Shown: one piece after another, positions 1 to 64,000 of the stretch | Layout of the letters: every line of letters begins with the position of its first letter | Position numbering within the stretch: the first letter of the stretch is position 1 | Assembly (NCBI RefSeq): GCF_008933165.1 | Contig: NZ_WBVQ01000001.1 | Span: 1,550,001 to 1,614,000 of the forward strand | Direction: 5' to 3' | Length of the DNA: 64,000 nt | Source of the DNA: Phaeocystidibacter marisrubri | GTDB taxonomy: Bacteria; Bacteroidota; Bacteroidia; Flavobacteriales; Schleiferiaceae | Position numbers and translations under genes: made by a program | Notes under the pieces: generated by a model | Databases searched by the model: none | What the model was told of the DNA's origin: nothing | What the model saw: the letters and a program-made list of their open reading frames with translations, nothing else

Positions 1-7
1 GAATAGA

Positions 8-169
8 ATGTCAATAGAGAAAATACTGAAGAAAGAACTACGAGATAGGATTCGAACGGCAGTCGCAAAATACGCGCACAGCATCAATAGCACCCCATTT
101 CCGTCACGACCAAATGCCCAAGCCGTAAGCCGTAAAACATCAGCGGCGGAAAAACCTCAACACAGTTAA
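8..169 (+). CDS. Short ORF at window edge, doubtful
   Basis: An ATG at 8 opens 53 codons ending in TAA at 167-169. The frame is also open to the left window edge, so it could be the tail of a longer gene. The product starts MSIEKILKKEL and is rich in Lys, Arg, Ser and Pro. The first dozen residues faintly resemble the N terminus of arginyl-tRNA synthetase, but nothing after that does. It may be a decayed gene or chance. No ribosome binding site or promoter was recognised. Confidence 0.13.
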   Translation: MSIEKILKKELRDRIRTAVAKYAHSINSTPFPSRPNAQAVSRKTSAAEKPQHS

Positions 170-172
170 CTT

Positions 173-253
173 CTTAAACACCTAAAACGCCTGAAACGCC
201 TAAAACCCCTGAAACCAATTAAACGCCTCAAACCCCTTAAACACCCCAAACAC
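173..253. repeat. Tandem degenerate 9-base repeats (CTnAAACnC x9)
   Basis: Nine consecutive 9-base units can be laid out without a gap: CTTAAACAC, CTAAAACGC, CTGAAACGC, CTAAAACCC, CTGAAACCA, ATTAAACGC, CTCAAACCC, CTTAAACAC, CCCAAACAC. Positions 4-7 (AAAC) are invariant, whereas positions 1, 3, 8 and 9 vary. The same consensus recurs at 39166-39219. The frame through the array is closed by TAA at 167-169, so it is probably not coding. Confidence 0.75.
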
Positions 254-301
254 AATCCGTCAAATCACCTAAGTAAAACGTGATGATTATCCCTTCGGGG
301 A

Positions 302-335
302 ATAAAAAAAGCCCAAGCAAAAACTTGGGCTTTTT
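302..335 (-). terminator. Terminator of tRNA-Arg
   Basis: GCCCAAG and CTTGGGC (311-330) form a 7-bp stem around a six-base loop. On the minus strand it is followed by a run of T (A-run at 304-310). A T-run at 331-335 makes it potentially bidirectional. Confidence 0.8.
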
Positions 336-336
336 G

Positions 337-410
337 TGACTCCGCAGGGATTCGAACCCCGAACCTCCTGATCCGTAGTCAGGTGCTCTATCCAGTTAAG
401 CTACGGAGCC
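337..410 (-). tRNA. tRNA-Arg (anticodon ACG)
   Basis: Reading the minus strand from 410, a complete cloverleaf forms: acceptor GGCTCCG pairing with CGGAGTC, D arm GCTT...GAGC, anticodon stem CCTGA/TCAGG with loop CTACGGA, and T arm CGGGG-TTCGAAT-CCCTG, with discriminator A. Anticodon ACG would be edited to ICG and reads CGU, CGC and CGA. CCA is not encoded. Promoter and leader lie at 411-503 and a terminator follows directly. Confidence 0.96.
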
Positions 411-442
411 ATCCTATATGTAATCGGCCGTCCGGCCGGTGA

Positions 443-468
443 CCTTAAGCGTGGTTGATTGCTTAAGG
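443..468 (-). other. Hairpin in the tRNA-Arg leader
   Basis: CCTTAAGC (443-450) and GCTTAAGG (461-468) are perfect inverted 8-mers around a 10-base loop. They lie between the presumed promoter and the tRNA 5' end. Right beside them sit the GC-rich palindromes CGGCCG and CCGGCCGG (425-440). A role in processing of the tRNA precursor is possible but not shown. Confidence 0.5.
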
Positions 469-473
469 GGCTG

Positions 474-503
474 CAAATATACGCAGCATTTGGATTCTTG
501 CAA
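474..503 (-). promoter_or_regulatory. Promoter of tRNA-Arg
   Basis: On the minus strand, TATATTTG (481-474) matches the Bacteroidota -7 box TAnnTTTG. A TTG at 503-501 lies 19 bases upstream, matching the -33 element. The same TATATTTG octamer precedes tRNA-His at 41731-41738. The expected start site would give a leader of about 55-60 bases. Confidence 0.6.
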
Positions 504-508
504 GTACT

Positions 509-817
509 TTAGAAAATTTCTGCAGATAAACCTTCAGATAAAAGCGCGGTACATCTAGGCTCTAGGTGATTATAACTACCGCTAAGTACCTCACACTTAC
601 CTTTATAATGGGTGATAATTGCACACTGTTGAGCCTGCTCAAATGTGTGGTCACAAATTGAAATTAAACACTCAATTACGTGGTCAAAGGTGTTCTCTTC
701 ATCGTTGTAGAGGACAATGACGTTCTCCTTGTCCTCCATTTCCAGTACATCCACCTCCGGAAGCTCTCGCTCTTCCGGTTGTGGTGTATAGGCCATCTTG
801 ATTTTACTCTCTGTCAT
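509..817 (-). CDS. clpS: ATP-dependent Clp protease adaptor ClpS
   Basis: 102 residues, the usual ClpS size. ClpS binds the N-domain of ClpA/ClpC-type AAA+ unfoldases and delivers N-degron proteins to ClpP. The conserved core is visible: strand VIVLYND (33-39), an acidic/Thr-Phe loop replacing the usual Asp-Asp-x-Thr-Pro, Val47, and His70 in the THYKGKC motif, matching the substrate-pocket His of E. coli ClpS. The first 14 bases overlap the 3' end of the upstream 1479-codon gene, indicating translational coupling. The N-terminal 30 residues are the flexible arm typical of the family. Confidence 0.92.
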   Translation of the reverse strand: MTESKIKMAYTPQPEERELPEVDVLEMEDKENVIVLYNDEENTFDHVIECLISICDHTFEQAQQCAIITHYKGKCEVLSGSYNHLEPRCTALLSEGLSAEIF

Positions 818-3800
818 GTCGTCTTAAGAATAGACTTACTCGTCCACGCGAGGTCTGATTGTAGGCGTATCTCGGCTTACCGCCCTCAGCTTCCAAAGCT
901 CTCTCGTCTGCCTCTACCAATAGCACCATGGCTGTAATCTCCTCGTTGGTCGAGTAGAATTGCATTATGTTTCTTCTGTATTGGAAGAAGAAGTAGTCTC
1001 GAGTTGGCTCTAAATACAAGAACAACTCGTCCGATCTTCTTCGCGGCATTATTTCCATAATCCCTTCAACACTCTTGTTTACCTGTGCTTCGCCGAAGTT
1101 ACCGATACCTAAGTTGCCATCACTGACAAACGAACTGCGTTCTTCACTCCAAAGCAGGGTTATGTCTGTGAAAACAATGGTACGGCGTAAAGGTTTAGGA
1201 ACTTCTTCTGGCGCTCCGTAATTGGCGATGTCTGCAAAGTACTCTTGTCTATCTTCTTTATCCGTGATGATGTTCTGCATGGCGATGTTGTACCCCTCTC
1301 CATCTAAGGAAGAAGCTGCCAACCCACTCTCTGCATTGATCTCCATTGCAAAGGCGTTCATGAGGTCTTCGCTAAAGAGGAAGTTCCAGGTCATGGTCAC
1401 GTCTACTTGTAACTCGTCATTACGCAAGTCGTGCACGGCTACCCCGTAACTTTCTACTTCTACCCTGCCGGTGTTCTGAGCAAGGCTAATCTTCCCTTTC
1501 CCGGTCATGATACAATCGCGGTTGTTGAAGCTCACGTAATTGTCCGGAATACTCTCGTCGCGAAGTTTTCTGCGAGTGGTGATGATGTAACTGTTCAAGG
1601 TTTCATCATAGAACAATACTCCAGTCGCCGAAATGAGCTCCTTGTCTACCTTGGAGGCATCATTGTTCAAGAATCCGGTGTAGATACTCGTGCTGTCAGG
1701 TGCCAGATAGATACCGTTATAGATATCATCTCCACGAGTTGTTGGATTGTCTTCCGGTAAATCCACAACGATGTCGTTCGGATCAATCTCACTCTCAAAC
1801 TTAAACCAATCGGTTTCTAGGTTCTCACAAGTGTGCTGGATGAGCAGGTGACCATCGTACGTCATGAGTCGCTCTGGAGCGCGCAAACGGACTTTGCCGT
1901 AATAGCCAAAGAACGGACTCAGATAGAATTCATCCTCTTTCTTCACCTTGGCTAATCCAATGGTGGTTTCAGAGGTGTCTACTTTGATTTCCTCAAAGAA
2001 CAGTGGCCATGCCGTACCATCCTTGTCGAGATATTCATAATCAGCTGAACCACTGTACTTGTGTCGAGTATCAATCTTGAAGGTTCCGTTGTAGAAGTTG
2101 TGGTATTTCAAGTAGCGGTTCGCCGTTAAACGAGCGTTGGTAAGCTCGCGCATGTAGGCGTTAGGATCAATGGCCACATAACCCGAATCTGGGAAGATTC
2201 GCGAATCTGCCACATCGATTTCTGGCACTTCAAAAGCTTCAAGGAGACTTGGCTCTAGAGCGAACTTGGCCGACATCGCCATAAACTCCAAAGAGTCCAA
2301 ACGACGAGCGGTTCCAACCATTCGACTCAATTGTCCGCTTTCATGCGACACTTCGATGGTTTTCACTGGAATATTCCACTCCGCATGGTCCATCCAAGTG
2401 ATGTATTTGTTCATGGTAAACTCCATGTACTGTGTTCCTCCATTCAAGGTAAACTCGCCATATTGTTTGTCGAAGTCTACATACCCATTGGCATCCCAAA
2501 GTTTAAAGGCCCAATCTGAAGTTGGATCCTTCTTCACCGCAAAGCTGGTACTCTGCGCATCAAAGGATCGATTAGAGAATACAAAGTCTTTGGAAATGGT
2601 CTGTGCATCGAGGAATTCGAGCTTGGCATCCCCGCGCAAGTCCGAAGCTCCGTAGGCCAATGTACCCTCGGCTTTCATACCAATAGGTCCGTACATGTTG
2701 AACGGTGTTGATCGCGATTTTGCGTACATGACATCATCATACGGTCGCCAGTTGATGAAAACATTCTGACCATCAGCTGGAGGGTATTGCACAGTCCCCG
2801 TTGATCGCTCTTCGATGACATAGCTGCTGGCTATGCCATTGGTACTATCCGGGAAGAAGGTGAAGGCATCCCCCACCGCCGTGGAGGTAATGTATTCGAT
2901 TTGACCCGTCCCCACTAAACCTTCATTGGAAAGTTGTAAATCATTGTAGAACTTACCCTTACCTCCATAAGCTGGAAGTCCTGTCGGCGGCGTAGTGGTT
3001 TTAAATCCAAGGGAGTAATCTTCCTGAACCATGACGGTTTGCGGCATGTCTGGGAAAATTCCGGCGGACACAAAAACACCGTCAAAGGTTAGACCTTCGG
3101 TACTGGTATTATCTAGGGAATCGATTTCAAACGGCTCTAGCTCCACAAAGAAGCGTTCTCTGTCGTACACGCCTTCGTAAATGGACTGATTGTCGTAGTA
3201 AACGTAACTCTCTGTGGCCGATTTAAAGATGGGGTACTCGGTATAGCTAACCTTCCCCGATTTGTTATTCGGCCGGTCAATCAGCAGTTCCCCATTGATA
3301 TCTTGCAAGGTGTTCTTTACACTCACCAACTTCGGTCGGGTTCCTGGAAGACGTGTTCCATCGTCGAACTCCTCCACTTTGAATCGCATAGAGTCGATGT
3401 CAGGCATACTAATCCGAAACATGTCATAATCAAAGAAATGCCCTTTCCCCCAGAAGGAGAATCGACCCGCTTGAATCTTGCCGTCAAAGTCGAAGTCCAT
3501 TCCTTCATGAACTGTAATCTTGTGTTCGGTGGGAAAGAGTGCAACCTCCTGACTATCGGACAAGGCAATGGAGTTAATTCCCACAATATCCATGTCGTAG
3601 TTCAGCAGTGAAATAGAGGCATTGGCTCCTCTAGAAACACCAGAAACAAAGCGAATTACATCGTAGTCGCGGTACCCTTCATAATCGAGGATATAATCGA
3701 ACAGTTTGTCGTTGAAGGAGACGGTTTTATTGATGATGTCGTAATTGATAAAGTTCTGGATCGACATCAGCATCAGGAAGCGCTCGGCGTGCAATTCATC

Positions 3801-5243
3801 CATTCGGAGATATCTGGCCACCGACTCCAAACTCTGATCAGCGGTATCCCTCGCCACGGCCACATCGCGCAAGCGATAGAGAGGATTCACTCTATCAAGA
3901 CCTGCCAAAGCACTAAAGCGCTCGCCTCGGAAATAATTCTTCGACTCAAATACCACCGGAGTGGTGGATCCCAAGTTCAAGTTCTGAATGAACATCTGTG
4001 GCGTATTCATCCGCCAGGTGATCTGATCTGGAAAAATATCCATGTCGTGGTAGCTGTCGGTATACGGCGTCATCGACAAGCCTTCATCGTTTCGCGTTAG
4101 CGTCAACTTCACCTGCTCTGGCAGGTACTGCATGGTGCTTTTAGGGTGATAAAGACTGTCCTTCTCACCCAGCTTGATGTAAACATTGCAAGCTTCTGAG
4201 CGTACAAGATCATCCCGAAGCAAAAAGCGTTCAGCCTTCAAAACCACTTGATAGTCGTTCTCATGTCGGAACTTCATAACCGCTCTACTCGGCAATTCAT
4301 CCGAAGCGTAGAAGTTCCTTCCCACCATAGAAAAACCACCTTCGTAGTCTACCCCCGGTAGGAAGTCTTTGATATCCACTCTATCATAGGCCACGAAGCG
4401 AGGAAATACTGCATTGACTTCATTGGGGTTGGAAGTCAAGCGCTCTTCGTAATACCCAAGCAGAGGCTCTTTGATGAAGAGAACACTATGAAGGGTAACG
4501 GAATCCGCCTTAAATCCGGCGTTATCCATGGAGATCGCGTATGTAGACAATTCGGCGTAAACGGTATCGGCCGACATTCCCGCACGGGTCCAAAACACAT
4601 TGCCGCCATCTCCTTTAAATTCATTGGTTTGAATATTATAGACCCCTGAGGTCATCTCTACTAATGTGCTATCGGAACGATAATATCCCCACATGTCTAC
4701 TTTCTGGTAGGTCATTGTAGGCATCCCATCCACCATAGCAAAGTCCGCCGTGCCATTCAGAGCCTCCCAGCGGAAACGCCCATTGTCAAATACGATATCA
4801 GGTTGGAGGGCAATGTAGATGTTGTCGAGTAGGGCGACGATAAATCGACTTCCCTCTTCTTTGGAATAATTGGACAGGTAAACAAGTGCCTGTGACAGGT
4901 CCTCTACCTCTTCATTCTCGGCGAGGTAAATCTCACTTTTCAGCAATTTTCTCCATGCGTCGTAATGCACGACGCGTTTGCGAAGCAAATTATTCGACAA
5001 GTCGTATTGAGAAGCTCGATCACCTTCACTAAATCCCTCCCAAACTATCTTGAAACGGTTCAGCAATAATTCTAAACTGTCTGAATCTACATCGTCCATA
5101 TCTCCCATGAACTCCGTCAATTCGTCAAAATACGCTTGTGGCTCGGCAGTGAACGCCCTCAACCTCCCCTGTGCATTGGCATCATAGAAAGAGAAGAGGA
5201 ATAGTCCGCACACCAAGAGTTTGATGATCGTAAACTTCCCCAT
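804..5243 (-). CDS. Large secreted protein of unknown function (1479 aa)
   Basis: A signal peptide is clear (residues 1-24: Lys, a hydrophobic core, cleavage after Ala-Asn-Ala before Gln). The remaining ~1450 residues show no membrane helix and no domain I can name. They are dominated by alternating polar/hydrophobic strands with many Tyr, Phe, Asp and Ser, suggesting a long beta-structured periplasmic or outer-membrane-associated protein. There is no T9SS sorting tail; the C terminus ends Arg-rich (RRHDRE). It sits between prmA (15-base gap) and clpS (14-base overlap) in one transcription unit. A beta-helical envelope scaffold of the AsmA/LptD kind is conceivable but is only a guess. Confidence 0.9.
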   Translation of the reverse strand: MGKFTIIKLLVCGLFLFSFYDANAQGRLRAFTAEPQAYFDELTEFMGDMDDVDSDSLELLLNRFKIVWEGFSEGDRASQYDLSNNLLRKRVVHYDAWRKLLKSEIYLAENEEVEDLSQALVYLSNYSKEEGSRFIVALLDNIYIALQPDIVFDNGRFRWEALNGTADFAMVDGMPTMTYQKVDMWGYYRSDSTLVEMTSGVYNIQTNEFKGDGGNVFWTRAGMSADTVYAELSTYAISMDNAGFKADSVTLHSVLFIKEPLLGYYEERLTSNPNEVNAVFPRFVAYDRVDIKDFLPGVDYEGGFSMVGRNFYASDELPSRAVMKFRHENDYQVVLKAERFLLRDDLVRSEACNVYIKLGEKDSLYHPKSTMQYLPEQVKLTLTRNDEGLSMTPYTDSYHDMDIFPDQITWRMNTPQMFIQNLNLGSTTPVVFESKNYFRGERFSALAGLDRVNPLYRLRDVAVARDTADQSLESVARYLRMDELHAERFLMLMSIQNFINYDIINKTVSFNDKLFDYILDYEGYRDYDVIRFVSGVSRGANASISLLNYDMDIVGINSIALSDSQEVALFPTEHKITVHEGMDFDFDGKIQAGRFSFWGKGHFFDYDMFRISMPDIDSMRFKVEEFDDGTRLPGTRPKLVSVKNTLQDINGELLIDRPNNKSGKVSYTEYPIFKSATESYVYYDNQSIYEGVYDRERFFVELEPFEIDSLDNTSTEGLTFDGVFVSAGIFPDMPQTVMVQEDYSLGFKTTTPPTGLPAYGGKGKFYNDLQLSNEGLVGTGQIEYITSTAVGDAFTFFPDSTNGIASSYVIEERSTGTVQYPPADGQNVFINWRPYDDVMYAKSRSTPFNMYGPIGMKAEGTLAYGASDLRGDAKLEFLDAQTISKDFVFSNRSFDAQSTSFAVKKDPTSDWAFKLWDANGYVDFDKQYGEFTLNGGTQYMEFTMNKYITWMDHAEWNIPVKTIEVSHESGQLSRMVGTARRLDSLEFMAMSAKFALEPSLLEAFEVPEIDVADSRIFPDSGYVAIDPNAYMRELTNARLTANRYLKYHNFYNGTFKIDTRHKYSGSADYEYLDKDGTAWPLFFEEIKVDTSETTIGLAKVKKEDEFYLSPFFGYYGKVRLRAPERLMTYDGHLLIQHTCENLETDWFKFESEIDPNDIVVDLPEDNPTTRGDDIYNGIYLAPDSTSIYTGFLNNDASKVDKELISATGVLFYDETLNSYIITTRRKLRDESIPDNYVSFNNRDCIMTGKGKISLAQNTGRVEVESYGVAVHDLRNDELQVDVTMTWNFLFSEDLMNAFAMEINAESGLAASSLDGEGYNIAMQNIITDKEDRQEYFADIANYGAPEEVPKPLRRTIVFTDITLLWSEERSSFVSDGNLGIGNFGEAQVNKSVEGIMEIMPRRRSDELFLYLEPTRDYFFFQYRRNIMQFYSTNEEITAMVLLVEADERALEAEGGKPRYAYNQTSRGRVSLFLRRHDRE

Positions 5244-5257
5244 GTAGTTCTTGTGTT

Positions 5258-6091
5258 TCAGTCTTTACTCCATATCAACGCAGCCCAACGATCTTTCGTC
5301 TCTATGCGCTGAGGATGAAAGCCCAATGGCTTCCCTACTCCTTCCAGAACGGATATATCACTTTCATAAAATCCACTGAGGAGCAATGTCCCTCCAGGAT
5401 TCAATACCGAAGTGTACGATTCCATGTCTCTGGTTAGAATATTCCTATTGATATTCGCGATAATCACATCGAATTTCCGTTTCCCTAAATCCGAGGCATC
5501 GCCGTGAATGATGTGAATATCTTCATATCCATTGCGTGCGGCATTCTCTCTCGAGTTTTCTGCCGCCCACTCTTCAATGTCAATTCCCTCTACGTAAGCA
5601 GCTCCACGCATCTTCGCCAAAATGGCCAATACTGCCGTGCCACATCCCATATCGAGAACGTCTTTTCCCTTTAGATCTAAATCGAGAAGATACTGGCACA
5701 TCAGCCAAGTGGTTTGGTGATGTCCCGTACCAAAGCTCATCTTTGGCTCGATGACAATTTCATAGTCAAATTCTGCCGCTCTGCTTTCGTGAAATGGAGC
5801 TCGAATGTGAAGTCCGCTTCCCACCTCAATGGGTTCGAAATTCTTTTCCCATTCGGCATTCCAGTTCTGCTGTTCCACAGTTTCAACCGTCCACTTCAAT
5901 TCGGCAACAGCCGAGGTCATTGGAAAATCACTCTCAGAAACCTCGGAATACTGATCTTCGGGAATAAAGGCTTCTACTCCTGTATCCGTATCGGTGGCGC
6001 TCTCTACAGGAAGTCCATCGAGTTCTGCATAGAGAATATCTCTACCCGGCTCAATAGGGTCGATATGAAAGGCTAATTTGATGTAATTCAT
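5258..6091 (-). CDS. prmA: Ribosomal protein L11 methyltransferase PrmA
   Basis: 277 residues. It transfers methyl groups from S-adenosylmethionine to ribosomal protein L11 in the cytoplasm. The SAM-binding motif I is VLDMGCGTAVLAI near residue 145, preceded by the PrmA-typical MSFGTGHHQTT segment. Motif IV is IIANINRNIL near residue 212. The N-terminal ~100 residues would be the L11-recognition domain. ATG overlaps the tpiA stop by four bases, so the two are translationally coupled. Confidence 0.93.
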   Translation of the reverse strand: MNYIKLAFHIDPIEPGRDILYAELDGLPVESATDTDTGVEAFIPEDQYSEVSESDFPMTSAVAELKWTVETVEQQNWNAEWEKNFEPIEVGSGLHIRAPFHESRAAEFDYEIVIEPKMSFGTGHHQTTWLMCQYLLDLDLKGKDVLDMGCGTAVLAILAKMRGAAYVEGIDIEEWAAENSRENAARNGYEDIHIIHGDASDLGKRKFDVIIANINRNILTRDMESYTSVLNPGGTLLLSGFYESDISVLEGVGKPLGFHPQRIETKDRWAALIWSKD

Positions 6092-6879
6092 ACCGCGTGC
6101 AATCCACCTTTTGCAGGAGCCATCGCATGTACAATGGAAACAAAATCATCGGCGTTCAAAGAAGCGCCTCCAATCAATCCACCGTCTACATCAGGCTGAC
6201 TAAAGATTTCACTTGCGTTATTCGGCTTTACCGAACCTCCGTAAAGAATGGACACGTTGTTAGCAGCGTCTTCACCATACTTACTCGCCACATGCGCTCG
6301 AATTGATTTGTGCATGTCTTGTGCTTGTTGTGGCGAAGCGGTCTCGCCCGTTCCAATTGCCCAAACAGGTTCGTAAGCAATAATTACGTTTTTAAACTCC
6401 TCTGACGATAGATGGAACAAACCTTGAGTGAGTTGAGAAGTAACAACTTCATTGTGTTTATTGGCCTTTCTATCCTCCAAAACCTCTCCAACACAAAAGA
6501 TTGGCATCAAAGAATTGCGGATAGCAGCATTTACTTTCTTGGCCAATAGCGCATCATCTTCGCCAAAATATTGGCGACGCTCAGAGTGACCCAAGATGAC
6601 GGCATCAATATTTAAATCAGAAATCATCCCGGCAGAAATCTCTCCGGTGTATGCTCCATTGTCCTCGTGGTGACAATTTTGTGCAGCCACTGATATTTGA
6701 GGGACTTCCCACACATGATCAATCACATCAATCAAATGGGTGAAAGGCGGCGATAATATTACGCGTGTATCTCCTGTATATTTTGAATCGAGTTTCTCGA
6801 GAATCTCTACTACCAATCCCACTCCTTCAGAAGGGACAGTATTCATTTTCCAGTTTCCTGCTACAATTCGTGCTCTCAT
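6088..6879 (-). CDS. tpiA: Triose-phosphate isomerase
   Basis: 263 residues, near the family length of about 250. It interconverts dihydroxyacetone phosphate and glyceraldehyde 3-phosphate in glycolysis. Catalytic residues are all present: Lys11 in GNWKMN, His98 in ILGHSERR, Glu170 in IAYEPVWAIGTG. The phosphate-gripper loop (AIGTGETA) and the LYGGSVKPNN motif follow. It overlaps prmA by four bases. About 100 bases separate it from the upstream permease gene; no clear promoter was recognised there. Confidence 0.97.
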   Translation of the reverse strand: MRARIVAGNWKMNTVPSEGVGLVVEILEKLDSKYTGDTRVILSPPFTHLIDVIDHVWEVPQISVAAQNCHHEDNGAYTGEISAGMISDLNIDAVILGHSERRQYFGEDDALLAKKVNAAIRNSLMPIFCVGEVLEDRKANKHNEVVTSQLTQGLFHLSSEEFKNVIIAYEPVWAIGTGETASPQQAQDMHKSIRAHVASKYGEDAANNVSILYGGSVKPNNASEIFSQPDVDGGLIGGASLNADDFVSIVHAMAPAKGGLHAV

Positions 6880-6978
6880 AAGAAGGGGAATTCAATTTGA
6901 GACGAATTTAATCCTTTGCCTAGACTTTTCCCCGGAACTCAAATAGAGAATATCGAAGGAATTTTCTCAATGGCCTGC

Positions 6979-8058
6979 TTACGCTCGAATGCGAGGATCT
7001 AAAATCCTATAAGTGATATCCACCAAAATATTTATGATGATGAATACGGAAGCAATGGTGAGCACGGCCCCCATCACTACGGGCAAATCTTTTTGGTTGA
7101 GCGCATCTACAATCTGCTTGCCCAGCCCATTCCAACCAAAGATGTATTCCACAAACACTGCACCGGCCAACATGCTGGCGAACCATCCGCTCACCGCTGT
7201 TACTACAGGATTTAGACTGTTTCGCATCACATGTCGGTAAACGATTTGTCGAGTGCTCAGTCCTTTGGCCTTTGCCGTTCGAATGTAATCTTGATTAAGC
7301 GTTTCTAGTACGCTGTTTCGCGTGAGCTGAATGATGACTCCAATGGGACGAATGCCCAAGGTAATGGCTGGTAATATCAAATGATCTAAGGCCAAGTAAC
7401 GCCCTGTTCCGTAATCATCTACCTCGTAGAGACTGCCCGTCATGCTCAACCCAGTGTACTCAGATAAAACGTATCCAAACAACCAAGCGATGAGAATGGC
7501 TGAGAAAAAGGACGGAACCGACATCCCTAGCGTTCCGGCAACGGTCCAAAAACGATCAAACCAACCGTCTTTCCAAAGGGCAGAAAGTACCCCAATCAAT
7601 ATTCCGAATAGAATGGCAAGAGAGATACTGGCTATCGCCAAAACAGCCGTATTGGGTAGGGTTTCAGAAATGATGCTCCCCACGGAACGTCCCTGTTGTT
7701 GAAACGATTCTCGGAGGTACGGCCACTTTAGGGCCAGTGTTCCGCTTTCTACCTTCAACAGAGGAACACCGCTGTAAGCGTGATTCTCAAAATGCGTATA
7801 ATTAGATGCGACCCCGCTGTGCCAACTGATGGGCGATAAATCGTTCAAGTAATACCCATACTGTGTAAGCATGGGTTGATCTAAGCCAAGCTTGGCCCGT
7901 ATAGCTTGAAGGACTTGCTCGTCTTCTCGCTGATCCATCATCATCCGAGCGGGATCTCCAGTCAGCACGTTAAACAAGACGAAAATCAACGTAGCCACTC
8001 CCCAAAGAACTCCGAGCGCTTGGCCCAGCTTAGACAGCACGCTACTCACCCATCTCAT
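6979..8058 (-). CDS. ABC transporter permease, DppB/OppB type
   Basis: 359 residues, multi-spanning inner-membrane permease of the peptide/nickel class. An N-terminal helix (about 10-32) is followed by a long external segment, then five helices. The EAA-like cytoplasmic loop (DYIRTAKAKGLSTRQIVYRHVMRNSLNP) that contacts the ATPase is conserved. A partner permease (DppC), binding protein and ATPases are not adjacent, so it must work with subunits encoded elsewhere. Its start overlaps the DoxX-like gene by four bases. The substrate cannot be told from sequence; peptides are the family norm. Confidence 0.88.
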   Translation of the reverse strand: MRWVSSVLSKLGQALGVLWGVATLIFVLFNVLTGDPARMMMDQREDEQVLQAIRAKLGLDQPMLTQYGYYLNDLSPISWHSGVASNYTHFENHAYSGVPLLKVESGTLALKWPYLRESFQQQGRSVGSIISETLPNTAVLAIASISLAILFGILIGVLSALWKDGWFDRFWTVAGTLGMSVPSFFSAILIAWLFGYVLSEYTGLSMTGSLYEVDDYGTGRYLALDHLILPAITLGIRPIGVIIQLTRNSVLETLNQDYIRTAKAKGLSTRQIVYRHVMRNSLNPVVTAVSGWFASMLAGAVFVEYIFGWNGLGKQIVDALNQKDLPVVMGAVLTIASVFIIINILVDITYRILDPRIRA

Positions 8059-9200
8059 TTAAAAACCTCTTCCAATTCAGCAGTCGTTGGACGATCATTC
8101 CAATGCCACTTCCCTACAATCACGCCGTTCTTTAAAGCTACAATTCCAGGGTTACTGCGAACCACGGTTTTGATGGTGGTTCCATCTCCAGAAACAAAAC
8201 TGAAAGGCAATGAGTGCTCATGACGAGCTTCTTCAACCGCTTCGTAGCCAGAATTTGTCCAGCCCAAAACTTTATATCCCGCTTCTTCAAGCGGCCAGCT
8301 CCATGCGCTTATGGCCTTTAATCCATCACTGTCGGCCTTTTCAAGCAAGTAAGAAAGAACGAGGATGACCTTGGGTTGTTCCAATACCCAAGTGGTAATA
8401 TCTCCCGTATCCGATTCCATGATGAAATCGTGAATCGGTGGTTCATATCCGTCTTTGATTTTGCGAGATTCAGAGAGATCACTCAACATGGTCCATTCGG
8501 TCTTCTCGTACCACTTGTCTTCCACGTAAGCCGTTCCACTCACCTCAACGCGTTCCCCGGCTTCATTCTCAAAGATGAAGAAGGTCTCATATACGGGAGC
8601 TTCTTTTCCCAATTCCTCCGCCGACTTCATGCCTTCTGCGATGTCCGTTCCAATCTTGTACGCTCTAAAATCCTGACGAGGAAGATGGTTCAAAACGTGG
8701 TGCGAATTGTAGAAACAAAGCAAGGTGGCGATAGCTACAATGGCCCCACCTGTCCCCTTTCTAACAATAGGTTGAATCACATCTCTGTTAAATACCAAGA
8801 TGAGAATAAGAATGGTCAAAATCACATCCTTTCCAAACGACTGATCCGGAGTGAGTGGAATGGCATCTCCAAAACATCCACAATCCGTTACTACGTCGTA
8901 ATACGAGGAATAGAACGTAAGGAAAGTGAAGAAGACAATCATCACCGTAAGTACCCACAGGGTGAGCTTTCTCCAAATACCAAGCAGTAAAGTGAGTCCC
9001 ACTACAATCTCTACCACACAAATAGCAATGGCCATTTCCACTACATAAGGAGTAAAGAATGGTAAGTTCAACACACTTTCCGAGAAATATTCTTCCAGCT
9101 TAAAGCCGAATCCCATAGGGTCGTTCAGCTTCACATATCCCGAGAAAATAAAGAGGGCTCCGACAAGTATTCGGATGAATTGTACCAGGTAACGTCTCAT
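8055..9200 (-). CDS. DoxX-like membrane protein with C-terminal thioredoxin-like region (BT_3928-like)
   Basis: 381 residues. The first ~160 residues resemble DoxX/MauE four-helix proteins (GALFIFSGYVKLNDP at the N terminus). A Cys pair (TDCGCFGD near residue 106) is typical of MauE-like members that pass electrons. The C-terminal ~110 residues look like a thioredoxin fold (VILVLSYLLEKAD, then PFSFVSGDG and GIVALKNGVIVGKWH) but without a CxxC. The arrangement matches what is called the BT_3928 family in Bacteroidota. A role in envelope thiol redox chemistry is inferred. It lies 24 bases after the DUF1599 gene and overlaps the permease gene. Confidence 0.8.
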   Translation of the reverse strand: MRRYLVQFIRILVGALFIFSGYVKLNDPMGFGFKLEEYFSESVLNLPFFTPYVVEMAIAICVVEIVVGLTLLLGIWRKLTLWVLTVMIVFFTFLTFYSSYYDVVTDCGCFGDAIPLTPDQSFGKDVILTILILILVFNRDVIQPIVRKGTGGAIVAIATLLCFYNSHHVLNHLPRQDFRAYKIGTDIAEGMKSAEELGKEAPVYETFFIFENEAGERVEVSGTAYVEDKWYEKTEWTMLSDLSESRKIKDGYEPPIHDFIMESDTGDITTWVLEQPKVILVLSYLLEKADSDGLKAISAWSWPLEEAGYKVLGWTNSGYEAVEEARHEHSLPFSFVSGDGTTIKTVVRSNPGIVALKNGVIVGKWHWNDRPTTAELEEVFK

Positions 9201-9224
9201 AAGTTTTAGTCTTCTATCCCTTCA

Positions 9225-9776
9225 TTATTCAGCCTTCGCCGCTTCCTCCATTTGAATGAGTGCGAAGACAGAGTAATTAAACATGTCCATATAATTTGCA
9301 TCAATCCCTTCGCTAACCAAGGTTTTGCCAGCATTGTTTTCAATTTGCTTTACGCGAAGCAACTTTTGTAAAATGAGATCGGTGAAAGAAGGAACGCGCA
9401 TATCTCGCCACGCCTCTCCGTAGTCGTGATTCTTGTCCATCATCAACTGCTTAATGGCGGCAACGTGCTTGTCGTATTCGCGCATAGCCTCAGCCGTATC
9501 CATATCAATCTGATCGGCCACGCCATGTTCCATATTGATGAGCGCAATCACACTGTAGTTCAAAATACCGATATACTCCCCTCTTAGATCATCGGCCACT
9601 TTCTGCGTCCCTTTATCTTCAATGCTTCTCAATCGCTGCGCTTTGATGAAGATTTGATCCGTTAGAGAAGGAAGGCGCAAAATTCGCCATGCAGCACCGT
9701 AGTCGACCAACTTTTTCTCAAAAAGGGTTCTACACTCGTTTACTACCTGATCAAATTGCTTGGGTGTATCGCTCAT
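9225..9776 (-). CDS. DUF1599 protein with two tandem copies of the domain
   Basis: 183 residues, cytoplasmic, no signal peptide. The motif DYGxAWRxxRxPSxTDxIxxKxxRxxxIE appears twice (about residues 27-56 and 114-143), each followed by a NYSVxALIxME segment. The protein is thus an internal duplication. Family function is unknown; helical all-alpha folds with such motifs resemble MazG-like nucleotide pyrophosphohydrolases, but the equivalence is my inference. First gene of the minus run, divergent from folP with 49 bases between starts. Confidence 0.85.
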   Translation of the reverse strand: MSDTPKQFDQVVNECRTLFEKKLVDYGAAWRILRLPSLTDQIFIKAQRLRSIEDKGTQKVADDLRGEYIGILNYSVIALINMEHGVADQIDMDTAEAMREYDKHVAAIKQLMMDKNHDYGEAWRDMRVPSFTDLILQKLLRVKQIENNAGKTLVSEGIDANYMDMFNYSVFALIQMEEAAKAE

Positions 9777-9788
9777 TTGCTACTTTTG
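9760..9788 (+). promoter_or_regulatory. Promoter of folP-cdaA
   Basis: TTG (9760-9762) and TACTTTTG (9781-9788) are spaced by 18 bases and match the Bacteroidota -33/-7 pattern. The folP ATG lies 38 bases after the -7 box. The -33 part overlaps the first codons of the divergent DUF1599 gene. Confidence 0.55.
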
Positions 9789-9825
9789 ATGATTCAGCCT
9801 GCCAGCTAAATTACGGCACGACTTC

Positions 9826-10698
9826 ATGAAGAATCTGAGTGCGAAAGATACCAAAATAGAGCGGAAATCGACCATCCGAGTAGGTGGACGTATTATCGAC
9901 ATTTCTTCCCCCCACATCTTCGGGATTGTGAACCTAACCCCTGATTCTTTTTTTGATGGCGGAACGCTTCATTCTGAGGAGGATGTTTTGGCGAAAGTGT
10001 CCAAGATGATAGAAAATGGTGCCGATGGAATTGATCTCGGAGCCCAATCTACCCGACCTAAAGCGGAACAAATTGGAGCAGAAGCAGAATGGACCCGATT
10101 GAAAAATGCACTCATTCGCATCCGAAAAGAGCATCCAAATACGCTTATTAGTATCGATACCTATCACTCTTCTGTGGCAGAACGCGCAGCAGATTGTGGC
10201 GCGGATATCATCAACGACATCTCTGGGGGAACCTTTGATACAAACATGTTTGAAATGGTTGCCAAGTTGAAGCTTCCGTACGTTTTAATGCACATTCAGG
10301 GGAACGTCGAAACCATGCAAGACGATCCAAATTACACTCATGTGGTAGAAGAAATTGTGGCGAATTTGGCGACGAAAACGCGGCAACTGATGGAACTAGG
10401 CGTAAACGATGTACTCATTGATCCCGGTTTTGGATTTGGAAAGACGGTGGAGCAGAACTTTGAAATTCTGAGAAACTTGGATTACTTCCACGAATTGGGA
10501 CATCCACTATTTGTTGGCCTAAGCAGAAAGTCGATGATATGGAAATCATTGAATTCATCGCCGAGTGAAGCATTGAATGGCACCACCGCTTTGAATATGA
10601 TCGCCTTAGAAGCGGGAGCGCATATCCTGCGTGTTCACGATGTGCAGGCCGCTGTGGAAACTCGTACCTTGTGGCGTCAACTCAATAAGTCCAAGTAA
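9826..10698 (+). CDS. folP: Dihydropteroate synthase
   Basis: 290 residues. It condenses 4-aminobenzoate with 6-hydroxymethyl-dihydropterin diphosphate in folate synthesis and is the target of sulfonamides. Signature motifs: GIVNLTPDSFFDGG (pterin diphosphate loop 1), GADGIDLGAQSTRP (loop 2), IDTYHSS, ADIINDISGG, VLIDPGFGFGKT and VGLSRKS, then LRVHDV at the C terminus. Start ATG follows the promoter at 9781-9788. cdaA starts three bases after its stop. Confidence 0.96.
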   Translation: MKNLSAKDTKIERKSTIRVGGRIIDISSPHIFGIVNLTPDSFFDGGTLHSEEDVLAKVSKMIENGADGIDLGAQSTRPKAEQIGAEAEWTRLKNALIRIRKEHPNTLISIDTYHSSVAERAADCGADIINDISGGTFDTNMFEMVAKLKLPYVLMHIQGNVETMQDDPNYTHVVEEIVANLATKTRQLMELGVNDVLIDPGFGFGKTVEQNFEILRNLDYFHELGHPLFVGLSRKSMIWKSLNSSPSEALNGTTALNMIALEAGAHILRVHDVQAAVETRTLWRQLNKSK

Positions 10699-10701
10699 CT
10701 A

Positions 10702-11472
10702 ATGACTGCAGCCGAATTCGCGCTTAACGCACTGGAAATTCTCATCTTCGCAGGCGTTCTATTCAGTCTGTATCGCTTAGTAAGAGGAACTCCGGCCATT
10801 TACATCTTTGGCGGTGTAGTTGCCATTTACATCACTTGGAAGATCGCAGCCGTACTCCACATGGAATTGCTTTCAGAAATTCTGGAACAGTTTATCAATG
10901 TGGGTTTCATTGCGCTCATCATTGTCTTTCAACAGGAGGTTAGAAAGTTTTTGTTGATGATTGGCTCGAATAGTTTCGGGAGACGAAGACGTTTCCTGCG
11001 ACAATTACTTTGGCTGAAACGCGAAGAACAAGAAGTGGATGTTGATCCCATTGTTCATGCCATGAGTCAGATGATAGAAACCAAAACAGGTGCTCTGATT
11101 GCCATTGAACGGAAAATGCCCTTGGGCTACTACGCTCAAACAGGAGTAGCCTTGAATGCAAAAGTGGGCAGCCGACTTCTTCAAAGTATCTTTTTTAAAG
11201 ATGCCCCACTTCACGATGGCGCTGTGATTATTGCTCAAGATAAGATCATGTCGGCCTCCGCCATTTTGCCCGTTTCAGAAAGCGATGAAATCCCAGCGCG
11301 TTACGGTCTCCGCCACAGAGCAGCCGTAGGTCTATCAGAAAAAACAGACGCTGTTTGCTTGGTTGCCAGTGAAGAAACGGGACAAATAGCCATTGTGCTT
11401 GATGGAGAAATCAGTGTGATCAAGGACAAGGAAGAACTACGGCGACGACTGACGGAACTGTTGAAGTATTGA
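10702..11472 (+). CDS. cdaA: Diadenylate cyclase CdaA
   Basis: 256 residues. It makes cyclic di-AMP from two ATP at the inner membrane. Three N-terminal membrane helices (about 8-25, 30-52, 62-80) precede a DAC catalytic domain. The signatures DGA (172-174) and RHR (204-206) are intact. It is the second gene of the folP unit, an arrangement common in Bacteroidota. c-di-AMP usually controls potassium and osmotic balance. No CdaR or GlmM is adjacent. Its last 36 bases overlap the convergent comEC gene. Confidence 0.94.
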   Translation: MTAAEFALNALEILIFAGVLFSLYRLVRGTPAIYIFGGVVAIYITWKIAAVLHMELLSEILEQFINVGFIALIIVFQQEVRKFLLMIGSNSFGRRRRFLRQLLWLKREEQEVDVDPIVHAMSQMIETKTGALIAIERKMPLGYYAQTGVALNAKVGSRLLQSIFFKDAPLHDGAVIIAQDKIMSASAILPVSESDEIPARYGLRHRAAVGLSEKTDAVCLVASEETGQIAIVLDGEISVIKDKEELRRRLTELLKY

Positions 11473-13215
11473 GTCTCCAGAAACTGCGAAGTAGTCATTC
11501 TCACCGCCCTCTTCCAACGGCTGAAATTCCCAATAGCTCACCGAAACCGATTGAACGCCTCTACTGGAGCGCCAGAACTTGGTTTGTCGGAAAAAAGCCG
11601 ACTGTAAAGTGGTATCTGCCATATAGAGCTGAACGCCATTCGCTTCTTCCATCTCTAAAATGGTATTCTCCCTAAAATGATGAACCCAATATGCATCTGT
11701 TTTCCCCTCTCTGGCAAAGGGTAGTACCGATAGAAGTATGATGCCCAATCCCCATGCCTTCAAGTTCCTTTGATACATGGCAATGATAACAACCACGACA
11801 AACGACAGGCACAACCAAGCTTGAATTTTTGACAAGTAGATTCCCTCTGTAACGGAACCTGGCAGATTCGAAACCCAGTGAACGCCATAATTGAAGATAT
11901 TCACCGCTCCATCTACGAGATGAAACAACCACACTGGAGGTATGGACCAGCCACTCCAAAGGGTAAGCAGAATTCCCAATCCTAGCAATATTGGAACAAA
12001 GGGAAGAAATAGGACATTACTGAAAAGGAAGAAATTGGGAAATTGATGGAAGTGATACAGCGTAATCGGACTTGTCCCCAACTGCGCCCAAAAGCTCACC
12101 GACAACAGAGATAGAACTTTTGTCTTTTTTGAAGAACCATACCGCTCTCTTATCCAATTCTGAACAAATGCATGTCCATACACAATGCTAAACACCGCTG
12201 CAAAGCTGAGTTGAAAACCCAAGGCATAGACTTCATATGGATTGATCAACAATAATAAATAGGCCGAAAGCCAAACAGCCTCAGGTGTTGCCGCCTTGCG
12301 CTTGAGCGCCCTTGCTGTTGCCACCGCACTGAACATAATTGCCGCCCTCAACACCGAAGAACTGCTTCCGCTGATATAGACAAAGAACCAAAGCGCAATC
12401 AGGCTTATTGCCCATACCATCCACCTCCCCCATTCAGTTTGGCGAAATACAGAAAAGAAAAACACGCCGTTTACAAAGGCCACAATCAATCCTACATGTA
12501 ATCCTGAAACCGCCAGTATGTGCACCAATCCCGATCGTGAGAATGCCTCTCGATCTTCAGTCTCAATATCCCCTTTCTCTCCCGTGATCATGGCCAAATA
12601 GAAAGCACGGGTGGCGGGACGCACAGGCCAAGAGCGAATCCTGTCGATTATTTGGTTTCGGAGTGAAGGTTCGCGTTGAGTCCGAATCAATACAAGACCA
12701 TCGAAATACCACTTTCCACTGAATCCCTTGCTGTGGTAATAAGTCTCTTCATCAAATTGATAGGGATAAACCGGTGCTTGGAACCTTGATCTGTAGCCCG
12801 AAACGTGTAAGACCGAGCCTGGCTCCAAAGTGGTATCGGGCCGCTGGCTATACGCCTTCCAATGCCGCCCATCATCCGTGGTCACCTCAGCTGTATACTT
12901 TCCATATGTATTCGTCCATCGTGAATCGAGCTGAACAAAATCGGTACAATACCCATTCTCGACTCCTTCCAACAAATCTACCGACAACCTATAACGCCCG
13001 TTTCCAAAGAGAAAAGCCGATAGCAAACCGAAGAACAGGAAAAGCCACGCCGTGTGAGGAAACAGAGTGCGAAGAGCACAAATAATGACTGCAATGAGTG
13101 AAATCAGCAAAGCGATGCTGCATATGACCCAATCTGAAATGGGATGCGTCACAATACCCGCAGAAAGAGCAAGTACGCCATAGGCTAAGCGAAAGGGAAG
13201 TTTGTGCGTTTTCAA
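11437..13215 (-). CDS. comEC: ComEC/Rec2 family membrane protein
   Basis: 592 residues. ComEC forms the inner-membrane channel for single-stranded DNA uptake in natural transformation. An N-terminal DUF4131-like domain (residues ~20-180, with an OB-like VLHVSGYRSR segment) precedes the ComEC_N competence domain with HILAVSGLHVGLI near residue 228 and about ten helices. The C-terminal metallo-beta-lactamase domain seen in longer ComEC proteins is missing; only ~100 residues follow the last helix. Whether DNA uptake operates here is unknown. The 3' end overlaps cdaA convergently. Confidence 0.88.
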   Translation of the reverse strand: MKTHKLPFRLAYGVLALSAGIVTHPISDWVICSIALLISLIAVIICALRTLFPHTAWLFLFFGLLSAFLFGNGRYRLSVDLLEGVENGYCTDFVQLDSRWTNTYGKYTAEVTTDDGRHWKAYSQRPDTTLEPGSVLHVSGYRSRFQAPVYPYQFDEETYYHSKGFSGKWYFDGLVLIRTQREPSLRNQIIDRIRSWPVRPATRAFYLAMITGEKGDIETEDREAFSRSGLVHILAVSGLHVGLIVAFVNGVFFFSVFRQTEWGRWMVWAISLIALWFFVYISGSSSSVLRAAIMFSAVATARALKRKAATPEAVWLSAYLLLLINPYEVYALGFQLSFAAVFSIVYGHAFVQNWIRERYGSSKKTKVLSLLSVSFWAQLGTSPITLYHFHQFPNFFLFSNVLFLPFVPILLGLGILLTLWSGWSIPPVWLFHLVDGAVNIFNYGVHWVSNLPGSVTEGIYLSKIQAWLCLSFVVVVIIAMYQRNLKAWGLGIILLSVLPFAREGKTDAYWVHHFRENTILEMEEANGVQLYMADTTLQSAFFRQTKFWRSSRGVQSVSVSYWEFQPLEEGGENDYFAVSGDSILQQFRQSSP

Positions 13216-13252
13216 GAGAGGACAGACTTGGTATCCTCAATTTACTCTGTCT

Positions 13253-14419
13253 TTACCGCACATCGCCCAAACTCACCACATGAGTTTGCGCAAAATAATG
13301 AGCAAGTATGGATTTGTAACCGAATCCCATGCGTGCCATAATCATGGCTCCTTCTTGAGATAAACCAACTCCATGGCCAAATCCTCTACCGTGTAAGATG
13401 ACAGAATTGCCATTCTCTTCTACACTAAACCAAGCCGAACGCAAGTTAAAGTGAGAACGGACATCGCGCCATTTCATTCGCCTACCTGCAAATGAGAAAT
13501 ATCCTTCTCGACCTAGTGGTTTGTATTCCAATACCGCCACTCTAAAATTGGCATCTCTCGGATTGGCGTTCACCTTTCCAGCAATATAGGAGATGAATGC
13601 CTCTTTGTCGATGGTCTTTGTCCAAACCGCCTTATCCCCTTCCAAAGAAAAAGTGTCGCTCACCGATTTCAAGTACGCCACTTCTCTACTCCAAACTTCT
13701 TCAGAATTTGCCGTTTGTCCGCCACTGTTTGAGTGAAAAACACCGAGCACAGGAATGGAATCTGAATCCACCAAAATAGAATCCCCCGTTTCTCGAACCG
13801 CCCTTCGGATGGTTGAGCTGTTCTGAAGATAAGCCATGCTGTAGTAGGCTTGAGAGGAAACGTCATCCTTAACATTATAACCTTCTCTGATGTGCTTTCT
13901 CCAATTGGACATTAACCAAGTCCGCGCTAAAACGGCTTGTGCTTTAAAGTATTCCACTTGCGTAAAATGCCCTCCTTCTGATTCCACAACACCTGCGATG
14001 TACGACTGCATATCAACCTCACCAATCAAGGTTAATTGAGAACCGTTTCTGCGAATCTCAAGTGCGCCTTCATACACCCGCTCAGGACCATAGCCCTTGA
14101 TCAAATACCAAGCACTATCAGTGAGAGGCACCAATTTGAGTATGGGATATCTCCCCAAGCTAATCCCGGAGTGATGGATAGAAAGATCATCAGAAGTGGG
14201 ACGGATATCGAATAGCCAGTTGCGATGCGGACTAGCATCAGCGATGGTATCTACATAGACCCCATCAGATGTCATGGCAACCCAGGCATAATGCCCAGCT
14301 CGAACCCGAATCTGTGTATTGGAAACGGTTTTATCCGAAAAGAGTCGAACGCGCAACGTGTCGTTCGCCATTCCGGCCAAGCTCGCCAATGCAAGTAGTA
14401 TGACGAGCCGAATTTTCAC
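13253..14419 (-). CDS. SpoIID/LytB domain protein
   Basis: 388 residues with an N-terminal signal peptide (cleaved near GMA-NDTLRV). The SpoIID/LytB domain runs from about residue 120 to the end. Visible motifs are YIAGVVESEGG, AVLARTWLMSN, FHSNSGGQTANSEEVW and HGRGFGHGVGLSQEGA. SpoIID is a lytic transglycosylase acting on denuded glycan in Bacillus; in Bacteroidota the homologues are assumed to be periplasmic cell-wall enzymes. It overlaps lpxB by four bases and is followed by comEC. Confidence 0.88.
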   Translation of the reverse strand: MKIRLVILLALASLAGMANDTLRVRLFSDKTVSNTQIRVRAGHYAWVAMTSDGVYVDTIADASPHRNWLFDIRPTSDDLSIHHSGISLGRYPILKLVPLTDSAWYLIKGYGPERVYEGALEIRRNGSQLTLIGEVDMQSYIAGVVESEGGHFTQVEYFKAQAVLARTWLMSNWRKHIREGYNVKDDVSSQAYYSMAYLQNSSTIRRAVRETGDSILVDSDSIPVLGVFHSNSGGQTANSEEVWSREVAYLKSVSDTFSLEGDKAVWTKTIDKEAFISYIAGKVNANPRDANFRVAVLEYKPLGREGYFSFAGRRMKWRDVRSHFNLRSAWFSVEENGNSVILHGRGFGHGVGLSQEGAMIMARMGFGYKSILAHYFAQTHVVSLGDVR

Positions 14420-15522
14420 TTTTTCAAGTGATTTACAATCGCATCTGCTGCGCGCTGCGAAGCCCCAGGACCGCCAAGTGCCGATCGGAGTTCGCTCAAA
14501 TCTTCTAACATTTGCTCGCGCTTCTCTCCTTCCAAAACAAGTGCCAACTCCTTCTTGAGTTTCTTCGCATTCATATCGCCTTGGATGAGTTCGGTAACAA
14601 TCTCTCTATCCACAATTAAATTGACCAGTGAAATGTACTTCACTTTTACCAAGCGTTTGGCGATTTGATAAGAGATAGCACTCCCCTTGTAACAGACCAC
14701 TTCAGGCACATTGAAGAGTGCGGTTTCCAAAGTGGCGGTTCCACTGGTTACGCAAGCTGCATGCGAAATAGAAAGCAAATCATAGGTTTGATTCATCAGC
14801 AATTCTGCATCTCCCAAACCCAAGCTCTTGTAGAATGCTTCATCCTGACTAGGAGCACCTGCCACCACAAAGCGATACTCGGGAAATTGAGCAGGCATCT
14901 TCAACATCGTCGCCAGCATAGATTCAATCTCCTGTTTTCTACTTCCCGGAAGAAGGGCAACAATTTTACGACCATCATCCTTTCCCAAAACATCTTCTAC
15001 CGTGCGTTCCGTGCGATTTTGAATGGCGTCCAGTAATGGATGACCAACAAAGTCTACCTCCATATCAAACTTCCCGTAAAACTCCCGTTCAAACGGAAGG
15101 ATGGTCAGCATCTTGGTGACATTCTTCTTAATAGCATGTACGCGATTCTGCTTCCAAGCCCAAATTTGTGGAGAGATATAATAGTAGACAGGAATGCCCT
15201 TCTCCTTCGCCCATTCGGCAATTCGAAGGTTAAAACCTGGGTAATCTATCAATACAATGGCATCGGGATGATACTCTTCGATATCCGACTTGGCCAACTT
15301 CAGGTTCCCCAAGATGGTACGAAGGTTCATGATCACCTCTATGAAGCCCATAAAGGCCAGTTCTTTGTAATGCTTAACGGGCGAAACGCCTGCCACTTCT
15401 TCCATTTGATCACCACCCCAAAAACGGAATTCTGCACTCGAATCTGCCGTCTTTAGTGCCTTCATCAAATTGGCTCCGTGAAGATCCCCCGATGCTTCTC
15501 CTACAATAACGTAGTACTTCAT
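14416..15522 (-). CDS. lpxB: Lipid-A-disaccharide synthase
   Basis: 368 residues. It joins UDP-2,3-diacylglucosamine and lipid X into the lipid A disaccharide at the inner membrane. Characteristic segments: YVIVGEASGDLHGANL at the N terminus, AFMGFIEV, DYPGFNLRIA, YYISPQIWAWK, and LLPGSRKQEI, with CYKGSAISYQIAKRL and KYISLVNLI in the C half. Overlaps neighbours on both sides by four bases, so it is part of a tight operon surE - small membrane protein - lpxB - spoIID-like - comEC. Confidence 0.96.
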   Translation of the reverse strand: MKYYVIVGEASGDLHGANLMKALKTADSSAEFRFWGGDQMEEVAGVSPVKHYKELAFMGFIEVIMNLRTILGNLKLAKSDIEEYHPDAIVLIDYPGFNLRIAEWAKEKGIPVYYYISPQIWAWKQNRVHAIKKNVTKMLTILPFEREFYGKFDMEVDFVGHPLLDAIQNRTERTVEDVLGKDDGRKIVALLPGSRKQEIESMLATMLKMPAQFPEYRFVVAGAPSQDEAFYKSLGLGDAELLMNQTYDLLSISHAACVTSGTATLETALFNVPEVVCYKGSAISYQIAKRLVKVKYISLVNLIVDREIVTELIQGDMNAKKLKKELALVLEGEKREQMLEDLSELRSALGGPGASQRAADAIVNHLKK

Positions 15523-15866
15523 TCGTAGAAGAATTTCAGATAAGCTACGGCCAGTACACAGATGATACAGGCAATCAGAATCCCTCTCGATAAGCCCTCG
15601 CGGTTAAAGCGAAGCCCCGCGAAGAAGACGGCCGCATTCAGCACCACCGCAAAGATGATTACGCGCGAGTAGAGAAATACTTGCGTGAAGTGATCAAGGG
15701 GCTCATTCGGGTTTACCCTTGGATAGTATTCCAAGAGAATGGCAATGGCAAAAACGGGAGTAAGGAGTCCAAGGGTTAAGCCCAAGATGAACTCAATGTT
15801 CGTCTTTTTATTCGAACGTCTTGGAGGCATTGGCCCGGGACGTCTTTGTGGTGAAGGTCTATTCAA
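15519..15866 (-). CDS. Small membrane protein, unknown function
   Basis: 115 residues with a basic, proline-rich cytoplasmic N terminus (about 1-24) and three predicted membrane helices (about 25-45, 65-85, 92-112). No domain recognised. It overlaps surE by eight bases and lpxB by four, so it is clearly expressed with them and is a genuine gene. Position next to lpxB suggests envelope biology, but this is context only. Confidence 0.8.
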   Translation of the reverse strand: MNRPSPQRRPGPMPPRRSNKKTNIEFILGLTLGLLTPVFAIAILLEYYPRVNPNEPLDHFTQVFLYSRVIIFAVVLNAAVFFAGLRFNREGLSRGILIACIICVLAVAYLKFFYE

Positions 15867-16635
15867 GATTCAAACTGTTCAAGGTAGAAATAGCGTGGTG
15901 CGCTGTAAAATCAGAAGTTACGGGAACAATGGAAATGAAGTTGTTCTCCAAAGCCCATTCATCGGTATCCACACCATGATCGTAATTGACAAACTTTCCA
16001 GTTAGCCAGTAATACTTGCGCTCGCGTGGATCTTTCCGCTCGTCGAATTCTTCTTCCCAATTCGCACGTGCTTGTCGACATACTTTAACTCCCGCGTAGC
16101 CATCTTTCGTATTCTTGGGGATGTTTACATTCAAACAAGTTCCCTGTGGGATACCGTTGGCCAACACTTCTGAAGCAATCTTGCGAATGTACGGACGGGC
16201 TGCTTCAAAATCTGCATCCCAATCGAAATCACACAAACTAAATCCAATAGATGGAATGGATTCTAGAGAACCTTCCATGGCGGCCGACATTGTTCCACTG
16301 TAGATGACATTAATGGAGGAATTCGATCCGTGATTCACACCTGACACCAACAAATCTGGTTTTCTAGGCAGAATGACGTTTACTGCCAGTTTGACACAGT
16401 CCACCGGAGTGCCCGAAGCGGCATATTCCACTTGCGGGCCGTCATCAAATCGGAAAGGATCACAGCGCAGAGTAGCGTTAATCGTGATCGCATGCCCCAT
16501 TCCCGACTGAGGAGAATCTGGCGCAACTACCACAACCTCACCCAGTTGATTCATTTCACTGATAAGGGTTCGAATACCCGGTGCAGTGATACCATCGTCG
16601 TTACAAACTAGGATTAGAGGTCTTTCTTTACTCAT
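15859..16635 (-). CDS. surE: 5'/3'-nucleotidase SurE
   Basis: 258 residues, the common SurE length. It is a metal-dependent nucleoside monophosphate phosphatase in the cytoplasm. Metal ligands: Asp13-Asp14 in VCNDDGI, a Ser in the SGMGHAIT region, and Asn in SGVNHGSN; SGTMSAAMEG follows. First gene of the lpxB operon. A TAGATTTG -7 box lies 17 bases before its ATG (16653-16660). Confidence 0.94.
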   Translation of the reverse strand: MSKERPLILVCNDDGITAPGIRTLISEMNQLGEVVVVAPDSPQSGMGHAITINATLRCDPFRFDDGPQVEYAASGTPVDCVKLAVNVILPRKPDLLVSGVNHGSNSSINVIYSGTMSAAMEGSLESIPSIGFSLCDFDWDADFEAARPYIRKIASEVLANGIPQGTCLNVNIPKNTKDGYAGVKVCRQARANWEEEFDERKDPRERKYYWLTGKFVNYDHGVDTDEWALENNFISIVPVTSDFTAHHAISTLNSLNLE

Positions 16636-16652
16636 GGTGTGTGATTATTCTA

Positions 16653-16660
16653 CAAATCTA
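16653..16660 (-). promoter_or_regulatory. -7 box of surE
   Basis: The minus strand reads TAGATTTG, a full match to TAnnTTTG, 17 bases before the surE ATG. No clear -33 TTG was seen at the right distance. Confidence 0.45.
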
Positions 16661-16726
16661 TCGAACTCCATGCATAGAGTAGGCATAGGATTTGTAAATT
16701 TCAAGTTCAGTAAACGAAACAAGAAA

Positions 16727-17410
16727 ATGATCTGGATAATTGTAATTGGCTTCATGATAATCGGCTTTGTCGTTCAAGGTCGATTGAAAAGCAAAATGGA
16801 GAAGTACTCCAAAGTTCCAGTAGATGCTGGACTCACCGGTAGAGAAGTTGCCGAGAAGATGCTGCACGACAGTGGCATTCACGATGTAAAAGTCATCTCC
16901 GTTCCCGGAAAACTCACCGATCACTACAATCCTGCAAACAAAACCGTGAACTTGAGTCCGGATGTATTTAACGGACGTTCCATTGCTGCAGCTTCCATTG
17001 CAGCACACGAATGTGGACACGCGATTCAACACGCTACAGGATATGCTTGGTTGAACATGAGAACCGCAATGGTTCCAGCAGTTCAATTCAGCAGTAAATT
17101 GATGAACATCATCTTCTGGATGGCCATTTTTGGAATGTTTGTATTCTCTTGGAACTACGAACTTGTCATGTGGATTTTCATCGGTGCCCAAGCTGTAGTT
17201 ACCCTGTTCTCTGTGGTAACGCTACCTGTGGAATACGATGCGACGAACCGAGCACTGGCTTGGCTTGAAAATGCGAACATCACAAGTCCGGCTACCCATG
17301 AAATGGCCGTTGACGGATTGAAATGGGCTGCTCGCACGTACTTGGTGAGTGCGTTGGCCGCTATTACCGTATTACTTTACTATGTAATGAGTATGCTAGG
17401 CAACGATTAA
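16727..17410 (+). CDS. Zinc metallopeptidase, YugP family
   Basis: 227 residues from the ATG at 16727. An in-frame start at 16586 exists but would overlap the divergent surE start and its promoter, so I rejected it. An N-terminal helix (1-17) is followed by the zinc site HECGH (His94, Glu95, His98), then three or four helices. The family (YugP, formerly DUF2268-like neutral zinc peptidases) is membrane-bound with unknown substrate. Single gene ending at a shared terminator with the convergent sulP gene. Confidence 0.88.
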   Translation: MIWIIVIGFMIIGFVVQGRLKSKMEKYSKVPVDAGLTGREVAEKMLHDSGIHDVKVISVPGKLTDHYNPANKTVNLSPDVFNGRSIAAASIAAHECGHAIQHATGYAWLNMRTAMVPAVQFSSKLMNIIFWMAIFGMFVFSWNYELVMWIFIGAQAVVTLFSVVTLPVEYDATNRALAWLENANITSPATHEMAVDGLKWAARTYLVSALAAITVLLYYVMSMLGND

Positions 17411-17430
17411 CATCCTTGTTTACCAAAGTA

Positions 17431-17456
17431 AAAAGGCACCCATTTGGGTGCCTTTC
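17431..17456. terminator. Shared convergent terminator
   Basis: AAAGGCACCC and GGGTGCCTTT form a 10-bp stem with a short ATTT loop between the ends of the YugP-like gene (17410) and the SulP gene (17474). Flanking A and T runs suit termination from both sides. Confidence 0.8.
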
Positions 17457-17473
17457 TTATTTCAATTCCATTT

Positions 17474-19033
17474 CTATTTTCGATGGAAACTCTCTAATGA
17501 CGGAATGTTCTTCAGCGTTAGTTGAATCTCTCGTTCATCAGCAACTTCTACAAAACTGTAGATGACTTCCAAGCAATCGTAATCGATATCCTTCGTGAAT
17601 TCGCCGTCAATTACAACGGTAGAACCGTGAGGCAGTTGATCCAAATTCAATTGCAAACTCGCTTTGTTTAAGAATGAAACGTGTTCTGACAAACGGATGG
17701 TAATCACCTTACTTCCATTGGTTTCTACCTCCTCTTCGTTGTAATGATAAGGCACTCGGTAGTTGGCGCGAAGGATGAAGAAAATACCAACGATCAAACC
17801 AATAGATACACCGATCAGCAAATCCGAGAAGAGAATAGCGATGATGGTAACAAGGAATGGAATAAATCGATCCCACCCCAAATTGAATTGTGCCTTGTAG
17901 AGGGATGGCTGTGTGAGTTTGTAACCAACCATCAATAGAATGGCCGCCAGAGATGCCATTGGAATCAAGTTGATGATATATGGAAACACAAAGACAGCAA
18001 CTAGAATGAGAATACCGTGATAGATGGCCGACATCTTGCTTTGTGCTTTGGCTTCAAGGTTCGCAGTAGATCGGACAATCACAGCGGTAATCGGCAATCC
18101 TCCTACGAGTCCACTCAACATATTCCCCACACCTTGTGCGCGTAGCTCTGCGTTCTGAGAGGTGCGTCTCTTGTGCGGATCCATCTTGTCTACCGCTTCA
18201 ATACTCAATAGGGTTTCCAAAGAAGCAACCAATGCAAGCGTTATAGCCACGATATACACACGCTTGTCTCCCAAATTGCTAAAATCGGGTGTCATAAGCT
18301 TGTCTTTGAAATCCGTCCAACTGGAGAATTCTGGAACATTCACCAAGTGAGCTTCTCCCAAGGCTAAGTCGGGAGCAATATTCATGAACAATGCATTAAG
18401 TCCGGCACCCAAAATAACCACCAAAACCGCACCTGGAATTTTGCTCAACCAAGGATTGTTCTTCACAAACTTGCTGTTCCACAAAATGAGTAAGCCCAAG
18501 CAGATGAAACCAATGAGAATGGCTCCACTTAAAACGGGCTCTTGGAAGGGACGAATCATCCCGGTAAAAGTGTTGAAGCCATCGGGTTGGAAAAACTCCA
18601 TTTCCCCTACTGGGTCACCATCGTACCCAAATATGTGCTGCACCTGTTTCATGATGAGAATAACACCAATGGCAGCAAGCATTCCCTTAATGACAGAAGA
18701 TGGAAAGAAGTGACCAATAATGCCCGCTCGAACCAAACCTAGTAAAAACTGGATCAGTCCGGCAATCAATACAGCCAATAGAAAGGTTTCATAACCTAAG
18801 TCCAAAATGGCCGCGGCTACAATGGTTACCAATCCCGCCGCAGGTCCACTTACACTTAAATGCGACTTACTCAGTGATCCGACCACCACACCACCAATGA
18901 TCCCAGAGAGCAATCCAGCAAAAGGTGGCGCTTCCGACGCTACAGCGATCCCCAAACAAAGGGGTAATGCAACGAGGAAAACGACAATACTGGCAGGAAA
19001 ATCCTGTTTGAAGTGCTTGAAATATTTAAACAT
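17474..19033 (-). CDS. SulP family inorganic anion transporter
   Basis: 519 residues. SulP/SLC26 proteins carry sulfate, bicarbonate or other anions across the inner membrane. The N terminus (FPASIVVFLVALPLCLGIA) and the LSVSGPAAGLVTI segment are signature regions; about 12-14 helices follow, with ASLETLLSIEAVDKMDP and GGLPITAVIVRSTAN in the middle. A C-terminal STAS domain (about 435-519) includes the VIDGEFTKDIDYD strand-helix. In Flavobacteriales this subtype (with GLPITAVIVRSTANL) is often a bicarbonate or sulfate transporter; the substrate is not determinable here. Single gene. Confidence 0.9.
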   Translation of the reverse strand: MFKYFKHFKQDFPASIVVFLVALPLCLGIAVASEAPPFAGLLSGIIGGVVVGSLSKSHLSVSGPAAGLVTIVAAAILDLGYETFLLAVLIAGLIQFLLGLVRAGIIGHFFPSSVIKGMLAAIGVILIMKQVQHIFGYDGDPVGEMEFFQPDGFNTFTGMIRPFQEPVLSGAILIGFICLGLLILWNSKFVKNNPWLSKIPGAVLVVILGAGLNALFMNIAPDLALGEAHLVNVPEFSSWTDFKDKLMTPDFSNLGDKRVYIVAITLALVASLETLLSIEAVDKMDPHKRRTSQNAELRAQGVGNMLSGLVGGLPITAVIVRSTANLEAKAQSKMSAIYHGILILVAVFVFPYIINLIPMASLAAILLMVGYKLTQPSLYKAQFNLGWDRFIPFLVTIIAILFSDLLIGVSIGLIVGIFFILRANYRVPYHYNEEEVETNGSKVITIRLSEHVSFLNKASLQLNLDQLPHGSTVVIDGEFTKDIDYDCLEVIYSFVEVADEREIQLTLKNIPSLESFHRK

Positions 19034-19191
19034 TTGGGTGTGTTGTTAGGCAGATAACTTTTGGGGACTAAATTTAGCGATTCTACATGGAGTAAACTTT
19101 CACTACCTCACCTTCTTTGACCAAATCTCAAACAAATCCATTCATGACCCGCCTAATGCCGAGGTTTCACCACTGATTCTAGAATCTATTC

Positions 19192-19199
19192 TACCTTTG
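19192..19199 (+). promoter_or_regulatory. -7 box of rluF
   Basis: TACCTTTG matches TAnnTTTG and lies 18 bases before the GTG start of rluF. No convincing -33 element was seen. Confidence 0.5.
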
Positions 19200-19217
19200 T
19201 AGCATATTTCGAATACC

Positions 19218-19955
19218 GTGTCAGAACTCGTAAGAATCAATAAGTTTTTAAGTGAACGTGGCATTTGCTCTAGACGTGCAGCAGATAAGCTGTTGGAGCA
19301 AGGCAGAATTACCATTGATGGCGAAAAGCCGCTCATGGGCACCAAGATTGGTCCACACAATGAAATTCGCGTAGATGGAAAGCTTGTGGGCCATACCCAA
19401 AAGGAATTCACCTATTTGGCCTTTAACAAGCCCATCGGAATTGTTTGCACAACTGATACCAAGCGAGAGAAAGACAATATCATTGACTACATCAGTTACC
19501 CAGAGCGCATCTTCCCTATTGGGCGTCTCGACAAACCTTCAGAAGGACTCATTCTCCTCACTAGTGACGGCGATATCGTCAATAAGATTTTGCGCGCTTC
19601 CAACGGTCACGAAAAGGAATACATTGTTACCGTAGATCGTCCTATCACCGAAAAATTCCTTCGCGGAATGGCCGGTGGGGTTCCCATTCTCGATACGGTT
19701 ACCAAGAAATGTGAGATTGAACAGATCAGCAAATTCGTCTTCCGAATTATCCTTACACAAGGCTTAAACCGCCAGATTCGGAGAATGTGTGAGTACTTCG
19801 ACTACAACGTAACCAAACTCAAGCGCATTCGTGTGATGAATATCAAGCTGGATATTCCCGTGGGGCATTACCGCACCCTCCGCCCGCAAGAGCTTGAAGA
19901 CTTGATGAAGGCAGTAGAACACTCTACCAAAACCTTCCGCCCTAGAACAAAATAA
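19218..19955 (+). CDS. rluF: 23S rRNA pseudouridine synthase RluF
   Basis: 245 residues, GTG start. An S4 RNA-binding domain (about 1-60: RINKFLSERGICSRRAADKLL) is followed by the RsuA/RluB/E/F catalytic domain with the catalytic Asp in GRLDKPSEGL. The C-terminal KLKRIRVMNIKLD segment is typical. RluF of E. coli modifies U2604 (and U2605 partly) of 23S rRNA. The match to RluF over RluB/E rests on overall pattern (ICSRRAADKLLEQG, YITYPE-like) and is my judgement. Single gene; a weak hairpin follows. Confidence 0.9.
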   Translation: MSELVRINKFLSERGICSRRAADKLLEQGRITIDGEKPLMGTKIGPHNEIRVDGKLVGHTQKEFTYLAFNKPIGIVCTTDTKREKDNIIDYISYPERIFPIGRLDKPSEGLILLTSDGDIVNKILRASNGHEKEYIVTVDRPITEKFLRGMAGGVPILDTVTKKCEIEQISKFVFRIILTQGLNRQIRRMCEYFDYNVTKLKRIRVMNIKLDIPVGHYRTLRPQELEDLMKAVEHSTKTFRPRTK

Positions 19956-19978
19956 GGCGAGGAATCACTCCTCACCTT
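19954..19978. terminator. Weak convergent hairpin
   Basis: AAGGCGAGGA and TCCTCACCTT form a 10-position stem (one C-A mismatch) with loop ATCAC between rluF and the BlaR1-like gene. No long T-run follows, so termination strength is uncertain. Confidence 0.35.
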
Positions 19979-20004
19979 ACCATGAATTTTAAGAGGGTAC
20001 TGCC

Positions 20005-21219
20005 CTACTCTTCTCCCTTCATTGCAATAACAACGGGTACGGTATATTCAACCTTCACAAAAACACCGCCTTTCACCGCCGCCTTTTCTACTGGAAGTGA
20101 AGTAAGTGCATCACTGATTTCTGCCTTCACCTCAGCGCATTCTTCTGAATTTGGATCTGCACAAGGGCTGCGCATCAATTCTACGCTTCCCACATCTCCC
20201 TCTTCATCGATTACAAAACTCACCCAGAAACGCGCGGGTTCCTGAGTAAACTCAACTCCTTTGGGAACTTCCATTTGGGAAACCACGTGCTCCAACAGTT
20301 TCTCGTTAAAGCAAGCCTCATCCCCCTCTTCACATCCAGCTAAAAGTGGCATTTGGTCAACTTGAATAGGCGATAATGCTGAAGACTCTTGAGCATAAAT
20401 GGCTCCAAAAGAGAGCATAAAAAGAAAGAGAGTAGATAGCATCATGGCAGAAGTTGACTTCTTCTGAATCGCATTTAAATTTTTCATTCGTTCTTTAATT
20501 TGATGAGTAATTGAATAGTTATGTGCGAATGCGAATCCCCCTTTCACGGCATAATCCACCAATTGTTGAGCATATTCTTCTGCATTCCCTTTTGATTGCA
20601 CTACAGCCAAATCGGCTTGTTTTTCATGCGTTAGTTTTAACTCTTTGGATAGCGTCCATAGAAGCGGATTCCACCAAGCTAGCGTCCTTGCGATCAACAA
20701 AAAACTACTGTCCCATTGATGCACAAGCTTCAGATGTGCCATTTCGTGCTCAATCACCCAGTTCATCTCACCTCGATTCATGTGTGGTAAGAAAATGGTT
20801 CGAATAAAGACAAACGGAGAGGGCACATCTGGATGTACGACTACCCGGTGATTGGAAATGAATGACTTTTGCCCCTTTCTTCTATACCGTTGAATGCGGA
20901 AATAAGTCCATATAAACAGGACGACTTGAACGCATGATCCCGTGACGATAATCAGCTTAGCTGAAAATTGCATGGCCTTATTAGAACTCGGAACCCATGC
21001 TAGGCTATTCTGTACAACAGATATTTCTGGCAGTAGCCGAGGAGCTACTTCGCGCAGAGCAGGAAAAGCAATAAACGGAATGAAGACCACCACTGCAACC
21101 GAGAGCAGAAGAAAGAAACGGGCTTGCGCAAGACTAACGCGGCTCTTCAAATACACTTTCCAGAAAAGCCAAACCAGTATTCCCAGCACCACTGATATGA
21201 TCATGGAACTGAAACTCAT
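20005..21219 (-). CDS. BlaR1-like M56 metallopeptidase with TonB-like C terminus
   Basis: 404 residues. Four membrane helices (about 5-22, 35-52, 85-107, 268-285) flank an M56 peptidase domain with the zinc site HEMAH (His158, Glu159, His162). After the last helix there is no penicillin-binding sensor; instead about 85 residues resemble a TonB C-terminal domain (VSFVIDEEGDVGSVELM, then VKVEYTVPVVI). M56 proteins cleave a BlaI-type repressor after sensing an envelope signal. It overlaps the blaI-like gene by four bases. Confidence 0.87.
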   Translation of the reverse strand: MSFSSMIISVVLGILVWLFWKVYLKSRVSLAQARFFLLLSVAVVVFIPFIAFPALREVAPRLLPEISVVQNSLAWVPSSNKAMQFSAKLIIVTGSCVQVVLFIWTYFRIQRYRRKGQKSFISNHRVVVHPDVPSPFVFIRTIFLPHMNRGEMNWVIEHEMAHLKLVHQWDSSFLLIARTLAWWNPLLWTLSKELKLTHEKQADLAVVQSKGNAEEYAQQLVDYAVKGGFAFAHNYSITHQIKERMKNLNAIQKKSTSAMMLSTLFLFMLSFGAIYAQESSALSPIQVDQMPLLAGCEEGDEACFNEKLLEHVVSQMEVPKGVEFTQEPARFWVSFVIDEEGDVGSVELMRSPCADPNSEECAEVKAEISDALTSLPVEKAAVKGGVFVKVEYTVPVVIAMKGEE

Positions 21220-21605
21220 TTGGACACCTTCTTCCTCTTGGTTTCCTCCAGAATTTGCATCATCTCATCAATATCGTTGACTGAGACATCTTCTCGATCT
21301 ACAAAGAAGTGCACCATTCCGCTAAGTGACTTGTCAAAAAATCGATCCAAGAGACTTTTGGAAGCTAGTGATCGATACTTATCTCGCGCTATAATGGGAA
21401 CATACTTATGTGATCTACCATGCGATTCGTGAGTCACAAAACCCTTCTGTTCCAGAATGCGGGCAATGGTAGAAACAGTATTGTAGGCAGGCTTTGGATC
21501 GGACATGCGCGCAATGATATCCTTCACAAACGCTCCATCCATTTCCCAGAGGTGTTGCATCACCTCTTCTTCAGCCTTCGTCAATTCGGTATGATTCTTC
21601 TTCAT
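21216..21605 (-). CDS. BlaI/MecI family repressor
   Basis: 129 residues. An N-terminal winged helix (about 1-75: LTKAEEEVMQHLWEM, then YNTVSTIARILEQKGFVTHE) and a C-terminal dimerisation helix region are typical. BlaI repressors dimerise on an inverted repeat and are removed by cleavage by the partner M56 protease, here the next gene. A 32-base imperfect palindrome lies 11 bases upstream of the ATG. Targets beyond its own operon are unknown; no beta-lactamase gene lies in the window. Confidence 0.93.
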   Translation of the reverse strand: MKKNHTELTKAEEEVMQHLWEMDGAFVKDIIARMSDPKPAYNTVSTIARILEQKGFVTHESHGRSHKYVPIIARDKYRSLASKSLLDRFFDKSLSGMVHFFVDREDVSVNDIDEMMQILEETKRKKVSK

Positions 21606-21615
21606 ACCGCAATCT

Positions 21616-21647
21616 ACTAAAACTTTAGTTTAAACTAAAACCTTAGT
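21616..21647 (-). promoter_or_regulatory. Operator palindrome of the BlaI/BlaR operon
   Basis: A perfect 16-base palindrome TTTAGTTTAAACTAAA (21624-21639) is flanked symmetrically by ACTAA (21616-21620) and TTAGT (21643-21647), giving 26 matched positions of 32 around one centre. It sits between the blaI-like ATG (21605) and the end of the next gene, where the promoter must be. Autorepression by the BlaI-like protein is the natural reading. Confidence 0.7.
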
Positions 21648-21652
21648 TATAA

Positions 21653-23968
21653 TTATTTTTGAAGGATAACTCGCTGAATCTCTTCATTCACACGAATGAC
21701 GTACACTCCAGCTGGAAGTGAGGAAAGATTTATAGAGTGAGATTCCGGCAATTGACCGCGTACCACCTCAACCCCGGTAGCGTTGGTGACTGAATATGGA
21801 GCACTATCCTCAACTCCGTCCAATTGCAGCAATCCTGTAGTAGGATTAGGGTAAACATGAAGTTTCGTATCCGTGTGTTCCACTACCCGTATATTGTCTG
21901 TAGTCATAACGACAAACGGCACTACTCTACTCGATTCAGTTGAATTATACATCGAAGACATCTGGAATCCCTCTTTGGGATAAGGCATATCATACAACCG
22001 ATCAATGGGAACGCGGACACTGTCGGATTGTGCTAAAATCTCAATATTGATGGTAAACGAAGTGCCTCTCGTCATCATCAAATCTGGCCCAGCAAAGGCA
22101 TGAGTTGTTTTGAGAATCAGACTGAATTTATCGTTCGCTTCCAGTGTATCTGTGTATTGAAGTACATTTTGTCTGTAAATTCTCCCCACCAATACTTGTC
22201 CGGGTTTAGGCTCAATCCCGGGAAGAACTATCCCCTCCAGCCACACGGGATTAGATCGCGTGTTGTGGATGGTCATTTCAAATTCAGAACCCGGTCCATA
22301 GGTCTCAAATCGTTCAATGGACGTATCTCTATGCATGGCGGCCAAATAAGACCCAATCTTTGAGAAATGTGCCCTACTACTGTATCGATCACATAGTTCC
22401 TTTCGTGCTACTACATGGAATCGTCCGTGATGAACCGAAGAATCTAAGGTCGTACGATCCTCGTCAATCAAAACTTCGTACTGATACCACTTCCACTCAT
22501 CATACGGGCGAGGGTCTTTCAGTTGTACTTGTGAATTGGTGAGCAAGATTTCTGGAGTCCTCAATGGAATAACCTCGGTATATACTTTGTAGACAGGAAT
22601 AGGCCCGTTGTACAAGGTGTACACTCTATTGGTATCAAAGGTGTGATTGCTCGGATAACCGTACAGATTATCCAAATTGGTCATGGGTTCCCAATGGAAG
22701 TTCCCACCACTGATGAATTGCGGCATAGCGGCTATGGCTCCCTTGCAAGACCGAATGGTATCACTGGGCAGTAGACCAATAGAATCCGTGACTAAATCCA
22801 CAACTAGGTAGGCCACAGACCGATTACAATCATCATCTCTAAACCGTATAATATTTCGGTGTATTCCCCGAACGGTCGATGAATCTGGAATCCATACAAA
22901 CTCCATCTGAAGCGCATTTATCAGGCTCGGATTCGTATATCCCGGACTCGTATTAAAAGAGGCTCCCGAACCATTCACAACAAAGGATTCATACAATGCA
23001 TCCAAGGTAGCCGAACCTGGATCCAAAGCAGCCAATTGCAATTGTAAAGTGTCCCCTTTTGGAACAAATGCACGGATGTAAGAACCGTCTGCAGATTGCT
23101 GAATAGGCTGATTGGCCGTTACTGTCGGTACTGGGTAAGCTGTACTACTCGCATAAGTGGGAATCGCTTGATAATGACGCTCGCAGATCACCTCAGAAGT
23201 CCGCAGCCCATCTACAAAGGCTTCTGCCTTCTTCGTGATCAGGAACTGATCATAGTTACTCCAATTATTAGCTAAGGTAAGGCCCGAGTTTACATTGTTG
23301 GATTGAATATTCTTGACAGGACTAGCGAGAGTATACCCCGTAGTGAACGGAGCAAAGGCCGTCTGACTAATCATCGCTTGCGCATAGCTGATATGGATGC
23401 TATCCCCATAAGGTGCCACTGCTGGCATATCCATTCGAAAATTCGACATGGCGGGAACATTTGGAGTTCCGCGCATAATAAACTTAGGGCTTGACCTTGG
23501 ATATCCTTCGGCGTACATCCTCACCCGAATGCAAAAAATGTTATTCACAGTGGGGAGGTTATCAGAAGGCTGTCGCGGCTGAGACGTTACAATGGTAAAT
23601 TCGTGATACGACCCAGGCGCAGGTGCTAAAACGGTTACTGGTCGTGAGGCCAAGTGTTGTACATAATGCTTCTCACCTGTATATCCAGAGGTGGATGCAT
23701 TTAGATCACACCCCGCTCCGAGGTTCACACATGGCTCATCGATAATGGTGCGATTTACATAGTTCAGATTGACACCCGTCGACATCGAGACTTGTGGAAA
23801 CATCACGTTATTGGTCGGACTTCCACAATCTGTAATTACATCTAAGTGAAAGACAAACTGGCCATTACCCACATATTCATACCAAAGCGTACCACCCAGT
23901 AAACTGAGGTGTGAACCTTGCAAAACCAGTGTAGTAAGACAAAAGAGAAGTGAGAGAAGTGAGCGCAT
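21653..23968 (-). CDS. Secreted protein with T9SS type A sorting domain (771 aa)
   Basis: A signal peptide (about 1-18) leads a ~680-residue extracellular part. Its beginning (HLSLLGGTLWYEYVGNGQFVFHLDVITDCG) resembles a module found at the start of many large Flavobacteriia surface proteins with the pattern SHxxGGxxxYxxxGxxxYxxxLxxYRDC. No enzyme motif was found. The C-terminal ~75 residues are a T9SS type A sorting domain (VYPNPTTG, then LPAGVYVIRV and a final VILQK). It would be exported across the outer membrane and anchored or released. Single gene. Confidence 0.87.
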   Translation of the reverse strand: MRSLLSLLFCLTTLVLQGSHLSLLGGTLWYEYVGNGQFVFHLDVITDCGSPTNNVMFPQVSMSTGVNLNYVNRTIIDEPCVNLGAGCDLNASTSGYTGEKHYVQHLASRPVTVLAPAPGSYHEFTIVTSQPRQPSDNLPTVNNIFCIRVRMYAEGYPRSSPKFIMRGTPNVPAMSNFRMDMPAVAPYGDSIHISYAQAMISQTAFAPFTTGYTLASPVKNIQSNNVNSGLTLANNWSNYDQFLITKKAEAFVDGLRTSEVICERHYQAIPTYASSTAYPVPTVTANQPIQQSADGSYIRAFVPKGDTLQLQLAALDPGSATLDALYESFVVNGSGASFNTSPGYTNPSLINALQMEFVWIPDSSTVRGIHRNIIRFRDDDCNRSVAYLVVDLVTDSIGLLPSDTIRSCKGAIAAMPQFISGGNFHWEPMTNLDNLYGYPSNHTFDTNRVYTLYNGPIPVYKVYTEVIPLRTPEILLTNSQVQLKDPRPYDEWKWYQYEVLIDEDRTTLDSSVHHGRFHVVARKELCDRYSSRAHFSKIGSYLAAMHRDTSIERFETYGPGSEFEMTIHNTRSNPVWLEGIVLPGIEPKPGQVLVGRIYRQNVLQYTDTLEANDKFSLILKTTHAFAGPDLMMTRGTSFTINIEILAQSDSVRVPIDRLYDMPYPKEGFQMSSMYNSTESSRVVPFVVMTTDNIRVVEHTDTKLHVYPNPTTGLLQLDGVEDSAPYSVTNATGVEVVRGQLPESHSINLSSLPAGVYVIRVNEEIQRVILQK

Positions 23969-24057
23969 TTTTTAAGTCTTATGTCCTCAAAATTAGAAAG
24001 CACCGACGATTGCACCACACCAAATGAGTATGTGCTGTGCTTCATCGATTCACTGGA

Positions 24058-24789
24058 TCAACGAAACCAAGCCGCTTGTCGCAGAATAATTGACTCCCAC
24101 CGTTCAAGCTTCAACAGTTGAATCAAATCTCTATACAGGAAGGAATGCTCACGCTTCAAATCGTCTGCTCGTTCCATGAAAACTTCAACAACTACGGCAA
24201 AGAACTCCATCTCATTCGTAAAGCCATACTCTCGAATAAGGGAGCTTGTGCGGATGTCTTCTCTATTGAAATATTGCTTGGTAAAGGAGCTCGCTGCTTT
24301 CACGAATCGACGGTCCCTTCGTCTTAAGCGGCTTGCCCGACTCAATACAAGCGCGTGGGCATATTCGTGAAATAAGAGGTGAATGGCATCATCTGGATCA
24401 TCTATCCCTTCTTTCACTCTCTTCCAATTAACGACTACTGCTCCGTTAGGACTGGTTTCTCCATGGTGATATTGTCCTGTTCTACTGTTTCGATAGGCTA
24501 TGGGATACACAAAGACGTGACGAAAGTTTCCCCAGTGGAATCTTTCAAATCCGAAGGTCAAGATTACCGCAGGAGCAGCGATAAGCATTCGGTCATTTTT
24601 ACTGAGTTCCACTCCCTTTTCATGGAGTTGAACCGAACGCATCAATGTGCAAAGTCGACGGTAAAATGTCTTCTTATCCTTCTCGGAGAGCAGTGCAACA
24701 AAGGGATAGTTGACTTCCACCTCCAAACGATCTTCAGGTTTGAAGAAGCAAGGTTTCCCTAAAACAAAAATTTGAGTGTACGTAGCCAA
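24058..24789 (-). CDS. M90/MtfA-like zinc peptidase
   Basis: 243 residues from a TTG start. The zinc motif HEYAH (His141, Glu142, His145) and the downstream NEMEFFAVVVEVFMER segment (third ligand Glu) match the MtfA/M90 pattern, as does FGFERFHWGNFRHVFVYPIAY before it. MtfA of E. coli is a cytosolic peptidase that interacts with the Mlc repressor. No signal peptide is present. It is weakly similar overall, so family assignment is by motif order. Followed by a 90-base gap to the T9SS gene. Confidence 0.75.
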   Translation of the reverse strand: MATYTQIFVLGKPCFFKPEDRLEVEVNYPFVALLSEKDKKTFYRRLCTLMRSVQLHEKGVELSKNDRMLIAAPAVILTFGFERFHWGNFRHVFVYPIAYRNSRTGQYHHGETSPNGAVVVNWKRVKEGIDDPDDAIHLLFHEYAHALVLSRASRLRRRDRRFVKAASSFTKQYFNREDIRTSSLIREYGFTNEMEFFAVVVEVFMERADDLKREHSFLYRDLIQLLKLERWESIILRQAAWFR

Positions 24790-24804
24790 TTGGGAGAGAG
24801 TTGT

Positions 24805-26223
24805 TTAAAGATGTTGATCTGGAAATATCTTCCCAGGGTTTAGTATTCCTTTAGGGTCGAGTGCCTTTTTGATAGCTCTTTGAACCGCCAAGTTCGCATG
24901 GTTGAACACAATATCCATATAATTCTTCTGAACGAAACCGATTCCATGTTCACCAGAGAGTGTACCTCCCAGGGAAACAACCAGCTTAAAAATTTCAGAA
25001 ATCCCTTTGGGCAACTCTACCTCCCAGGCTTCATCCGTCATATTTCCTTTCACGATGTTTACGTGCAAATTCCCATCACCTGCATGCCCGTAGCAGACAG
25101 ACTTAAAGCCGTATTTCTCACCAATTTCCTTCACTCCGCGCAACAGTTTCGGCAACTCCGCACGAGGAACTACGGTGTCTTCTTCCTTGTATATACTGTG
25201 ACTCTTAACTGCCTCCCCCACTCTTCGCCTTAACTTCCAAAGGGCATCGCGTTGGGCCTGGCTTTCAGCGATGAGCACATCAACTGCATCAAAATCCTCT
25301 ACCAATGCAGCAATCTTCTCCGCATCAGTGTACAGGGCTTCTCTATCGTTTCCATCCAACTCAATCAGCAAATGCGCGCGAATGTGATCCCCAGTAGGAA
25401 CACTTACGTCATCCACGTATTTCAAGGTCCAATCAATGGCATCCTTCTCCATAAATTCCATTCCTGAAGGTGTAATCCCCGCATGGAAAATTGCAGAAAC
25501 CGCTTCGCAAGCCTTCTCGGCCGAAGTGAACGGGACCAATAGAGTTAAATCCTCCGACGGGTACGGGAGAAGTTTGAAGACAATCTTTGTAATGATGCCC
25601 AGCGTTCCTTCACTACCCACCATGAGTTGTGTGAGATTATATCCAGTAGAATTCTTGAGAACATTGGCGCCTGTCCAAATCACATCACCATTGGCCAAAA
25701 CAACCTCTAAATTGAGTACATACTGATTGGTTACACCGTACTTCACCGCCTTAGGTCCTCCAGCATTATAGGCCAAATTTCCGCCTAGTGTGCAGCTACC
25801 CCAACTGCTTGGATCTGGCGGATAGAATAATCCCTTTTCCTTGCAAGCGCTGTGAAACACGTAATTAATCACCCCAGGCTCCACGGTTGCTTGAAAATTC
25901 CGTTGATCGATTTCTAGGATCGCATTGAACTTCTCCATACTCAGGGCAATACCTCCGTGTGTGCTCAATGCACCACCAGAAAGTCCAGTTCTCGCACCTA
26001 CCGCGGTTACGGGAATCACATTCTCGTTAGCGTACTTTAGAAGAGCCGAAACTTCATCTACGCATGAAGGGAATACCACAGCTTCCGGCATGTGCACAAG
26101 GTCTTCTGTTTCATCGTGACCATATTCACGTAAACTTTCTTCATCCACTCGAACTCCTTCATTGCCAAGGAGTTTTTGCAGATGTGTCACATGTTCTTGG
26201 GTCAACTTAGTGAACTCGTCCAT
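24805..26223 (-). CDS. FAD-linked oxidase, GlcD / D-lactate dehydrogenase type
   Basis: 472 residues. The PCMH FAD-binding domain (about 45-225) shows VTAVGARTGLSGGAL, DPSSWGSCTLGGNLAYNAGG and the LMVGSEGTLGIIT motif. The C-terminal FAD-oxidase domain has the conserved CYGHAGDGNLHVNI and GTLSGEHGIG histidine motifs. Such enzymes oxidise D-2-hydroxy acids (glycolate, D-lactate) to 2-oxo acids and pass electrons to the respiratory chain. No GlcE/GlcF neighbours; single-polypeptide type. Divergent from the DPP-IV gene. Confidence 0.9.
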   Translation of the reverse strand: MDEFTKLTQEHVTHLQKLLGNEGVRVDEESLREYGHDETEDLVHMPEAVVFPSCVDEVSALLKYANENVIPVTAVGARTGLSGGALSTHGGIALSMEKFNAILEIDQRNFQATVEPGVINYVFHSACKEKGLFYPPDPSSWGSCTLGGNLAYNAGGPKAVKYGVTNQYVLNLEVVLANGDVIWTGANVLKNSTGYNLTQLMVGSEGTLGIITKIVFKLLPYPSEDLTLLVPFTSAEKACEAVSAIFHAGITPSGMEFMEKDAIDWTLKYVDDVSVPTGDHIRAHLLIELDGNDREALYTDAEKIAALVEDFDAVDVLIAESQAQRDALWKLRRRVGEAVKSHSIYKEEDTVVPRAELPKLLRGVKEIGEKYGFKSVCYGHAGDGNLHVNIVKGNMTDEAWEVELPKGISEIFKLVVSLGGTLSGEHGIGFVQKNYMDIVFNHANLAVQRAIKKALDPKGILNPGKIFPDQHL

Positions 26224-26233
26224 TCTAAATGCT

Positions 26234-26241
26234 TATTTTCG
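26234..26241 (+). promoter_or_regulatory. Possible -7 box of the peptide-use operon
   Basis: TATTTTCG is one base off TAnnTTTG and lies 32 bases before the ATG at 26274. It lies inside the longer open frame that starts at 26229, supporting the later start. Confidence 0.35.
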
Positions 26242-26273
26242 GCCGTTATCTATCACAGAACTTACCAAAAGTA

Positions 26274-28457
26274 ATGCATATGCGTCGTACCCTTTTACGC
26301 ACGTCCCTGGCAATTTCGCTTCTCTTTAGCGGAAGTGCTTTCGCTCAGCAACCCATTACGCTTGAGGATGTTTGGATGTTTAAATTCTACGCTGGCTCAC
26401 CCGAAGCTTTTGAAGCTATGCCAGACGGTGAACACTACACCATGATCCAAAACAGCAGAATTAGTGGCCGCTCTATTGAACAATACGACTTTGCTACTGG
26501 GAATCCAGCTGGAACCATCCTCACTCAGAAGCAAGTGTCTGAAGCGGCAGGTGAAGATGTTCGATTCACACAATATTCCTTCAGTGCAGATCAAACCAAA
26601 GTCCTCTTAGCGGCTAATGTAGAGTCCATTTATCGTCACAGTACACGTGCCAACTATTACATGTACGACTTGACCAATTCGTCGGTTACGAAAGTTGGTG
26701 AGGGTAAAGTTCGCTATGCTACCTTCTCTCCAGATGGATCGAAAGTAGCTTACGTTCAAGAAAACAACTTATACGTGCTCACTTTGGCCAATAACGAAGT
26801 GACTCAGGTAACCACAGATGGAGAGCAAAACTCCATCATCAACGGTGCTACCGATTGGGTTTACGAGGAAGAATTCGCATTTCCATGTGCCTTCTGGTGG
26901 TCGCCAAACAGCGAATACATCGCCTTCCTTCGCTTTGACGAAACAGAGGTTCCTGAATTCTCTATGGATGTATATGGAACGGAATTGTATCCTACTCAAG
27001 ATGTATTCAAATACCCGAAAGCAGGTGAAGCAAATTCCGTGGTTACCGCACATATCTTCGACACCAAAAATGGTACGACCACTGCTGTTCTTCAAGATGA
27101 AGTGGAATACGAATACATCCCACGCATCATTTGGAACAACGAAAATGAAGCGGTGATTTTCACCACAAATCGTCACCAAAACGAATTGGTTCTTTGGGAA
27201 GTAGATTGCGAAGAAGACTACGAATCGGAACGCTTCCTTACCGATACAGATGAAGCCTACGTTGAAATCAGCGATAACTTCATGTTTACCAAAGACAACG
27301 ACCTCATCTTCACCAGTGAGCGTGACGGTTATAACCACATTTACCTAGCGAATGAGGACGGAAAGGTAAAGAAGCAACTCACCAAAGGAGATTGGGATGT
27401 ATTGGTGGTGTACGGAACCGATGACGAACATGTCTATTTCCAAGCAGCAGCAGAAGACCCGTCGGAGCACGAAGTATACCGCGTGCGGTTGAACGGAAGA
27501 GATATGGAAAGACTCAGCACAGGAGAAGGTATCGCCGACGCCCAGTTCAGTCCAACCATGAAGTACTACCTCCTTTCTTTCGAGAATGTGACGACACCTA
27601 CCATTTACACCATGCACAGTGCAGACGGCACAGAACTTCGCACATTGGAAGACAACGCCGATTTAGCGCAACGCATGGAGAACTATCAGTATGTGCCGAA
27701 AGAATTCTTCAACTTCGAAACATCTGAAGGCGTGGACTTGAATGGCTGGATGATTAAGCCGTACGACTTTGACGAAGAGAAAGAATACCCGGTACTCATG
27801 TTTGTGTACGGTGGACCAGGAAGTCAGCAAGTACTCAACAACTGGGACGCCATCAACGGGATGTACTATCAATACCTCGCGTCACTGGGATACATTGTGG
27901 CGTGTGTGGACAACCGCGGTACTGGAGCAAGAGGTAGTGAGTTCAAGAAGGTTACCTACCAACAACTCGGCAAGTACGAAACCATCGATCAAATTGAAGC
28001 GGCAAAGTACTTAGGAGGACTCGATTATATCGACTCAGAGCGCATTGGTATTTGGGGTTGGAGCTACGGCGGTTACATGTCGTCCAACTGTATCACGCAA
28101 GGTCACGAAACCTTTAAAATGGCCATTGCCGTTGCTCCGGTAACCAACTGGAGATTTTACGATAGCATTTACACCGAGCGCTACATGCGTACTCCTCAGG
28201 AGAACGGCGACGGTTACGATGACAACTCTCCAATCAATCACGTAGGAAAATTAGAAGGGGCATACTTATTGGTGCACGGAAGCGCGGACGACAATGTTCA
28301 CGTACAAAACACCATGCGTATGATTGAATCTTTGGTACAAGCCAACAAGCAATTCGACCTCTTCATCTATCCCGATAAGAATCACGGTATCTATGGCGGA
28401 AACACTCGTTACCACCTCTACACCAAGATGACCAACTTTATCCTTGAAAATCTATAA
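26274..28457 (+). CDS. Dipeptidyl peptidase IV, S9B family
   Basis: 727 residues from ATG 26274 (another Met two codons on; the open frame begins at 26229 but would precede the signal peptide oddly). Signal peptide RRTLLRTSLAISLLFSGSAFAQ. A DPP-IV N-terminal beta-propeller (about 60-470, with the DWVYEEEF motif that binds the peptide N terminus) precedes the alpha/beta hydrolase. Catalytic triad: Ser597 in GWSYGG, Asp672/673 in GSADDNVH, His704 in KNHGIYG. It removes X-Pro or X-Ala dipeptides in the periplasm. The following gene imports di/tripeptides. Confidence 0.94.
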   Translation: MHMRRTLLRTSLAISLLFSGSAFAQQPITLEDVWMFKFYAGSPEAFEAMPDGEHYTMIQNSRISGRSIEQYDFATGNPAGTILTQKQVSEAAGEDVRFTQYSFSADQTKVLLAANVESIYRHSTRANYYMYDLTNSSVTKVGEGKVRYATFSPDGSKVAYVQENNLYVLTLANNEVTQVTTDGEQNSIINGATDWVYEEEFAFPCAFWWSPNSEYIAFLRFDETEVPEFSMDVYGTELYPTQDVFKYPKAGEANSVVTAHIFDTKNGTTTAVLQDEVEYEYIPRIIWNNENEAVIFTTNRHQNELVLWEVDCEEDYESERFLTDTDEAYVEISDNFMFTKDNDLIFTSERDGYNHIYLANEDGKVKKQLTKGDWDVLVVYGTDDEHVYFQAAAEDPSEHEVYRVRLNGRDMERLSTGEGIADAQFSPTMKYYLLSFENVTTPTIYTMHSADGTELRTLEDNADLAQRMENYQYVPKEFFNFETSEGVDLNGWMIKPYDFDEEKEYPVLMFVYGGPGSQQVLNNWDAINGMYYQYLASLGYIVACVDNRGTGARGSEFKKVTYQQLGKYETIDQIEAAKYLGGLDYIDSERIGIWGWSYGGYMSSNCITQGHETFKMAIAVAPVTNWRFYDSIYTERYMRTPQENGDGYDDNSPINHVGKLEGAYLLVHGSADDNVHVQNTMRMIESLVQANKQFDLFIYPDKNHGIYGGNTRYHLYTKMTNFILENL

Positions 28458-28501
28458 TTTGGCGCAGCCCAAAACAAACCTCAACAAATAAGAACATTCA
28501 T

Positions 28502-30301
28502 ATGTCAAATGATACCAAGTCCATCAAGAGGAAAGAGCTCTTTGGCCATCCAGTAGGACTATACGTTTTGTTCTTCACAGAAATGTGGGAACGATTCTCG
28601 TACTATGGAATGCGCGGGATTCTAACATTGTACGTAGCCGCATCAGCAACGGGTATTGACCCAGGCCTAGGTTGGTCGAACAAAGATGCTTTATGGCTCT
28701 ATGGTTGGTACACCATGCTTGTTTACGTTGCCTCTATTCCTGGTGGATATATCGCTGATAAATTCCTCGGACAGAAAAAGACCGTATTGATTGGTGGTAT
28801 TCTGCTCTGTTTGGGACACGGTACAATGGCTATCCCACAAGATTGGGCATTCTTCACTGGTCTTATTCTAATCATCTTAGGTGTGGGTGGTCTCAAACCT
28901 AACATCTCTACCATGGTTGGTGGCTTGTATCAACAAGGTGATATTCGTCGTGATAGTGGATTTACCATCTTCTACATCGGTATCAACATCGGTGCTTTCC
29001 TTTCAAGTATTTCAGTAGGTTTGGTAGCCTATTATTATGGTTGGCACTACGGTTTCGGTCTTGCGGGTATCGGAATGCTTTTAGGCCAAATTGTTTATAT
29101 GGCGGGTCAAAAGCACTTGAAAGGTGTTGGTGACCACATTGGTTCTTCTGATTCAGGTATTGATCCTGAAATTGCTAAGCGTCCTTTAACTCAAATTGAA
29201 AAGGACCGCGTGATTGTTCTCTTGCTATCATTCTTGATTGTAGTTGTATTCTGGGGTGCATTTGAACAAGCCGGTGGTTTGATGAATCTCTATACAGATG
29301 CGAAGGTTGATCGTAACATTGGATTGAGTTGGTTACAAGAAATCCCTGCGGCTGTATTCCAGTCTCTAAACGCTGGTTATATCATCATTTTCGGAACACT
29401 TGTAGCAGGCTTTTGGGCTTGGCGCAAAAGAACAGGCAAAGAAGCCTCTTCATTATTTAAGATGGCCGTGGGTACCATTATCATGGGTCTAGGTTACATC
29501 TTCATGATGTTTGCCAGTAAAGAAGCTTCTGCTGAAGCCTTCGGTAAAGCTGCAATGGTATGGGTATTCCTCGCTTACCTCTTCCACACCATCGGTGAAT
29601 TATCTACTTCACCAGTTTCCCTTTCTTTCATCACAAAGTTGGCTCCAGTTAAATATGCATCCATCATGATGGGTATATATTTTGCCGCTACGGGTTTCGG
29701 AAACAAGCTAGCAGGTTCGATTGGTGAAAGCTCACAACTTGAACCGTACAGCACGGAAATGGTGGCTTCAAAAGAGCAAGTATTCCAGTACACTTCCCAA
29801 GACACCATTGAAATTAAAACGGTAAATGGGATTGAAGATGTTTATGATTATCCCATCAACTTAGATAAGAACTTCTCTATCAAGACTGAGGTTCGTCTAG
29901 CTAACGGTGACATTCAATTCCAAGACATTTCTTCTGGAGATGACATCAGTGATTTCTTCTCACTCAATGATGAACAGGAAAAAAGACTTCACAACTACCT
30001 AGAAGAAGGAAAAGCCGAAGGCAATGATGTGTATCACGCAAAATTGACTTTTGAGAAGGATAAAGATGCCGTTCAGAAGACAGAAAACATGGGTGATGGC
30101 AAGAACTACGGTGTCTCTTTCGTAATTGAAGAAGAGCAAAGTAATCAAGAATACAAGACCTTCATGTATTTGACCATCTTCACAGTAGCCTTTGGTATTT
30201 TGTTGATTCTCTTCTTGAAGAAACTCAAAAAACTAACCCACGGTGCTGAAGAGGCAGAACGTGATCTCATTGAGGAAGAAGCTGAAGTTATCAGCCACTA
30301 A
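28502..30301 (+). CDS. POT/PTR2 family proton-coupled peptide transporter with extra soluble domain
   Basis: 599 residues. The POT signatures are present: FFTEMWERFSYYGMRGIL at the N terminus, FYIGINIGAFLSS near residue 157 and a conserved ELSTSPVSLSF segment near residue 368. About 13 helices precede an insertion of roughly 140 polar residues (about 408-549) before the final helix; bacterial members normally have only a short loop there. The insert carries no recognised motif and would face the periplasm if standard topology holds. Probably co-transcribed with DPP-IV (44-base gap), together degrading and importing peptides. Confidence 0.9.
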   Translation: MSNDTKSIKRKELFGHPVGLYVLFFTEMWERFSYYGMRGILTLYVAASATGIDPGLGWSNKDALWLYGWYTMLVYVASIPGGYIADKFLGQKKTVLIGGILLCLGHGTMAIPQDWAFFTGLILIILGVGGLKPNISTMVGGLYQQGDIRRDSGFTIFYIGINIGAFLSSISVGLVAYYYGWHYGFGLAGIGMLLGQIVYMAGQKHLKGVGDHIGSSDSGIDPEIAKRPLTQIEKDRVIVLLLSFLIVVVFWGAFEQAGGLMNLYTDAKVDRNIGLSWLQEIPAAVFQSLNAGYIIIFGTLVAGFWAWRKRTGKEASSLFKMAVGTIIMGLGYIFMMFASKEASAEAFGKAAMVWVFLAYLFHTIGELSTSPVSLSFITKLAPVKYASIMMGIYFAATGFGNKLAGSIGESSQLEPYSTEMVASKEQVFQYTSQDTIEIKTVNGIEDVYDYPINLDKNFSIKTEVRLANGDIQFQDISSGDDISDFFSLNDEQEKRLHNYLEEGKAEGNDVYHAKLTFEKDKDAVQKTENMGDGKNYGVSFVIEEEQSNQEYKTFMYLTIFTVAFGILLILFLKKLKKLTHGAEEAERDLIEEEAEVISH

Positions 30302-30323
30302 CTCATTCACGTAAGGATATTTC

Positions 30324-30360
30324 AAGCGGGACGTTTACATTAGACGTCCCGCTTTTTTTA
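30324..30360 (+). terminator. Terminator of the DPP-IV/POT operon
   Basis: AAGCGGGACGT (30324-30334) and ACGTCCCGCTT (30344-30354) form an 11-bp stem followed by a run of seven T. Confidence 0.88.
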
Positions 30361-30384
30361 TTTTAGCACACAAGACCTTTTGAT

Positions 30385-30933
30385 ATGAAGAAGTTACTTT
30401 CCATCCTTACTGTTTTCACTGTGGCCTTTGGCATTAGTTCGTTTGTCATGAAATCTGAAGATGATACCATCAATTGGATGAGCATTGAGGAAGCGGCAGA
30501 GGCCAATGAAAACGGCGCCAACCTTCCCATCTTTGTAGATGTGTATACCGACTGGTGTGGCTGGTGCAAGCGCTTGGATCAAACCACTTTTAGAGATCCT
30601 GCCGTGGTGGCTTACATGAACTCCCATTTTCTCAATGTAAAACTAGACGGTGAAGAACGAGATGACATCACCGTTAAGGGGCAAACATTTAAGTACGTAG
30701 CCAGTGGAAGACGCGGTTACAATGAGCTTCCAGCCACCTTGTTGAACGGAAAACTGAGTTACCCAACCGTTGTATTTCTCAATGCAGATTTAGAGAACTT
30801 GAGTCCTGTACCGGGCTACCGCCAGGCAGGTGAGTTTTTAATTATCGCCAAATTCTTTGGAGACGGAATTTACCTCGAGAAAACTTGGGATGAATACCAA
30901 GAGAGTCTTCAAGCAGAAGAGGCCGCAGAATAA
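30385..30933 (+). CDS. Exported thioredoxin-like protein
   Basis: 182 residues with an N-terminal signal peptide or membrane anchor (1-22). A thioredoxin fold follows, with redox motif CGWC (Cys58, Cys61) in VDVYTDWCGWCKRLDQ, and the pattern of DsbD-C/DUF255-like proteins (TTFRDPAVVAYMNSHFLNVKLD). The segment LNGKLSYPTVVFLNADL carries the cis-Pro. Probably a periplasmic thiol-disulfide oxidoreductase; partner unknown. Single gene, following a terminator. Confidence 0.85.
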   Translation: MKKLLSILTVFTVAFGISSFVMKSEDDTINWMSIEEAAEANENGANLPIFVDVYTDWCGWCKRLDQTTFRDPAVVAYMNSHFLNVKLDGEERDDITVKGQTFKYVASGRRGYNELPATLLNGKLSYPTVVFLNADLENLSPVPGYRQAGEFLIIAKFFGDGIYLEKTWDEYQESLQAEEAAE

Positions 30934-30945
30934 ATAGAAGGCGAA

Positions 30946-31410
30946 TTATAAAAGCGATTTGAGCTGTTTGAACAACGTACCGTCAGAAATGATAGCGTTC
31001 TGCATCAATAGTTGAAACATTTCTTGCTCGCGTTCTAAACGATATTTTTTTGATCCTTTGATCAATTCAAAAGCCTTGGACTCCAAGGCTTTTTTCATTT
31101 CTAAAGCTGGCATATTTGCGGGAATGACAGATTCCCCCGTAGACCGAAGAATGATCATCTCCGCCTCCGCATCGTCAAAGCGCGCACTCATCACCTCTCG
31201 TTCTGATACGCGTTCCACATACTTTGCTGATGAAAGTACTTTTTCAAAGGCAATATCACTGAACATATCCATCAGCTTATCCGCTGTTTCAATGTCTTCT
31301 GATACAATCTTCTTCCAATCGTCGCCCGTAATGGTATTGGCAGAAAGAAACATGATAAACTCTTCGTGGAGCTCTTCAAACTCTCCTTTAGTTAATCTAC
31401 GATACTTCAT
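30946..31410 (-). CDS. Conserved small cytoplasmic protein (DUF6495-like)
   Basis: 154 residues, acidic and helical, with no signal peptide. The beginning (MKYRRLTKGEFEELHEEFIMFL) and the pattern of helices recall a Bacteroidota-only family I believe to be DUF6495, function unknown; the name is from memory and tentative. A perfect TACCTTTG box ends exactly four bases before ATG, which suggests a leaderless transcript. It follows acr3 by 13 bases, so may also be read from the arsenic operon. Confidence 0.72.
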   Translation of the reverse strand: MKYRRLTKGEFEELHEEFIMFLSANTITGDDWKKIVSEDIETADKLMDMFSDIAFEKVLSSAKYVERVSEREVMSARFDDAEAEMIILRSTGESVIPANMPALEMKKALESKAFELIKGSKKYRLEREQEMFQLLMQNAIISDGTLFKQLKSLL

Positions 31411-31414
31411 CCTA

Positions 31415-31422
31415 CAAAGGTA
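31415..31422 (-). promoter_or_regulatory. -7 box directly before the DUF6495-like gene
   Basis: The minus strand reads TACCTTTG then four bases then ATG (31410). With the usual distance to the start site, transcription would begin at or next to the start codon. Confidence 0.45.
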
Positions 31423-31423
31423 A

Positions 31424-32458
31424 TCACCCCTCCATTCTAAACCGCTTCTTCAGCCAAAACGATACACGAACCAATAGGATCAGAGCAGGAACTTCTACCA
31501 ATGGACCTATCACACCAGCAAAAGCCTGACCGGAATTCAATCCAAAAACGGCAATCGCTACGGCAATAGCCAACTCAAAATTGTTCCCAGCTGCTGTAAA
31601 AGCAATCGAAGCCGTTTTGTCATACTTAGCTCCAAGCATTTTACTCACCACAAAGCCTATCCCAAACATCAATATGAAATAAATCAACAGTGGAATTGCG
31701 ATGCGAATCACATCCATTGGAATGTTGACAATTAGCTCACCTTTTAGGGAGAACATTACCACAATGGTGAAGAGTAAAGAGATCAACGTCAATGGCGAGA
31801 TGGTAGGGATAAATACCTTAGTGTACCATTCTTCGCCTTTGGCTTTCACCAACGTGGCTCTCGACAAATATCCCAGGGCAAATGGGATTCCTAAGTAAAT
31901 GAGAACACTTTCAGCAATTTCCACAATGGTGATATCAACCACAGCACCCTCGAAGCCAAACACAGGCGGTAGAACGGTGATGAATAAATAGGCGTAAAAA
32001 CTATATGCAAAGACCTGAAAGAGACTATTCAGAGCGACCAATCCCGCTCCATACTCTGAACTTCCCTCCGCCAAATCATTCCAAACCAACACCATGGCAA
32101 TGCATCTTGCCAAACCGATGAGAATCAATCCCACCATATATTCTGGATAATCGTGTAAGAAAATCAAGGCCAACGCAAACATGAGTGTTGGACCTATAAG
32201 CCAGTTGAGCACCAAGGATAGAGAGAGAGTTTTCACATCTCTAAAAACAGAGGGCAAGAGTTTGTAATTCACTTTTGCCAAGGGTGGGTACATCATTACA
32301 ATGAGTCCGATGGCTATGGGAATATTGGTAGATCCAACACTGAACGAATCAATTACATCTGGAGTACCCGGAAACAAATATCCAATTCCCACTCCTATAA
32401 ACATGGCGAGAAATATCCATAGGGTCAGGTTGCGGTCTAAGAAACTAAGCTTCTTCAT
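31424..32458 (-). CDS. acr3: Arsenite efflux transporter Acr3
   Basis: 344 residues, about ten membrane helices. Acr3 exports arsenite using the proton gradient. The conserved Cys in the fourth helix is visible as Cys119 in [12 protein letters not shown], followed by ND and [17 protein letters not shown]. The [15 protein letters not shown] motif with a conserved Glu appears in helix nine. Last gene of arsR-arsC-acr3 (5-base gap to arsC). Confidence 0.94.
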
Positions 32459-32463
32459 GTAGA

Positions 32464-33078
32464 TTAAATATGAAGATTTGAAAAGATAAACTTGAGTTGA
32501 GCTGCAATTTGAAGCGAACGCTCTACATAACCAGAAACGGCCTGATCGGTGTTGTCGAAAACCTTGGGATCATCAAACGTAAACTTTATTCGAGCCGATG
32601 CTTCAGGAATGTAAGGACAATTTTCATCCGCATCTGAGCATGTCATTAATGCGATGAAGGAGTCCACTCCCGCTTCATCATACTTCTTCGAATACATCTT
32701 CAATCCCTTCACTTCAGGAGAAAAGGATACACGTACGATAGGATTGTCGGCTTGGTCTTCTGTTTCAACTATAAACCCAGATTGTTGCAATGCCTTTTGA
32801 GCGTTCACATGAAAGGCTGTTTTTTCGCTCCCTCCAGAAAAGCAAACTACAGAAATATCGTAATACACCGCCAAAGCCTGGGCCCAAGCCTGAGCCAGCT
32901 GACTTCTTCTGGAATTGTGGGTACAGATGAAGTTGAGATTCACCTTCTCCCCACTGTCCAATTGCTCTTGAATTCTCGCCGTGATTGCACGCAATAGCGC
33001 TTTCCTCTCTTCACTAAAATCGAATTTCAATGCGCGCATCGACTGTTCTAGTTCATGGTATAAATGCATCAGCAACAA
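32464..33078 (-). CDS. arsC: Arsenate reductase, low-molecular-weight phosphatase fold
   Basis: 204 residues. The catalytic P-loop CTHNSRR (Cys52 to Arg58, Cx5R) follows strand VNLNFI, as in thioredoxin-linked ArsC and LMW tyrosine phosphatases. Later Cys residues ([15 protein letters not shown]) match the redox cysteines of the Bacillus-type enzyme. An N-terminal ~45-residue helix precedes the domain. It would reduce arsenate to arsenite for Acr3. Overlaps arsR by ten bases. Confidence 0.9.
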
Positions 33079-33401
33079 GTGGTATTAAAGTCGTTCAATT
33101 CCGTAAGAAAGCCACCGAGGGTGGAACGGTACATCTCCCAGGCTTCAACATCCAAACAGTAGCAAGTATTCACTCCTGAAATAGTTCCTTTCACAAGCCC
33201 CGCCTTCTTCAACTCGTTCAAATGCTGACTCACCGTAGACTGTGCTAAGCCCAGTTCTGCAACCAAATCCTTGTTCACACAATCTTTAGCATTCACTAAA
33301 AAACTGAGAATGGCCACCCGAGCTGGATGCGCGATCACCTTGGCCATTGCAGCAATCTGGTTCTGCTCTTCTGTAAACAATTCGCCCTTCGTCGTTCCCA
33401 T
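33069..33401 (-). CDS. arsR: ArsR family arsenic-responsive repressor
   Basis: 110 residues. The winged helix contains GLAQSTVSQHLNELKKAGLV (recognition helix about 53-66). The classical ELCVCDL arsenite site is absent; instead there are Cys41, Cys80, Cys82 and a C-terminal Cys109-Cys110 pair. A C-terminal Cys pair is known as the arsenite site of Acidithiobacillus-type ArsR, so similar sensing is plausible. An inverted repeat lies 11 bases before the ATG. First gene of the arsenic operon. Confidence 0.93.
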   Translation of the reverse strand: MGTTKGELFTEEQNQIAAMAKVIAHPARVAILSFLVNAKDCVNKDLVAELGLAQSTVSQHLNELKKAGLVKGTISGVNTCYCLDVEAWEMYRSTLGGFLTELNDFNTTCC

Positions 33402-33411
33402 GACTTTATAA

Positions 33412-33435
33412 ATTCATCGCAATTTTACGATGAAT
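33412..33435 (-). promoter_or_regulatory. ArsR operator
   Basis: ATTCATCG (33412-33419) and CGATGAAT (33428-33435) are perfect inverted 8-mers separated by eight bases, immediately upstream of arsR. This is the expected location and form of an ArsR dimer site. Confidence 0.72.
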
Positions 33436-33483
33436 ATCGAAATTGACCATCACCTGAACATTAATTTCGAAAGAGGGGCACAA

Positions 33484-33513
33484 AAAAAGCCGAAGAGATA
33501 TCTTCGGCTTTTC
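33484..33513 (-). terminator. Terminator of the BNR-repeat gene
   Basis: AGCCGAAGA and TCTTCGGCT form a 9-bp stem (33489-33510) with a four-base loop; the minus strand continues with a T-run (A-run at 33482-33488). Confidence 0.82.
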
Positions 33514-33531
33514 ATAAATGGCGGTGATGTT

Positions 33532-35280
33532 TTAGTGAATCACGTGAACTTTTCGCATATACTGAGCACCATTGCTCGACTCAAATAGAATCACATAAGC
33601 ACCTTCACTCCAATCCGCAGAAGGAATAGTAACCGTATTCATGCCTGTACTATACGACACTTCCGATTGCGCTACTTCTTGCCCTGTGAGGTTGTAGACG
33701 CGATATGAAATATCCCCTGACTGTAAGGCATCTACCGTGAATCGAATCTCATTATTAGAAGGATTTGGATAAGCCCCACTGACACTGAAATTAGGAGTAA
33801 GCGCACTGTATTCGCTCACACCGATAGAATTACAAACATCTACAACCGCTACATAGGCGATAGGTACACCATTTCGTCCATCTACCCACGTTGTAAAGAG
33901 TTTACAACCCATCATTACCGAACGGTTGTAATCACCAAAGAAAGACTGTATACCAAATGAGCTGAAATTCGTACTTCCTGAAGAAAGTGTAGCGGAATCA
34001 GTAAAGCTTACGCCGAGATCATCAGAAATGGCATAGCGATAATTAGACACCTTATTGGAGTTGACATCATAGTACGAGATACAAACCCGGTTGCGACTAG
34101 CTGCGACAGTTGGCATAAATGGATTGCGACCTGCAAGAGATACACTTAAATCAGTAGGTGTGCTCCAAGTCTGACCTCCATCTGTTGATCTAGAATAGTA
34201 TGAATCGAATTGTCCACCGGTAAAATCACTCCAAACGAGATGCAAATTACCCGCAGAATCAATGGCTAGGTTTGTTGCTGCATTTTCTCTACCATGCACA
34301 ATACCACCACCTCCAAACACATTCACACCTTGAGCGACAACCACAGGAGTACTGAAAGTTTGCGCGCCATCTGTAGAAGAAGCAAACTTAATCTGATTGT
34401 TCGCCACATCTACAAAGGACACATTCACATTGCCATTCTTCTGATTGACAATCACATTTCCGAACTGGGTAGATCCTGTATCCGCATATCCAGCTCGAAC
34501 AAAAGTATTTGTTCCCGGTGTCATCTTGCTCACTACCATTCCTTCATTGGCCATGGCACTTGTAGCATGAGGTATATAGTAGGTTGTACAGTAAACAGTA
34601 CCATTATTTGGACCACCACTTCTGTCGACATCAAACCACTGACGGTCGAAAATCCCATCACCAAATTCAGCAATCCCACTAATTCCACCGCCATTCAACA
34701 GAAATGCTCCCTCACCGATCAAGGTAGTACCTTGGGTTGTCCAAGTCGCTCCGCCGTCCGTCGATTTCGCCCAGAACATTCGCATGTAAGCAGTGTCCAT
34801 TCGGCTTGGATTAAAGGTTAAGTAAATCCAACTGAAATACGCATTGCCCAGCGCATCGTATTCAAAGACGGGATCACCTCCCCCCGCAATGTTCTGTCCG
34901 GGATAATTCTGACTGAGCAATCCCGGAGAATCGAAACTGCTTTTCGTCCACGATGAACCTCCGTCATTGCTATAGTAGATTGGAAAACTAAGTGCAACTG
35001 AATCCAACATGAAACTGGTAACCAAGTTATTTGGATTGGTTGGATTGACAGCAATAGATATCTCCGCGCCTCGGCGATTACTCGCTCCATTTATTCTTTT
35101 TTCACCGGAACCCGCCTCGATACCAGCGTTCTCCATGAGATTGTATTCCGCATTACGCGATTCAATCTTCTCCTCATAGATATGCTCAATTACTCGCTCG
35201 GTACTAGGTGATAATTGGGCGAAGAGTGGAGCCGACACAACGGTGCCGATCCACATTAACTTGTAGTGTAATTTCTTCAT
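33532..35280 (-). CDS. Secreted BNR/sialidase-like propeller protein with T9SS sorting domain
   Basis: 582 residues with signal peptide (1-21). At least four Asp-box repeats (SNDGGSSWTKS, STDGGATWTTQ, STDGAQTFSTP, STDGGQTWSTP) indicate a six-bladed propeller as in exo-alpha-sialidases. Sialidase catalytic residues (Arg triad, FRIP motif) were not recognised, so it may only bind glycans or be a non-enzymatic propeller. The last ~80 residues are a T9SS type A domain (GAYPNPSNNEIRF ... EGAYVILFES). It follows a small lipoprotein gene by six bases. Confidence 0.88.
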   Translation of the reverse strand: MKKLHYKLMWIGTVVSAPLFAQLSPSTERVIEHIYEEKIESRNAEYNLMENAGIEAGSGEKRINGASNRRGAEISIAVNPTNPNNLVTSFMLDSVALSFPIYYSNDGGSSWTKSSFDSPGLLSQNYPGQNIAGGGDPVFEYDALGNAYFSWIYLTFNPSRMDTAYMRMFWAKSTDGGATWTTQGTTLIGEGAFLLNGGGISGIAEFGDGIFDRQWFDVDRSGGPNNGTVYCTTYYIPHATSAMANEGMVVSKMTPGTNTFVRAGYADTGSTQFGNVIVNQKNGNVNVSFVDVANNQIKFASSTDGAQTFSTPVVVAQGVNVFGGGGIVHGRENAATNLAIDSAGNLHLVWSDFTGGQFDSYYSRSTDGGQTWSTPTDLSVSLAGRNPFMPTVAASRNRVCISYYDVNSNKVSNYRYAISDDLGVSFTDSATLSSGSTNFSSFGIQSFFGDYNRSVMMGCKLFTTWVDGRNGVPIAYVAVVDVCNSIGVSEYSALTPNFSVSGAYPNPSNNEIRFTVDALQSGDISYRVYNLTGQEVAQSEVSYSTGMNTVTIPSADWSEGAYVILFESSNGAQYMRKVHVIH

Positions 35281-35286
35281 TGTTAA

Positions 35287-35595
35287 TTATTTTGAAGTAT
35301 CCAGACCTCTATTCATTGTTTTTTCCTGAAGCAATCGATCCAAGATTTTCCTTCTGAGGCTATCCATTTCGGCAGGTTCTGCTGGAGTAGTAATTTCATC
35401 ACCCACTACCTCGCTTACAGAATCTACCACGGGCATTTCTTTCTCCTCTTTCTCCTCCTTTTCCATCGGCACCTCCTCCATTTCAAATACTTCTTCTGAA
35501 GTTGTTTTCTCTAAAGGAGCGGAGTCTGAAGGCGAGCAAGAAATCAATGCACTGAGGAACACAGACATCAAAACTGGAACAAAAGCGTTTTTCAT
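35287..35595 (-). CDS. Small acidic lipoprotein, unknown function
   Basis: 102 residues from the ATG at 35595; a longer start at 35646 would put a 17-residue extension before the signal peptide. Signal peptide with lipobox LISC gives Cys at about residue 20. The mature part is very acidic (Glu/Met/Val-rich, with MEKEEKEEKEM) and likely disordered, ending in a helix (SLRRKILDRLLQEK). No family recognised. Probably co-transcribed with the BNR-repeat gene. Confidence 0.72.
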   Translation of the reverse strand: MKNAFVPVLMSVFLSALISCSPSDSAPLEKTTSEEVFEMEEVPMEKEEKEEKEMPVVDSVSEVVGDEITTPAEPAEMDSLRRKILDRLLQEKTMNRGLDTSK

Positions 35596-35668
35596 GGTGA
35601 ATAGAAGATTATTTTGAGGTGGTAAATTACAAAGACTCAACATCAATTGACGTCACTAAATACTGAAA

Positions 35669-35709
35669 GTGATGTACATCAAAGTGGAAGGAATAGCAAT
35701 TCTTCCACT
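35669..35709 (+). promoter_or_regulatory. Two palindromes before the TonB receptor operon
   Basis: TGATGTACATCA (35670-35681) is a perfect 12-base palindrome; with flanks it matches TTGAT-N4-ATCAA, the FNR/CRP-family site, at nine of ten positions. Further down, AGTGGAAG (35683-35690) and CTTCCACT (35702-35709) are perfect inverted 8-mers with an 11-base spacer. The second covers the expected -33 region, and the first is centred about 55 bases before the expected start. Confidence 0.5.
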
Positions 35710-35716
35710 GGGAGCG

Positions 35717-35724
35717 TACCTTTG
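35717..35724 (+). promoter_or_regulatory. -7 box of the TonB receptor operon
   Basis: TACCTTTG matches TAnnTTTG, 17 bases before the TTG start of the 181-codon gene. Confidence 0.55.
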
Positions 35725-35741
35725 TAAGGAGAAATTGCCCC

Positions 35742-36287
35742 TTGAAAAGACAGATTCTTTCCATAGTACTCCTAATCGCGTTCGCAGCACCTGCAGCTGT
35801 GAGCTATCTCTACTTAAAATCTCGGCAAAGAGAGGTAAAAAGAGAAGTAAAGCGAATGATGCTCGCGGGTATGGATGAGTCTGAGTTGGTTCACTTATCC
35901 TTTTCAAAGAGAGAAGCAGAAGATCTGAAGTGGGAACACGCTACAGAATTTGAGTGGAACCAAACGATGTACGATGTGGTTCGCAGCTCTAACCAAGGGG
36001 ATAGTGTGTACTACGTTTGTTACCGAGATGAGGCGGAGAGTAAACTCAAGAGGCAATTGGCCACACTGCTCATCGATATTCACAAAAAAGATCCCACTCA
36101 GCAAGATCAATTAGTACTGATAAAGGATTTTTACTCCTCTCTTTACAAGGATAATTTTACCGTTCAATTCACGCAGCCTCTGTCGTTGAGTTCAACTCAT
36201 AATACGGCATACGCGATGCACCTTTCAAGTGGTCACATCAACATTTGTAGCCCTCCTCCTCTGTTCGTAGCAACCTGCCAATCCTAA
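35742..36287 (+). CDS. Membrane-anchored protein of unknown function upstream of TonB receptor
   Basis: 181 residues from a TTG start (MKRQILSIVLL). One N-terminal membrane helix (about 5-25), a charged helical stretch, then an FEWNQTMYDVVRSSNQGDSVYYVCYRDEAE segment that recurs in small Bacteroidota proteins near metal-handling genes, as I recall. The C terminus has scattered His and Cys (HINICSPPPLFVATC). Metal handling is only a possibility. It precedes the TonB receptor by 49 bases, so the two are probably one operon under the palindromes at 35669-35709. Confidence 0.7.
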   Translation: MKRQILSIVLLIAFAAPAAVSYLYLKSRQREVKREVKRMMLAGMDESELVHLSFSKREAEDLKWEHATEFEWNQTMYDVVRSSNQGDSVYYVCYRDEAESKLKRQLATLLIDIHKKDPTQQDQLVLIKDFYSSLYKDNFTVQFTQPLSLSSTHNTAYAMHLSSGHINICSPPPLFVATCQS

Positions 36288-36336
36288 GCATGTTGTATCT
36301 CCATCTCTGGAGAAATTTGAACAGAATAAATCAATC

Positions 36337-38742
36337 ATGATAAAGTATATCTACACTTTGTTATTCATGGGTGTGTCTGCCATAGGCCTATCCCAAACCC
36401 TTACCGTTCTTGATGCAGAAAACGGTGAACCCCTTGAACTCGTCACAATCTTCAGTGAAGTCCCACGTGCTTATGCCGTCACCAATGCAGATGGGCAAGC
36501 CGATATCTCTGAAATGAAGGGATTCGAGAAAATTGAAATTCAAACCTTCGGTTATGCTCCTGTCATCACCACCTATCAAAAACTACAAGTTGAGGGTTTT
36601 AAAGTGAGCCTTGAACTGTCGCAGATGGGACTACAAGAAGTAGTAACCTCTGCATCGAGATGGCGTCAGACTTCGGACAATGTTCCGAGCAAAATCACCA
36701 CCATCTCACAACGTGAAGTGGCTTTTCAAAATCCCCAAACCGCCGCAGACATGTTGTCTATCTCTGGGCAAGTCTTCGTTCAGAAGAGTCAGCAAGGTGG
36801 CGGTAGTCCTATGATCCGTGGCTTTGCCACCAATCGTCTCCTCTACACGGTGGATGGCGTCCGAATGAATACGGCCATCTTTAGAGGAGGGAACCTTCAA
36901 AACGTCATTAGTCTTGATCCATTTGCTACTGAAAATACAGAAGTATTATTTGGACCTGGCTCGGTGATTTACGGAAGTGACGCGATTGGAGGAGTGATGA
37001 GTTTTCAGACGCTTACCCCGCAGTTATCGCTTGATGGAGAACCCCTTATTACAGGGTCTGCAACGGCTAGATATTCATCGGCCAATAGCGAAAAAACAGG
37101 GCACTTTCACATAAATGTCGGTTGGAAAAAATGGGCGATGGTCACCAGTTTTAGCACTTGGGATTTCGATCACCTACGTCAGGGCTCCAATGGTCCCGAC
37201 GATTACCTCAAACCCTATCATGTCAATAGAATAGACAGTACGGATGTGATTGTTACTCAAGATGACCCTTTGCTTCAAGTTCCAACGGCCTACTCGCAAA
37301 CAAACTTCATGCAAAAGGTTCGATTTAAGCCGAATGAAAACTGGAACTTTGAATATGGATTCCATTATTCAGAGACCTCTTCGTACGGAAGGTATGACCG
37401 ACACAACCGCATGAGAAACGGTACTGCTCGCTATGCCGAATGGAAGTATGGTCCGCAGGTTTGGATGATGAACAACCTGAGTGCCACGCATTATGGTCGT
37501 AATTCAATTTATGATGAAATGACTATACGTGTGGCTCAGCAACACTTTGAAGAGAGTAGAATTGATCGTTCGCTCAACAAGTCGGATCGCACCACTAATG
37601 CAGAAGAAGTGGAAGCGTACTCAGTTAACATTGATTTCAACCGAGAAGTAACTCCAGGGCATACCCTCTTTTATGGAGTGGAATACGTGACCAATCTCGT
37701 CCAATCAAGTGGTCGAATCACAGACATTACCACTGGAGCTGAATCCGTTGGTCCTGCACGGTATCCGCAATCCAATTGGACCTCTATTGCCATTTACCTG
37801 AACGATGAATATCACGTGAATGAGCATACGACGATTCAAGCAGGCTTGCGTTACAACCAGTATATGCTTAATGCCGACTTCGACACCACCTTCTATCCGT
37901 TCCCATTCACAACAACGAAATTGAACAATGGCGCATTGACAGGTAGCATTGGCGCTGTATACCGTCCTAGTCAAACATGGGTAATCAGCGCCAATCTGGG
38001 AACTGCCTTTCGATCACCAAACATAGACGACATTGGTAAGGTGTTCGATTCAGAGCCCGGTTCCGTTGTGGTTCCCAATCCGAATTTGGAAGCTGAGTAT
38101 GCCTACAACTTTGACGTGAACATCGCCAAGACATTTGGGAAAACCGTCCGAGTTGACCTTGGTGGCTATTATACATTCCTTGAAAACGCATTGGTCCGCC
38201 GAGACTATCAGCTTAATGGACTTGACAGCATGATGTACGATGGCATGCTTAGTCGCGTTCAGGCTATTCAAAATGCTGCTGAAGCACGCGTATATGGCGT
38301 TCAAGCGGGAATTGAAATTAAACTTCCAGCGGGATTCGGCTTCTCTACTCGAGTGAATTACCAGAAAGGTCAAGAAGAAATGGACAATGGAGAATTAAGT
38401 CCATCACGCCACGCTGCTCCGTTCTTTGGTACAAGTCGCCTGACATACACCGCGAATAGGCTTCAGCTTCAGTTGTATACTCAATACCAAGGGGAACAGA
38501 GCTACGACAATCTATCCGATAGTGAGAAAGGGAAGGATGAGATCTACGCCAAGGATGACAACGGCAACAACTATGCTCCATCTTGGTACACTCTTAACAT
38601 CAAAGCGGCTTACAATGTCACCGAAAATATGACCGTAAGCGCCGGAATCGAGAACCTCACGGATCAACGTTATCGTCCGTATAGTTCAGGCATATCTGGA
38701 GCGGGACGAAATTTTGTGATGTCCGTTCGAGCCAATTTCTAA
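36337..38742 (+). CDS. TonB-dependent outer-membrane receptor
   Basis: 801 residues with signal peptide (about 1-20). A CarboxypepD_reg-like domain (about 22-90) precedes a plug domain (about 100-230: DNVPSKITTISQRE, then SPMIRGFATNRLLYTVDGVRMN) and a 22-stranded barrel ending in Phe. The plug resembles the hemoglobin/heme receptor group more than SusC proteins, and there is no SusD partner. The ligand could be heme, another metal chelate or cobalamin. Followed by a strong terminator. Confidence 0.87.
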   Translation: MIKYIYTLLFMGVSAIGLSQTLTVLDAENGEPLELVTIFSEVPRAYAVTNADGQADISEMKGFEKIEIQTFGYAPVITTYQKLQVEGFKVSLELSQMGLQEVVTSASRWRQTSDNVPSKITTISQREVAFQNPQTAADMLSISGQVFVQKSQQGGGSPMIRGFATNRLLYTVDGVRMNTAIFRGGNLQNVISLDPFATENTEVLFGPGSVIYGSDAIGGVMSFQTLTPQLSLDGEPLITGSATARYSSANSEKTGHFHINVGWKKWAMVTSFSTWDFDHLRQGSNGPDDYLKPYHVNRIDSTDVIVTQDDPLLQVPTAYSQTNFMQKVRFKPNENWNFEYGFHYSETSSYGRYDRHNRMRNGTARYAEWKYGPQVWMMNNLSATHYGRNSIYDEMTIRVAQQHFEESRIDRSLNKSDRTTNAEEVEAYSVNIDFNREVTPGHTLFYGVEYVTNLVQSSGRITDITTGAESVGPARYPQSNWTSIAIYLNDEYHVNEHTTIQAGLRYNQYMLNADFDTTFYPFPFTTTKLNNGALTGSIGAVYRPSQTWVISANLGTAFRSPNIDDIGKVFDSEPGSVVVPNPNLEAEYAYNFDVNIAKTFGKTVRVDLGGYYTFLENALVRRDYQLNGLDSMMYDGMLSRVQAIQNAAEARVYGVQAGIEIKLPAGFGFSTRVNYQKGQEEMDNGELSPSRHAAPFFGTSRLTYTANRLQLQLYTQYQGEQSYDNLSDSEKGKDEIYAKDDNGNNYAPSWYTLNIKAAYNVTENMTVSAGIENLTDQRYRPYSSGISGAGRNFVMSVRANF

Positions 38743-38763
38743 TTGCTACACATTTGATACCTC

Positions 38764-38795
38764 AACCCCGACAGTTTTGTCGGGGTTTCCTTTTG
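38764..38795 (+). terminator. Terminator of the TonB receptor operon
   Basis: AACCCCGACA and TGTCGGGGTT form a 10-bp stem with a four-base loop, followed by TCCTTTT. Confidence 0.88.
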
Positions 38796-39043
38796 CTCCA
38801 ACTGGAAACGTATGTAAACGTATACTGTCGTTTGTACTCGATTAAAGCTAGGTTGGAAGGTTTGATTGGCGTAAGTTGTCACCAACGGGGAGGTGGGCTA
38901 ATTGTTTACCCACTAAGGATTTCTGCGAACATATGTCCCAATCTCACTTGGATAATTTGTTGAAAAGTCTCACTTCGTCTAAATAACGGAATAGGCTTCA
39001 GGCTAAGGGCGACGGCCTCCGATATCCTTACTTCAATCTCCAG

Positions 39044-39169
39044 TCATCCGTCATCCGTCATCCGTAACCCATCATCCGTCACCCATCATACGTCACCCAT
39101 CATACGTCATCAATCATCTATCACCCTCCACCCAGCATCCGCCAACCGTCACCCCGCATCCAACCCCTT
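39044..39169. repeat. Tandem degenerate 7-base repeats (TCAyCCn x18)
   Basis: Eighteen consecutive heptamers fit without a gap, starting with three exact TCATCCG, then TAACCCA, TCATCCG, TCACCCA, TCATACG, TCACCCA, TCATACG, TCATCAA, TCATCTA, TCACCCT, CCACCCA, GCATCCG, CCAACCG, TCACCCC, GCATCCA, ACCCCTT. Divergence rises towards the right end, where the period-9 array begins. Period 7 and stop codons argue against coding. Confidence 0.78.
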
Positions 39170-39219
39170 AAACCCCATAAACTCCTTAAACCCTACAAAC
39201 CCACTAAACCCACTATTAC
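39166..39219. repeat. Tandem degenerate 9-base repeats, second locus
   Basis: Six 9-base units follow the heptamers: CCTTAAACC, CCATAAACT, CCTTAAACC, CTACAAACC, CACTAAACC, CACTATTAC. Shifted by one base these match the CTnAAACnC consensus of the array at 173-253. Confidence 0.7.
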
Positions 39220-39282
39220 CTCCCCCACCCTGTAAGCTGAAACTATCAATGACGTCATTACTTTCATCAATAATCTTTGCCC

Positions 39283-39290
39283 TACTTTTG
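39283..39290 (+). promoter_or_regulatory. -7 box of trxB
   Basis: TACTTTTG matches TAnnTTTG 34 bases before the trxB ATG. A CTTTC at 39261-39265 is a weak -33 candidate. Confidence 0.5.
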
Positions 39291-39324
39291 GCAATAGAAA
39301 AAGTTCGATATCAAAATATAGGTC

Positions 39325-40305
39325 ATGAGCGACAACAATATTGAAAGACACGAATGTGTGATTATCGGTAGTGGTCCTGCGGGATATACTGCGGCAATTT
39401 ATGCGGCAAGAGCCGATTTGAAACCCATTATGTACACGGGAATGGAGCCTGGTGGTCAGTTAACCACCACCACGGAAGTAGAAAACTTTCCAGGATATCC
39501 GCAAGGAATTGACGGTCCGGCAATGATGGAAGACCTCAAAGCACAAGCTGAGCGCTTTGGTACCGATGTTCGATTTGGTCTCGTAACCGATGTACACTTT
39601 ACGGACATTCCGGGTGAATATCACACATTGACCATCGATCAATCGAAGCAGATTCAAGCCCGTTCAGTGATTATCTCTACGGGTGCTTCAGCAAAGTACT
39701 TGGGACTTGAAAGTGAGCAACGTCTTCAAGGCCACGGTGTTTCTGGATGTGCCGTATGTGATGGCTTCTTCTACAAGGGGGAAGAAGTTGTGATTGTAGG
39801 CGGTGGTGACACTGCCGCTGAAGAAGCAACTTACCTCGCCAAGCTTTGTCCGAAGGTAACCATGTTGGTTCGTCGCGATGAGTTGCGTGCATCGAAAGCC
39901 ATGCAACACCGAGTGATGAACAACCCGAACATTGAAGTGCTTTGGAATACCGAAACTTTAGAAGTTTTGGGAGACCAAGTGGTAGAAGGTGTTCGCGTTA
40001 AGAATAGAGAATCTGGAGAAGAAAAGGTGATCAAATGCTCAGGTTTCTTCGTAGCCATTGGTCACAAGCCAAACACAGATATCTTCAAAGGTCAGTTAGA
40101 CATGGATGAAGTGGGATATCTCAAAACTAAGTCAGGATCTACTTCTATGAACAAACCTGGTGTATTTGCTACAGGTGATGCACAAGACAAAGTGTATCGC
40201 CAAGCGATTACTGCAGCCGGTACAGGATGTATGGGAGCCTTGGAAGCAGAACGCTATTTGAGTGAATTTGAATTGGAGAATGCAGTAGCTGAAGCAGCGA
40301 ACTAA
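39325..40305 (+). CDS. trxB: Thioredoxin-disulfide reductase
   Basis: 326 residues. It reduces thioredoxin with NADPH through FAD. Motifs: FAD site GSGPAGYTAAIYAARA (16-30), redox pair CAVC (Cys142, Cys145), NADPH site VGGGDTAAEEA, and the second FAD segment GVFATGDAQDKVYRQ. Length is typical (310-330). TrxA is encoded 900 bases away at 41193-41540. Single gene with its own promoter and terminator. Confidence 0.96.
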   Translation: MSDNNIERHECVIIGSGPAGYTAAIYAARADLKPIMYTGMEPGGQLTTTTEVENFPGYPQGIDGPAMMEDLKAQAERFGTDVRFGLVTDVHFTDIPGEYHTLTIDQSKQIQARSVIISTGASAKYLGLESEQRLQGHGVSGCAVCDGFFYKGEEVVIVGGGDTAAEEATYLAKLCPKVTMLVRRDELRASKAMQHRVMNNPNIEVLWNTETLEVLGDQVVEGVRVKNRESGEEKVIKCSGFFVAIGHKPNTDIFKGQLDMDEVGYLKTKSGSTSMNKPGVFATGDAQDKVYRQAITAAGTGCMGALEAERYLSEFELENAVAEAAN

Positions 40306-40324
40306 GTTTTCAAAACGATAACAG

Positions 40325-40357
40325 AATGTCCCGCCTACGAGCGGGACATTTTTTTTC
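40325..40357 (+). terminator. Terminator of trxB
   Basis: AATGTCCCGC and GCGGGACATT form a 10-bp stem with a six-base loop, followed by a run of T. Confidence 0.9.
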
Positions 40358-40400
40358 TGGACTATTGTCTTAGGCCGTGGAATTCTTCTTTCCAAAGTGT

Positions 40401-40417
40401 AACTTAGACACTAAGTT
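40401..40417 (+). promoter_or_regulatory. Operator touching the Nudix regulator start codon
   Basis: AACTTAG (40401-40407) and CTAAGTT (40411-40417) are perfect inverted 7-mers around ACA. The second arm abuts the ATG at 40418. Its form fits a winged-helix dimer site and suggests autoregulation. Confidence 0.6.
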
Positions 40418-41116
40418 ATGCAAGTAGACTTTCAAGAATCGGATTTTCACGCTGCCCTTGTAACGAGTGTTGTAGTGTTTGGCTTTGACGGCGACGACCT
40501 AAAAATTCTCGTGGCTGAAAAGAAGAATGAACCCTTTAGTGGAGCACTGATCTTACCGACCAGAGTAGTTCAACCGGGAGTTGCCGTTGAGTTAGCCGCA
40601 AAGGAATTGCTGTCTACAGTCACCGGAAAAGACGATTGGTATCTCGAGCAATTGAACGCATTTGCGCGACTGTACCGAAATCCAGCCGGAAGAGTCGTAA
40701 ATATCGCCTACTACGGATTGGTCAAACTCGATGATCAACTCAAAACCTCATTGAGGAAAGATGACCACGCTTGGTACGCTAGTGATGATGTTCCTCCATT
40801 GGCATATGACCACGACGAGATTCTTGAATTTGCGAGAGAAAGACTGAAGAGAAGAGTAAAGCGCAGACCGATTGGATTTAGCCTGCTACCTCGAGAGTTC
40901 ACACTGAATCAACTACAGAGTTTGTACGAGTGTGCATTGGGCAAATCTTTCGACAAACGAAACTTCAGACGAAAAATATTAAAATCGGAACTGTTGATTG
41001 AACTGGAGAAGAAAACAGATCCAACTTCAGATGTCAAAAAGCCTTCTCAACTGTACATGTTCAATGAGAAGAAATACCGCAAAATGACATTAAAGGGATA
41101 CGACTTTGTATTCTAA
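40418..41116 (+). CDS. NrtR-type Nudix transcriptional regulator
   Basis: 232 residues. An N-terminal Nudix fold (about 10-140) is followed by a winged helix (about 150-225: FTLNQLQSLYECALGKSFDKRNFRRKIL). The Nudix box is degenerate: VQPGVAVELAAKELLSTVTG lacks the REUxEE glutamates, so hydrolysis is unlikely and the domain probably senses a ligand, as in NrtR (ADP-ribose) or the Bacteroides AraR (arabinose). The regulon is unknown; no sugar or NAD genes are adjacent. Operator candidate at 40401-40417. Confidence 0.86.
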   Translation: MQVDFQESDFHAALVTSVVVFGFDGDDLKILVAEKKNEPFSGALILPTRVVQPGVAVELAAKELLSTVTGKDDWYLEQLNAFARLYRNPAGRVVNIAYYGLVKLDDQLKTSLRKDDHAWYASDDVPPLAYDHDEILEFARERLKRRVKRRPIGFSLLPREFTLNQLQSLYECALGKSFDKRNFRRKILKSELLIELEKKTDPTSDVKKPSQLYMFNEKKYRKMTLKGYDFVF

Positions 41117-41148
41117 AAAAGAAAGCCGCCCCTAAGGACGGCTTTTCC
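41117..41148 (+). terminator. Terminator of the Nudix regulator
   Basis: AAAGCCG (41122-41128) and CGGCTTT (41139-41145) form a stem followed by T residues, six bases after the stop codon. Confidence 0.75.
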
Positions 41149-41192
41149 ACTGCTCTCTCTTTCATAGCTCTATCTGCTTACAGTGGATCTCT

Positions 41193-41540
41193 TTATATCA
41201 ACAATCTCTTTTCAATCACATCGCGCATGACATTTGCGGGTAACGCTCCTGGCTGCATCATTGGCTCTCCTTTTTCAGGAATAAATAAAATGGTAGGAAT
41301 GCTTCGAATGCCAAATGCTCCCGATACCTCCTGCTCATTATCTACGTTCACCTTGAAAAAATCTACCTTGTCTTTGTATTCGGAAGCCAATGCGTCAAAC
41401 ATCGGTGCCATTGCCTGACAAGGTCCACACCAATCGGCATAGAAATCAACTACTGCTGGTTTAGATCCTTTAAACGACCACTCTTTCTCATTCTCGTAGT
41501 CGAATATCTTCTCGATAAACTCTTTGGATGAAATGTCCAT
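41193..41540 (-). CDS. trxA: Thioredoxin
   Basis: 115 residues, cytoplasmic. The active site WCGPC (Cys38, Cys41) lies after VVDFYAD, and the cis-Pro segment is IRSIPTILF. A slightly longer N terminus than E. coli TrxA. It is reduced by TrxB and would serve ArsC, peroxidases and ribonucleotide reductase. Single gene. Confidence 0.93.
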   Translation of the reverse strand: MDISSKEFIEKIFDYENEKEWSFKGSKPAVVDFYADWCGPCQAMAPMFDALASEYKDKVDFFKVNVDNEQEVSGAFGIRSIPTILFIPEKGEPMMQPGALPANVMRDVIEKRLLI

Positions 41541-41606
41541 AGAACTAATCTTTTACCCCTCTACTAGAATAAGCGAGGTAGTTGCAGGAACTCCGCAAAA
41601 TCGAGG

Positions 41607-41639
41607 CAAAAAAAAAGCTCCATCGTACGATGAAGCTTT
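41607..41639 (-). terminator. Terminator of tRNA-His
   Basis: AAAGCT-C-CATCG and CGATG-A-AGCTTT (41614-41639) form an 11-bp stem with one internal mismatch; the minus strand continues into a long T-run. Confidence 0.82.
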
Positions 41640-41644
41640 CTTCG

Positions 41645-41719
41645 GGTGGAAGACCGGGTTCGAACCGGCGACCTCTGGAACCACAATCCAGCGCTCTAAC
41701 CAACTGAGCTACAACCACC
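41645..41719 (-). tRNA. tRNA-His (anticodon GTG)
   Basis: On the minus strand from 41719: G(-1), acceptor GTGGTTG, D arm GCTC/GAGC, anticodon stem CTGGA/TCCAG with loop TTGTGGT, and T arm GCCGG-TTCGAAC-CCGGT. The 3' acceptor strand reads CTTCCAC, then C73. This leaves two adjacent U-U mismatches at positions 5-68 and 6-67; other pairs are sound and the G-1:C73 identity pair is present. Confidence 0.93.
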
Positions 41720-41730
41720 ATTTGAGGGCG

Positions 41731-41738
41731 CAAATATA
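41731..41738 (-). promoter_or_regulatory. -7 box of tRNA-His
   Basis: The minus strand reads TATATTTG, identical to the box before tRNA-Arg, 11 bases before the tRNA 5' end. A TTG (41758-41756) lies 17 bases further upstream. Confidence 0.6.
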
Positions 41739-41813
41739 AGGTAAAAACAACAATACAATCCAAACGGTTATCACAAAAAAATTGTGTCTTCCTGCCTTAC
41801 CTTCGCAGGAATT

Positions 41814-42803
41814 ATGGAGAAGCTTCAATCTCAGCACTTTCAGGGTCTGCTCGTCATGGTGCTCATTACAGGCCTATCGTACGGATTATCAGAAACTACA
41901 GGAATACTTGGCAGCGTAGTATGGGGATTGCTTCTCGGAATTCTGGGTGGCAATTTGATTCAAACACCTTCAGCTTGGAAACCGGGAATTGTGTTTTCCG
42001 AAAAGACCGTTCTTGCCTATGCCATCATCTTGATGGGAATACAAACGGGAATCGCATTTCAATCTTCCACGCCCTGGGAAACGGGATTGATCGTCATCGC
42101 TGTTATGACTATTGCAATCATAAGTGGACTCCTTCTCTACAAACGATTCAACCTGAGTAAAGACGATGGAATTCTTCTGGGTGTAGGGAATGCCGTTTGT
42201 GGCGCTTCTGCGATTGCTGCTATCAGTGGAATTATCAAAGCGGATGCAAAGAGTACGGGCACGGGAATCGCCATCGTGAACTTGTTGGGTGTGCTTGGTC
42301 TGATTATCATTCCTTCGGTGTTGGCCAATATGGATCTAAATGTGATTGAAAAAGCCCTCTACACTGGGGGGACGTTGCAAGCCGTGGGACAGGCTGTAGC
42401 CGCCGGAAACACACTAGGTTCCGACGTGGGAATTTGGGCCACAACCATTAAGATGTTTCGAGTGGGAATGCTGCTTCCTGTCGCTTTGATTTTTGCCTTC
42501 ACCCAATCTAGAAGTAATGGCACAAACAAGCCGAGCTTGAAGCTCATCCCTACCTTCCTTTGGCTGTTTATTCTCACTTCCGCTATTGGTGCGTTTCTTC
42601 CACTACCAGATTCGTTTACCGATCTAGTTCACACTATAGAAAAGATTATACTTACCATCGCTATGGTCGCCATAGGTTGGCAGATTAAGTTGAGTAAACT
42701 TTGGACAGAAGGTCCTGTTCGATTGCTATTGGGAGTAATAATCTTCGTGATTCAACTAGCGGTTATGACTGGCTTGATTATCTTAGTTCAGCCTCAGGTT
42801 TAA
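41814..42803 (+). CDS. YeiH family putative exporter (UPF0324)
   Basis: 329 residues from ATG 41814. A GTG at 41784 is in frame, but a TACCTTCG box (41798-41805) lies between the two, so the later start is preferred. Ten or so membrane helices; the segments GVGNAVCGASAIAAISG and GGTLQAVGQAVAAG are family hallmarks. YeiH-like proteins are called putative sulfate exporters, with thin evidence. Alone on the plus strand after tRNA-His, followed closely by a glycosyltransferase gene. Confidence 0.86.
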   Translation: MEKLQSQHFQGLLVMVLITGLSYGLSETTGILGSVVWGLLLGILGGNLIQTPSAWKPGIVFSEKTVLAYAIILMGIQTGIAFQSSTPWETGLIVIAVMTIAIISGLLLYKRFNLSKDDGILLGVGNAVCGASAIAAISGIIKADAKSTGTGIAIVNLLGVLGLIIIPSVLANMDLNVIEKALYTGGTLQAVGQAVAAGNTLGSDVGIWATTIKMFRVGMLLPVALIFAFTQSRSNGTNKPSLKLIPTFLWLFILTSAIGAFLPLPDSFTDLVHTIEKIILTIAMVAIGWQIKLSKLWTEGPVRLLLGVIIFVIQLAVMTGLIILVQPQV

Positions 42804-42818
42804 TCTCAATTTCAACAC

Positions 42819-43949
42819 TTGCCCACTACCCCACTTAAAATACTTCACCTCGCTAAGTGGTATCCGAACGAAAAAGATCCTCAAAATGGAGTTTTCGTAA
42901 AGAATCAAATAATCGCTTGCAAAGGTGTTGCGGAACAAGCCGTGCTGTATTGGGGAACCGCTAAGAAGTATAAATGTACCTCGGAGACGGAAGATGGAAT
43001 TCCCACCATTAGACACTATTTCCCTGAAGGTAAAAGGCTTCAAAACACGGGTCAGAAGTGGAGTTCAATTCGCCGATTGATCAATGAGGTTTGGAAGGGG
43101 CAAAAACCTGATGTCATCCATCTTCACATTGCCGACAATGACCAGTGGATTATGGTCGAATACGCCAAGGCCTCAAGTATTCCCATTGTCCTCACAGAGC
43201 ATTGGTCGGGCTACCTCGATCATCGTTTTCAAAATAAAAAGGCCATTGCAAAAGCACTGACCATCGCTTTACTTAAAAGAGTGAACGTTGTTACCACGGT
43301 GAGTGGTTTCTTGGCGGATGCCATGATCAAAGCCAGCGGACGAAAAGATATTGAAATCGTCCCCAATGTGGTAGACACTGAGAGTATCCACTCCCAGCCA
43401 CCTCAGCAAAACATACTCTCCTTTGGTGTTCTAGCTGATTTGGATGACAACATCAAGAATATCAGCGGTACTCTTCGCGCGTTTAGAAACTTCAAAGCAG
43501 AACATTCCGATGCCACCCTCCACATTATGGGTGGTGGAAAAGATGAACAACGTCTGAAAGACTTGAGTGATGAATTGCAGCTCGGTGATGCGGTTATCTT
43601 CCACGGAAGACTAGATCATCACGATTCTCTCAAGACCTTAAATGACGTTCAGACGGTCATTGTAAACAGTAGAAGGGAAACCTTCTCTGTGGTTTGTCTG
43701 GAAGCCATTGCCCTTGGAAAAAAGCTGATATGCACGCGTTGTGGAGGCCCTGAAACCTTCCTACGAGATGAACTGGTCATTTGGAGCAGAGTAGACGATG
43801 ATCTCGACCTCTTGCGATGCATGCGTGAATCCACCTCTCAACCCTATCCAACGATAGAGTCGAAAATGTTGCAGGTGGAGCCATTCTTACCTGAGGTGGT
43901 AGCCAATCAGTGGCTCACCATCTACAGCCAATTGGCCAGCTCTAAATAA
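42819..43949 (+). CDS. Glycosyltransferase family 4
   Basis: 376 residues from a TTG start (MPTTPLKILHLAKWYP). GT-B fold: N-terminal Rossmann domain with LAKWYPNEKDPQNGVFVKNQ and a TEHWSGYL segment; C-terminal domain with GVLADLDDNIKN, HIMGGGKDEQRL and the donor site SRRETFSVVCLEAIALGKKLICTRCGGP carrying the E-x7-E pattern. Donor and acceptor are unknown. It is not BshA by N-terminal pattern despite the neighbouring bshB1. The 3' end overlaps bshB1 convergently by eight bases. Confidence 0.9.
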   Translation: MPTTPLKILHLAKWYPNEKDPQNGVFVKNQIIACKGVAEQAVLYWGTAKKYKCTSETEDGIPTIRHYFPEGKRLQNTGQKWSSIRRLINEVWKGQKPDVIHLHIADNDQWIMVEYAKASSIPIVLTEHWSGYLDHRFQNKKAIAKALTIALLKRVNVVTTVSGFLADAMIKASGRKDIEIVPNVVDTESIHSQPPQQNILSFGVLADLDDNIKNISGTLRAFRNFKAEHSDATLHIMGGGKDEQRLKDLSDELQLGDAVIFHGRLDHHDSLKTLNDVQTVIVNSRRETFSVVCLEAIALGKKLICTRCGGPETFLRDELVIWSRVDDDLDLLRCMRESTSQPYPTIESKMLQVEPFLPEVVANQWLTIYSQLASSK

Positions 43950-44658
43950 GATCGGTGATTTGATCTACGCCAAGAGTGCGATCTACGATGAATCCTTCAG
44001 CGTGTTCTACGCCAATGATTCTACCCCATTCCACCATTCTACCCGTTATGGAATCATGAAACTGCTTGGATGAGATTACCGTTTTTGGTTCATCGCTGTT
44101 TGGGTTATAGAACTGCGACTCATGTGCGTTAATCGAAGCCATTTTTTGATCTACAAATCCTGTAACGTCTACACTGAAATCAACCTTTAGATCATAAAAC
44201 TGCACGTAGTGATATACCTTAGATGGGCGCCATGCTTCTTGCTTCACACCTTGATCTACAGTTTCAATCTTGCGTAGCCCCGCATAAAAAGCACTTTCTA
44301 CCACAAGCTCAGAACCTCTTCCGTGATCAGGGTGACGGTCGGAAGGCGCATTGCAAATCACCACATCGGGTTGATACTTGCGAATCATTCGAATCACTTC
44401 GCGCTTGTGCTCTTCGTCATTTTGAAAGAATCCATCGCGAAATCCCAGATTTTCTCTTGCACTCAATCCCAAGATCTCCCCAGCTTTGGCTGCTTCTTTC
44501 AAGCGAATCTCCGGTGTTCCTCGTGTTCCGAGATCACCAAGGGTGAGATCCACAATTCCAACCTTCTTTCCCGCGGCAGCCGCCTTTGCCAAGGTTCCAG
44601 CGCAGCCCAATTCTACATCGTCTGGATGAGCTCCAAATGCAAGTATATCTAACTTCAT
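43942..44658 (-). CDS. bshB1: Bacillithiol biosynthesis deacetylase BshB1
   Basis: 238 residues, PIG-L/LmbE family. It removes the acetyl group from GlcNAc-malate in bacillithiol synthesis. Zinc motif AHPDD (His11, Asp13, Asp14), TLGDLGTRGTPEIRLKEA (BshB1 hallmark) and NAPSDRHPDHGRGS follow. Bacillithiol replaces glutathione in this phylum. bshA and bshC are not in the window. Confidence 0.94.
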   Translation of the reverse strand: MKLDILAFGAHPDDVELGCAGTLAKAAAAGKKVGIVDLTLGDLGTRGTPEIRLKEAAKAGEILGLSARENLGFRDGFFQNDEEHKREVIRMIRKYQPDVVICNAPSDRHPDHGRGSELVVESAFYAGLRKIETVDQGVKQEAWRPSKVYHYVQFYDLKVDFSVDVTGFVDQKMASINAHESQFYNPNSDEPKTVISSKQFHDSITGRMVEWGRIIGVEHAEGFIVDRTLGVDQITDLI

Positions 44659-44670
44659 GAGTCTTGAATC

Positions 44671-44698
44671 AAAAAATTCCCGCGCAAAGGTGGGAATT
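44671..44698 (-). terminator. Terminator of gpx
   Basis: AATTCCC (44675-44681) and GGGAATT (44692-44698) form a 7-bp stem around a ten-base loop; the minus strand continues with a T-run (44676-44671). Confidence 0.7.
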
Positions 44699-44748
44699 CT
44701 TTTTAAAATGATGTTTAAACACAGTGTGGGATATCCCTTCTAAATGAA

Positions 44749-45348
44749 TTATTTACCCGAGGCAAAGTCGATAATTGCATTGTCCAAAGGAGAAACACTA
44801 GAAGGGTACTCAGCCGTCCATACGCCGTTCTCATCTATGGTAAACTTGTGAAAGTTCCACTTCACTTCACCATCGGAAACTCCATTGGCAGAAGCTGATG
44901 TCAACCAACGATACACCGGATTCATGTCTTCACCTACTACTGATGATTTACTCATCATAGGAAATGAAACCCCGTAGTTCTTTTGACAAAACGTAGCAAT
45001 TTGCTCATCGGAACCCGGTTCTTGGGAACCAAAGTTATTGGCTGGAAAACCAATAATGGTAAACTTCTCTCCACCGTACTCTTCGTAAAGCTCTTGAAGT
45101 TGAGCATATTGAGGAGTGTAACCACACTCTGAAGCAGTATTGACAATCAAGACACGCTTGCCTTTCAATTGCTCAAAATTAAAGGGTTCGCCATCAAGCG
45201 TTGTCATTTCAAAACTGTAGAAACTATCCATTTGTTTGTGTTCTTGGATTCTTGCCTCTGCAACTTCAGCAGGTTGAGAAGCCGACGGAGCAGTGCTGGT
45301 ATTGCACGATGCAGTTGCGATAGCAAGAATTGGAATAATGTATTTCAC
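44749..45348 (-). CDS. Glutathione peroxidase-like lipoprotein
   Basis: 199 residues. A signal peptide ends at a lipobox-like TASC (Cys15), so the protein is probably a lipoprotein facing the periplasm. The Gpx fold has the peroxidatic Cys75 in NTASECGYTPQY, Cys121 in TFCQKNYGV as resolving residue, and WNFHKF later. Such Cys-Gpx enzymes usually take electrons from thioredoxin, not glutathione. Single gene with terminator. Confidence 0.91.
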   Translation of the reverse strand: MKYIIPILAIATASCNTSTAPSASQPAEVAEARIQEHKQMDSFYSFEMTTLDGEPFNFEQLKGKRVLIVNTASECGYTPQYAQLQELYEEYGGEKFTIIGFPANNFGSQEPGSDEQIATFCQKNYGVSFPMMSKSSVVGEDMNPVYRWLTSASANGVSDGEVKWNFHKFTIDENGVWTAEYPSSVSPLDNAIIDFASGK

Positions 45349-45415
45349 GGGAGTTGTATTTAATTCAGTAACGCGAAGTTACACATTTGGTTTACCCGTG
45401 ACTGTAGTTTTATCC

Positions 45416-47071
45416 CTAGAACCTATACCGAACGCCCAATGACAATGGAACAGAATTTCTTGTCCACGCCGCTTTGCGATAATCGCTGTAAGGCATAGCA
45501 TTCGTCCGATACCCCAATCGGAAGATGCCTTGCCAGTGCGGTGTAATGGAATACCCCAGCTCCATTCTGGCCGCCAAATCCACTCCTATACTATTGTGAG
45601 TGGAACGATAGACCTCGCCTTGATACCATTGGGTAGAAGAGAACGTAAGAATGGGACCAGCTTGAATACTGGTACTCCACTTCCCGTATTCCCATTCCAT
45701 ACCTACCATCAGAGGAACGGAAATGCGGTAACCATTCATTTGTTTCATGTCTGCTGTTTCAGTGCGCACCAGAACAGTATCCCCTTTTTCTTTCAATATG
45801 CTGTCAGTCGTGTAGGTCATAGTGGTATCGTACACCCACCTACCGGTATTGATCCCTGTTATCTGCCAAGTAGAATCGACCACTTGGGTATAGGTGGTAT
45901 CCCACTCGAACCAGCTCAGACTGCTTAAAATCTCTTGTTCGGTATACTCATAATGCGTTGTTTTCTGAGATTCGGTGAGATAACTCAAACCACTCGAGAA
46001 CTTCCAGCCATAGATGCGGTAATCTGCCTCAAGTCCAAAGCCCACTGGAGAAGTCACTTCATAGAAAACATTTCCTTCTGCGGTTGTTGGTGGTGTTGAG
46101 GTTGCAGCAAATGTTCCATAGGCTGTAATGGACCATGGTGAAGGCTGGTTAGAAGAATTGCGAATGACAGCAGACGATGGTTTTTCTTCGGTCTCAGCAT
46201 TCGATGGATGATTTGCTCCAGCCTCTTCGGCAGTGGCCGTTGTATTCCCTCCTCCATTGTCATTCATCTCCTCTGCAACGCTGGCAGCATTGGCTTCACT
46301 AGAGCTCGCATCATTAGAAGAGGAAGATGGACGGCTAGGAGTTGTGATACTTTCACCTTCTCCTCTTACTTCCATATTTTCCCCGAAAGTGGATTCAGAA
46401 TTTACAGCCGTACTTCCCGTTTTTTCATCTGAAGAATTAGCTAAAGTTGACTCCGTAGAAGCGATCTCGTATGGATCAGCAGACGCGATATTGGAGCGCT
46501 CATCGGATGTCGTTGGAACCGCACCTCCTTCTTCCGAAGACGGTTGTTGCGCGAGTGTTCGAGACGATTCACCTGCTTCCAATGCTGAATTCCTGCGGGT
46601 ATAAACATCCTGATTTTCATTCTGTCCGACACGAGCCATCGTGTTCTCACTCGATGCATCTGCACCTATGGAGCGATTAGTACCCAATGGGCTTGTGACT
46701 TCTGAAGAAGGAGAAACAGAAGGTGAAGATTCCGTGGAAGAGTTATTCTCTAACGAAGTATTTGAGATTGTCGCAGGAGAAAGATTAGAAGTAGATCCTG
46801 ATGGGGTATTGACGATTGCGGGTGCAGTTTGTGCATCTAATTGGGTAGATTCCGCATTCTCACTTGTGAACCAAAAAATGGATCCGATGACCACAGCCGT
46901 GGACAAGACGATTCCAGAAACGCCGCCGAGGGATCTATACCACGGTTTCGCCACCAGAGATGGTTGAGAATTAATCATCTGCTCCATTGCCGCCCAATCG
47001 GAAGGAGTTGGCGTATCCTCGAAGGAATCGAGTTTTGCCTTTAGCCAGTTTGTAAATCCGCTTTTCATCAA
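45416..47071 (-). CDS. Inner-membrane-anchored protein with beta-barrel C-terminal domain, sigma-factor partner
   Basis: 551 residues in three parts. Residues 1-45 are cytoplasmic (NWLKAKLDSFEDTPTPSDWAAMEQMI), matching a pattern that precedes a membrane helix in many Bacteroidota sigma-factor partners. A single helix spans about 48-68. A Ser/Thr/Glu/Asn-rich low-complexity linker runs to about 320. The last ~230 residues look like an outer-membrane beta-barrel (YGTFAATSTP ... SLGVRYRF, aromatic Phe end). It overlaps the ECF sigma gene by four bases. An anti-sigma role linking envelope state to the sigma factor is inferred, not shown. Confidence 0.8.
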   Translation of the reverse strand: MMKSGFTNWLKAKLDSFEDTPTPSDWAAMEQMINSQPSLVAKPWYRSLGGVSGIVLSTAVVIGSIFWFTSENAESTQLDAQTAPAIVNTPSGSTSNLSPATISNTSLENNSSTESSPSVSPSSEVTSPLGTNRSIGADASSENTMARVGQNENQDVYTRRNSALEAGESSRTLAQQPSSEEGGAVPTTSDERSNIASADPYEIASTESTLANSSDEKTGSTAVNSESTFGENMEVRGEGESITTPSRPSSSSNDASSSEANAASVAEEMNDNGGGNTTATAEEAGANHPSNAETEEKPSSAVIRNSSNQPSPWSITAYGTFAATSTPPTTAEGNVFYEVTSPVGFGLEADYRIYGWKFSSGLSYLTESQKTTHYEYTEQEILSSLSWFEWDTTYTQVVDSTWQITGINTGRWVYDTTMTYTTDSILKEKGDTVLVRTETADMKQMNGYRISVPLMVGMEWEYGKWSTSIQAGPILTFSSTQWYQGEVYRSTHNSIGVDLAARMELGYSITPHWQGIFRLGYRTNAMPYSDYRKAAWTRNSVPLSLGVRYRF

Positions 47072-47643
47072 ATCACATCTTTCAATTGATACCGCCGAAT
47101 CAACCGCCCGCGAAGCGTTTCGCGAGCTGCTTGTAATAAGCGTTTGCTGGTTCGTACGGAAATTTCGAGAATCTCTCCAATCTCTTCGTGCTTGTACCCT
47201 TCAAACTCAAACATATTGAACACCAGTTTTTGTCTTTCAGGCAATGCGTTCATCACCAAATCCACTTCTTCTGCAGAAATGGTGTTCAAAACATCATTGG
47301 AAACCGAATCGTTGAAGTCGTCTCGAAACGGACGTTCTTCGTCGCTAAGCAACACCTGTTCATTGTATGTCTTCGACTTTCTCAATTCATCGATACACGC
47401 TCGAACAGCTACCGTCATTGCCCAAGGTAAAAAGGGCTGTGCCTCGTCATACTTCTCCAAATTCAATAGAATTTTGAGATAACAACTGTTGGCTAATGAC
47501 CTCGCATCTTCGTCTTGCTTGCGATAGCGCCTACACACTTTCATCAGCGCAGGAAAGCTCTTCTCATACAGCATAGCTTGAGCGCGTCGGTCATTTTTCC
47601 GACAACGAACAACAAGATCTGTAAATGAGAGTGTTTCCTTCAT
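47068..47643 (-). CDS. ECF-type RNA polymerase sigma factor
   Basis: 191 residues from the ATG at 47643. A longer frame begins at 47682, but a TACCTTTA box (47653-47660) lies inside it, nine bases before the chosen ATG. Region 2 (about 5-90: ARSLANSCYLKILLNLEKYDEAQPFLPWAMTVAVRACIDELRK) and region 4 (about 125-180: NALPERQKLVFNMFEFEGYKHEEIGEILEISVRTSKRLLQ) are clear. It is co-expressed with the next gene, which overlaps by four bases. Regulon unknown. Confidence 0.92.
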   Translation of the reverse strand: MKETLSFTDLVVRCRKNDRRAQAMLYEKSFPALMKVCRRYRKQDEDARSLANSCYLKILLNLEKYDEAQPFLPWAMTVAVRACIDELRKSKTYNEQVLLSDEERPFRDDFNDSVSNDVLNTISAEEVDLVMNALPERQKLVFNMFEFEGYKHEEIGEILEISVRTSKRLLQAARETLRGRLIRRYQLKDVI

Positions 47644-47652
47644 TGCGCCAAA

Positions 47653-47660
47653 TAAAGGTA
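47653..47660 (-). promoter_or_regulatory. -7 box of the sigma factor gene
   Basis: The minus strand reads TACCTTTA, seven of eight positions of the TAnnTTTG pattern counting the two free ones, nine bases before the ATG at 47643. Confidence 0.4.
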
Positions 47661-47841
47661 CGCTTTGTTGTACACAGAGCACACCTCCAATGATGTAGCG
47701 TTAACTAAGAGCAGTTCTTAGCGAATAATGCATTTTTCAACGACCGTTCTTCCCGCTGTCTTTATGTTCAACATATCTACTCCAGAAAACAGACCTAATA
47801 AATCAACGAAGGTCTGCCCTTTCATTTTGGTTTAGCTCATT

Positions 47842-47875
47842 GAAAAACTGCGCCATGCCCTTACACGGCGCAGTT
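47842..47875 (-). terminator. Terminator of the PKD/T9SS gene
   Basis: AACTGCGCC (47846-47854) and GGCGCAGTT (47867-47875) form a 9-bp stem; on the minus strand a T-run follows (47847-47843). Confidence 0.82.
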
Positions 47876-47884
47876 AACCCTTGT

Positions 47885-49075
47885 TTATTCAACTCTGATT
47901 TTCAGATGCTGAACTCGATTGCTACTTGAAATACGCAATACATACATCCCAGAGGGACAATCATTTGTATTTATTGTGATTTTATTCGAAAAGGTAGCTT
48001 GAGAATGCACTTCTCGACCTGAGAGATCAAACAGCGAAAACCCATGGATGACGGCTTCTGATTCAATGTTAATCACATCATTCGCTGGTTGAGGATACAC
48101 GATAAACTCATGGGGTTCGCTTTCTTCTATGCCGATGGTATACGGATCCATCACATTCAAGGTGTACCCCGTTTTGTAGATCAAGTCGCCATTGGCATCC
48201 ATACCTACGGTTTCCACATGATAACTAGAACAAATTAGTGTGTTTTGAGAATCGTACTCTTCCATCAGAACACTCACCTTGTAAGCTCCAGGCTGACTAT
48301 AAACGTGGGTTGGGAAAGGACCTTGAGCAGCATTTCCATCTCCAAAATTCCAGAAATAGGTATGAGAATCGGCTCCAAAGCTGGTGGAGTCGGATATGTT
48401 CCAAATCACCAAGTTCCCTCCAAAACTATTGACGGTATCTACTATAAACTTGGCCTCACAACTGTCGGCAGGTGAAATTGTGACCGTATCCTGACGCACT
48501 ACACACCCCAAATGCACTGCAGCCCAATAGTATTTCCCTGGTATTGAAAATGTTTTGGAAATATTGGCCCCGCTCTGTGTCGTTCCATCTGAAAAGGAGT
48601 AACGCATGTTTTGCCCTGTCCAATTGGGATGATTGACATAACTCAAGGTGAGTGTATTGTTGGTCAACTGATCTGTAACGGTCCCTTCACAACTATCCAC
48701 ACATGATACATATGCTGTATCCGTCATTGATGTGATTCCATTGATAGTGTCGTACGCTGCAGATTTGTTAAATGCGAGTTGTTGGTTGCACCCCCACACG
48801 CGAATAATCATCTGACCAGAATCGTATGCTCCTGAAAGAACGGAGTCAACTTCTCCCGCAAAATCGGTGAAAAGCTCGTGCACCACTCTCTGATTCGTGA
48901 ATGAGCTATCAATCACCTCAACTCTATAATTGATTAAATCTGTGTTGGGAGGTAGTACGGCCTTGAGTTCCAGATGTACTCCGCGAACTTGCCCCATCGC
49001 TAATGTAGAAGCAACGAGCAGGAATAGTAGAACGCGATAAATAGGTTTCATGGAAAGATGGAAATTCATGTTCAT
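47885..49075 (-). CDS. Secreted PKD-domain protein with T9SS sorting domain
   Basis: 396 residues; a Met at residue 9 (MKPIYRVLLFLLV) is the more natural start of the signal peptide. A PKD domain has the hallmark FWNFGDGNAAQG and THVYSQPGAYKVSV (about 230-275). The first ~210 residues include Cys-rich PKD-like repeats (CEGTVTDQLTNNT, CEAKFIVDTV). The last ~75 residues are a T9SS type A domain (VYPQPANDVINI ... PSGMYVLRISS). It is probably surface-bound; ligand unknown. Single gene. Confidence 0.86.
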   Translation of the reverse strand: MNMNFHLSMKPIYRVLLFLLVASTLAMGQVRGVHLELKAVLPPNTDLINYRVEVIDSSFTNQRVVHELFTDFAGEVDSVLSGAYDSGQMIIRVWGCNQQLAFNKSAAYDTINGITSMTDTAYVSCVDSCEGTVTDQLTNNTLTLSYVNHPNWTGQNMRYSFSDGTTQSGANISKTFSIPGKYYWAAVHLGCVVRQDTVTISPADSCEAKFIVDTVNSFGGNLVIWNISDSTSFGADSHTYFWNFGDGNAAQGPFPTHVYSQPGAYKVSVLMEEYDSQNTLICSSYHVETVGMDANGDLIYKTGYTLNVMDPYTIGIEESEPHEFIVYPQPANDVINIESEAVIHGFSLFDLSGREVHSQATFSNKITINTNDCPSGMYVLRISSSNRVQHLKIRVE

Positions 49076-49147
49076 CTAATACGCAAGTTAGCGTGCAGAA
49101 GTGTCACTTTCGATGAATTCATACTACGCTTTTGATGCGATAGCACG

Positions 49148-49155
49148 TATCTTCG
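49148..49155 (+). promoter_or_regulatory. -7 box directly before ccmB
   Basis: TATCTTCG (one base off TAnnTTTG) ends four bases before the ccmB ATG, implying little or no 5' leader. Confidence 0.4.
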
Positions 49156-49159
49156 CAGC

Positions 49160-49816
49160 ATGTGGAGAGAAATCCGATATCTTATTGCCAAAGATCTCAA
49201 GCTCGATTTTCGTCAGCGGTATGCGATTTTCGCCACACTTCTCTATGCGGTCAGTACCACTTATCTCTCTTATTTCATCTTTAGAGAAACCAGTCTCAAT
49301 CGACTTTCATGGGTTGCTCTGTATTGGATCATTACCATCTTTTCAGCCCTTTCTTCTGCCACTCGTAGTTTCAGTGCAGAGAGTCAAAATCGGTTTTGGT
49401 ACTACGCCCAACTCGTTCGCCCTAGCTCGATGATTCTGGCGAAGATGATCTACAATTCCATCTTGCTCGTGATCATTGGAGTGTTCACATACGGATTGTT
49501 CACCTTCTTACTCGGCAATCCCATTATTGACAATCTCCAGATGTTGGTAGTGGTGATCATAGGAACGGTAGGTTTCTCTACCACACTAACGCTACTCTCC
49601 GCCATTTCTGCAAAAACGAATAACAACACTGTGCTCATTGCCGTATTGAGTATCCCGCTCATGCTTCCCCTCACTATACTTTTGGTAAGAGCCAGTCATG
49701 TGGCAAGCTTGGGAATGAATTGGGGAGAAAACACCTATCTCATCTTCCTCTTATTGTTTTCGTCGCTTACAGGAATCCTCTCCTTCATCCTTTATCCTCA
49801 AATCTGGAGGGAATAA
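49160..49816 (+). CDS. ccmB: Heme exporter membrane subunit CcmB
   Basis: 218 residues, six helices. CcmB pairs with the ATPase CcmA to drive release of holo-CcmE in cytochrome c maturation. The N terminus (MWREIRYLIAKDLKLDFRQRYA) is the CcmB cytoplasmic helix; conserved spots include SFSAESQNRFW and LPLTILLVRAS. ccmA is not adjacent. A 275-base gap with its own promoter separates it from ccmC. Confidence 0.9.
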   Translation: MWREIRYLIAKDLKLDFRQRYAIFATLLYAVSTTYLSYFIFRETSLNRLSWVALYWIITIFSALSSATRSFSAESQNRFWYYAQLVRPSSMILAKMIYNSILLVIIGVFTYGLFTFLLGNPIIDNLQMLVVVIIGTVGFSTTLTLLSAISAKTNNNTVLIAVLSIPLMLPLTILLVRASHVASLGMNWGENTYLIFLLLFSSLTGILSFILYPQIWRE

Positions 49817-50037
49817 AAAAGAGGGAAGCCCCAAAAGACCTCCCTCCGCAACCGCCCACGACTGTGAGTTCAGCAAACAATTTTTACTGTTGATAGTGGA
49901 TTCCCACTGCGTTAGCTCTCGTTCTTACTTACAGTCAAATTGCCTACTGTCAATCGACAGGTACTAGAAGTACGTAATCAAGTTGAACGAAAGGGACACA
50001 CTATCGTGAACATCGTGTTTGAGTTCATGGACAATTT

Positions 50038-50068
50038 CATTGCCGATGCTCATTTTTCCGTACATTTG
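50038..50068 (+). promoter_or_regulatory. Promoter of the ccmC operon
   Basis: TACATTTG (50061-50068) is a full match to the -7 box; TTG at 50040-50042 lies 18 bases upstream. ccmC starts 23 bases after the -7 box with TTG. The 49817-50037 stretch upstream holds a GGAGGGA/TCCCTCC inverted repeat and nothing else I recognise. Confidence 0.6.
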
Positions 50069-50091
50069 GGCAGCTTAAAAACATCCACATT

Positions 50092-50787
50092 TTGTCTGTT
50101 AAAAAACATTGGTGGAAGGCAGTTGGAGTACTGCTTGTCGCTTATAGTATCTACGCAGGTTTCTTGAATGAAGTCCCGCGTTTGGACGTTCTAAACGAGA
50201 GTATCCGTAACCTGTATTTTCACGTAAGTATGTGGTTCGTCATGGTTCCCATGATGCTCGTTTCCCTGATCTTCTCCATTCGTTTCTTGAAGTCTCAAAA
50301 TCCGCGCTTCGATAAAAGAGCAAGCATTTTTGCCGAAACGGGAATGTTCTTCGCCTTGATGGGCTTAGTTACGGGTAGTCTTTGGGCAAAATTCACTTGG
50401 GGAACTTTTTGGACCAATGATCCAAAACTGAACGGAACGGCCATTACCCTTTTGATTTATACAGCCTACTTCATCTTGAGAGGCTCTATGAATAATGAAG
50501 ACCAACGCGGCCGACTCAGTGCAGTTTACAACGTATTCGCTTTTGTGCTGATGATTGTCTTTATCGGGGTTCTACCTCGACTCACCGACTCTCTACACCC
50601 AGGCAACGGAGGCAATGCAGGTTTCAATCAATACGACCTCGATTCGAGAATGCGTGTGGTATTCTACCCCGCTGTCATTGGATGGAACCTTATTGGAGTT
50701 TGGTTTGCCCAACTCACTTTCAGAATTAAGACCGCTCGCGAAGCTATCATCAATCAAAAGGAAATTACGGATGAAATATTGGATTAA
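50092..50787 (+). CDS. ccmC: Cytochrome c biogenesis protein CcmC
   Basis: 231 residues from a TTG start. Six helices with the WWD-type motif WGTFWTNDPKLN (103-114) and two heme-ligand histidines, His44 (LYFHVSMW) and His169 (SLHPGNGG). CcmC loads heme onto CcmE at the periplasmic face. First gene of the run ccmC-ccmD-ccmE-ccmF; overlaps ccmD by 17 bases. Confidence 0.93.
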   Translation: MSVKKHWWKAVGVLLVAYSIYAGFLNEVPRLDVLNESIRNLYFHVSMWFVMVPMMLVSLIFSIRFLKSQNPRFDKRASIFAETGMFFALMGLVTGSLWAKFTWGTFWTNDPKLNGTAITLLIYTAYFILRGSMNNEDQRGRLSAVYNVFAFVLMIVFIGVLPRLTDSLHPGNGGNAGFNQYDLDSRMRVVFYPAVIGWNLIGVWFAQLTFRIKTAREAIINQKEITDEILD

Positions 50788-50989
50788 CACCCTTATCCTC
50801 ACCTTATTCTCTCCCCTCACATTTGCACAGGAATCTGGTGAATCCATTGAAATGGCGGACGTTATGCGCAGCAACGGTAAAATTTACGTGGTTGTTGGCG
50901 TTTTGCTAATCATTTTCGTGGGTTTGATTGTTAACATGGTTCGATTGGAAAAAAAGATGAATCGAATTGAGAAAGAGATAAAAGCATGA
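50771..50989 (+). CDS. ccmD: CcmD-like small membrane protein
   Basis: 72 residues from ATG 50771. A first hydrophobic stretch resembling a signal peptide (7-19, then AQESGES) is followed by a membrane helix (about 38-57) and a charged coiled tail (VRLEKKMNRIEKEIKA). Location between ccmC and ccmE and the helix-plus-charged-tail pattern identify CcmD, which helps release holo-CcmE. The apparent signal peptide is typical of the Bacteroidota form. Overlaps both neighbours. Confidence 0.8.
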   Translation: MKYWINTLILTLFSPLTFAQESGESIEMADVMRSNGKIYVVVGVLLIIFVGLIVNMVRLEKKMNRIEKEIKA

Positions 50990-51393
50990 AGACTTCACAC
51001 ATCATCCTACTTGTGGTAGTTGCCGTTTTAATTGGCGGTATCATTTCCACCTTTCAGGATGCGAGCACGTACGTTACGTTTGATCGCGCCGATCAAAACA
51101 TTGGAGAGACGTACACCGTAGTTGGAGAGTTAAATCTCGAGCACGATATCACATTCAATCCAAACACCACCATGCTTCGTTTTACCGCGGTAGACGATTC
51201 TGGTAGTCAGCGTGTGGTTTACTACAACAGTCCAAAACCCACCGACTTCGAAAAGAGTGAAAAGATCACCATGAAGGGTTTTGCCACCGACACTGCATTT
51301 ATTGCCTCAGAAGTGTTGATGAAATGTCCTTCAAAGTACAATGAACAAAACCGGATGAGCGGAGCAACAGACTCTTACAGCTCTGAAGATTAA
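50986..51393 (+). CDS. ccmE: Heme chaperone CcmE, CxxxY variant
   Basis: 135 residues. An N-terminal anchor helix (5-22) precedes the OB-fold domain. At the heme attachment site the sequence is LMKCPSKYNE: Cys114 stands where E. coli CcmE has His130, with Tyr118 conserved (CxxxY). CxxxY-type CcmE proteins are known from Desulfovibrio and archaea, where Cys binds heme. The start overlaps ccmD by four bases. Confidence 0.92.
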   Translation: MKTSHIILLVVVAVLIGGIISTFQDASTYVTFDRADQNIGETYTVVGELNLEHDITFNPNTTMLRFTAVDDSGSQRVVYYNSPKPTDFEKSEKITMKGFATDTAFIASEVLMKCPSKYNEQNRMSGATDSYSSED

Positions 51394-51410
51394 TCCCACA
51401 TTTCTTACCC

Positions 51411-53828
51411 GTGGAATATATTGGAGAACATTTGTTTGTAGGCGACCTCGGTCGCTTTTTTGTCATTCTGAGTTTTGCAACCTCTATCCTTGCCTTGTTC
51501 GCCTATGGTAAATTCTGGCAAAGAGAAGATCGTTTGGAATGGCGAAAACTAGGCCGTGCTTCTTACCTCATGCATGCCATATCGGTATTCGGCATTGTAG
51601 GAACGCTTTTCTACATGATGCTGAATCACTATTACGAATACAGCTACGTTTGGAACCACACTTCCAACGAACTCCCTACCCGATACATGTTCTCCAGTTT
51701 CTGGGAAGGACAAGAAGGTAGTTTCCTTCTGTGGATGTTCTGGCATGCCGTGCTCGGAATCATCGTGATGTTCACCGCGAAGAAATGGGAGTCGTCTACG
51801 ATGAGCGTCATTGTGGTAATTCAGGCTTTCTTGGCATCCATGCTGCTCGGCATTTACATTGGCGATACCAAAATCGGTTTGAGTCCATTCTTGCTCATTC
51901 GCGAATTGCCAGAGTACATCGGACTTCCATGGACTAAAAACGCGAATTACTTATTGCTGATCGACGAATTCAAGAACGGTCGCGGATTGAATCCCCTCCT
52001 CCAGAACTATTGGATGACCATTCACCCGCCTACCCTCTTCTTGGGATTTGCTTCTACCTTGATTCCATTTGCCTATGCCATTGGAGGCTTGCTCACCGGC
52101 AACCACAAAGATTGGGTGAAACCCGCCTTGCCTTGGGCCTTCTTCAGCGTTGGAATTCTGGGAATCGGAATTTTAATGGGTGGAGCATGGGCTTACGAAG
52201 CATTGAGCTTCGGTGGATTCTGGGCTTGGGATCCCGTGGAAAATGCATCCTTGGTTCCTTGGTTGATGATGGTGGGCGCCGCTCACTTGTTGTTGATTCA
52301 AAAAAACCGAGGAGGATCACTCCCTTCTGCCTACCTTCTCACCATATTGAGCTTCTTGTTGATTCTCTATTCTACCTTCCTTACTCGAAGTGGAATCTTG
52401 GGAGATAGCTCTGTTCACAGTTTTGTGGATTTGGGTCTTCACGCTCAACTTCTATTGGTGTTGCTCGGTTTCGTTATTGGATCGTTTGCACTCTATTTCT
52501 GGAGATTCAAGCAGTTTAAAAAGATGGGGAAAGAAGACGAGCTGTCTTCTCGAGAGTTTTGGATGTTCATTGGAGCCATGGTTCTCCTACTTTCCTCACT
52601 TCAAATTACCTTCTCTACTTCAATTCCAGTTTGGAACAGCCTCTTTGGGCCTGATGGATGGATTCCGCTTTTCACGGAAAAACTCGCCAATCCAAACGAC
52701 CCAGTTCAGCACTACAACCGCTACCAACTTCCATTTGCCATTGTTACGGGGCTTCTAGTAGCCTTCGGACAATTCCTGACGTACAAGCGTAGCACGGCAA
52801 AGCAGTTCTGGAAAAGCATCAGTGCTTCCATTTTCATCACTTTGGTGCTAACCGTTGTGATGGTATTGACGCTCGGAATGAAACATCCACTCTACATTGT
52901 GATGCTCTTCACTTCTACATGGGCCGTAATAGCCAACTTGGATTTCTGGTTCCGCGTAGGTAGAAAGTGGAAAGGCATTTCTGGACCTTCTGTAGCGCAC
53001 GTAGGCTTTGGAATGATTCTCTTGGGTACACTTATTTCTCAAGGACAGCAGGAAGTGATTACGCAGAACCAATCGTTTTTGGCAGATGACCTTCCAGCCA
53101 ACAAGAACAAACTCTTGGTGCTTAACGACACAGCCGAAACCCGAGGTTATAAAATGCAGTGGACCAATCGTTCCACCGATGGCAGAAACATCTATTTTGA
53201 TCTAAACATCTGGGAGCCAGGTGACGAAAATGTCTCATTCAGTGTTCAACCTTTCTTCCAAATCAATGAAAGAATGGGGAATGTTCCAGAACCTTCTACC
53301 CAACACTACTGGAATAGAGACATCTACACGCACGTCACTTACGCGGATCTCCGAGATTCTGCCACTCGTTTCAACCCCTGGCAGAATGAAATTGAAGCTC
53401 AACTTGAAGTTTCAGATCCACATTTTATCTTCAACAAGCATCAGTTGACACTCGACTCGGTGATTGTGTACGATATTCAAGCAGCCGATGGACAGTTCTC
53501 TGGCGCCACAGTGGGTGCAGCTTTGAGCATTCGCACAATGCAAGACAGCATTTATCACGCTATTCCGATTTATCACATCACCACAGAGGGCGAATCTTTT
53601 GAGGATGCCATTATAGAAGAAGTGGGTTTGAAGTTCCAGTTTGCCTCAGCAGATGCCAATCAACAAAAGATTATCATCAAGGCATGGGAACACCGCGAAG
53701 CGCAAGAAGATGTCATCATCGTTCAGGCCATCGTATTCCCATACATCAATATTCTTTGGATCGGTTGTATCTTGATGGGGATTGGCTCCTTCATGGCAGT
53801 TTACCAACGTCTCAAAAAGAAGAGCTAA
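51411..53828 (+). CDS. ccmF: Cytochrome c heme lyase subunit CcmF
   Basis: 805 residues, around 15 helices. The WWD heme-handling motif is GGFWAWDPVENASLVPWL (near residue 268); SFWEGQEGSFLLW lies before it. The conserved His of the flanking loops (for example TIHPPTLFLG) are present. A periplasmic domain (about 545-770) precedes the last helix. CcmF attaches heme to apocytochromes. CcmG/H are not adjacent. The next gene starts 10 bases on. Confidence 0.93.
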   Translation: MEYIGEHLFVGDLGRFFVILSFATSILALFAYGKFWQREDRLEWRKLGRASYLMHAISVFGIVGTLFYMMLNHYYEYSYVWNHTSNELPTRYMFSSFWEGQEGSFLLWMFWHAVLGIIVMFTAKKWESSTMSVIVVIQAFLASMLLGIYIGDTKIGLSPFLLIRELPEYIGLPWTKNANYLLLIDEFKNGRGLNPLLQNYWMTIHPPTLFLGFASTLIPFAYAIGGLLTGNHKDWVKPALPWAFFSVGILGIGILMGGAWAYEALSFGGFWAWDPVENASLVPWLMMVGAAHLLLIQKNRGGSLPSAYLLTILSFLLILYSTFLTRSGILGDSSVHSFVDLGLHAQLLLVLLGFVIGSFALYFWRFKQFKKMGKEDELSSREFWMFIGAMVLLLSSLQITFSTSIPVWNSLFGPDGWIPLFTEKLANPNDPVQHYNRYQLPFAIVTGLLVAFGQFLTYKRSTAKQFWKSISASIFITLVLTVVMVLTLGMKHPLYIVMLFTSTWAVIANLDFWFRVGRKWKGISGPSVAHVGFGMILLGTLISQGQQEVITQNQSFLADDLPANKNKLLVLNDTAETRGYKMQWTNRSTDGRNIYFDLNIWEPGDENVSFSVQPFFQINERMGNVPEPSTQHYWNRDIYTHVTYADLRDSATRFNPWQNEIEAQLEVSDPHFIFNKHQLTLDSVIVYDIQAADGQFSGATVGAALSIRTMQDSIYHAIPIYHITTEGESFEDAIIEEVGLKFQFASADANQQKIIIKAWEHREAQEDVIIVQAIVFPYINILWIGCILMGIGSFMAVYQRLKKKS

Positions 53829-53837
53829 ATTCTCTAC

Positions 53838-54608
53838 ATGATGAAAGTTGGGATATACGGAAATGGAAACGCCGCATGGACATTGGGACAGGCGTTGAAA
53901 TCTAAATCCGAAATCCAATTGTCGGTAAGTGCCCGTGATCCTGAAAAAGGTAGTGCACTTGCTAACGAATTAGGTGTTGACTTCATTCCCGAATCCGAGG
54001 TGGAAACTTCAGGATTAGACGTACTCATACTCGCTATCTCAGATGGCGCTATTGCTCCAACGGCGGCTAGTTTTGATCTCGTGGACACCCTACTCGTACA
54101 CACCAGTGGGCCTACTCCCATGGACGTGTTGTACAATGGATCTGAAAAGGTAGGGGTGTTTTATCCCCTCCAAACCATGTCCAAAGGAAAGGATACAGAT
54201 TTTAGCCAAGTGCCTTTTTTGTTGGAATCAGACACGGAAGACGGACTTACCCTCCTAAAAAAATTAGCCACTCTATTGAGTTCGGATATCCGCGAAATGT
54301 CGAGTGTAAAACGGCTAGCCCTCCACGCCTCCGCAGTGTTCGTCAACAACTTCACCAATCACATCAACGCAATTGCCACCGACATTTGCGCGAAGTACAA
54401 CGTGCCCTTTGATTTGCTACATCCACTGATCGATAAAACGGCTGAAGTCGCGAAATCAGGTCAGGCCAGCGAATCTCAAACAGGGCCAGCCGTTCGCAAA
54501 GACCGCATCACCATGATGGCACATCAAAGTATATTGAGTCCATCGGAAAATGAAATCTACCGCCTGCTCTCGGAGCACATTCAAAATAGACATGAAACAG
54601 AACTATAA
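53838..54608 (+). CDS. Rossmann-fold protein with DUF2520 domain
   Basis: 256 residues. N-terminal Rossmann-like domain (MKVGIYGNGNAAWTLGQAL) and a C-terminal DUF2520 helical domain (about 120-250: FYPLQTMSKGK, HASAVFVNNFTNH, TGPAVRKD). The fold resembles NADP-dependent ketopantoate or pyrroline-5-carboxylate reductases; the glycine motif here is GxGNA. Substrate unknown. Overlaps the KdsC-like gene by 17 bases. Confidence 0.88.
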   Translation: MMKVGIYGNGNAAWTLGQALKSKSEIQLSVSARDPEKGSALANELGVDFIPESEVETSGLDVLILAISDGAIAPTAASFDLVDTLLVHTSGPTPMDVLYNGSEKVGVFYPLQTMSKGKDTDFSQVPFLLESDTEDGLTLLKKLATLLSSDIREMSSVKRLALHASAVFVNNFTNHINAIATDICAKYNVPFDLLHPLIDKTAEVAKSGQASESQTGPAVRKDRITMMAHQSILSPSENEIYRLLSEHIQNRHETEL

Positions 54609-55116
54609 AGAGAAGCTCAACCACGTCAATACATTTGTGTTTGATGTAGACGGTGTACTCACAGACGGTACCGTTCTCCTCATCCCTGGTCAGGAGCCCT
54701 ACCGTACGTTTCACAGCAAAGATGGATACGCTCTACAATTGGCATTGCGCAAGGGGTATCGAATCGCCATTATAACGGGAGGTAAGAGCGTTACCGTAAA
54801 AGAACGAATGGAGTCTTTTGGTGTGAAAGACATCTGGATGGGTTCTTCCGACAAGAAAGAAGCCATGGAAGAACTCTTTTTGATGTACGATTTGCAGCCT
54901 GAAGATGTGCTTTACATGGGCGATGACATTCCAGATTATGAAGCCCTCCAAATGGCTGGTGTGGCTTGTACTCCTGCCGATGGCGCTCAAGAAGTGAAAG
55001 CCATTTGTGATTATGTTTCCCCCAAGAATGGAGGAAAAGGTTGTGTACGTGACATCATTGAACAGACCCTTAAAGTGCAAAACAACTGGATGTTAGAAGG
55101 CGACCATACATGGTAA
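54592..55116 (+). CDS. kdsC: KdsC-like HAD phosphatase
   Basis: 174 residues from ATG 54592 (an earlier in-frame ATG at 54550 would lie deep in the previous gene). HAD motif I is DVDGVLTDG (Asp18, Asp20), followed by FHSKDGYALQLA, AIITGGKS, and MGDDIPDYEAL. This is the pattern of 3-deoxy-D-manno-octulosonate 8-phosphate phosphatase, which produces free Kdo for LPS. Overlaps both neighbours. Confidence 0.9.
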   Translation: MKQNYKEKLNHVNTFVFDVDGVLTDGTVLLIPGQEPYRTFHSKDGYALQLALRKGYRIAIITGGKSVTVKERMESFGVKDIWMGSSDKKEAMEELFLMYDLQPEDVLYMGDDIPDYEALQMAGVACTPADGAQEVKAICDYVSPKNGGKGCVRDIIEQTLKVQNNWMLEGDHTW

Positions 55117-56021
55117 AGGAATGGTTCAAGCTGGTGCGATTTGCGAATGTTCTCTTCATCGGAGGAATTCCCATCGTGTTGCACTATGCCTTTGTACAAC
55201 CACTGATGGGTGAATCTGGCCTTTCTACGGTTGAACTCCTTCTTTTATTTGTCTCTCTATTCTGCATTGGCTGTGCTGGAAATATCATCAACGACGTATT
55301 TGATCAGGAAACCGATGAGATCAATAAGCCCGAAAAGCGAAGTGTAGGCGTTACCATCACTGAAAATGCGGCCTTTTGGCTGTTCGGAATATTGAGCACG
55401 ATAGGTTTCGTCTTTTTTTGTGCAGTTGCTTACCTCAATGACCAATTGGAGTATGTCATCATCTACCCTTTCAATTTGGTGCTGCTTTGGCTTTATTCCA
55501 TGGAGCTAAAAGGACGTATTCTAATTGGAAACATTATCATCGCCTTCCTAGCTAGCACCAATGTGCTCATCGTTGCGTTGTTCGACCTTCTTCCTGTAGA
55601 AAGTAGCAGATCACCTATCTTCAATACCTGCTGGAACACACTCTTGGTGTTGAGCGCATTCGCATTCCTATCCACCTTAATCCGGGAAATCGTAAAAGAT
55701 TTGGAAGATGTAAAAGGAGATACCGCTTCTGGATACAAGACATTCGCTATCACGTTTAATTGTCGCACGGTAAAATCCGTCCTTCTCTTCCTGATAACGC
55801 TAGATATCACTGCGCTTTTATGGGTTTCATCCCTCTTCTACCCCGACCACTACGAAGTCCTCATTTGGACCAGCATCGTTCTAATTCTACCGTTAGTCAT
55901 CATTGCCGTTGCACTTGTGCTCGCTGAAAAAGCAACCCAGTACCACAAAATTTCTACATGGCTTAAGATCCATATGCTTCTAGGCCTGCTCTCTCCCATT
56001 GTACTCATCTACACCCTATAA
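55110..56021 (+). CDS. UbiA-type prenyltransferase
   Basis: 303 residues, eight or nine helices. The first Asp-rich motif is NDVFDQETDEINKPEKR (near 70); the second is REIVKDLEDVKGD (near 195). The subgroup resembles geranylgeranylglycerol-phosphate synthases as annotated in Bacteroidota, but the real acceptor in this phylum is uncertain. Overlaps the KdsC-like gene by seven bases and precedes maf by two. Confidence 0.87.
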   Translation: MVKEWFKLVRFANVLFIGGIPIVLHYAFVQPLMGESGLSTVELLLLFVSLFCIGCAGNIINDVFDQETDEINKPEKRSVGVTITENAAFWLFGILSTIGFVFFCAVAYLNDQLEYVIIYPFNLVLLWLYSMELKGRILIGNIIIAFLASTNVLIVALFDLLPVESSRSPIFNTCWNTLLVLSAFAFLSTLIREIVKDLEDVKGDTASGYKTFAITFNCRTVKSVLLFLITLDITALLWVSSLFYPDHYEVLIWTSIVLILPLVIIAVALVLAEKATQYHKISTWLKIHMLLGLLSPIVLIYTL

Positions 56022-56023
56022 CT

Positions 56024-56605
56024 ATGAAACGCTTCCAAAAAATCATTTTAGGATCGGGTTCTCCGAGAAGAAAGCAACTCTTGGCTGACTTGGGATATGA
56101 CTTTGAAGTGAGAGTGAGTGATGCAGATGAATCGGCACCAAATCATCTATCCGCGGAAGAAACGGTTGAATGGGTAGCGCGAAGCAAAGCCCAAGCACTT
56201 CGTGAAACTTTAGTAGATGATGAGTTATTGATCACCGCAGACACCGAAGTGTGGAAGAAAAACCGAAGATATGGGAAGCCTGCCAACCGAGAAAGTGCAG
56301 TAGAAATGCTTCGTTCACTTTCGGGAACTTCACATCAGGTCATCAGTGGTATATGTCTGTGCAATCGCGAATTGCTTCACACTTTTCACGTTACAACGGA
56401 AGTTGCTTTTGTGGAATTGAGTGAGGAAATGATCTCACATTACGTAGATACCTATCAGCCTTTTGACAAAGCTGGAGCCTATGGAATCCAAGAATGGATT
56501 GGGATGGTTGGAATTGCAGAGTTGAGTGGATCGTATTACAATGTAGTTGGATTGCCCACTACGGAAGTGTTTGAAGCAATTCAAAATTGGCCTGAGCTCG
56601 CTTAG
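56024..56605 (+). CDS. maf: Maf-like nucleotide pyrophosphatase
   Basis: 193 residues. Conserved features: GSGSPRRKQLL at the N terminus, ITADTEVW, GKPANRESAVEMLRSLSG and AGAYGIQEW. Maf proteins cleave non-canonical or modified nucleoside triphosphates (dTTP/UTP/CTP analogues) to monophosphates. Follows the UbiA-like gene in the same operon. Confidence 0.93.
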   Translation: MKRFQKIILGSGSPRRKQLLADLGYDFEVRVSDADESAPNHLSAEETVEWVARSKAQALRETLVDDELLITADTEVWKKNRRYGKPANRESAVEMLRSLSGTSHQVISGICLCNRELLHTFHVTTEVAFVELSEEMISHYVDTYQPFDKAGAYGIQEWIGMVGIAELSGSYYNVVGLPTTEVFEAIQNWPELA

Positions 56606-56642
56606 CTTCATTTAGTATCTTGCCCTCAAATCCAAGATACTA

Positions 56643-58136
56643 ATGGTCGCCAACAGACGTCCCTCCCTCGGAATGGCCCTTACCCCGGTCATTTTTCTGA
56701 TTATTGCCCTTGCGTTAAACGTGTTTATCTTTTCGAAAGAAGAGTTCAAAGAAGTTGGTGCTGACCCTCTTTCTGGAAGTAACCAGATGATCCTTATCAT
56801 TGCCGGCTTGGTTGCGGGTGGAATGGCCATTCGCTTTGGAAAGAGTTGGGAGGATGTATTTGAAGCTGTATCCAAGAGCATCATGGACACCACCAAGGCC
56901 ATTCTCATCTTGTTGATGATTGGTGCATTGGCAGGTGGTTGGCTGATTAGTGGTGTGATTCCAGCATTCGTGCACTACGGAATTCAAATCATGAACCCGA
57001 ACTACTTTTTGCCGGCAGCCATCATTATTTCTGCCATTATTTCGGTAGCTACGGGGAGTAGTTGGAATACCACCGCCACCATTGGACTCGCTTTCATGGG
57101 CATTGGCTCTGCTTTGGGGTTTTCGCCTCCCATCACAGCAGGTGCAGTAATTAGCGGTGCGTACTTTGGCGATAAGATGTCGCCCTTAAGTGACACCACC
57201 AACCTCGCTCCTGCCATGGCTGGAACAGATTTGGTGACCCACATCCGCTATATGACCATAACCACGGTGCCGAGTATTATCATTACCATCATAGTCTTCA
57301 CTCTGATTGGTCTTTTTGGAGATACCAACGTGACTGGAACAAGTTCATTGAATATTTCTGAAGATATCCTCGCTCGATTCAACATCACACCATGGTTGAT
57401 GCTGGTGCCGTTGGTCACTTTGGGGTTGATTATAGCAAAGGTAGATGCAGTTATTTCCATCCTAGTTGGAGCTCTTGCGGGTGGTGTATTTGCCCTCATC
57501 TTTCAACCTCATATTGTAGCCGAAATTGCGGGTGTCACCTCGCTAGATGGCTATTCTGGATATTTGGGTGTGTTTAGAGGACTCACCGAGGGTGCCCAAT
57601 TGGGAGGAGATCATCCTGTACTTGGGGATTTGTTGAATTCTTCTGGTATGTCGGGAATGATGACAACCATCTGGCTCATCATCTCAGCGATGTTCTTTGG
57701 TGGAGCCATGCAATCAGCGGGCTTCTTGCGCAGAATTTCACAAGCCATCGTCTCCCTTACAGAATCTGCCGCAGGACTTATTACGTCAACCATCGGAACA
57801 GGCTTCTTTCTCAACCTAACCGCCTCCGATCAGTACTTAGCCATCGTGATTCCGGGAAAGATGTACAAAGACATCTACAAAGAGCGAGGTCTAGCTCCTG
57901 AAAACTTATCTCGTTCATTAGAAGACAGTGGAACCGTTACCAGCGCTCTCGTTCCTTGGAATACCTGCGGAGCGTATCAGAGTAGTGCATTGGGAGTTGC
58001 CACAGGCGATTACTTCATTTACGCCATTTTCAACTGGCTCAGTCCAATGATGAGCATCGCGTTCGCCTATCTGAACATCAAGATTAAGAGAACGAAATCT
58101 AAAACCAGCCCTTCCGACGAAAGTAGCGAATCATAA
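56643..58136 (+). CDS. nhaC: Na+/H+ antiporter NhaC
   Basis: 497 residues, about 12 helices. The NhaC family segments GTSWNTTATIGLA-like (SSWNTTATIGLAFMGIG) and GDKMSPLSDTTNLAPAMAG are clear, as is SDQYLAIVIPGKMY near residue 400. It exports sodium in exchange for protons, suiting a marine cell. Probably the last gene of the ccmC operon (37-base gap to maf). Its end overlaps the convergent corA by 38 bases. Confidence 0.94.
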   Translation: MVANRRPSLGMALTPVIFLIIALALNVFIFSKEEFKEVGADPLSGSNQMILIIAGLVAGGMAIRFGKSWEDVFEAVSKSIMDTTKAILILLMIGALAGGWLISGVIPAFVHYGIQIMNPNYFLPAAIIISAIISVATGSSWNTTATIGLAFMGIGSALGFSPPITAGAVISGAYFGDKMSPLSDTTNLAPAMAGTDLVTHIRYMTITTVPSIIITIIVFTLIGLFGDTNVTGTSSLNISEDILARFNITPWLMLVPLVTLGLIIAKVDAVISILVGALAGGVFALIFQPHIVAEIAGVTSLDGYSGYLGVFRGLTEGAQLGGDHPVLGDLLNSSGMSGMMTTIWLIISAMFFGGAMQSAGFLRRISQAIVSLTESAAGLITSTIGTGFFLNLTASDQYLAIVIPGKMYKDIYKERGLAPENLSRSLEDSGTVTSALVPWNTCGAYQSSALGVATGDYFIYAIFNWLSPMMSIAFAYLNIKIKRTKSKTSPSDESSES

Positions 58137-59190
58137 TCGCCGTCACGATAATCATGATGCCCCAAAAGACGGGATAACTATACTTCCACTGAAGTTCTGG
58201 CATGTACTCAAAGTTCATCCCATAAATTCCAGCCACAAAGGTGAGAGGGATGAAAATGGTAGCAATCACCGTCAATACCTGCATCGTATCGTTGTTTTTC
58301 TGTGATAGCTGTGAGAGGTAAAGATTTTCAAGTGCTTCAACCATTTGGCGATAGGCATCCACAGATTCAATCACTTCCAGTGCTGAGTCCTTGAGATCGC
58401 TGTAGTATTTCAAGAAGTCATCGTTTAAGAAGCGCATATTTCCATGATTCATCAAACTCACGGTATCCTTTAAGGGGTTCACTGATTTTCTCAGCAACAC
58501 CAATGATCGCTTGAGCTTCTCCGTGCGAACTAAGGTATCGTCTTGCGGACGGGTAACAATCTCTTCTTGAAGCTCTTCTAATAGTGAATCGTATTCGTCA
58601 AGTATCACAAAATACTGATCGATTACAGCGTCCAATAACAAGAACAGAAGGTAATCTGCGGTTCTCAATCGAACGAGTCCCGCTTTATTGCGCAATCGCT
58701 CTCGGATATTCTCAAAGATATCCGCTGGCTTCTCTTGAAGTGAAATCACGCTGTTCTCGGTGAGGATAAAGCTGATCTGTTCTATCTGAAAATCGGTTCC
58801 TTCGATATCCACAATACTCTTCAAGGTGAAGAACAAGCAATTGGGAAACTCTTCTACTTTTGGGCGTTGGGTCGTGTCCAACAAATCCTCGAGAATCAGT
58901 TTATCGATATCGAAGTTTGCACCTATTCGCTGAATGAGATCTACATCGTGAATACCGTGAAGGTTGATCCACTGAACATGTGAATCTCGGAGCATGTTAG
59001 CCACGGGCTTATCGAACGACAAATCTCTATCTTCCTCAAAATCATCCTCATTATATCGGATCAATTGAGCCTTAACTCGTTCAACCTTTTGTTCACCAAC
59101 GTAGATGAGTGAGCCAGGCGCTGTTCCTGTCTTTACACTACGTTTTGCCTTACGAGCGCGCTTTGGCTTCTTTACAGTTGGTTTCTTCAT
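58099..59190 (-). CDS. corA: CorA magnesium/cobalt channel
   Basis: 363 residues. A long cytoplasmic funnel is followed by two helices at the C terminus with the gating motif YGMNFEYMPE (near 323). The N terminus is Lys/Arg-rich (KKPTVKKPKRARKAKR), unusually basic. Forms a pentameric Mg2+ channel. Convergent overlap with nhaC. Confidence 0.94.
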   Translation of the reverse strand: MKKPTVKKPKRARKAKRSVKTGTAPGSLIYVGEQKVERVKAQLIRYNEDDFEEDRDLSFDKPVANMLRDSHVQWINLHGIHDVDLIQRIGANFDIDKLILEDLLDTTQRPKVEEFPNCLFFTLKSIVDIEGTDFQIEQISFILTENSVISLQEKPADIFENIRERLRNKAGLVRLRTADYLLFLLLDAVIDQYFVILDEYDSLLEELQEEIVTRPQDDTLVRTEKLKRSLVLLRKSVNPLKDTVSLMNHGNMRFLNDDFLKYYSDLKDSALEVIESVDAYRQMVEALENLYLSQLSQKNNDTMQVLTVIATIFIPLTFVAGIYGMNFEYMPELQWKYSYPVFWGIMIIVTAIMIRYFRRKGWF

Positions 59191-59233
59191 ACTATCAAGA
59201 TAAGAATAGATCGTTACCTCGCCTAAAATTTAG

Positions 59234-59251
59234 CAAACACGACCTTGTTTG
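59234..59251 (-). promoter_or_regulatory. Inverted repeat upstream of corA
   Basis: CAAACA and TGTTTG flank a six-base spacer, about 44 bases before the corA ATG. Possible regulator site or promoter-region hairpin; no regulator assigned. Confidence 0.3.
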
Positions 59252-59275
59252 TGCGAGATTTACAAGAAGTAGAGA

Positions 59276-59449
59276 TCAGGAAAGGGCTTCGTAACCACCA
59301 AACAGAACGGCAAGCCAAACCAGGCCTTTGATCAAGAAAAATAAGAAGAGAAGAATGGCCGCTTTAGGACCGAGTTCTTTGGCCAATCCCTTCCAGCCTG
59401 CACGCTTGTACACAGCTTTGTACTCTCCGATTTTTGAGCGCATACCCAT
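59276..59449 (-). CDS. Small membrane protein, unknown function
   Basis: 57 residues from ATG 59449 (MGMRSKIGEYKAVYKRAGWKGL). A longer frame starts at 59479, but a perfect TATCTTTG box (59454-59461) falls in it, ending four bases before the chosen ATG. Basic amphipathic N-terminal half, then one membrane helix (about 32-52). A family of such short Lys-rich one-helix proteins is common in Bacteroidota; function unknown. Confidence 0.65.
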   Translation of the reverse strand: MGMRSKIGEYKAVYKRAGWKGLAKELGPKAAILLFLFFLIKGLVWLAVLFGGYEALS

Positions 59450-59453
59450 ACGG

Positions 59454-59461
59454 CAAAGATA
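59454..59461 (-). promoter_or_regulatory. -7 box directly before the small membrane protein
   Basis: The minus strand reads TATCTTTG, then four bases, then ATG. Same arrangement as at 31415 and 49148. Confidence 0.45.
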
Positions 59462-59492
59462 AGTCTGAAGGCCTTCCATTTAGAGTAGAAAA

Positions 59493-59518
59493 CAAAAAAA
59501 GCGACCGAAGTCGCTTTT
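59493..59518 (-). terminator. Terminator of RNase P RNA
   Basis: AAAAGCGAC and GTCGCTTTT form a 9-bp stem with loop CGAA; the minus strand continues with T residues. Confidence 0.82.
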
Positions 59519-59531
59519 GATTTACATCGTA

Positions 59532-59915
59532 TTGAAGTATTCCGCTCATAAGCCGGATTCTGTTATTGCCGAAGCAATCCACATCATTTATCTAGAAGTA
59601 CGGTCACCCGCACCCTCAATCTGCCTACCCCCCGACATTAGGCGAGCAGCCCTTATCCCGCCATTGCGGGACTGTCGGTATACATGACATTTCAACCCAC
59701 GAGGTTTACCTAGCTACGCATGTCGCCATCCGTACTGGTGAGCTCTTACCTCACCCTTTCACCCTTACCCCAACACGAGGGTCGAGGCGGTCTACTCTCT
59801 GCTGCACTTGCTGTTTCCGCATAACGGAACCTTCCCGTTAGGAAGCGTGGCGCTCTGTGTTGTCCGGACTTTCCTCCAACCGAAGCTGGCGATGTGGTCC
59901 GCGGAAAATCTTCAA
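59532..59915 (-). ncRNA. rnpB: RNase P RNA (class A)
   Basis: Reading the minus strand, the conserved P4-proximal segment GAGGAAAGTCCGGAC (59876-59862) and the 3' conserved ACAGAATCCGGCTTAT (59563-59548) are present. Ends were set by P1 pairing of TTGAAGATTTTCCGC (59915-59901) with GCGGAATACTTCAA near 59545-59532. The RNA cleaves 5' leaders from tRNA precursors with RnpA. Confidence 0.95.
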
Positions 59916-59933
59916 AGAACGATGTATAACATA

Positions 59934-60662
59934 CTATCTAAAGACCACTTCGGTGGCTCCTGTTCCATACTCTCTCAATGAGGCATCGTAATATTCAATT
60001 CGTTCCATTCCTTCCAGCATTTCTTGAATTTTAGTTCTCAAAACCCCTTTGCCAACGCCGTGAATCAGAATGACTTTCTTGTAGTGCCCCTTTCTTGCTT
60101 TCTCAACTTGATGCCTAGCTACTCGAAGTTGATGCTCCAATTTCTCATGATCCGACAAATGGGAATCGAATTCCAAGAGTTCATGGATGTGCAAATCTAC
60201 TTCAAGAATATTGGTTTCTTTCTTTCGTGGCTTGAAGACTTTCGTAGAGCTATCTTTATTAATAGTCTCCGACTCTTGCAGTGCTGCGGTAATGGCGGAT
60301 GAAACGAGCACGAGCTCCGTCTTTCGAAACCAACGTTCAAATCCATCTGAATCTAAAACGAGGTATCCTCTATCGCCTTCATCAATTACTTTCCCTCCGC
60401 CGGGCTCATTCAAGTAGCTCACAACAGCACCTACCCCCCATTCAGCTGAATCACTATGAGACGAAGTCTCTGGTTGGATGGAGGAGAATGTAGAGTCAGT
60501 TCCTTCGTACTTCTCCAATTGATGAACTTCGATCCAAAGCTCTCTTCCATCATCCGCTGCCACCAAAGCAAGGCCTTTGTCGAGCTCCACGATCATTCCA
60601 CCGCCGGAACCATCTACAAAGAATATGTGATCACCTACATGCACGCTGCAAAATTGAGACAT
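59934..60662 (-). CDS. DUF2027 and Smr domain protein
   Basis: 242 residues from ATG 60662. A longer frame begins at 60740, but it would include the terminator hairpin at 60707-60732, so it was rejected. N-terminal DUF2027 (HVGDHIFFVDGSGGGMIVELDKG, about 1-140, two SH3-like repeats) is followed by an Smr domain (about 165-242: VDLHIHELL, LIHGVGKGVLRTKIQEML). Smr domains act as nucleases on DNA or stalled mRNA. Function of this fusion is unknown. Confidence 0.87.
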   Translation of the reverse strand: MSQFCSVHVGDHIFFVDGSGGGMIVELDKGLALVAADDGRELWIEVHQLEKYEGTDSTFSSIQPETSSHSDSAEWGVGAVVSYLNEPGGGKVIDEGDRGYLVLDSDGFERWFRKTELVLVSSAITAALQESETINKDSSTKVFKPRKKETNILEVDLHIHELLEFDSHLSDHEKLEHQLRVARHQVEKARKGHYKKVILIHGVGKGVLRTKIQEMLEGMERIEYYDASLREYGTGATEVVFR

Positions 60663-60702
60663 TTCACGAGAGTATCCGAAACCACAGGAACAAGTTTTCA
60701 AA

Positions 60703-60732
60703 TAAAAAGCCCCGGTGTTTCCACCGGGGCTT
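60703..60732 (-). terminator. Terminator of the large T9SS gene
   Basis: AAGCCCCGGTG and CACCGGGGCTT form an 11-bp stem with a short loop (60707-60732); the minus strand continues with a T-run. Confidence 0.88.
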
Positions 60733-60761
60733 CCTCTCAAAGAGAATGAATTCTCTAAGTC

Positions 60762-63700
60762 TTATTGCAGAGTCACTCTTCTATTCACAATATGTGAGCC
60801 GGACTGAATTCTGACAATGTAAACTCCCTTAGGAAGCTTGCTCAAGTCGAATTGACCGTTGTAAGAGTTGATTCTACCAAGCTGTTCACTAATCACTTCC
60901 TGACCTTGAACGTTGATGATAGATACACTCACTTCACTGTTGTTATCCAAGTTGAAGTCGAGTGTTACTACACCACCTGTAGGGTTAGGGAAGATATTTA
61001 GCGTACGGCTAAGTTCACTTTCCACAATGGAGATGTTGACGTCGAATGTTACCGTGTCTGTTACACTTCCACAGTCATTGTAAGCGGTCACGATGACCAT
61101 CTTCACACCACCGGAAGTATAAATCGCATTCACATCGGTTGTAGACGCTGTCATTGCATCATCCAAATCCCAATAAACACTATCCGCGTTAGCAGCACCG
61201 GAAACCAGTGATACATAACCAGCAGAAGCAGTCACCGAGTCGATGGTATACGCCGCGTTAAGCGATGGTAGTGGACCATTTGCGGTAGTAACTGCAACCG
61301 GACCAACAAACGTTGTATCGCCGTTACACTCGTTACCCACGTAGAACTCATACGCTGTATTCGCCATTAGGCCAGAAACAGTGTAAGGAGCCGCTACATT
61401 CATGATCGTACCAGAACCCATGGTGAATCCTGCAGGACCGTACTCAAGGATAGAAGTAGGCTCAGAAGAGCTCCAATCCAATTCAACCGTAGTACAAGTC
61501 ACGTTCGTTGAATTAAATCCAGCTGGTGACGGACATACACAGAAGTTATCAATGTAGTAGTTCGGAGTTTGACCAGTATTCGCAGCAGCGTAGAAATTCA
61601 CCGCGTTAAATTGGTCACCGAAGTTCACACTACCCAAAGAGAACTGCCATCCTACGTTCGTTACCGAACCGTTTACAACAATCCATGCGGTATCGTTATC
61701 AAGATCAATGTGATGCTCGATCGTGTTCCAACCTGTTGTGTTGAATTGGTATGTACCAATTACAGCAGAACTATTGGTGCCACCATTAACTGTTGCCGTA
61801 CCGTTTGCATCCATGTAAACTTCAATCGCCCAAACGTTAGTCGGACCAGTGTAGTTATGAAGGATGTTGTAGTAACCACCTGCACCTGTTGCCAAGGCAA
61901 AGTCGAAGGAAACCACAGCAGCACCTGAATTAATTGTATCGAATACACCCACCACGTCGCTAGTACTGTTTGTACCTGTTTCGTGAATGTGCATGGCTTG
62001 AGAACCTAGGAAGCTAACTACCTCGCCATCTTGTGCTTTGGTGTTGTTCCAACCGCTCCAAAGAACAGACTGTTCATCAACCAAACCAGTGTTGTACGCC
62101 TCGAAGTCGTCACATGGAATTGGAGTCAATTCAATCTTGAATGGACCTGTCCACATACCGGTATCGTTCGCACCACAAATTGGGCGGATGTACATCTCTT
62201 GTTGCAAGTTAGTAGGCAAGCCACTGAAGGTATACGAGCTACCTGTTGCAGCTACCGAAGTACCTGATCCCATGGCAAATCCACCTGAACCGTACTCAAT
62301 TTCATACGTCTGACCTGTTACCGTTGGAGTCCAGTTCGCAGTAGAACCAGTAGTGCTCACAGCGGTAAAGTTGATCGCATTGATTTGAGGACAAGTAGGT
62401 GCTTCGCGGATTGAGATATCATCTAGTGACATGTCACTATAGTAGTTACTACCTCTTTCACCAATAAAGCGTACTTGAATAGTATCTGAGCTGAACGTAT
62501 TCAACAATACTGTTTTTTCCAACCAAGGGTCAGAGCCAGCAGATTGTTGTTGACCGATAATTGAATCTACGCGCATCCAAGTCATACCGGCTGCATCGCG
62601 AGCTTCAACATAAAGGTTACCCATAGTTTGACCGTACATGTGGTACCAGAAACTTAGTTCTGGAACGTTCAAAGCACTTGCATCAACCCATGGACCTTGG
62701 AATACAGCTGTGTCTCCCAATGAGCCACCACTACATTCTAGGTACACATACATACCACCTGTGCTACCATTCAAAGTATGGTCATAGAATGGACCTGTAC
62801 TCAATGAGTTCTCATTTGCACCAGAAGCATCTTCCGTTTCCCAACGTGGCATAGTAGAACCGCTGTTGTAGAAGTTCCAACAGTTTTCCAAAGAACCTGT
62901 TGAAATCTGACCTGGCGAAAGAACTTCCAAATCCGTGAAGTATGGAGCACTAAATCCAGAAGGACAAAGCGTACCGAAGCAGAACGGACCCACTGTTGAA
63001 GAAGAATCCATACCACTAGGACAAATTTCAGTGACATAGTAGCAGAATGCAGAAGCACTTGCCAAACCAGAAATCGTCACAGTATCATTTGTGGCCATCA
63101 TTGAAGTACCCTGACCTGGCATAAATCCAGGAGCACCGTATTCAACATACCAAGTAGTGGCACCAGAAGTACCTTCTGTCCAGAATACATCTGCACTTGT
63201 AGAAGTTTCATTAAATGCACCTAGGCTTGAAGGACTAGCACATGCTGGCTTCTTGTAAATCTGAACATCGTCAACGAACACATCCGGACCAAAGTCAGAG
63301 TGCGCGAAGAATCCAACTTGAATGGTATCACCTGCTTGGAAATCCAAACCGATGTATTCCGTTGCACCAGAACCTGGAACGGTTGTTCCCGCACCGTCGG
63401 CAGAACCGAACGCCTGACCTGCTCTACTCCATACAACGGTCCAAGGACCACCAACAGCTCTTACGCGAACTTGCATAGAGTCGTATGGATAAGATGTAGC
63501 ATATTGGTTAGAGTGCGACCATTTGAAGCTCAACTCAGCACTATCTGTAAGTACTACAAGTGGAGTTGTCATTTCATAATCTACATCATTTCTTGACCAG
63601 AAATCAGCTTCAGCCCACCCTGGATAACTGATCCACGGGTAATCACCGTTGTCAATATCCATACATGCAGGAGGCCAAGAACTATAGTCCTCGAAATAAG

Positions 63701-64000
63701 GCATGGTGTAAGGAAGACATAGTGTAGTGAATTGAACTGGACCTGTCCAGAAACTCACGTCACCCACTCCACAGCTATCGCGTACCCAAACATTATACGT
63801 AGTGTTGTCGGTCAAACCGGTCAACGTTACAGTATCGTTTGTTGCATTCATCCAAGTTGCAGGAGGAACTAGTGTAGTAGACGCAGGACCGTAAGCAATG
63901 TTGAAGTTGCTTGCTCCACCTGGACTGAAGTAAATCACACCAGAATTAGATGTTGCAGAAGCTTGTAGATAATCTACAGAATAAGGCTCCGGACAAGATG
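60762..64000 (-). CDS. Large multi-domain T9SS surface protein, N terminus outside window
   Basis: At least 1079 residues; the frame is open across the right edge (it still reads through SCPEPYSVDYLQ at 63998-63963), so the true start is beyond 64000. Repeated fibronectin-type III modules (ITALNFTAVS-like starts, each with TxYxxWVRxxC or AxEFYVGNEC) alternate with jelly-roll/MAM-like segments (PYFEDYSSWPP, PYFTDLEVLSPG, CDDFEAYNTG). A PKD-like domain precedes the T9SS type A tail (IFPNPTGGVVTLDF ... PKGVYIVRIQS). Many short Thr/Ser/Gly stretches suggest adhesion. Could be an adhesin or sugar-binding protein. Confidence 0.87.
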   Translation of the reverse strand, partial: SCPEPYSVDYLQASATSNSGVIYFSPGGASNFNIAYGPASTTLVPPATWMNATNDTVTLTGLTDNTTYNVWVRDSCGVGDVSFWTGPVQFTTLCLPYTMPYFEDYSSWPPACMDIDNGDYPWISYPGWAEADFWSRNDVDYEMTTPLVVLTDSAELSFKWSHSNQYATSYPYDSMQVRVRAVGGPWTVVWSRAGQAFGSADGAGTTVPGSGATEYIGLDFQAGDTIQVGFFAHSDFGPDVFVDDVQIYKKPACASPSSLGAFNETSTSADVFWTEGTSGATTWYVEYGAPGFMPGQGTSMMATNDTVTISGLASASAFCYYVTEICPSGMDSSSTVGPFCFGTLCPSGFSAPYFTDLEVLSPGQISTGSLENCWNFYNSGSTMPRWETEDASGANENSLSTGPFYDHTLNGSTGGMYVYLECSGGSLGDTAVFQGPWVDASALNVPELSFWYHMYGQTMGNLYVEARDAAGMTWMRVDSIIGQQQSAGSDPWLEKTVLLNTFSSDTIQVRFIGERGSNYYSDMSLDDISIREAPTCPQINAINFTAVSTTGSTANWTPTVTGQTYEIEYGSGGFAMGSGTSVAATGSSYTFSGLPTNLQQEMYIRPICGANDTGMWTGPFKIELTPIPCDDFEAYNTGLVDEQSVLWSGWNNTKAQDGEVVSFLGSQAMHIHETGTNSTSDVVGVFDTINSGAAVVSFDFALATGAGGYYNILHNYTGPTNVWAIEVYMDANGTATVNGGTNSSAVIGTYQFNTTGWNTIEHHIDLDNDTAWIVVNGSVTNVGWQFSLGSVNFGDQFNAVNFYAAANTGQTPNYYIDNFCVCPSPAGFNSTNVTCTTVELDWSSSEPTSILEYGPAGFTMGSGTIMNVAAPYTVSGLMANTAYEFYVGNECNGDTTFVGPVAVTTANGPLPSLNAAYTIDSVTASAGYVSLVSGAANADSVYWDLDDAMTASTTDVNAIYTSGGVKMVIVTAYNDCGSVTDTVTFDVNISIVESELSRTLNIFPNPTGGVVTLDFNLDNNSEVSVSIINVQGQEVISEQLGRINSYNGQFDLSKLPKGVYIVRIQSGSHIVNRRVTLQ

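Follow-up and report, generated by a model that had tools for sequence, protein, structure and literature searches.

A heptamer tandem array upstream of trxB in Phaeocystidibacter marisrubri as a probable diverged member of a modular intergenic repeat family private to the species

The STRR of cyanobacteria are one class of heptamer tandem repeat. Other bacterial heptamer tandem repeats have been described as long simple sequence repeats, LSSR (Mrazek 2007, cited in PMC4679880), as TAACTGA repeats (PMC4679880) and as GGGNATC repeats, for which a preference for four units is given (PMC4692102), and the accessible portions of the literature on such arrays discuss slippage, G-quadruplexes and translational regulation. 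The array described here lies in a window of 64,000 nucleotides of P. marisrubri (contig NZ_WBVQ01000001.1, positions 1,550,001 to 1,614,000 of the forward strand; coordinates below are those of the window). The heptamer arrays of this genome resemble the LSSR, TAACTGA, GGGNATC and STRR heptamers, as far as those portions describe them, in having a period of 7, an intergenic location, many loci per genome and words which vary with the lineage. They differ in that a nonamer array is as a rule joined to them, in one order, and in many cases a palindrome as well, and in that we saw no preference for a position at the start codon or for four units.

The palindrome invites comparison with REP sequences and their transposases, RAYT or TnpAREP (PMC6006769, PMC3733652). 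Measured against the available parts of these two papers, the likeness consists in a short dispersed intergenic palindrome, present here in 53 copies, with a core that borders a transposase of this kind in a relative, and further in tandem modules and an orientation tied to GC skew. The differences are that in this genome no transposase was detected, that GTAG stands at the 3′ and not at the 5′ foot, that the copies of a cluster lie mostly on one strand and that they are joined to short tandem arrays. In P. fluorescens SBW25, direct REP arrays of regular spacing have opposite orientations on opposite sides of the chromosome (PMC3116915). The repeats described here are likewise direct, regularly spaced and side-dependent in their orientation, whereas SBW25 carries RAYTs, and the accessible sections of that paper do not mention heptamer or nonamer arrays. 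A literature search of open-access papers, in the portions of text that it returned, gave no description of a palindrome-heptamer-nonamer composite. The repeat class is an ordinary one and the combination is unusual.

The heptamer array and its neighbourhood

The heptamer array occupies positions 39044 to 39162 on the plus strand, where TRF, a relaxed-pattern search and unit-by-unit scoring located 17 units of TCAYCCR, all in phase and with 0 to 2 mismatches each. TRF scored it at 75 for period 7, 103 for period 14 and 110 for period 28, and a three-unit heptamer pattern allowing up to 3 mismatches gave 15 matches in the window, all of them within 39037 to 39161, against 0.26 expected from shuffles (largest shuffled count 2). 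Head-to-tail units of 7 nt beyond chance, as in repeats of the LSSR/STRR type, were thus found, and the gapless period-7 array which a preliminary description had placed from 39044 onward was borne out. Of the 18 units counted there, 17 stand; the eighteenth (39163 to 39169, ACCCCTT) has 4 mismatches and falls within an abutting array of period 9. Coding was rejected as the origin of the heptamer array on its period of 7 together with the finding that no ORF of at least 80 aa overlaps it, and the earlier statement that this period excludes coding is better put as making it unlikely.

An exact left end with divergence rising to the right had also been described, and this holds when unit counting begins at 39044 (Spearman rho 0.75; p 0.0006 in a one-sided permutation test), rho being 0.46 once an imperfect unit at 39037 is counted in. 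Both the exact left units with their significant gradient and an exact 14-bp repeat inside the array (TCACCCA TCATACG, present twice) are what one would expect of a simple microsatellite born on site by replication slippage and still growing at its left edge, an origin which we nevertheless judge unlikely. Against it, the gradient is not general: among the 33 arrays of at least six units in this genome, including the window array, divergence goes up in 20, down in 11 and is flat in 2. The left-to-right decay is real in the window copy, and there is no general polarity across the arrays of the genome.

The heptamer array abuts a nonamer array of (AAACNCCTN) on the same strand, at about 39161 to 39211. 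TRF, with periods 9 and 18, places the latter at 39162 to 39211 and merged pattern matches place it at 39161 to 39203, its end therefore being 39203 or 39211 according to the method; the two bases in which both arrays overlap are part of a junction, CCAAC, which can be read as either. To the left lies a gene for a TonB-dependent receptor (36337 to 38742, plus strand), with a terminator-like hairpin 3′ of it (38764 to 38787, plus strand) that lies outside the repeat. The right neighbour, also on the plus strand, is trxB (39325 to 40305), encoding thioredoxin-disulfide reductase (TIGR01292 above cut-off). The downstream border of the repeat is set by the region upstream of trxB at 39230 to 39324 (plus strand), a stretch of about 95 bp outside the repeat which begins with CTGTAAG, 18 nt past the nonamer array, and which is common to all three species of the genus in our alignment (G000, this genome, with G001 and G002). 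A second nonamer array was located by TRF and pattern search at 167 to 254 on the plus strand, and no heptamer array or palindrome was found adjoining it; a tRNA-Arg gene (anticodon acg, minus strand, 336 to 410) lies about 80 bp from this lone array.

A composite module dispersed through the genome

Genome-wide, we counted 37 exact three-unit heptamer matches (reversed control 0) and 29 nonamer matches (control 2), while the 53 copies of the palindrome CACGCGAAAGGATTCGCGCGGTAG were obtained with up to 2 mismatches (control 0). Read on one strand, the full module consists of the palindrome (CCACGCGAAAGGATTCGCGCGGTAG), a linker mostly of about 11 to 17 nt, (TCAYCCR)n, the junction CCAAC and (AAACNCCTN)n, often followed by 17 to 19 nt and often by the next palindrome. 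In the window and 25 further stretches together we counted 80 arrays of heptamers, 63 of nonamers and, allowing up to 4 mismatches, 55 palindromes; the array stretches had been chosen for holding arrays, and the palindrome stretches came from the genome-wide search with all 53 places covered. In this set a heptamer array of the same strand immediately precedes 42 of the 63 nonamer arrays, the remainder having the heptamer array downstream (6), on the other strand (5) or none within 60 bp (10). Nearly all palindromes (51/55) lie within 60 bp of an array, 38/55 have a same-strand heptamer array no more than 75 nt downstream, and just 4/55 have no array within 75 nt; 17/80 heptamer and 17/63 nonamer arrays are without a palindrome within 150 bp. 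Comparison stretches of the same genome, 300 kb in all, gave one heptamer and one nonamer match.

Individual clusters deserve mention. The clearest exception to the usual order is at L217:5400-7250, where minus-strand heptamer arrays alternate with plus-strand nonamer arrays. The most regular cluster seen, L252:4200-5000 (contig C2 of this genome, about 62.2 to 62.9 kb), is a tandem run of near-alike modules with 7 palindromes within 2 mismatches (8 within 3), mostly 108 bp apart. Two distant loci, L213:5400-6200 and L219:5436-5600, share by eye a piece of about 90 bp (CCCTAGGTAGCGTCGTTCCTCCTCA...) inside their composite arrays, which may be a further dispersed repeat. L332:11072-11194 (contig C1, about 1.211 Mb) carries an array of another word, approximately GGATMAR, with period 7 (56 in TRF).

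The junction CCAAC is common to different loci, and matches between loci are long, reaching 146 bp at 87%, which is evidence for copying between loci. Copying of a ready-made unit accounts for the window array better than slippage on site, since the composite order and the junction come back at many places, and independent slippage would not give two arrays with the same order and junction. Within the genome stretches examined, the closest match to the window copy reaches 77.8% across 153 nt; a copy so far from its nearest match looks old, which also counts against a microsatellite still growing on site. The proposal of a growing array with its young end on the left is thus not supported as the main story. 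We consider it probable that the array represents one diverged member of a modular intergenic repeat private to this species, REP-like, copied around the genome and reshaped by slippage, and likely without a host role.

By simple ORF calls the arrays are intergenic, lying between ORFs with a few overlapping small predicted ones, and occur in sense, antisense, convergent and divergent arrangements alike, no gene-orientation rule being seen. The C-rich/G-rich strand asymmetry of the array raises another explanation, in which the G-rich complement folds into a G-quadruplex affecting transcription or replication, as has been studied for GGGNATC heptamers. The 25 stretches carrying arrays or palindromes were indeed richer in patterns of this type, with 16 in their 316 kb against 1 in 300 kb taken from other stretches, but no such pattern occurs within 38743 to 39324, and the window array folds as DNA no better than shuffles. 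Exact runs of 2 to 6 units number 35, 18, 3, 3 and 1, with no peak at four, the preference given in the accessible part of PMC4692102. We regard a G-quadruplex element as very improbable.

The palindrome, a transposase in relatives and GC skew

The link between the REP-like module and a transposase comes from a relative, G028, in which a 185-aa gene is flanked on either side by the 17-nt palindrome core CGCGAAAGGATTCGCGC, once exactly and once with one mismatch. Its product scores above cut-off for NCBIfam NF047646 (REP-associated tyrosine transposase) and also matches Pfam Y1_Tnp. The palindrome thus flanks a RAYT gene in this relative, although among loci fetched by similarity to the G028 transposase the strict core, within 3 mismatches, was present at 1/20. 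In another genome, G005, a related palindrome flanks on both sides the gene of a protein 66% identical to the G028 transposase, the positions having been aligned by hand. The G028 protein carries the motifs NHVH, WR and YVHNNP. The TnpAREP table, in the portion of PMC6006769 available, lists WQ with YIxNNP for subclass 2.4 and with YIH[QN]NP for subclass 2.6, both subclasses including Bacteroidetes and the latter being flanked by atypical hairpins; judged by these motifs, the G028 transposase could belong to subclass 2.4 or 2.6.

A search with the G028 transposase protein gave matches in 11/88 genomes and none in this genome, G001 or G002. PF01797 matched in 23/88 genomes, with another type in G001 and G002, and had 0 matches in the present genome, which is 99.9% complete. 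Nor is the palindrome a typical REP in its details. GTAG-type REPs carry the tetranucleotide GT[AG]G at the 5′ foot of the hairpin, according to the accessible part of PMC6006769, while here the foot reads GTAG at the 3′ side on one strand and CTAC at the 5′ side on the other; with GTAG at the 3′ foot, it departs from the canonical GTAG REP. The palindromes occur mostly in same-strand runs within a cluster, not as the inverted pairs of REPINs.

We further compared orientation with GC skew, using a single boundary, placed at 1.05 Mb on contig C1 from samples of the skew, with positions entered by hand and overlapping matches within an array, heptamer or nonamer, counted a single time. The palindromes favour the strand of negative GC skew: in the negative-skew part 31 follow it and 4 run against it, and in the positive part 13 follow it and 5 run against it (p 1.5e-5). 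Because neighbouring copies are not independent, p-values for clusters are fairer, and palindrome clusters of 5 kb split 9 to 1 in favour of that strand in the negative part and 8 to 2 in the positive part (p 0.0055). The bias of heptamer arrays was weak (copies p 0.033, clusters p 0.13) and nonamer arrays had none (copies p 0.59, clusters p 0.55). In bacteria, negative skew usually marks the lagging strand. It is on the lagging strand that single-strand transposases of this superfamily work, as stated in the accessible part of PMC6006769, and the skew orientation of the palindrome fits, without proving, spread by a single-strand transposase.

The copies would in the past have spread as single-stranded DNA at replication forks, through a REP-associated transposase since lost, and slippage may then have altered the repeat numbers within arrays. 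The window holds no palindrome match with up to 3 mismatches, and the tie of the window copy to the transposase is therefore indirect; this copy may have lost its palindrome or may have been partial from the outset.

Distribution in relatives and consequences for trxB

The exact heptamer pattern was found in one of the three genus genomes and in 3/88 family genomes, this genome being one of them and the other two having 1 and 2 matches, while the reversed control word was found in 6/88. Across Bacteroidota the word occurred in 27/392 genomes (this one included) and the reversed control in 29/392, and among the matches listed the word occurs in several phyla. As the control is equally common in Bacteroidota, the heptamer word itself is not special, and these counts do not support selection specific for the word in that phylum. 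The commonness of the control also suggests that unrelated heptamer arrays often arise, which is in keeping with slippage on site. The palindrome was present in 6/88 family genomes, five besides this one having 1 to 2 copies each. Among 233 other loci outside this genome, the heptamer occurred at 122, many of which had been fetched by it, and the nonamer at one, where there was no heptamer. At the level examined, one genome per species, the composite is private to this species.

Other words occur in the sister species. In a 200-kb sample of G001 and another of G002 there were period-7 and period-14 arrays of other words, with period-8 arrays in G002 as well. A tandem repeat of 81 bp, with 6.2 copies and 95% matches, was noted in G001 at L308:11616-12117.

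A match to trxB was found in 79/88 family genomes. From these we examined 29 trxB loci of relatives with up to about 1.5 kb per side, less at contig ends, and neither array was present at any of them (0/29); the same array in relatives, which would have argued for a fixed functional element, was thus not found there. By eye, the slot upstream of trxB holds no array in G002 and holds other palindromes and another heptamer array in G001. Gaps beside trxB in G001 (L315, L064) contain a (GCCTCAA)n heptamer array, further arrays with a period of about 8, and palindromes, of which CACGGGCTAAAGCCCTGTGG is an example. In G001 and G002 a common gene precedes trxB (its two copies are 35% identical across 312 aligned positions, E 1e-40); it looks secreted and has no match in the present window; with a different gene upstream of trxB in the congeners, the slot from 38743 to 39324 looks like a synteny break.

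These comparisons bear on a further explanation, that the array is a cis-regulatory element of trxB, for example the site of a repeat-binding regulator, as suggested for TAACTGA repeats before start codons. Its position upstream of trxB on the sense strand, with the nonamer array ending 113 nt from the start codon, agrees with such a role. However, the arrays of this genome sit in every gene arrangement by simple ORF calls, neither array occurs at the 29 trxB loci while the sequence separating the array from trxB is conserved within the genus, and the interval 38700 to 39400 has no Rfam match at E up to 1. We hold a regulatory role at trxB to be most improbable. The window copy, as a diverged member of the dispersed module, would most likely do nothing for the host and sits just outside the conserved trxB promoter region. 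No host function of the array is supported, and it looks like a residue of mobile DNA rather than a gene switch.

For this window the result is a caution that the array should not be taken as a regulator of trxB. A bolder proposal, which we put forward at low probability, is that the heptamer-nonamer composite would itself be a kind of mobile element, in which a REP-like palindrome carries a pair of short tandem arrays as cargo. Such an element would be copied as single-stranded DNA in step with replication and would persist without a transposase of its own, with private words in each species of the genus. If true, it would link two classes which have been treated as separate, the REPs and the bacterial heptamer microsatellites. 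A dispersed module whose palindrome elsewhere adjoins a single-strand transposase and here follows GC skew offers a testable route for the spread of such arrays.
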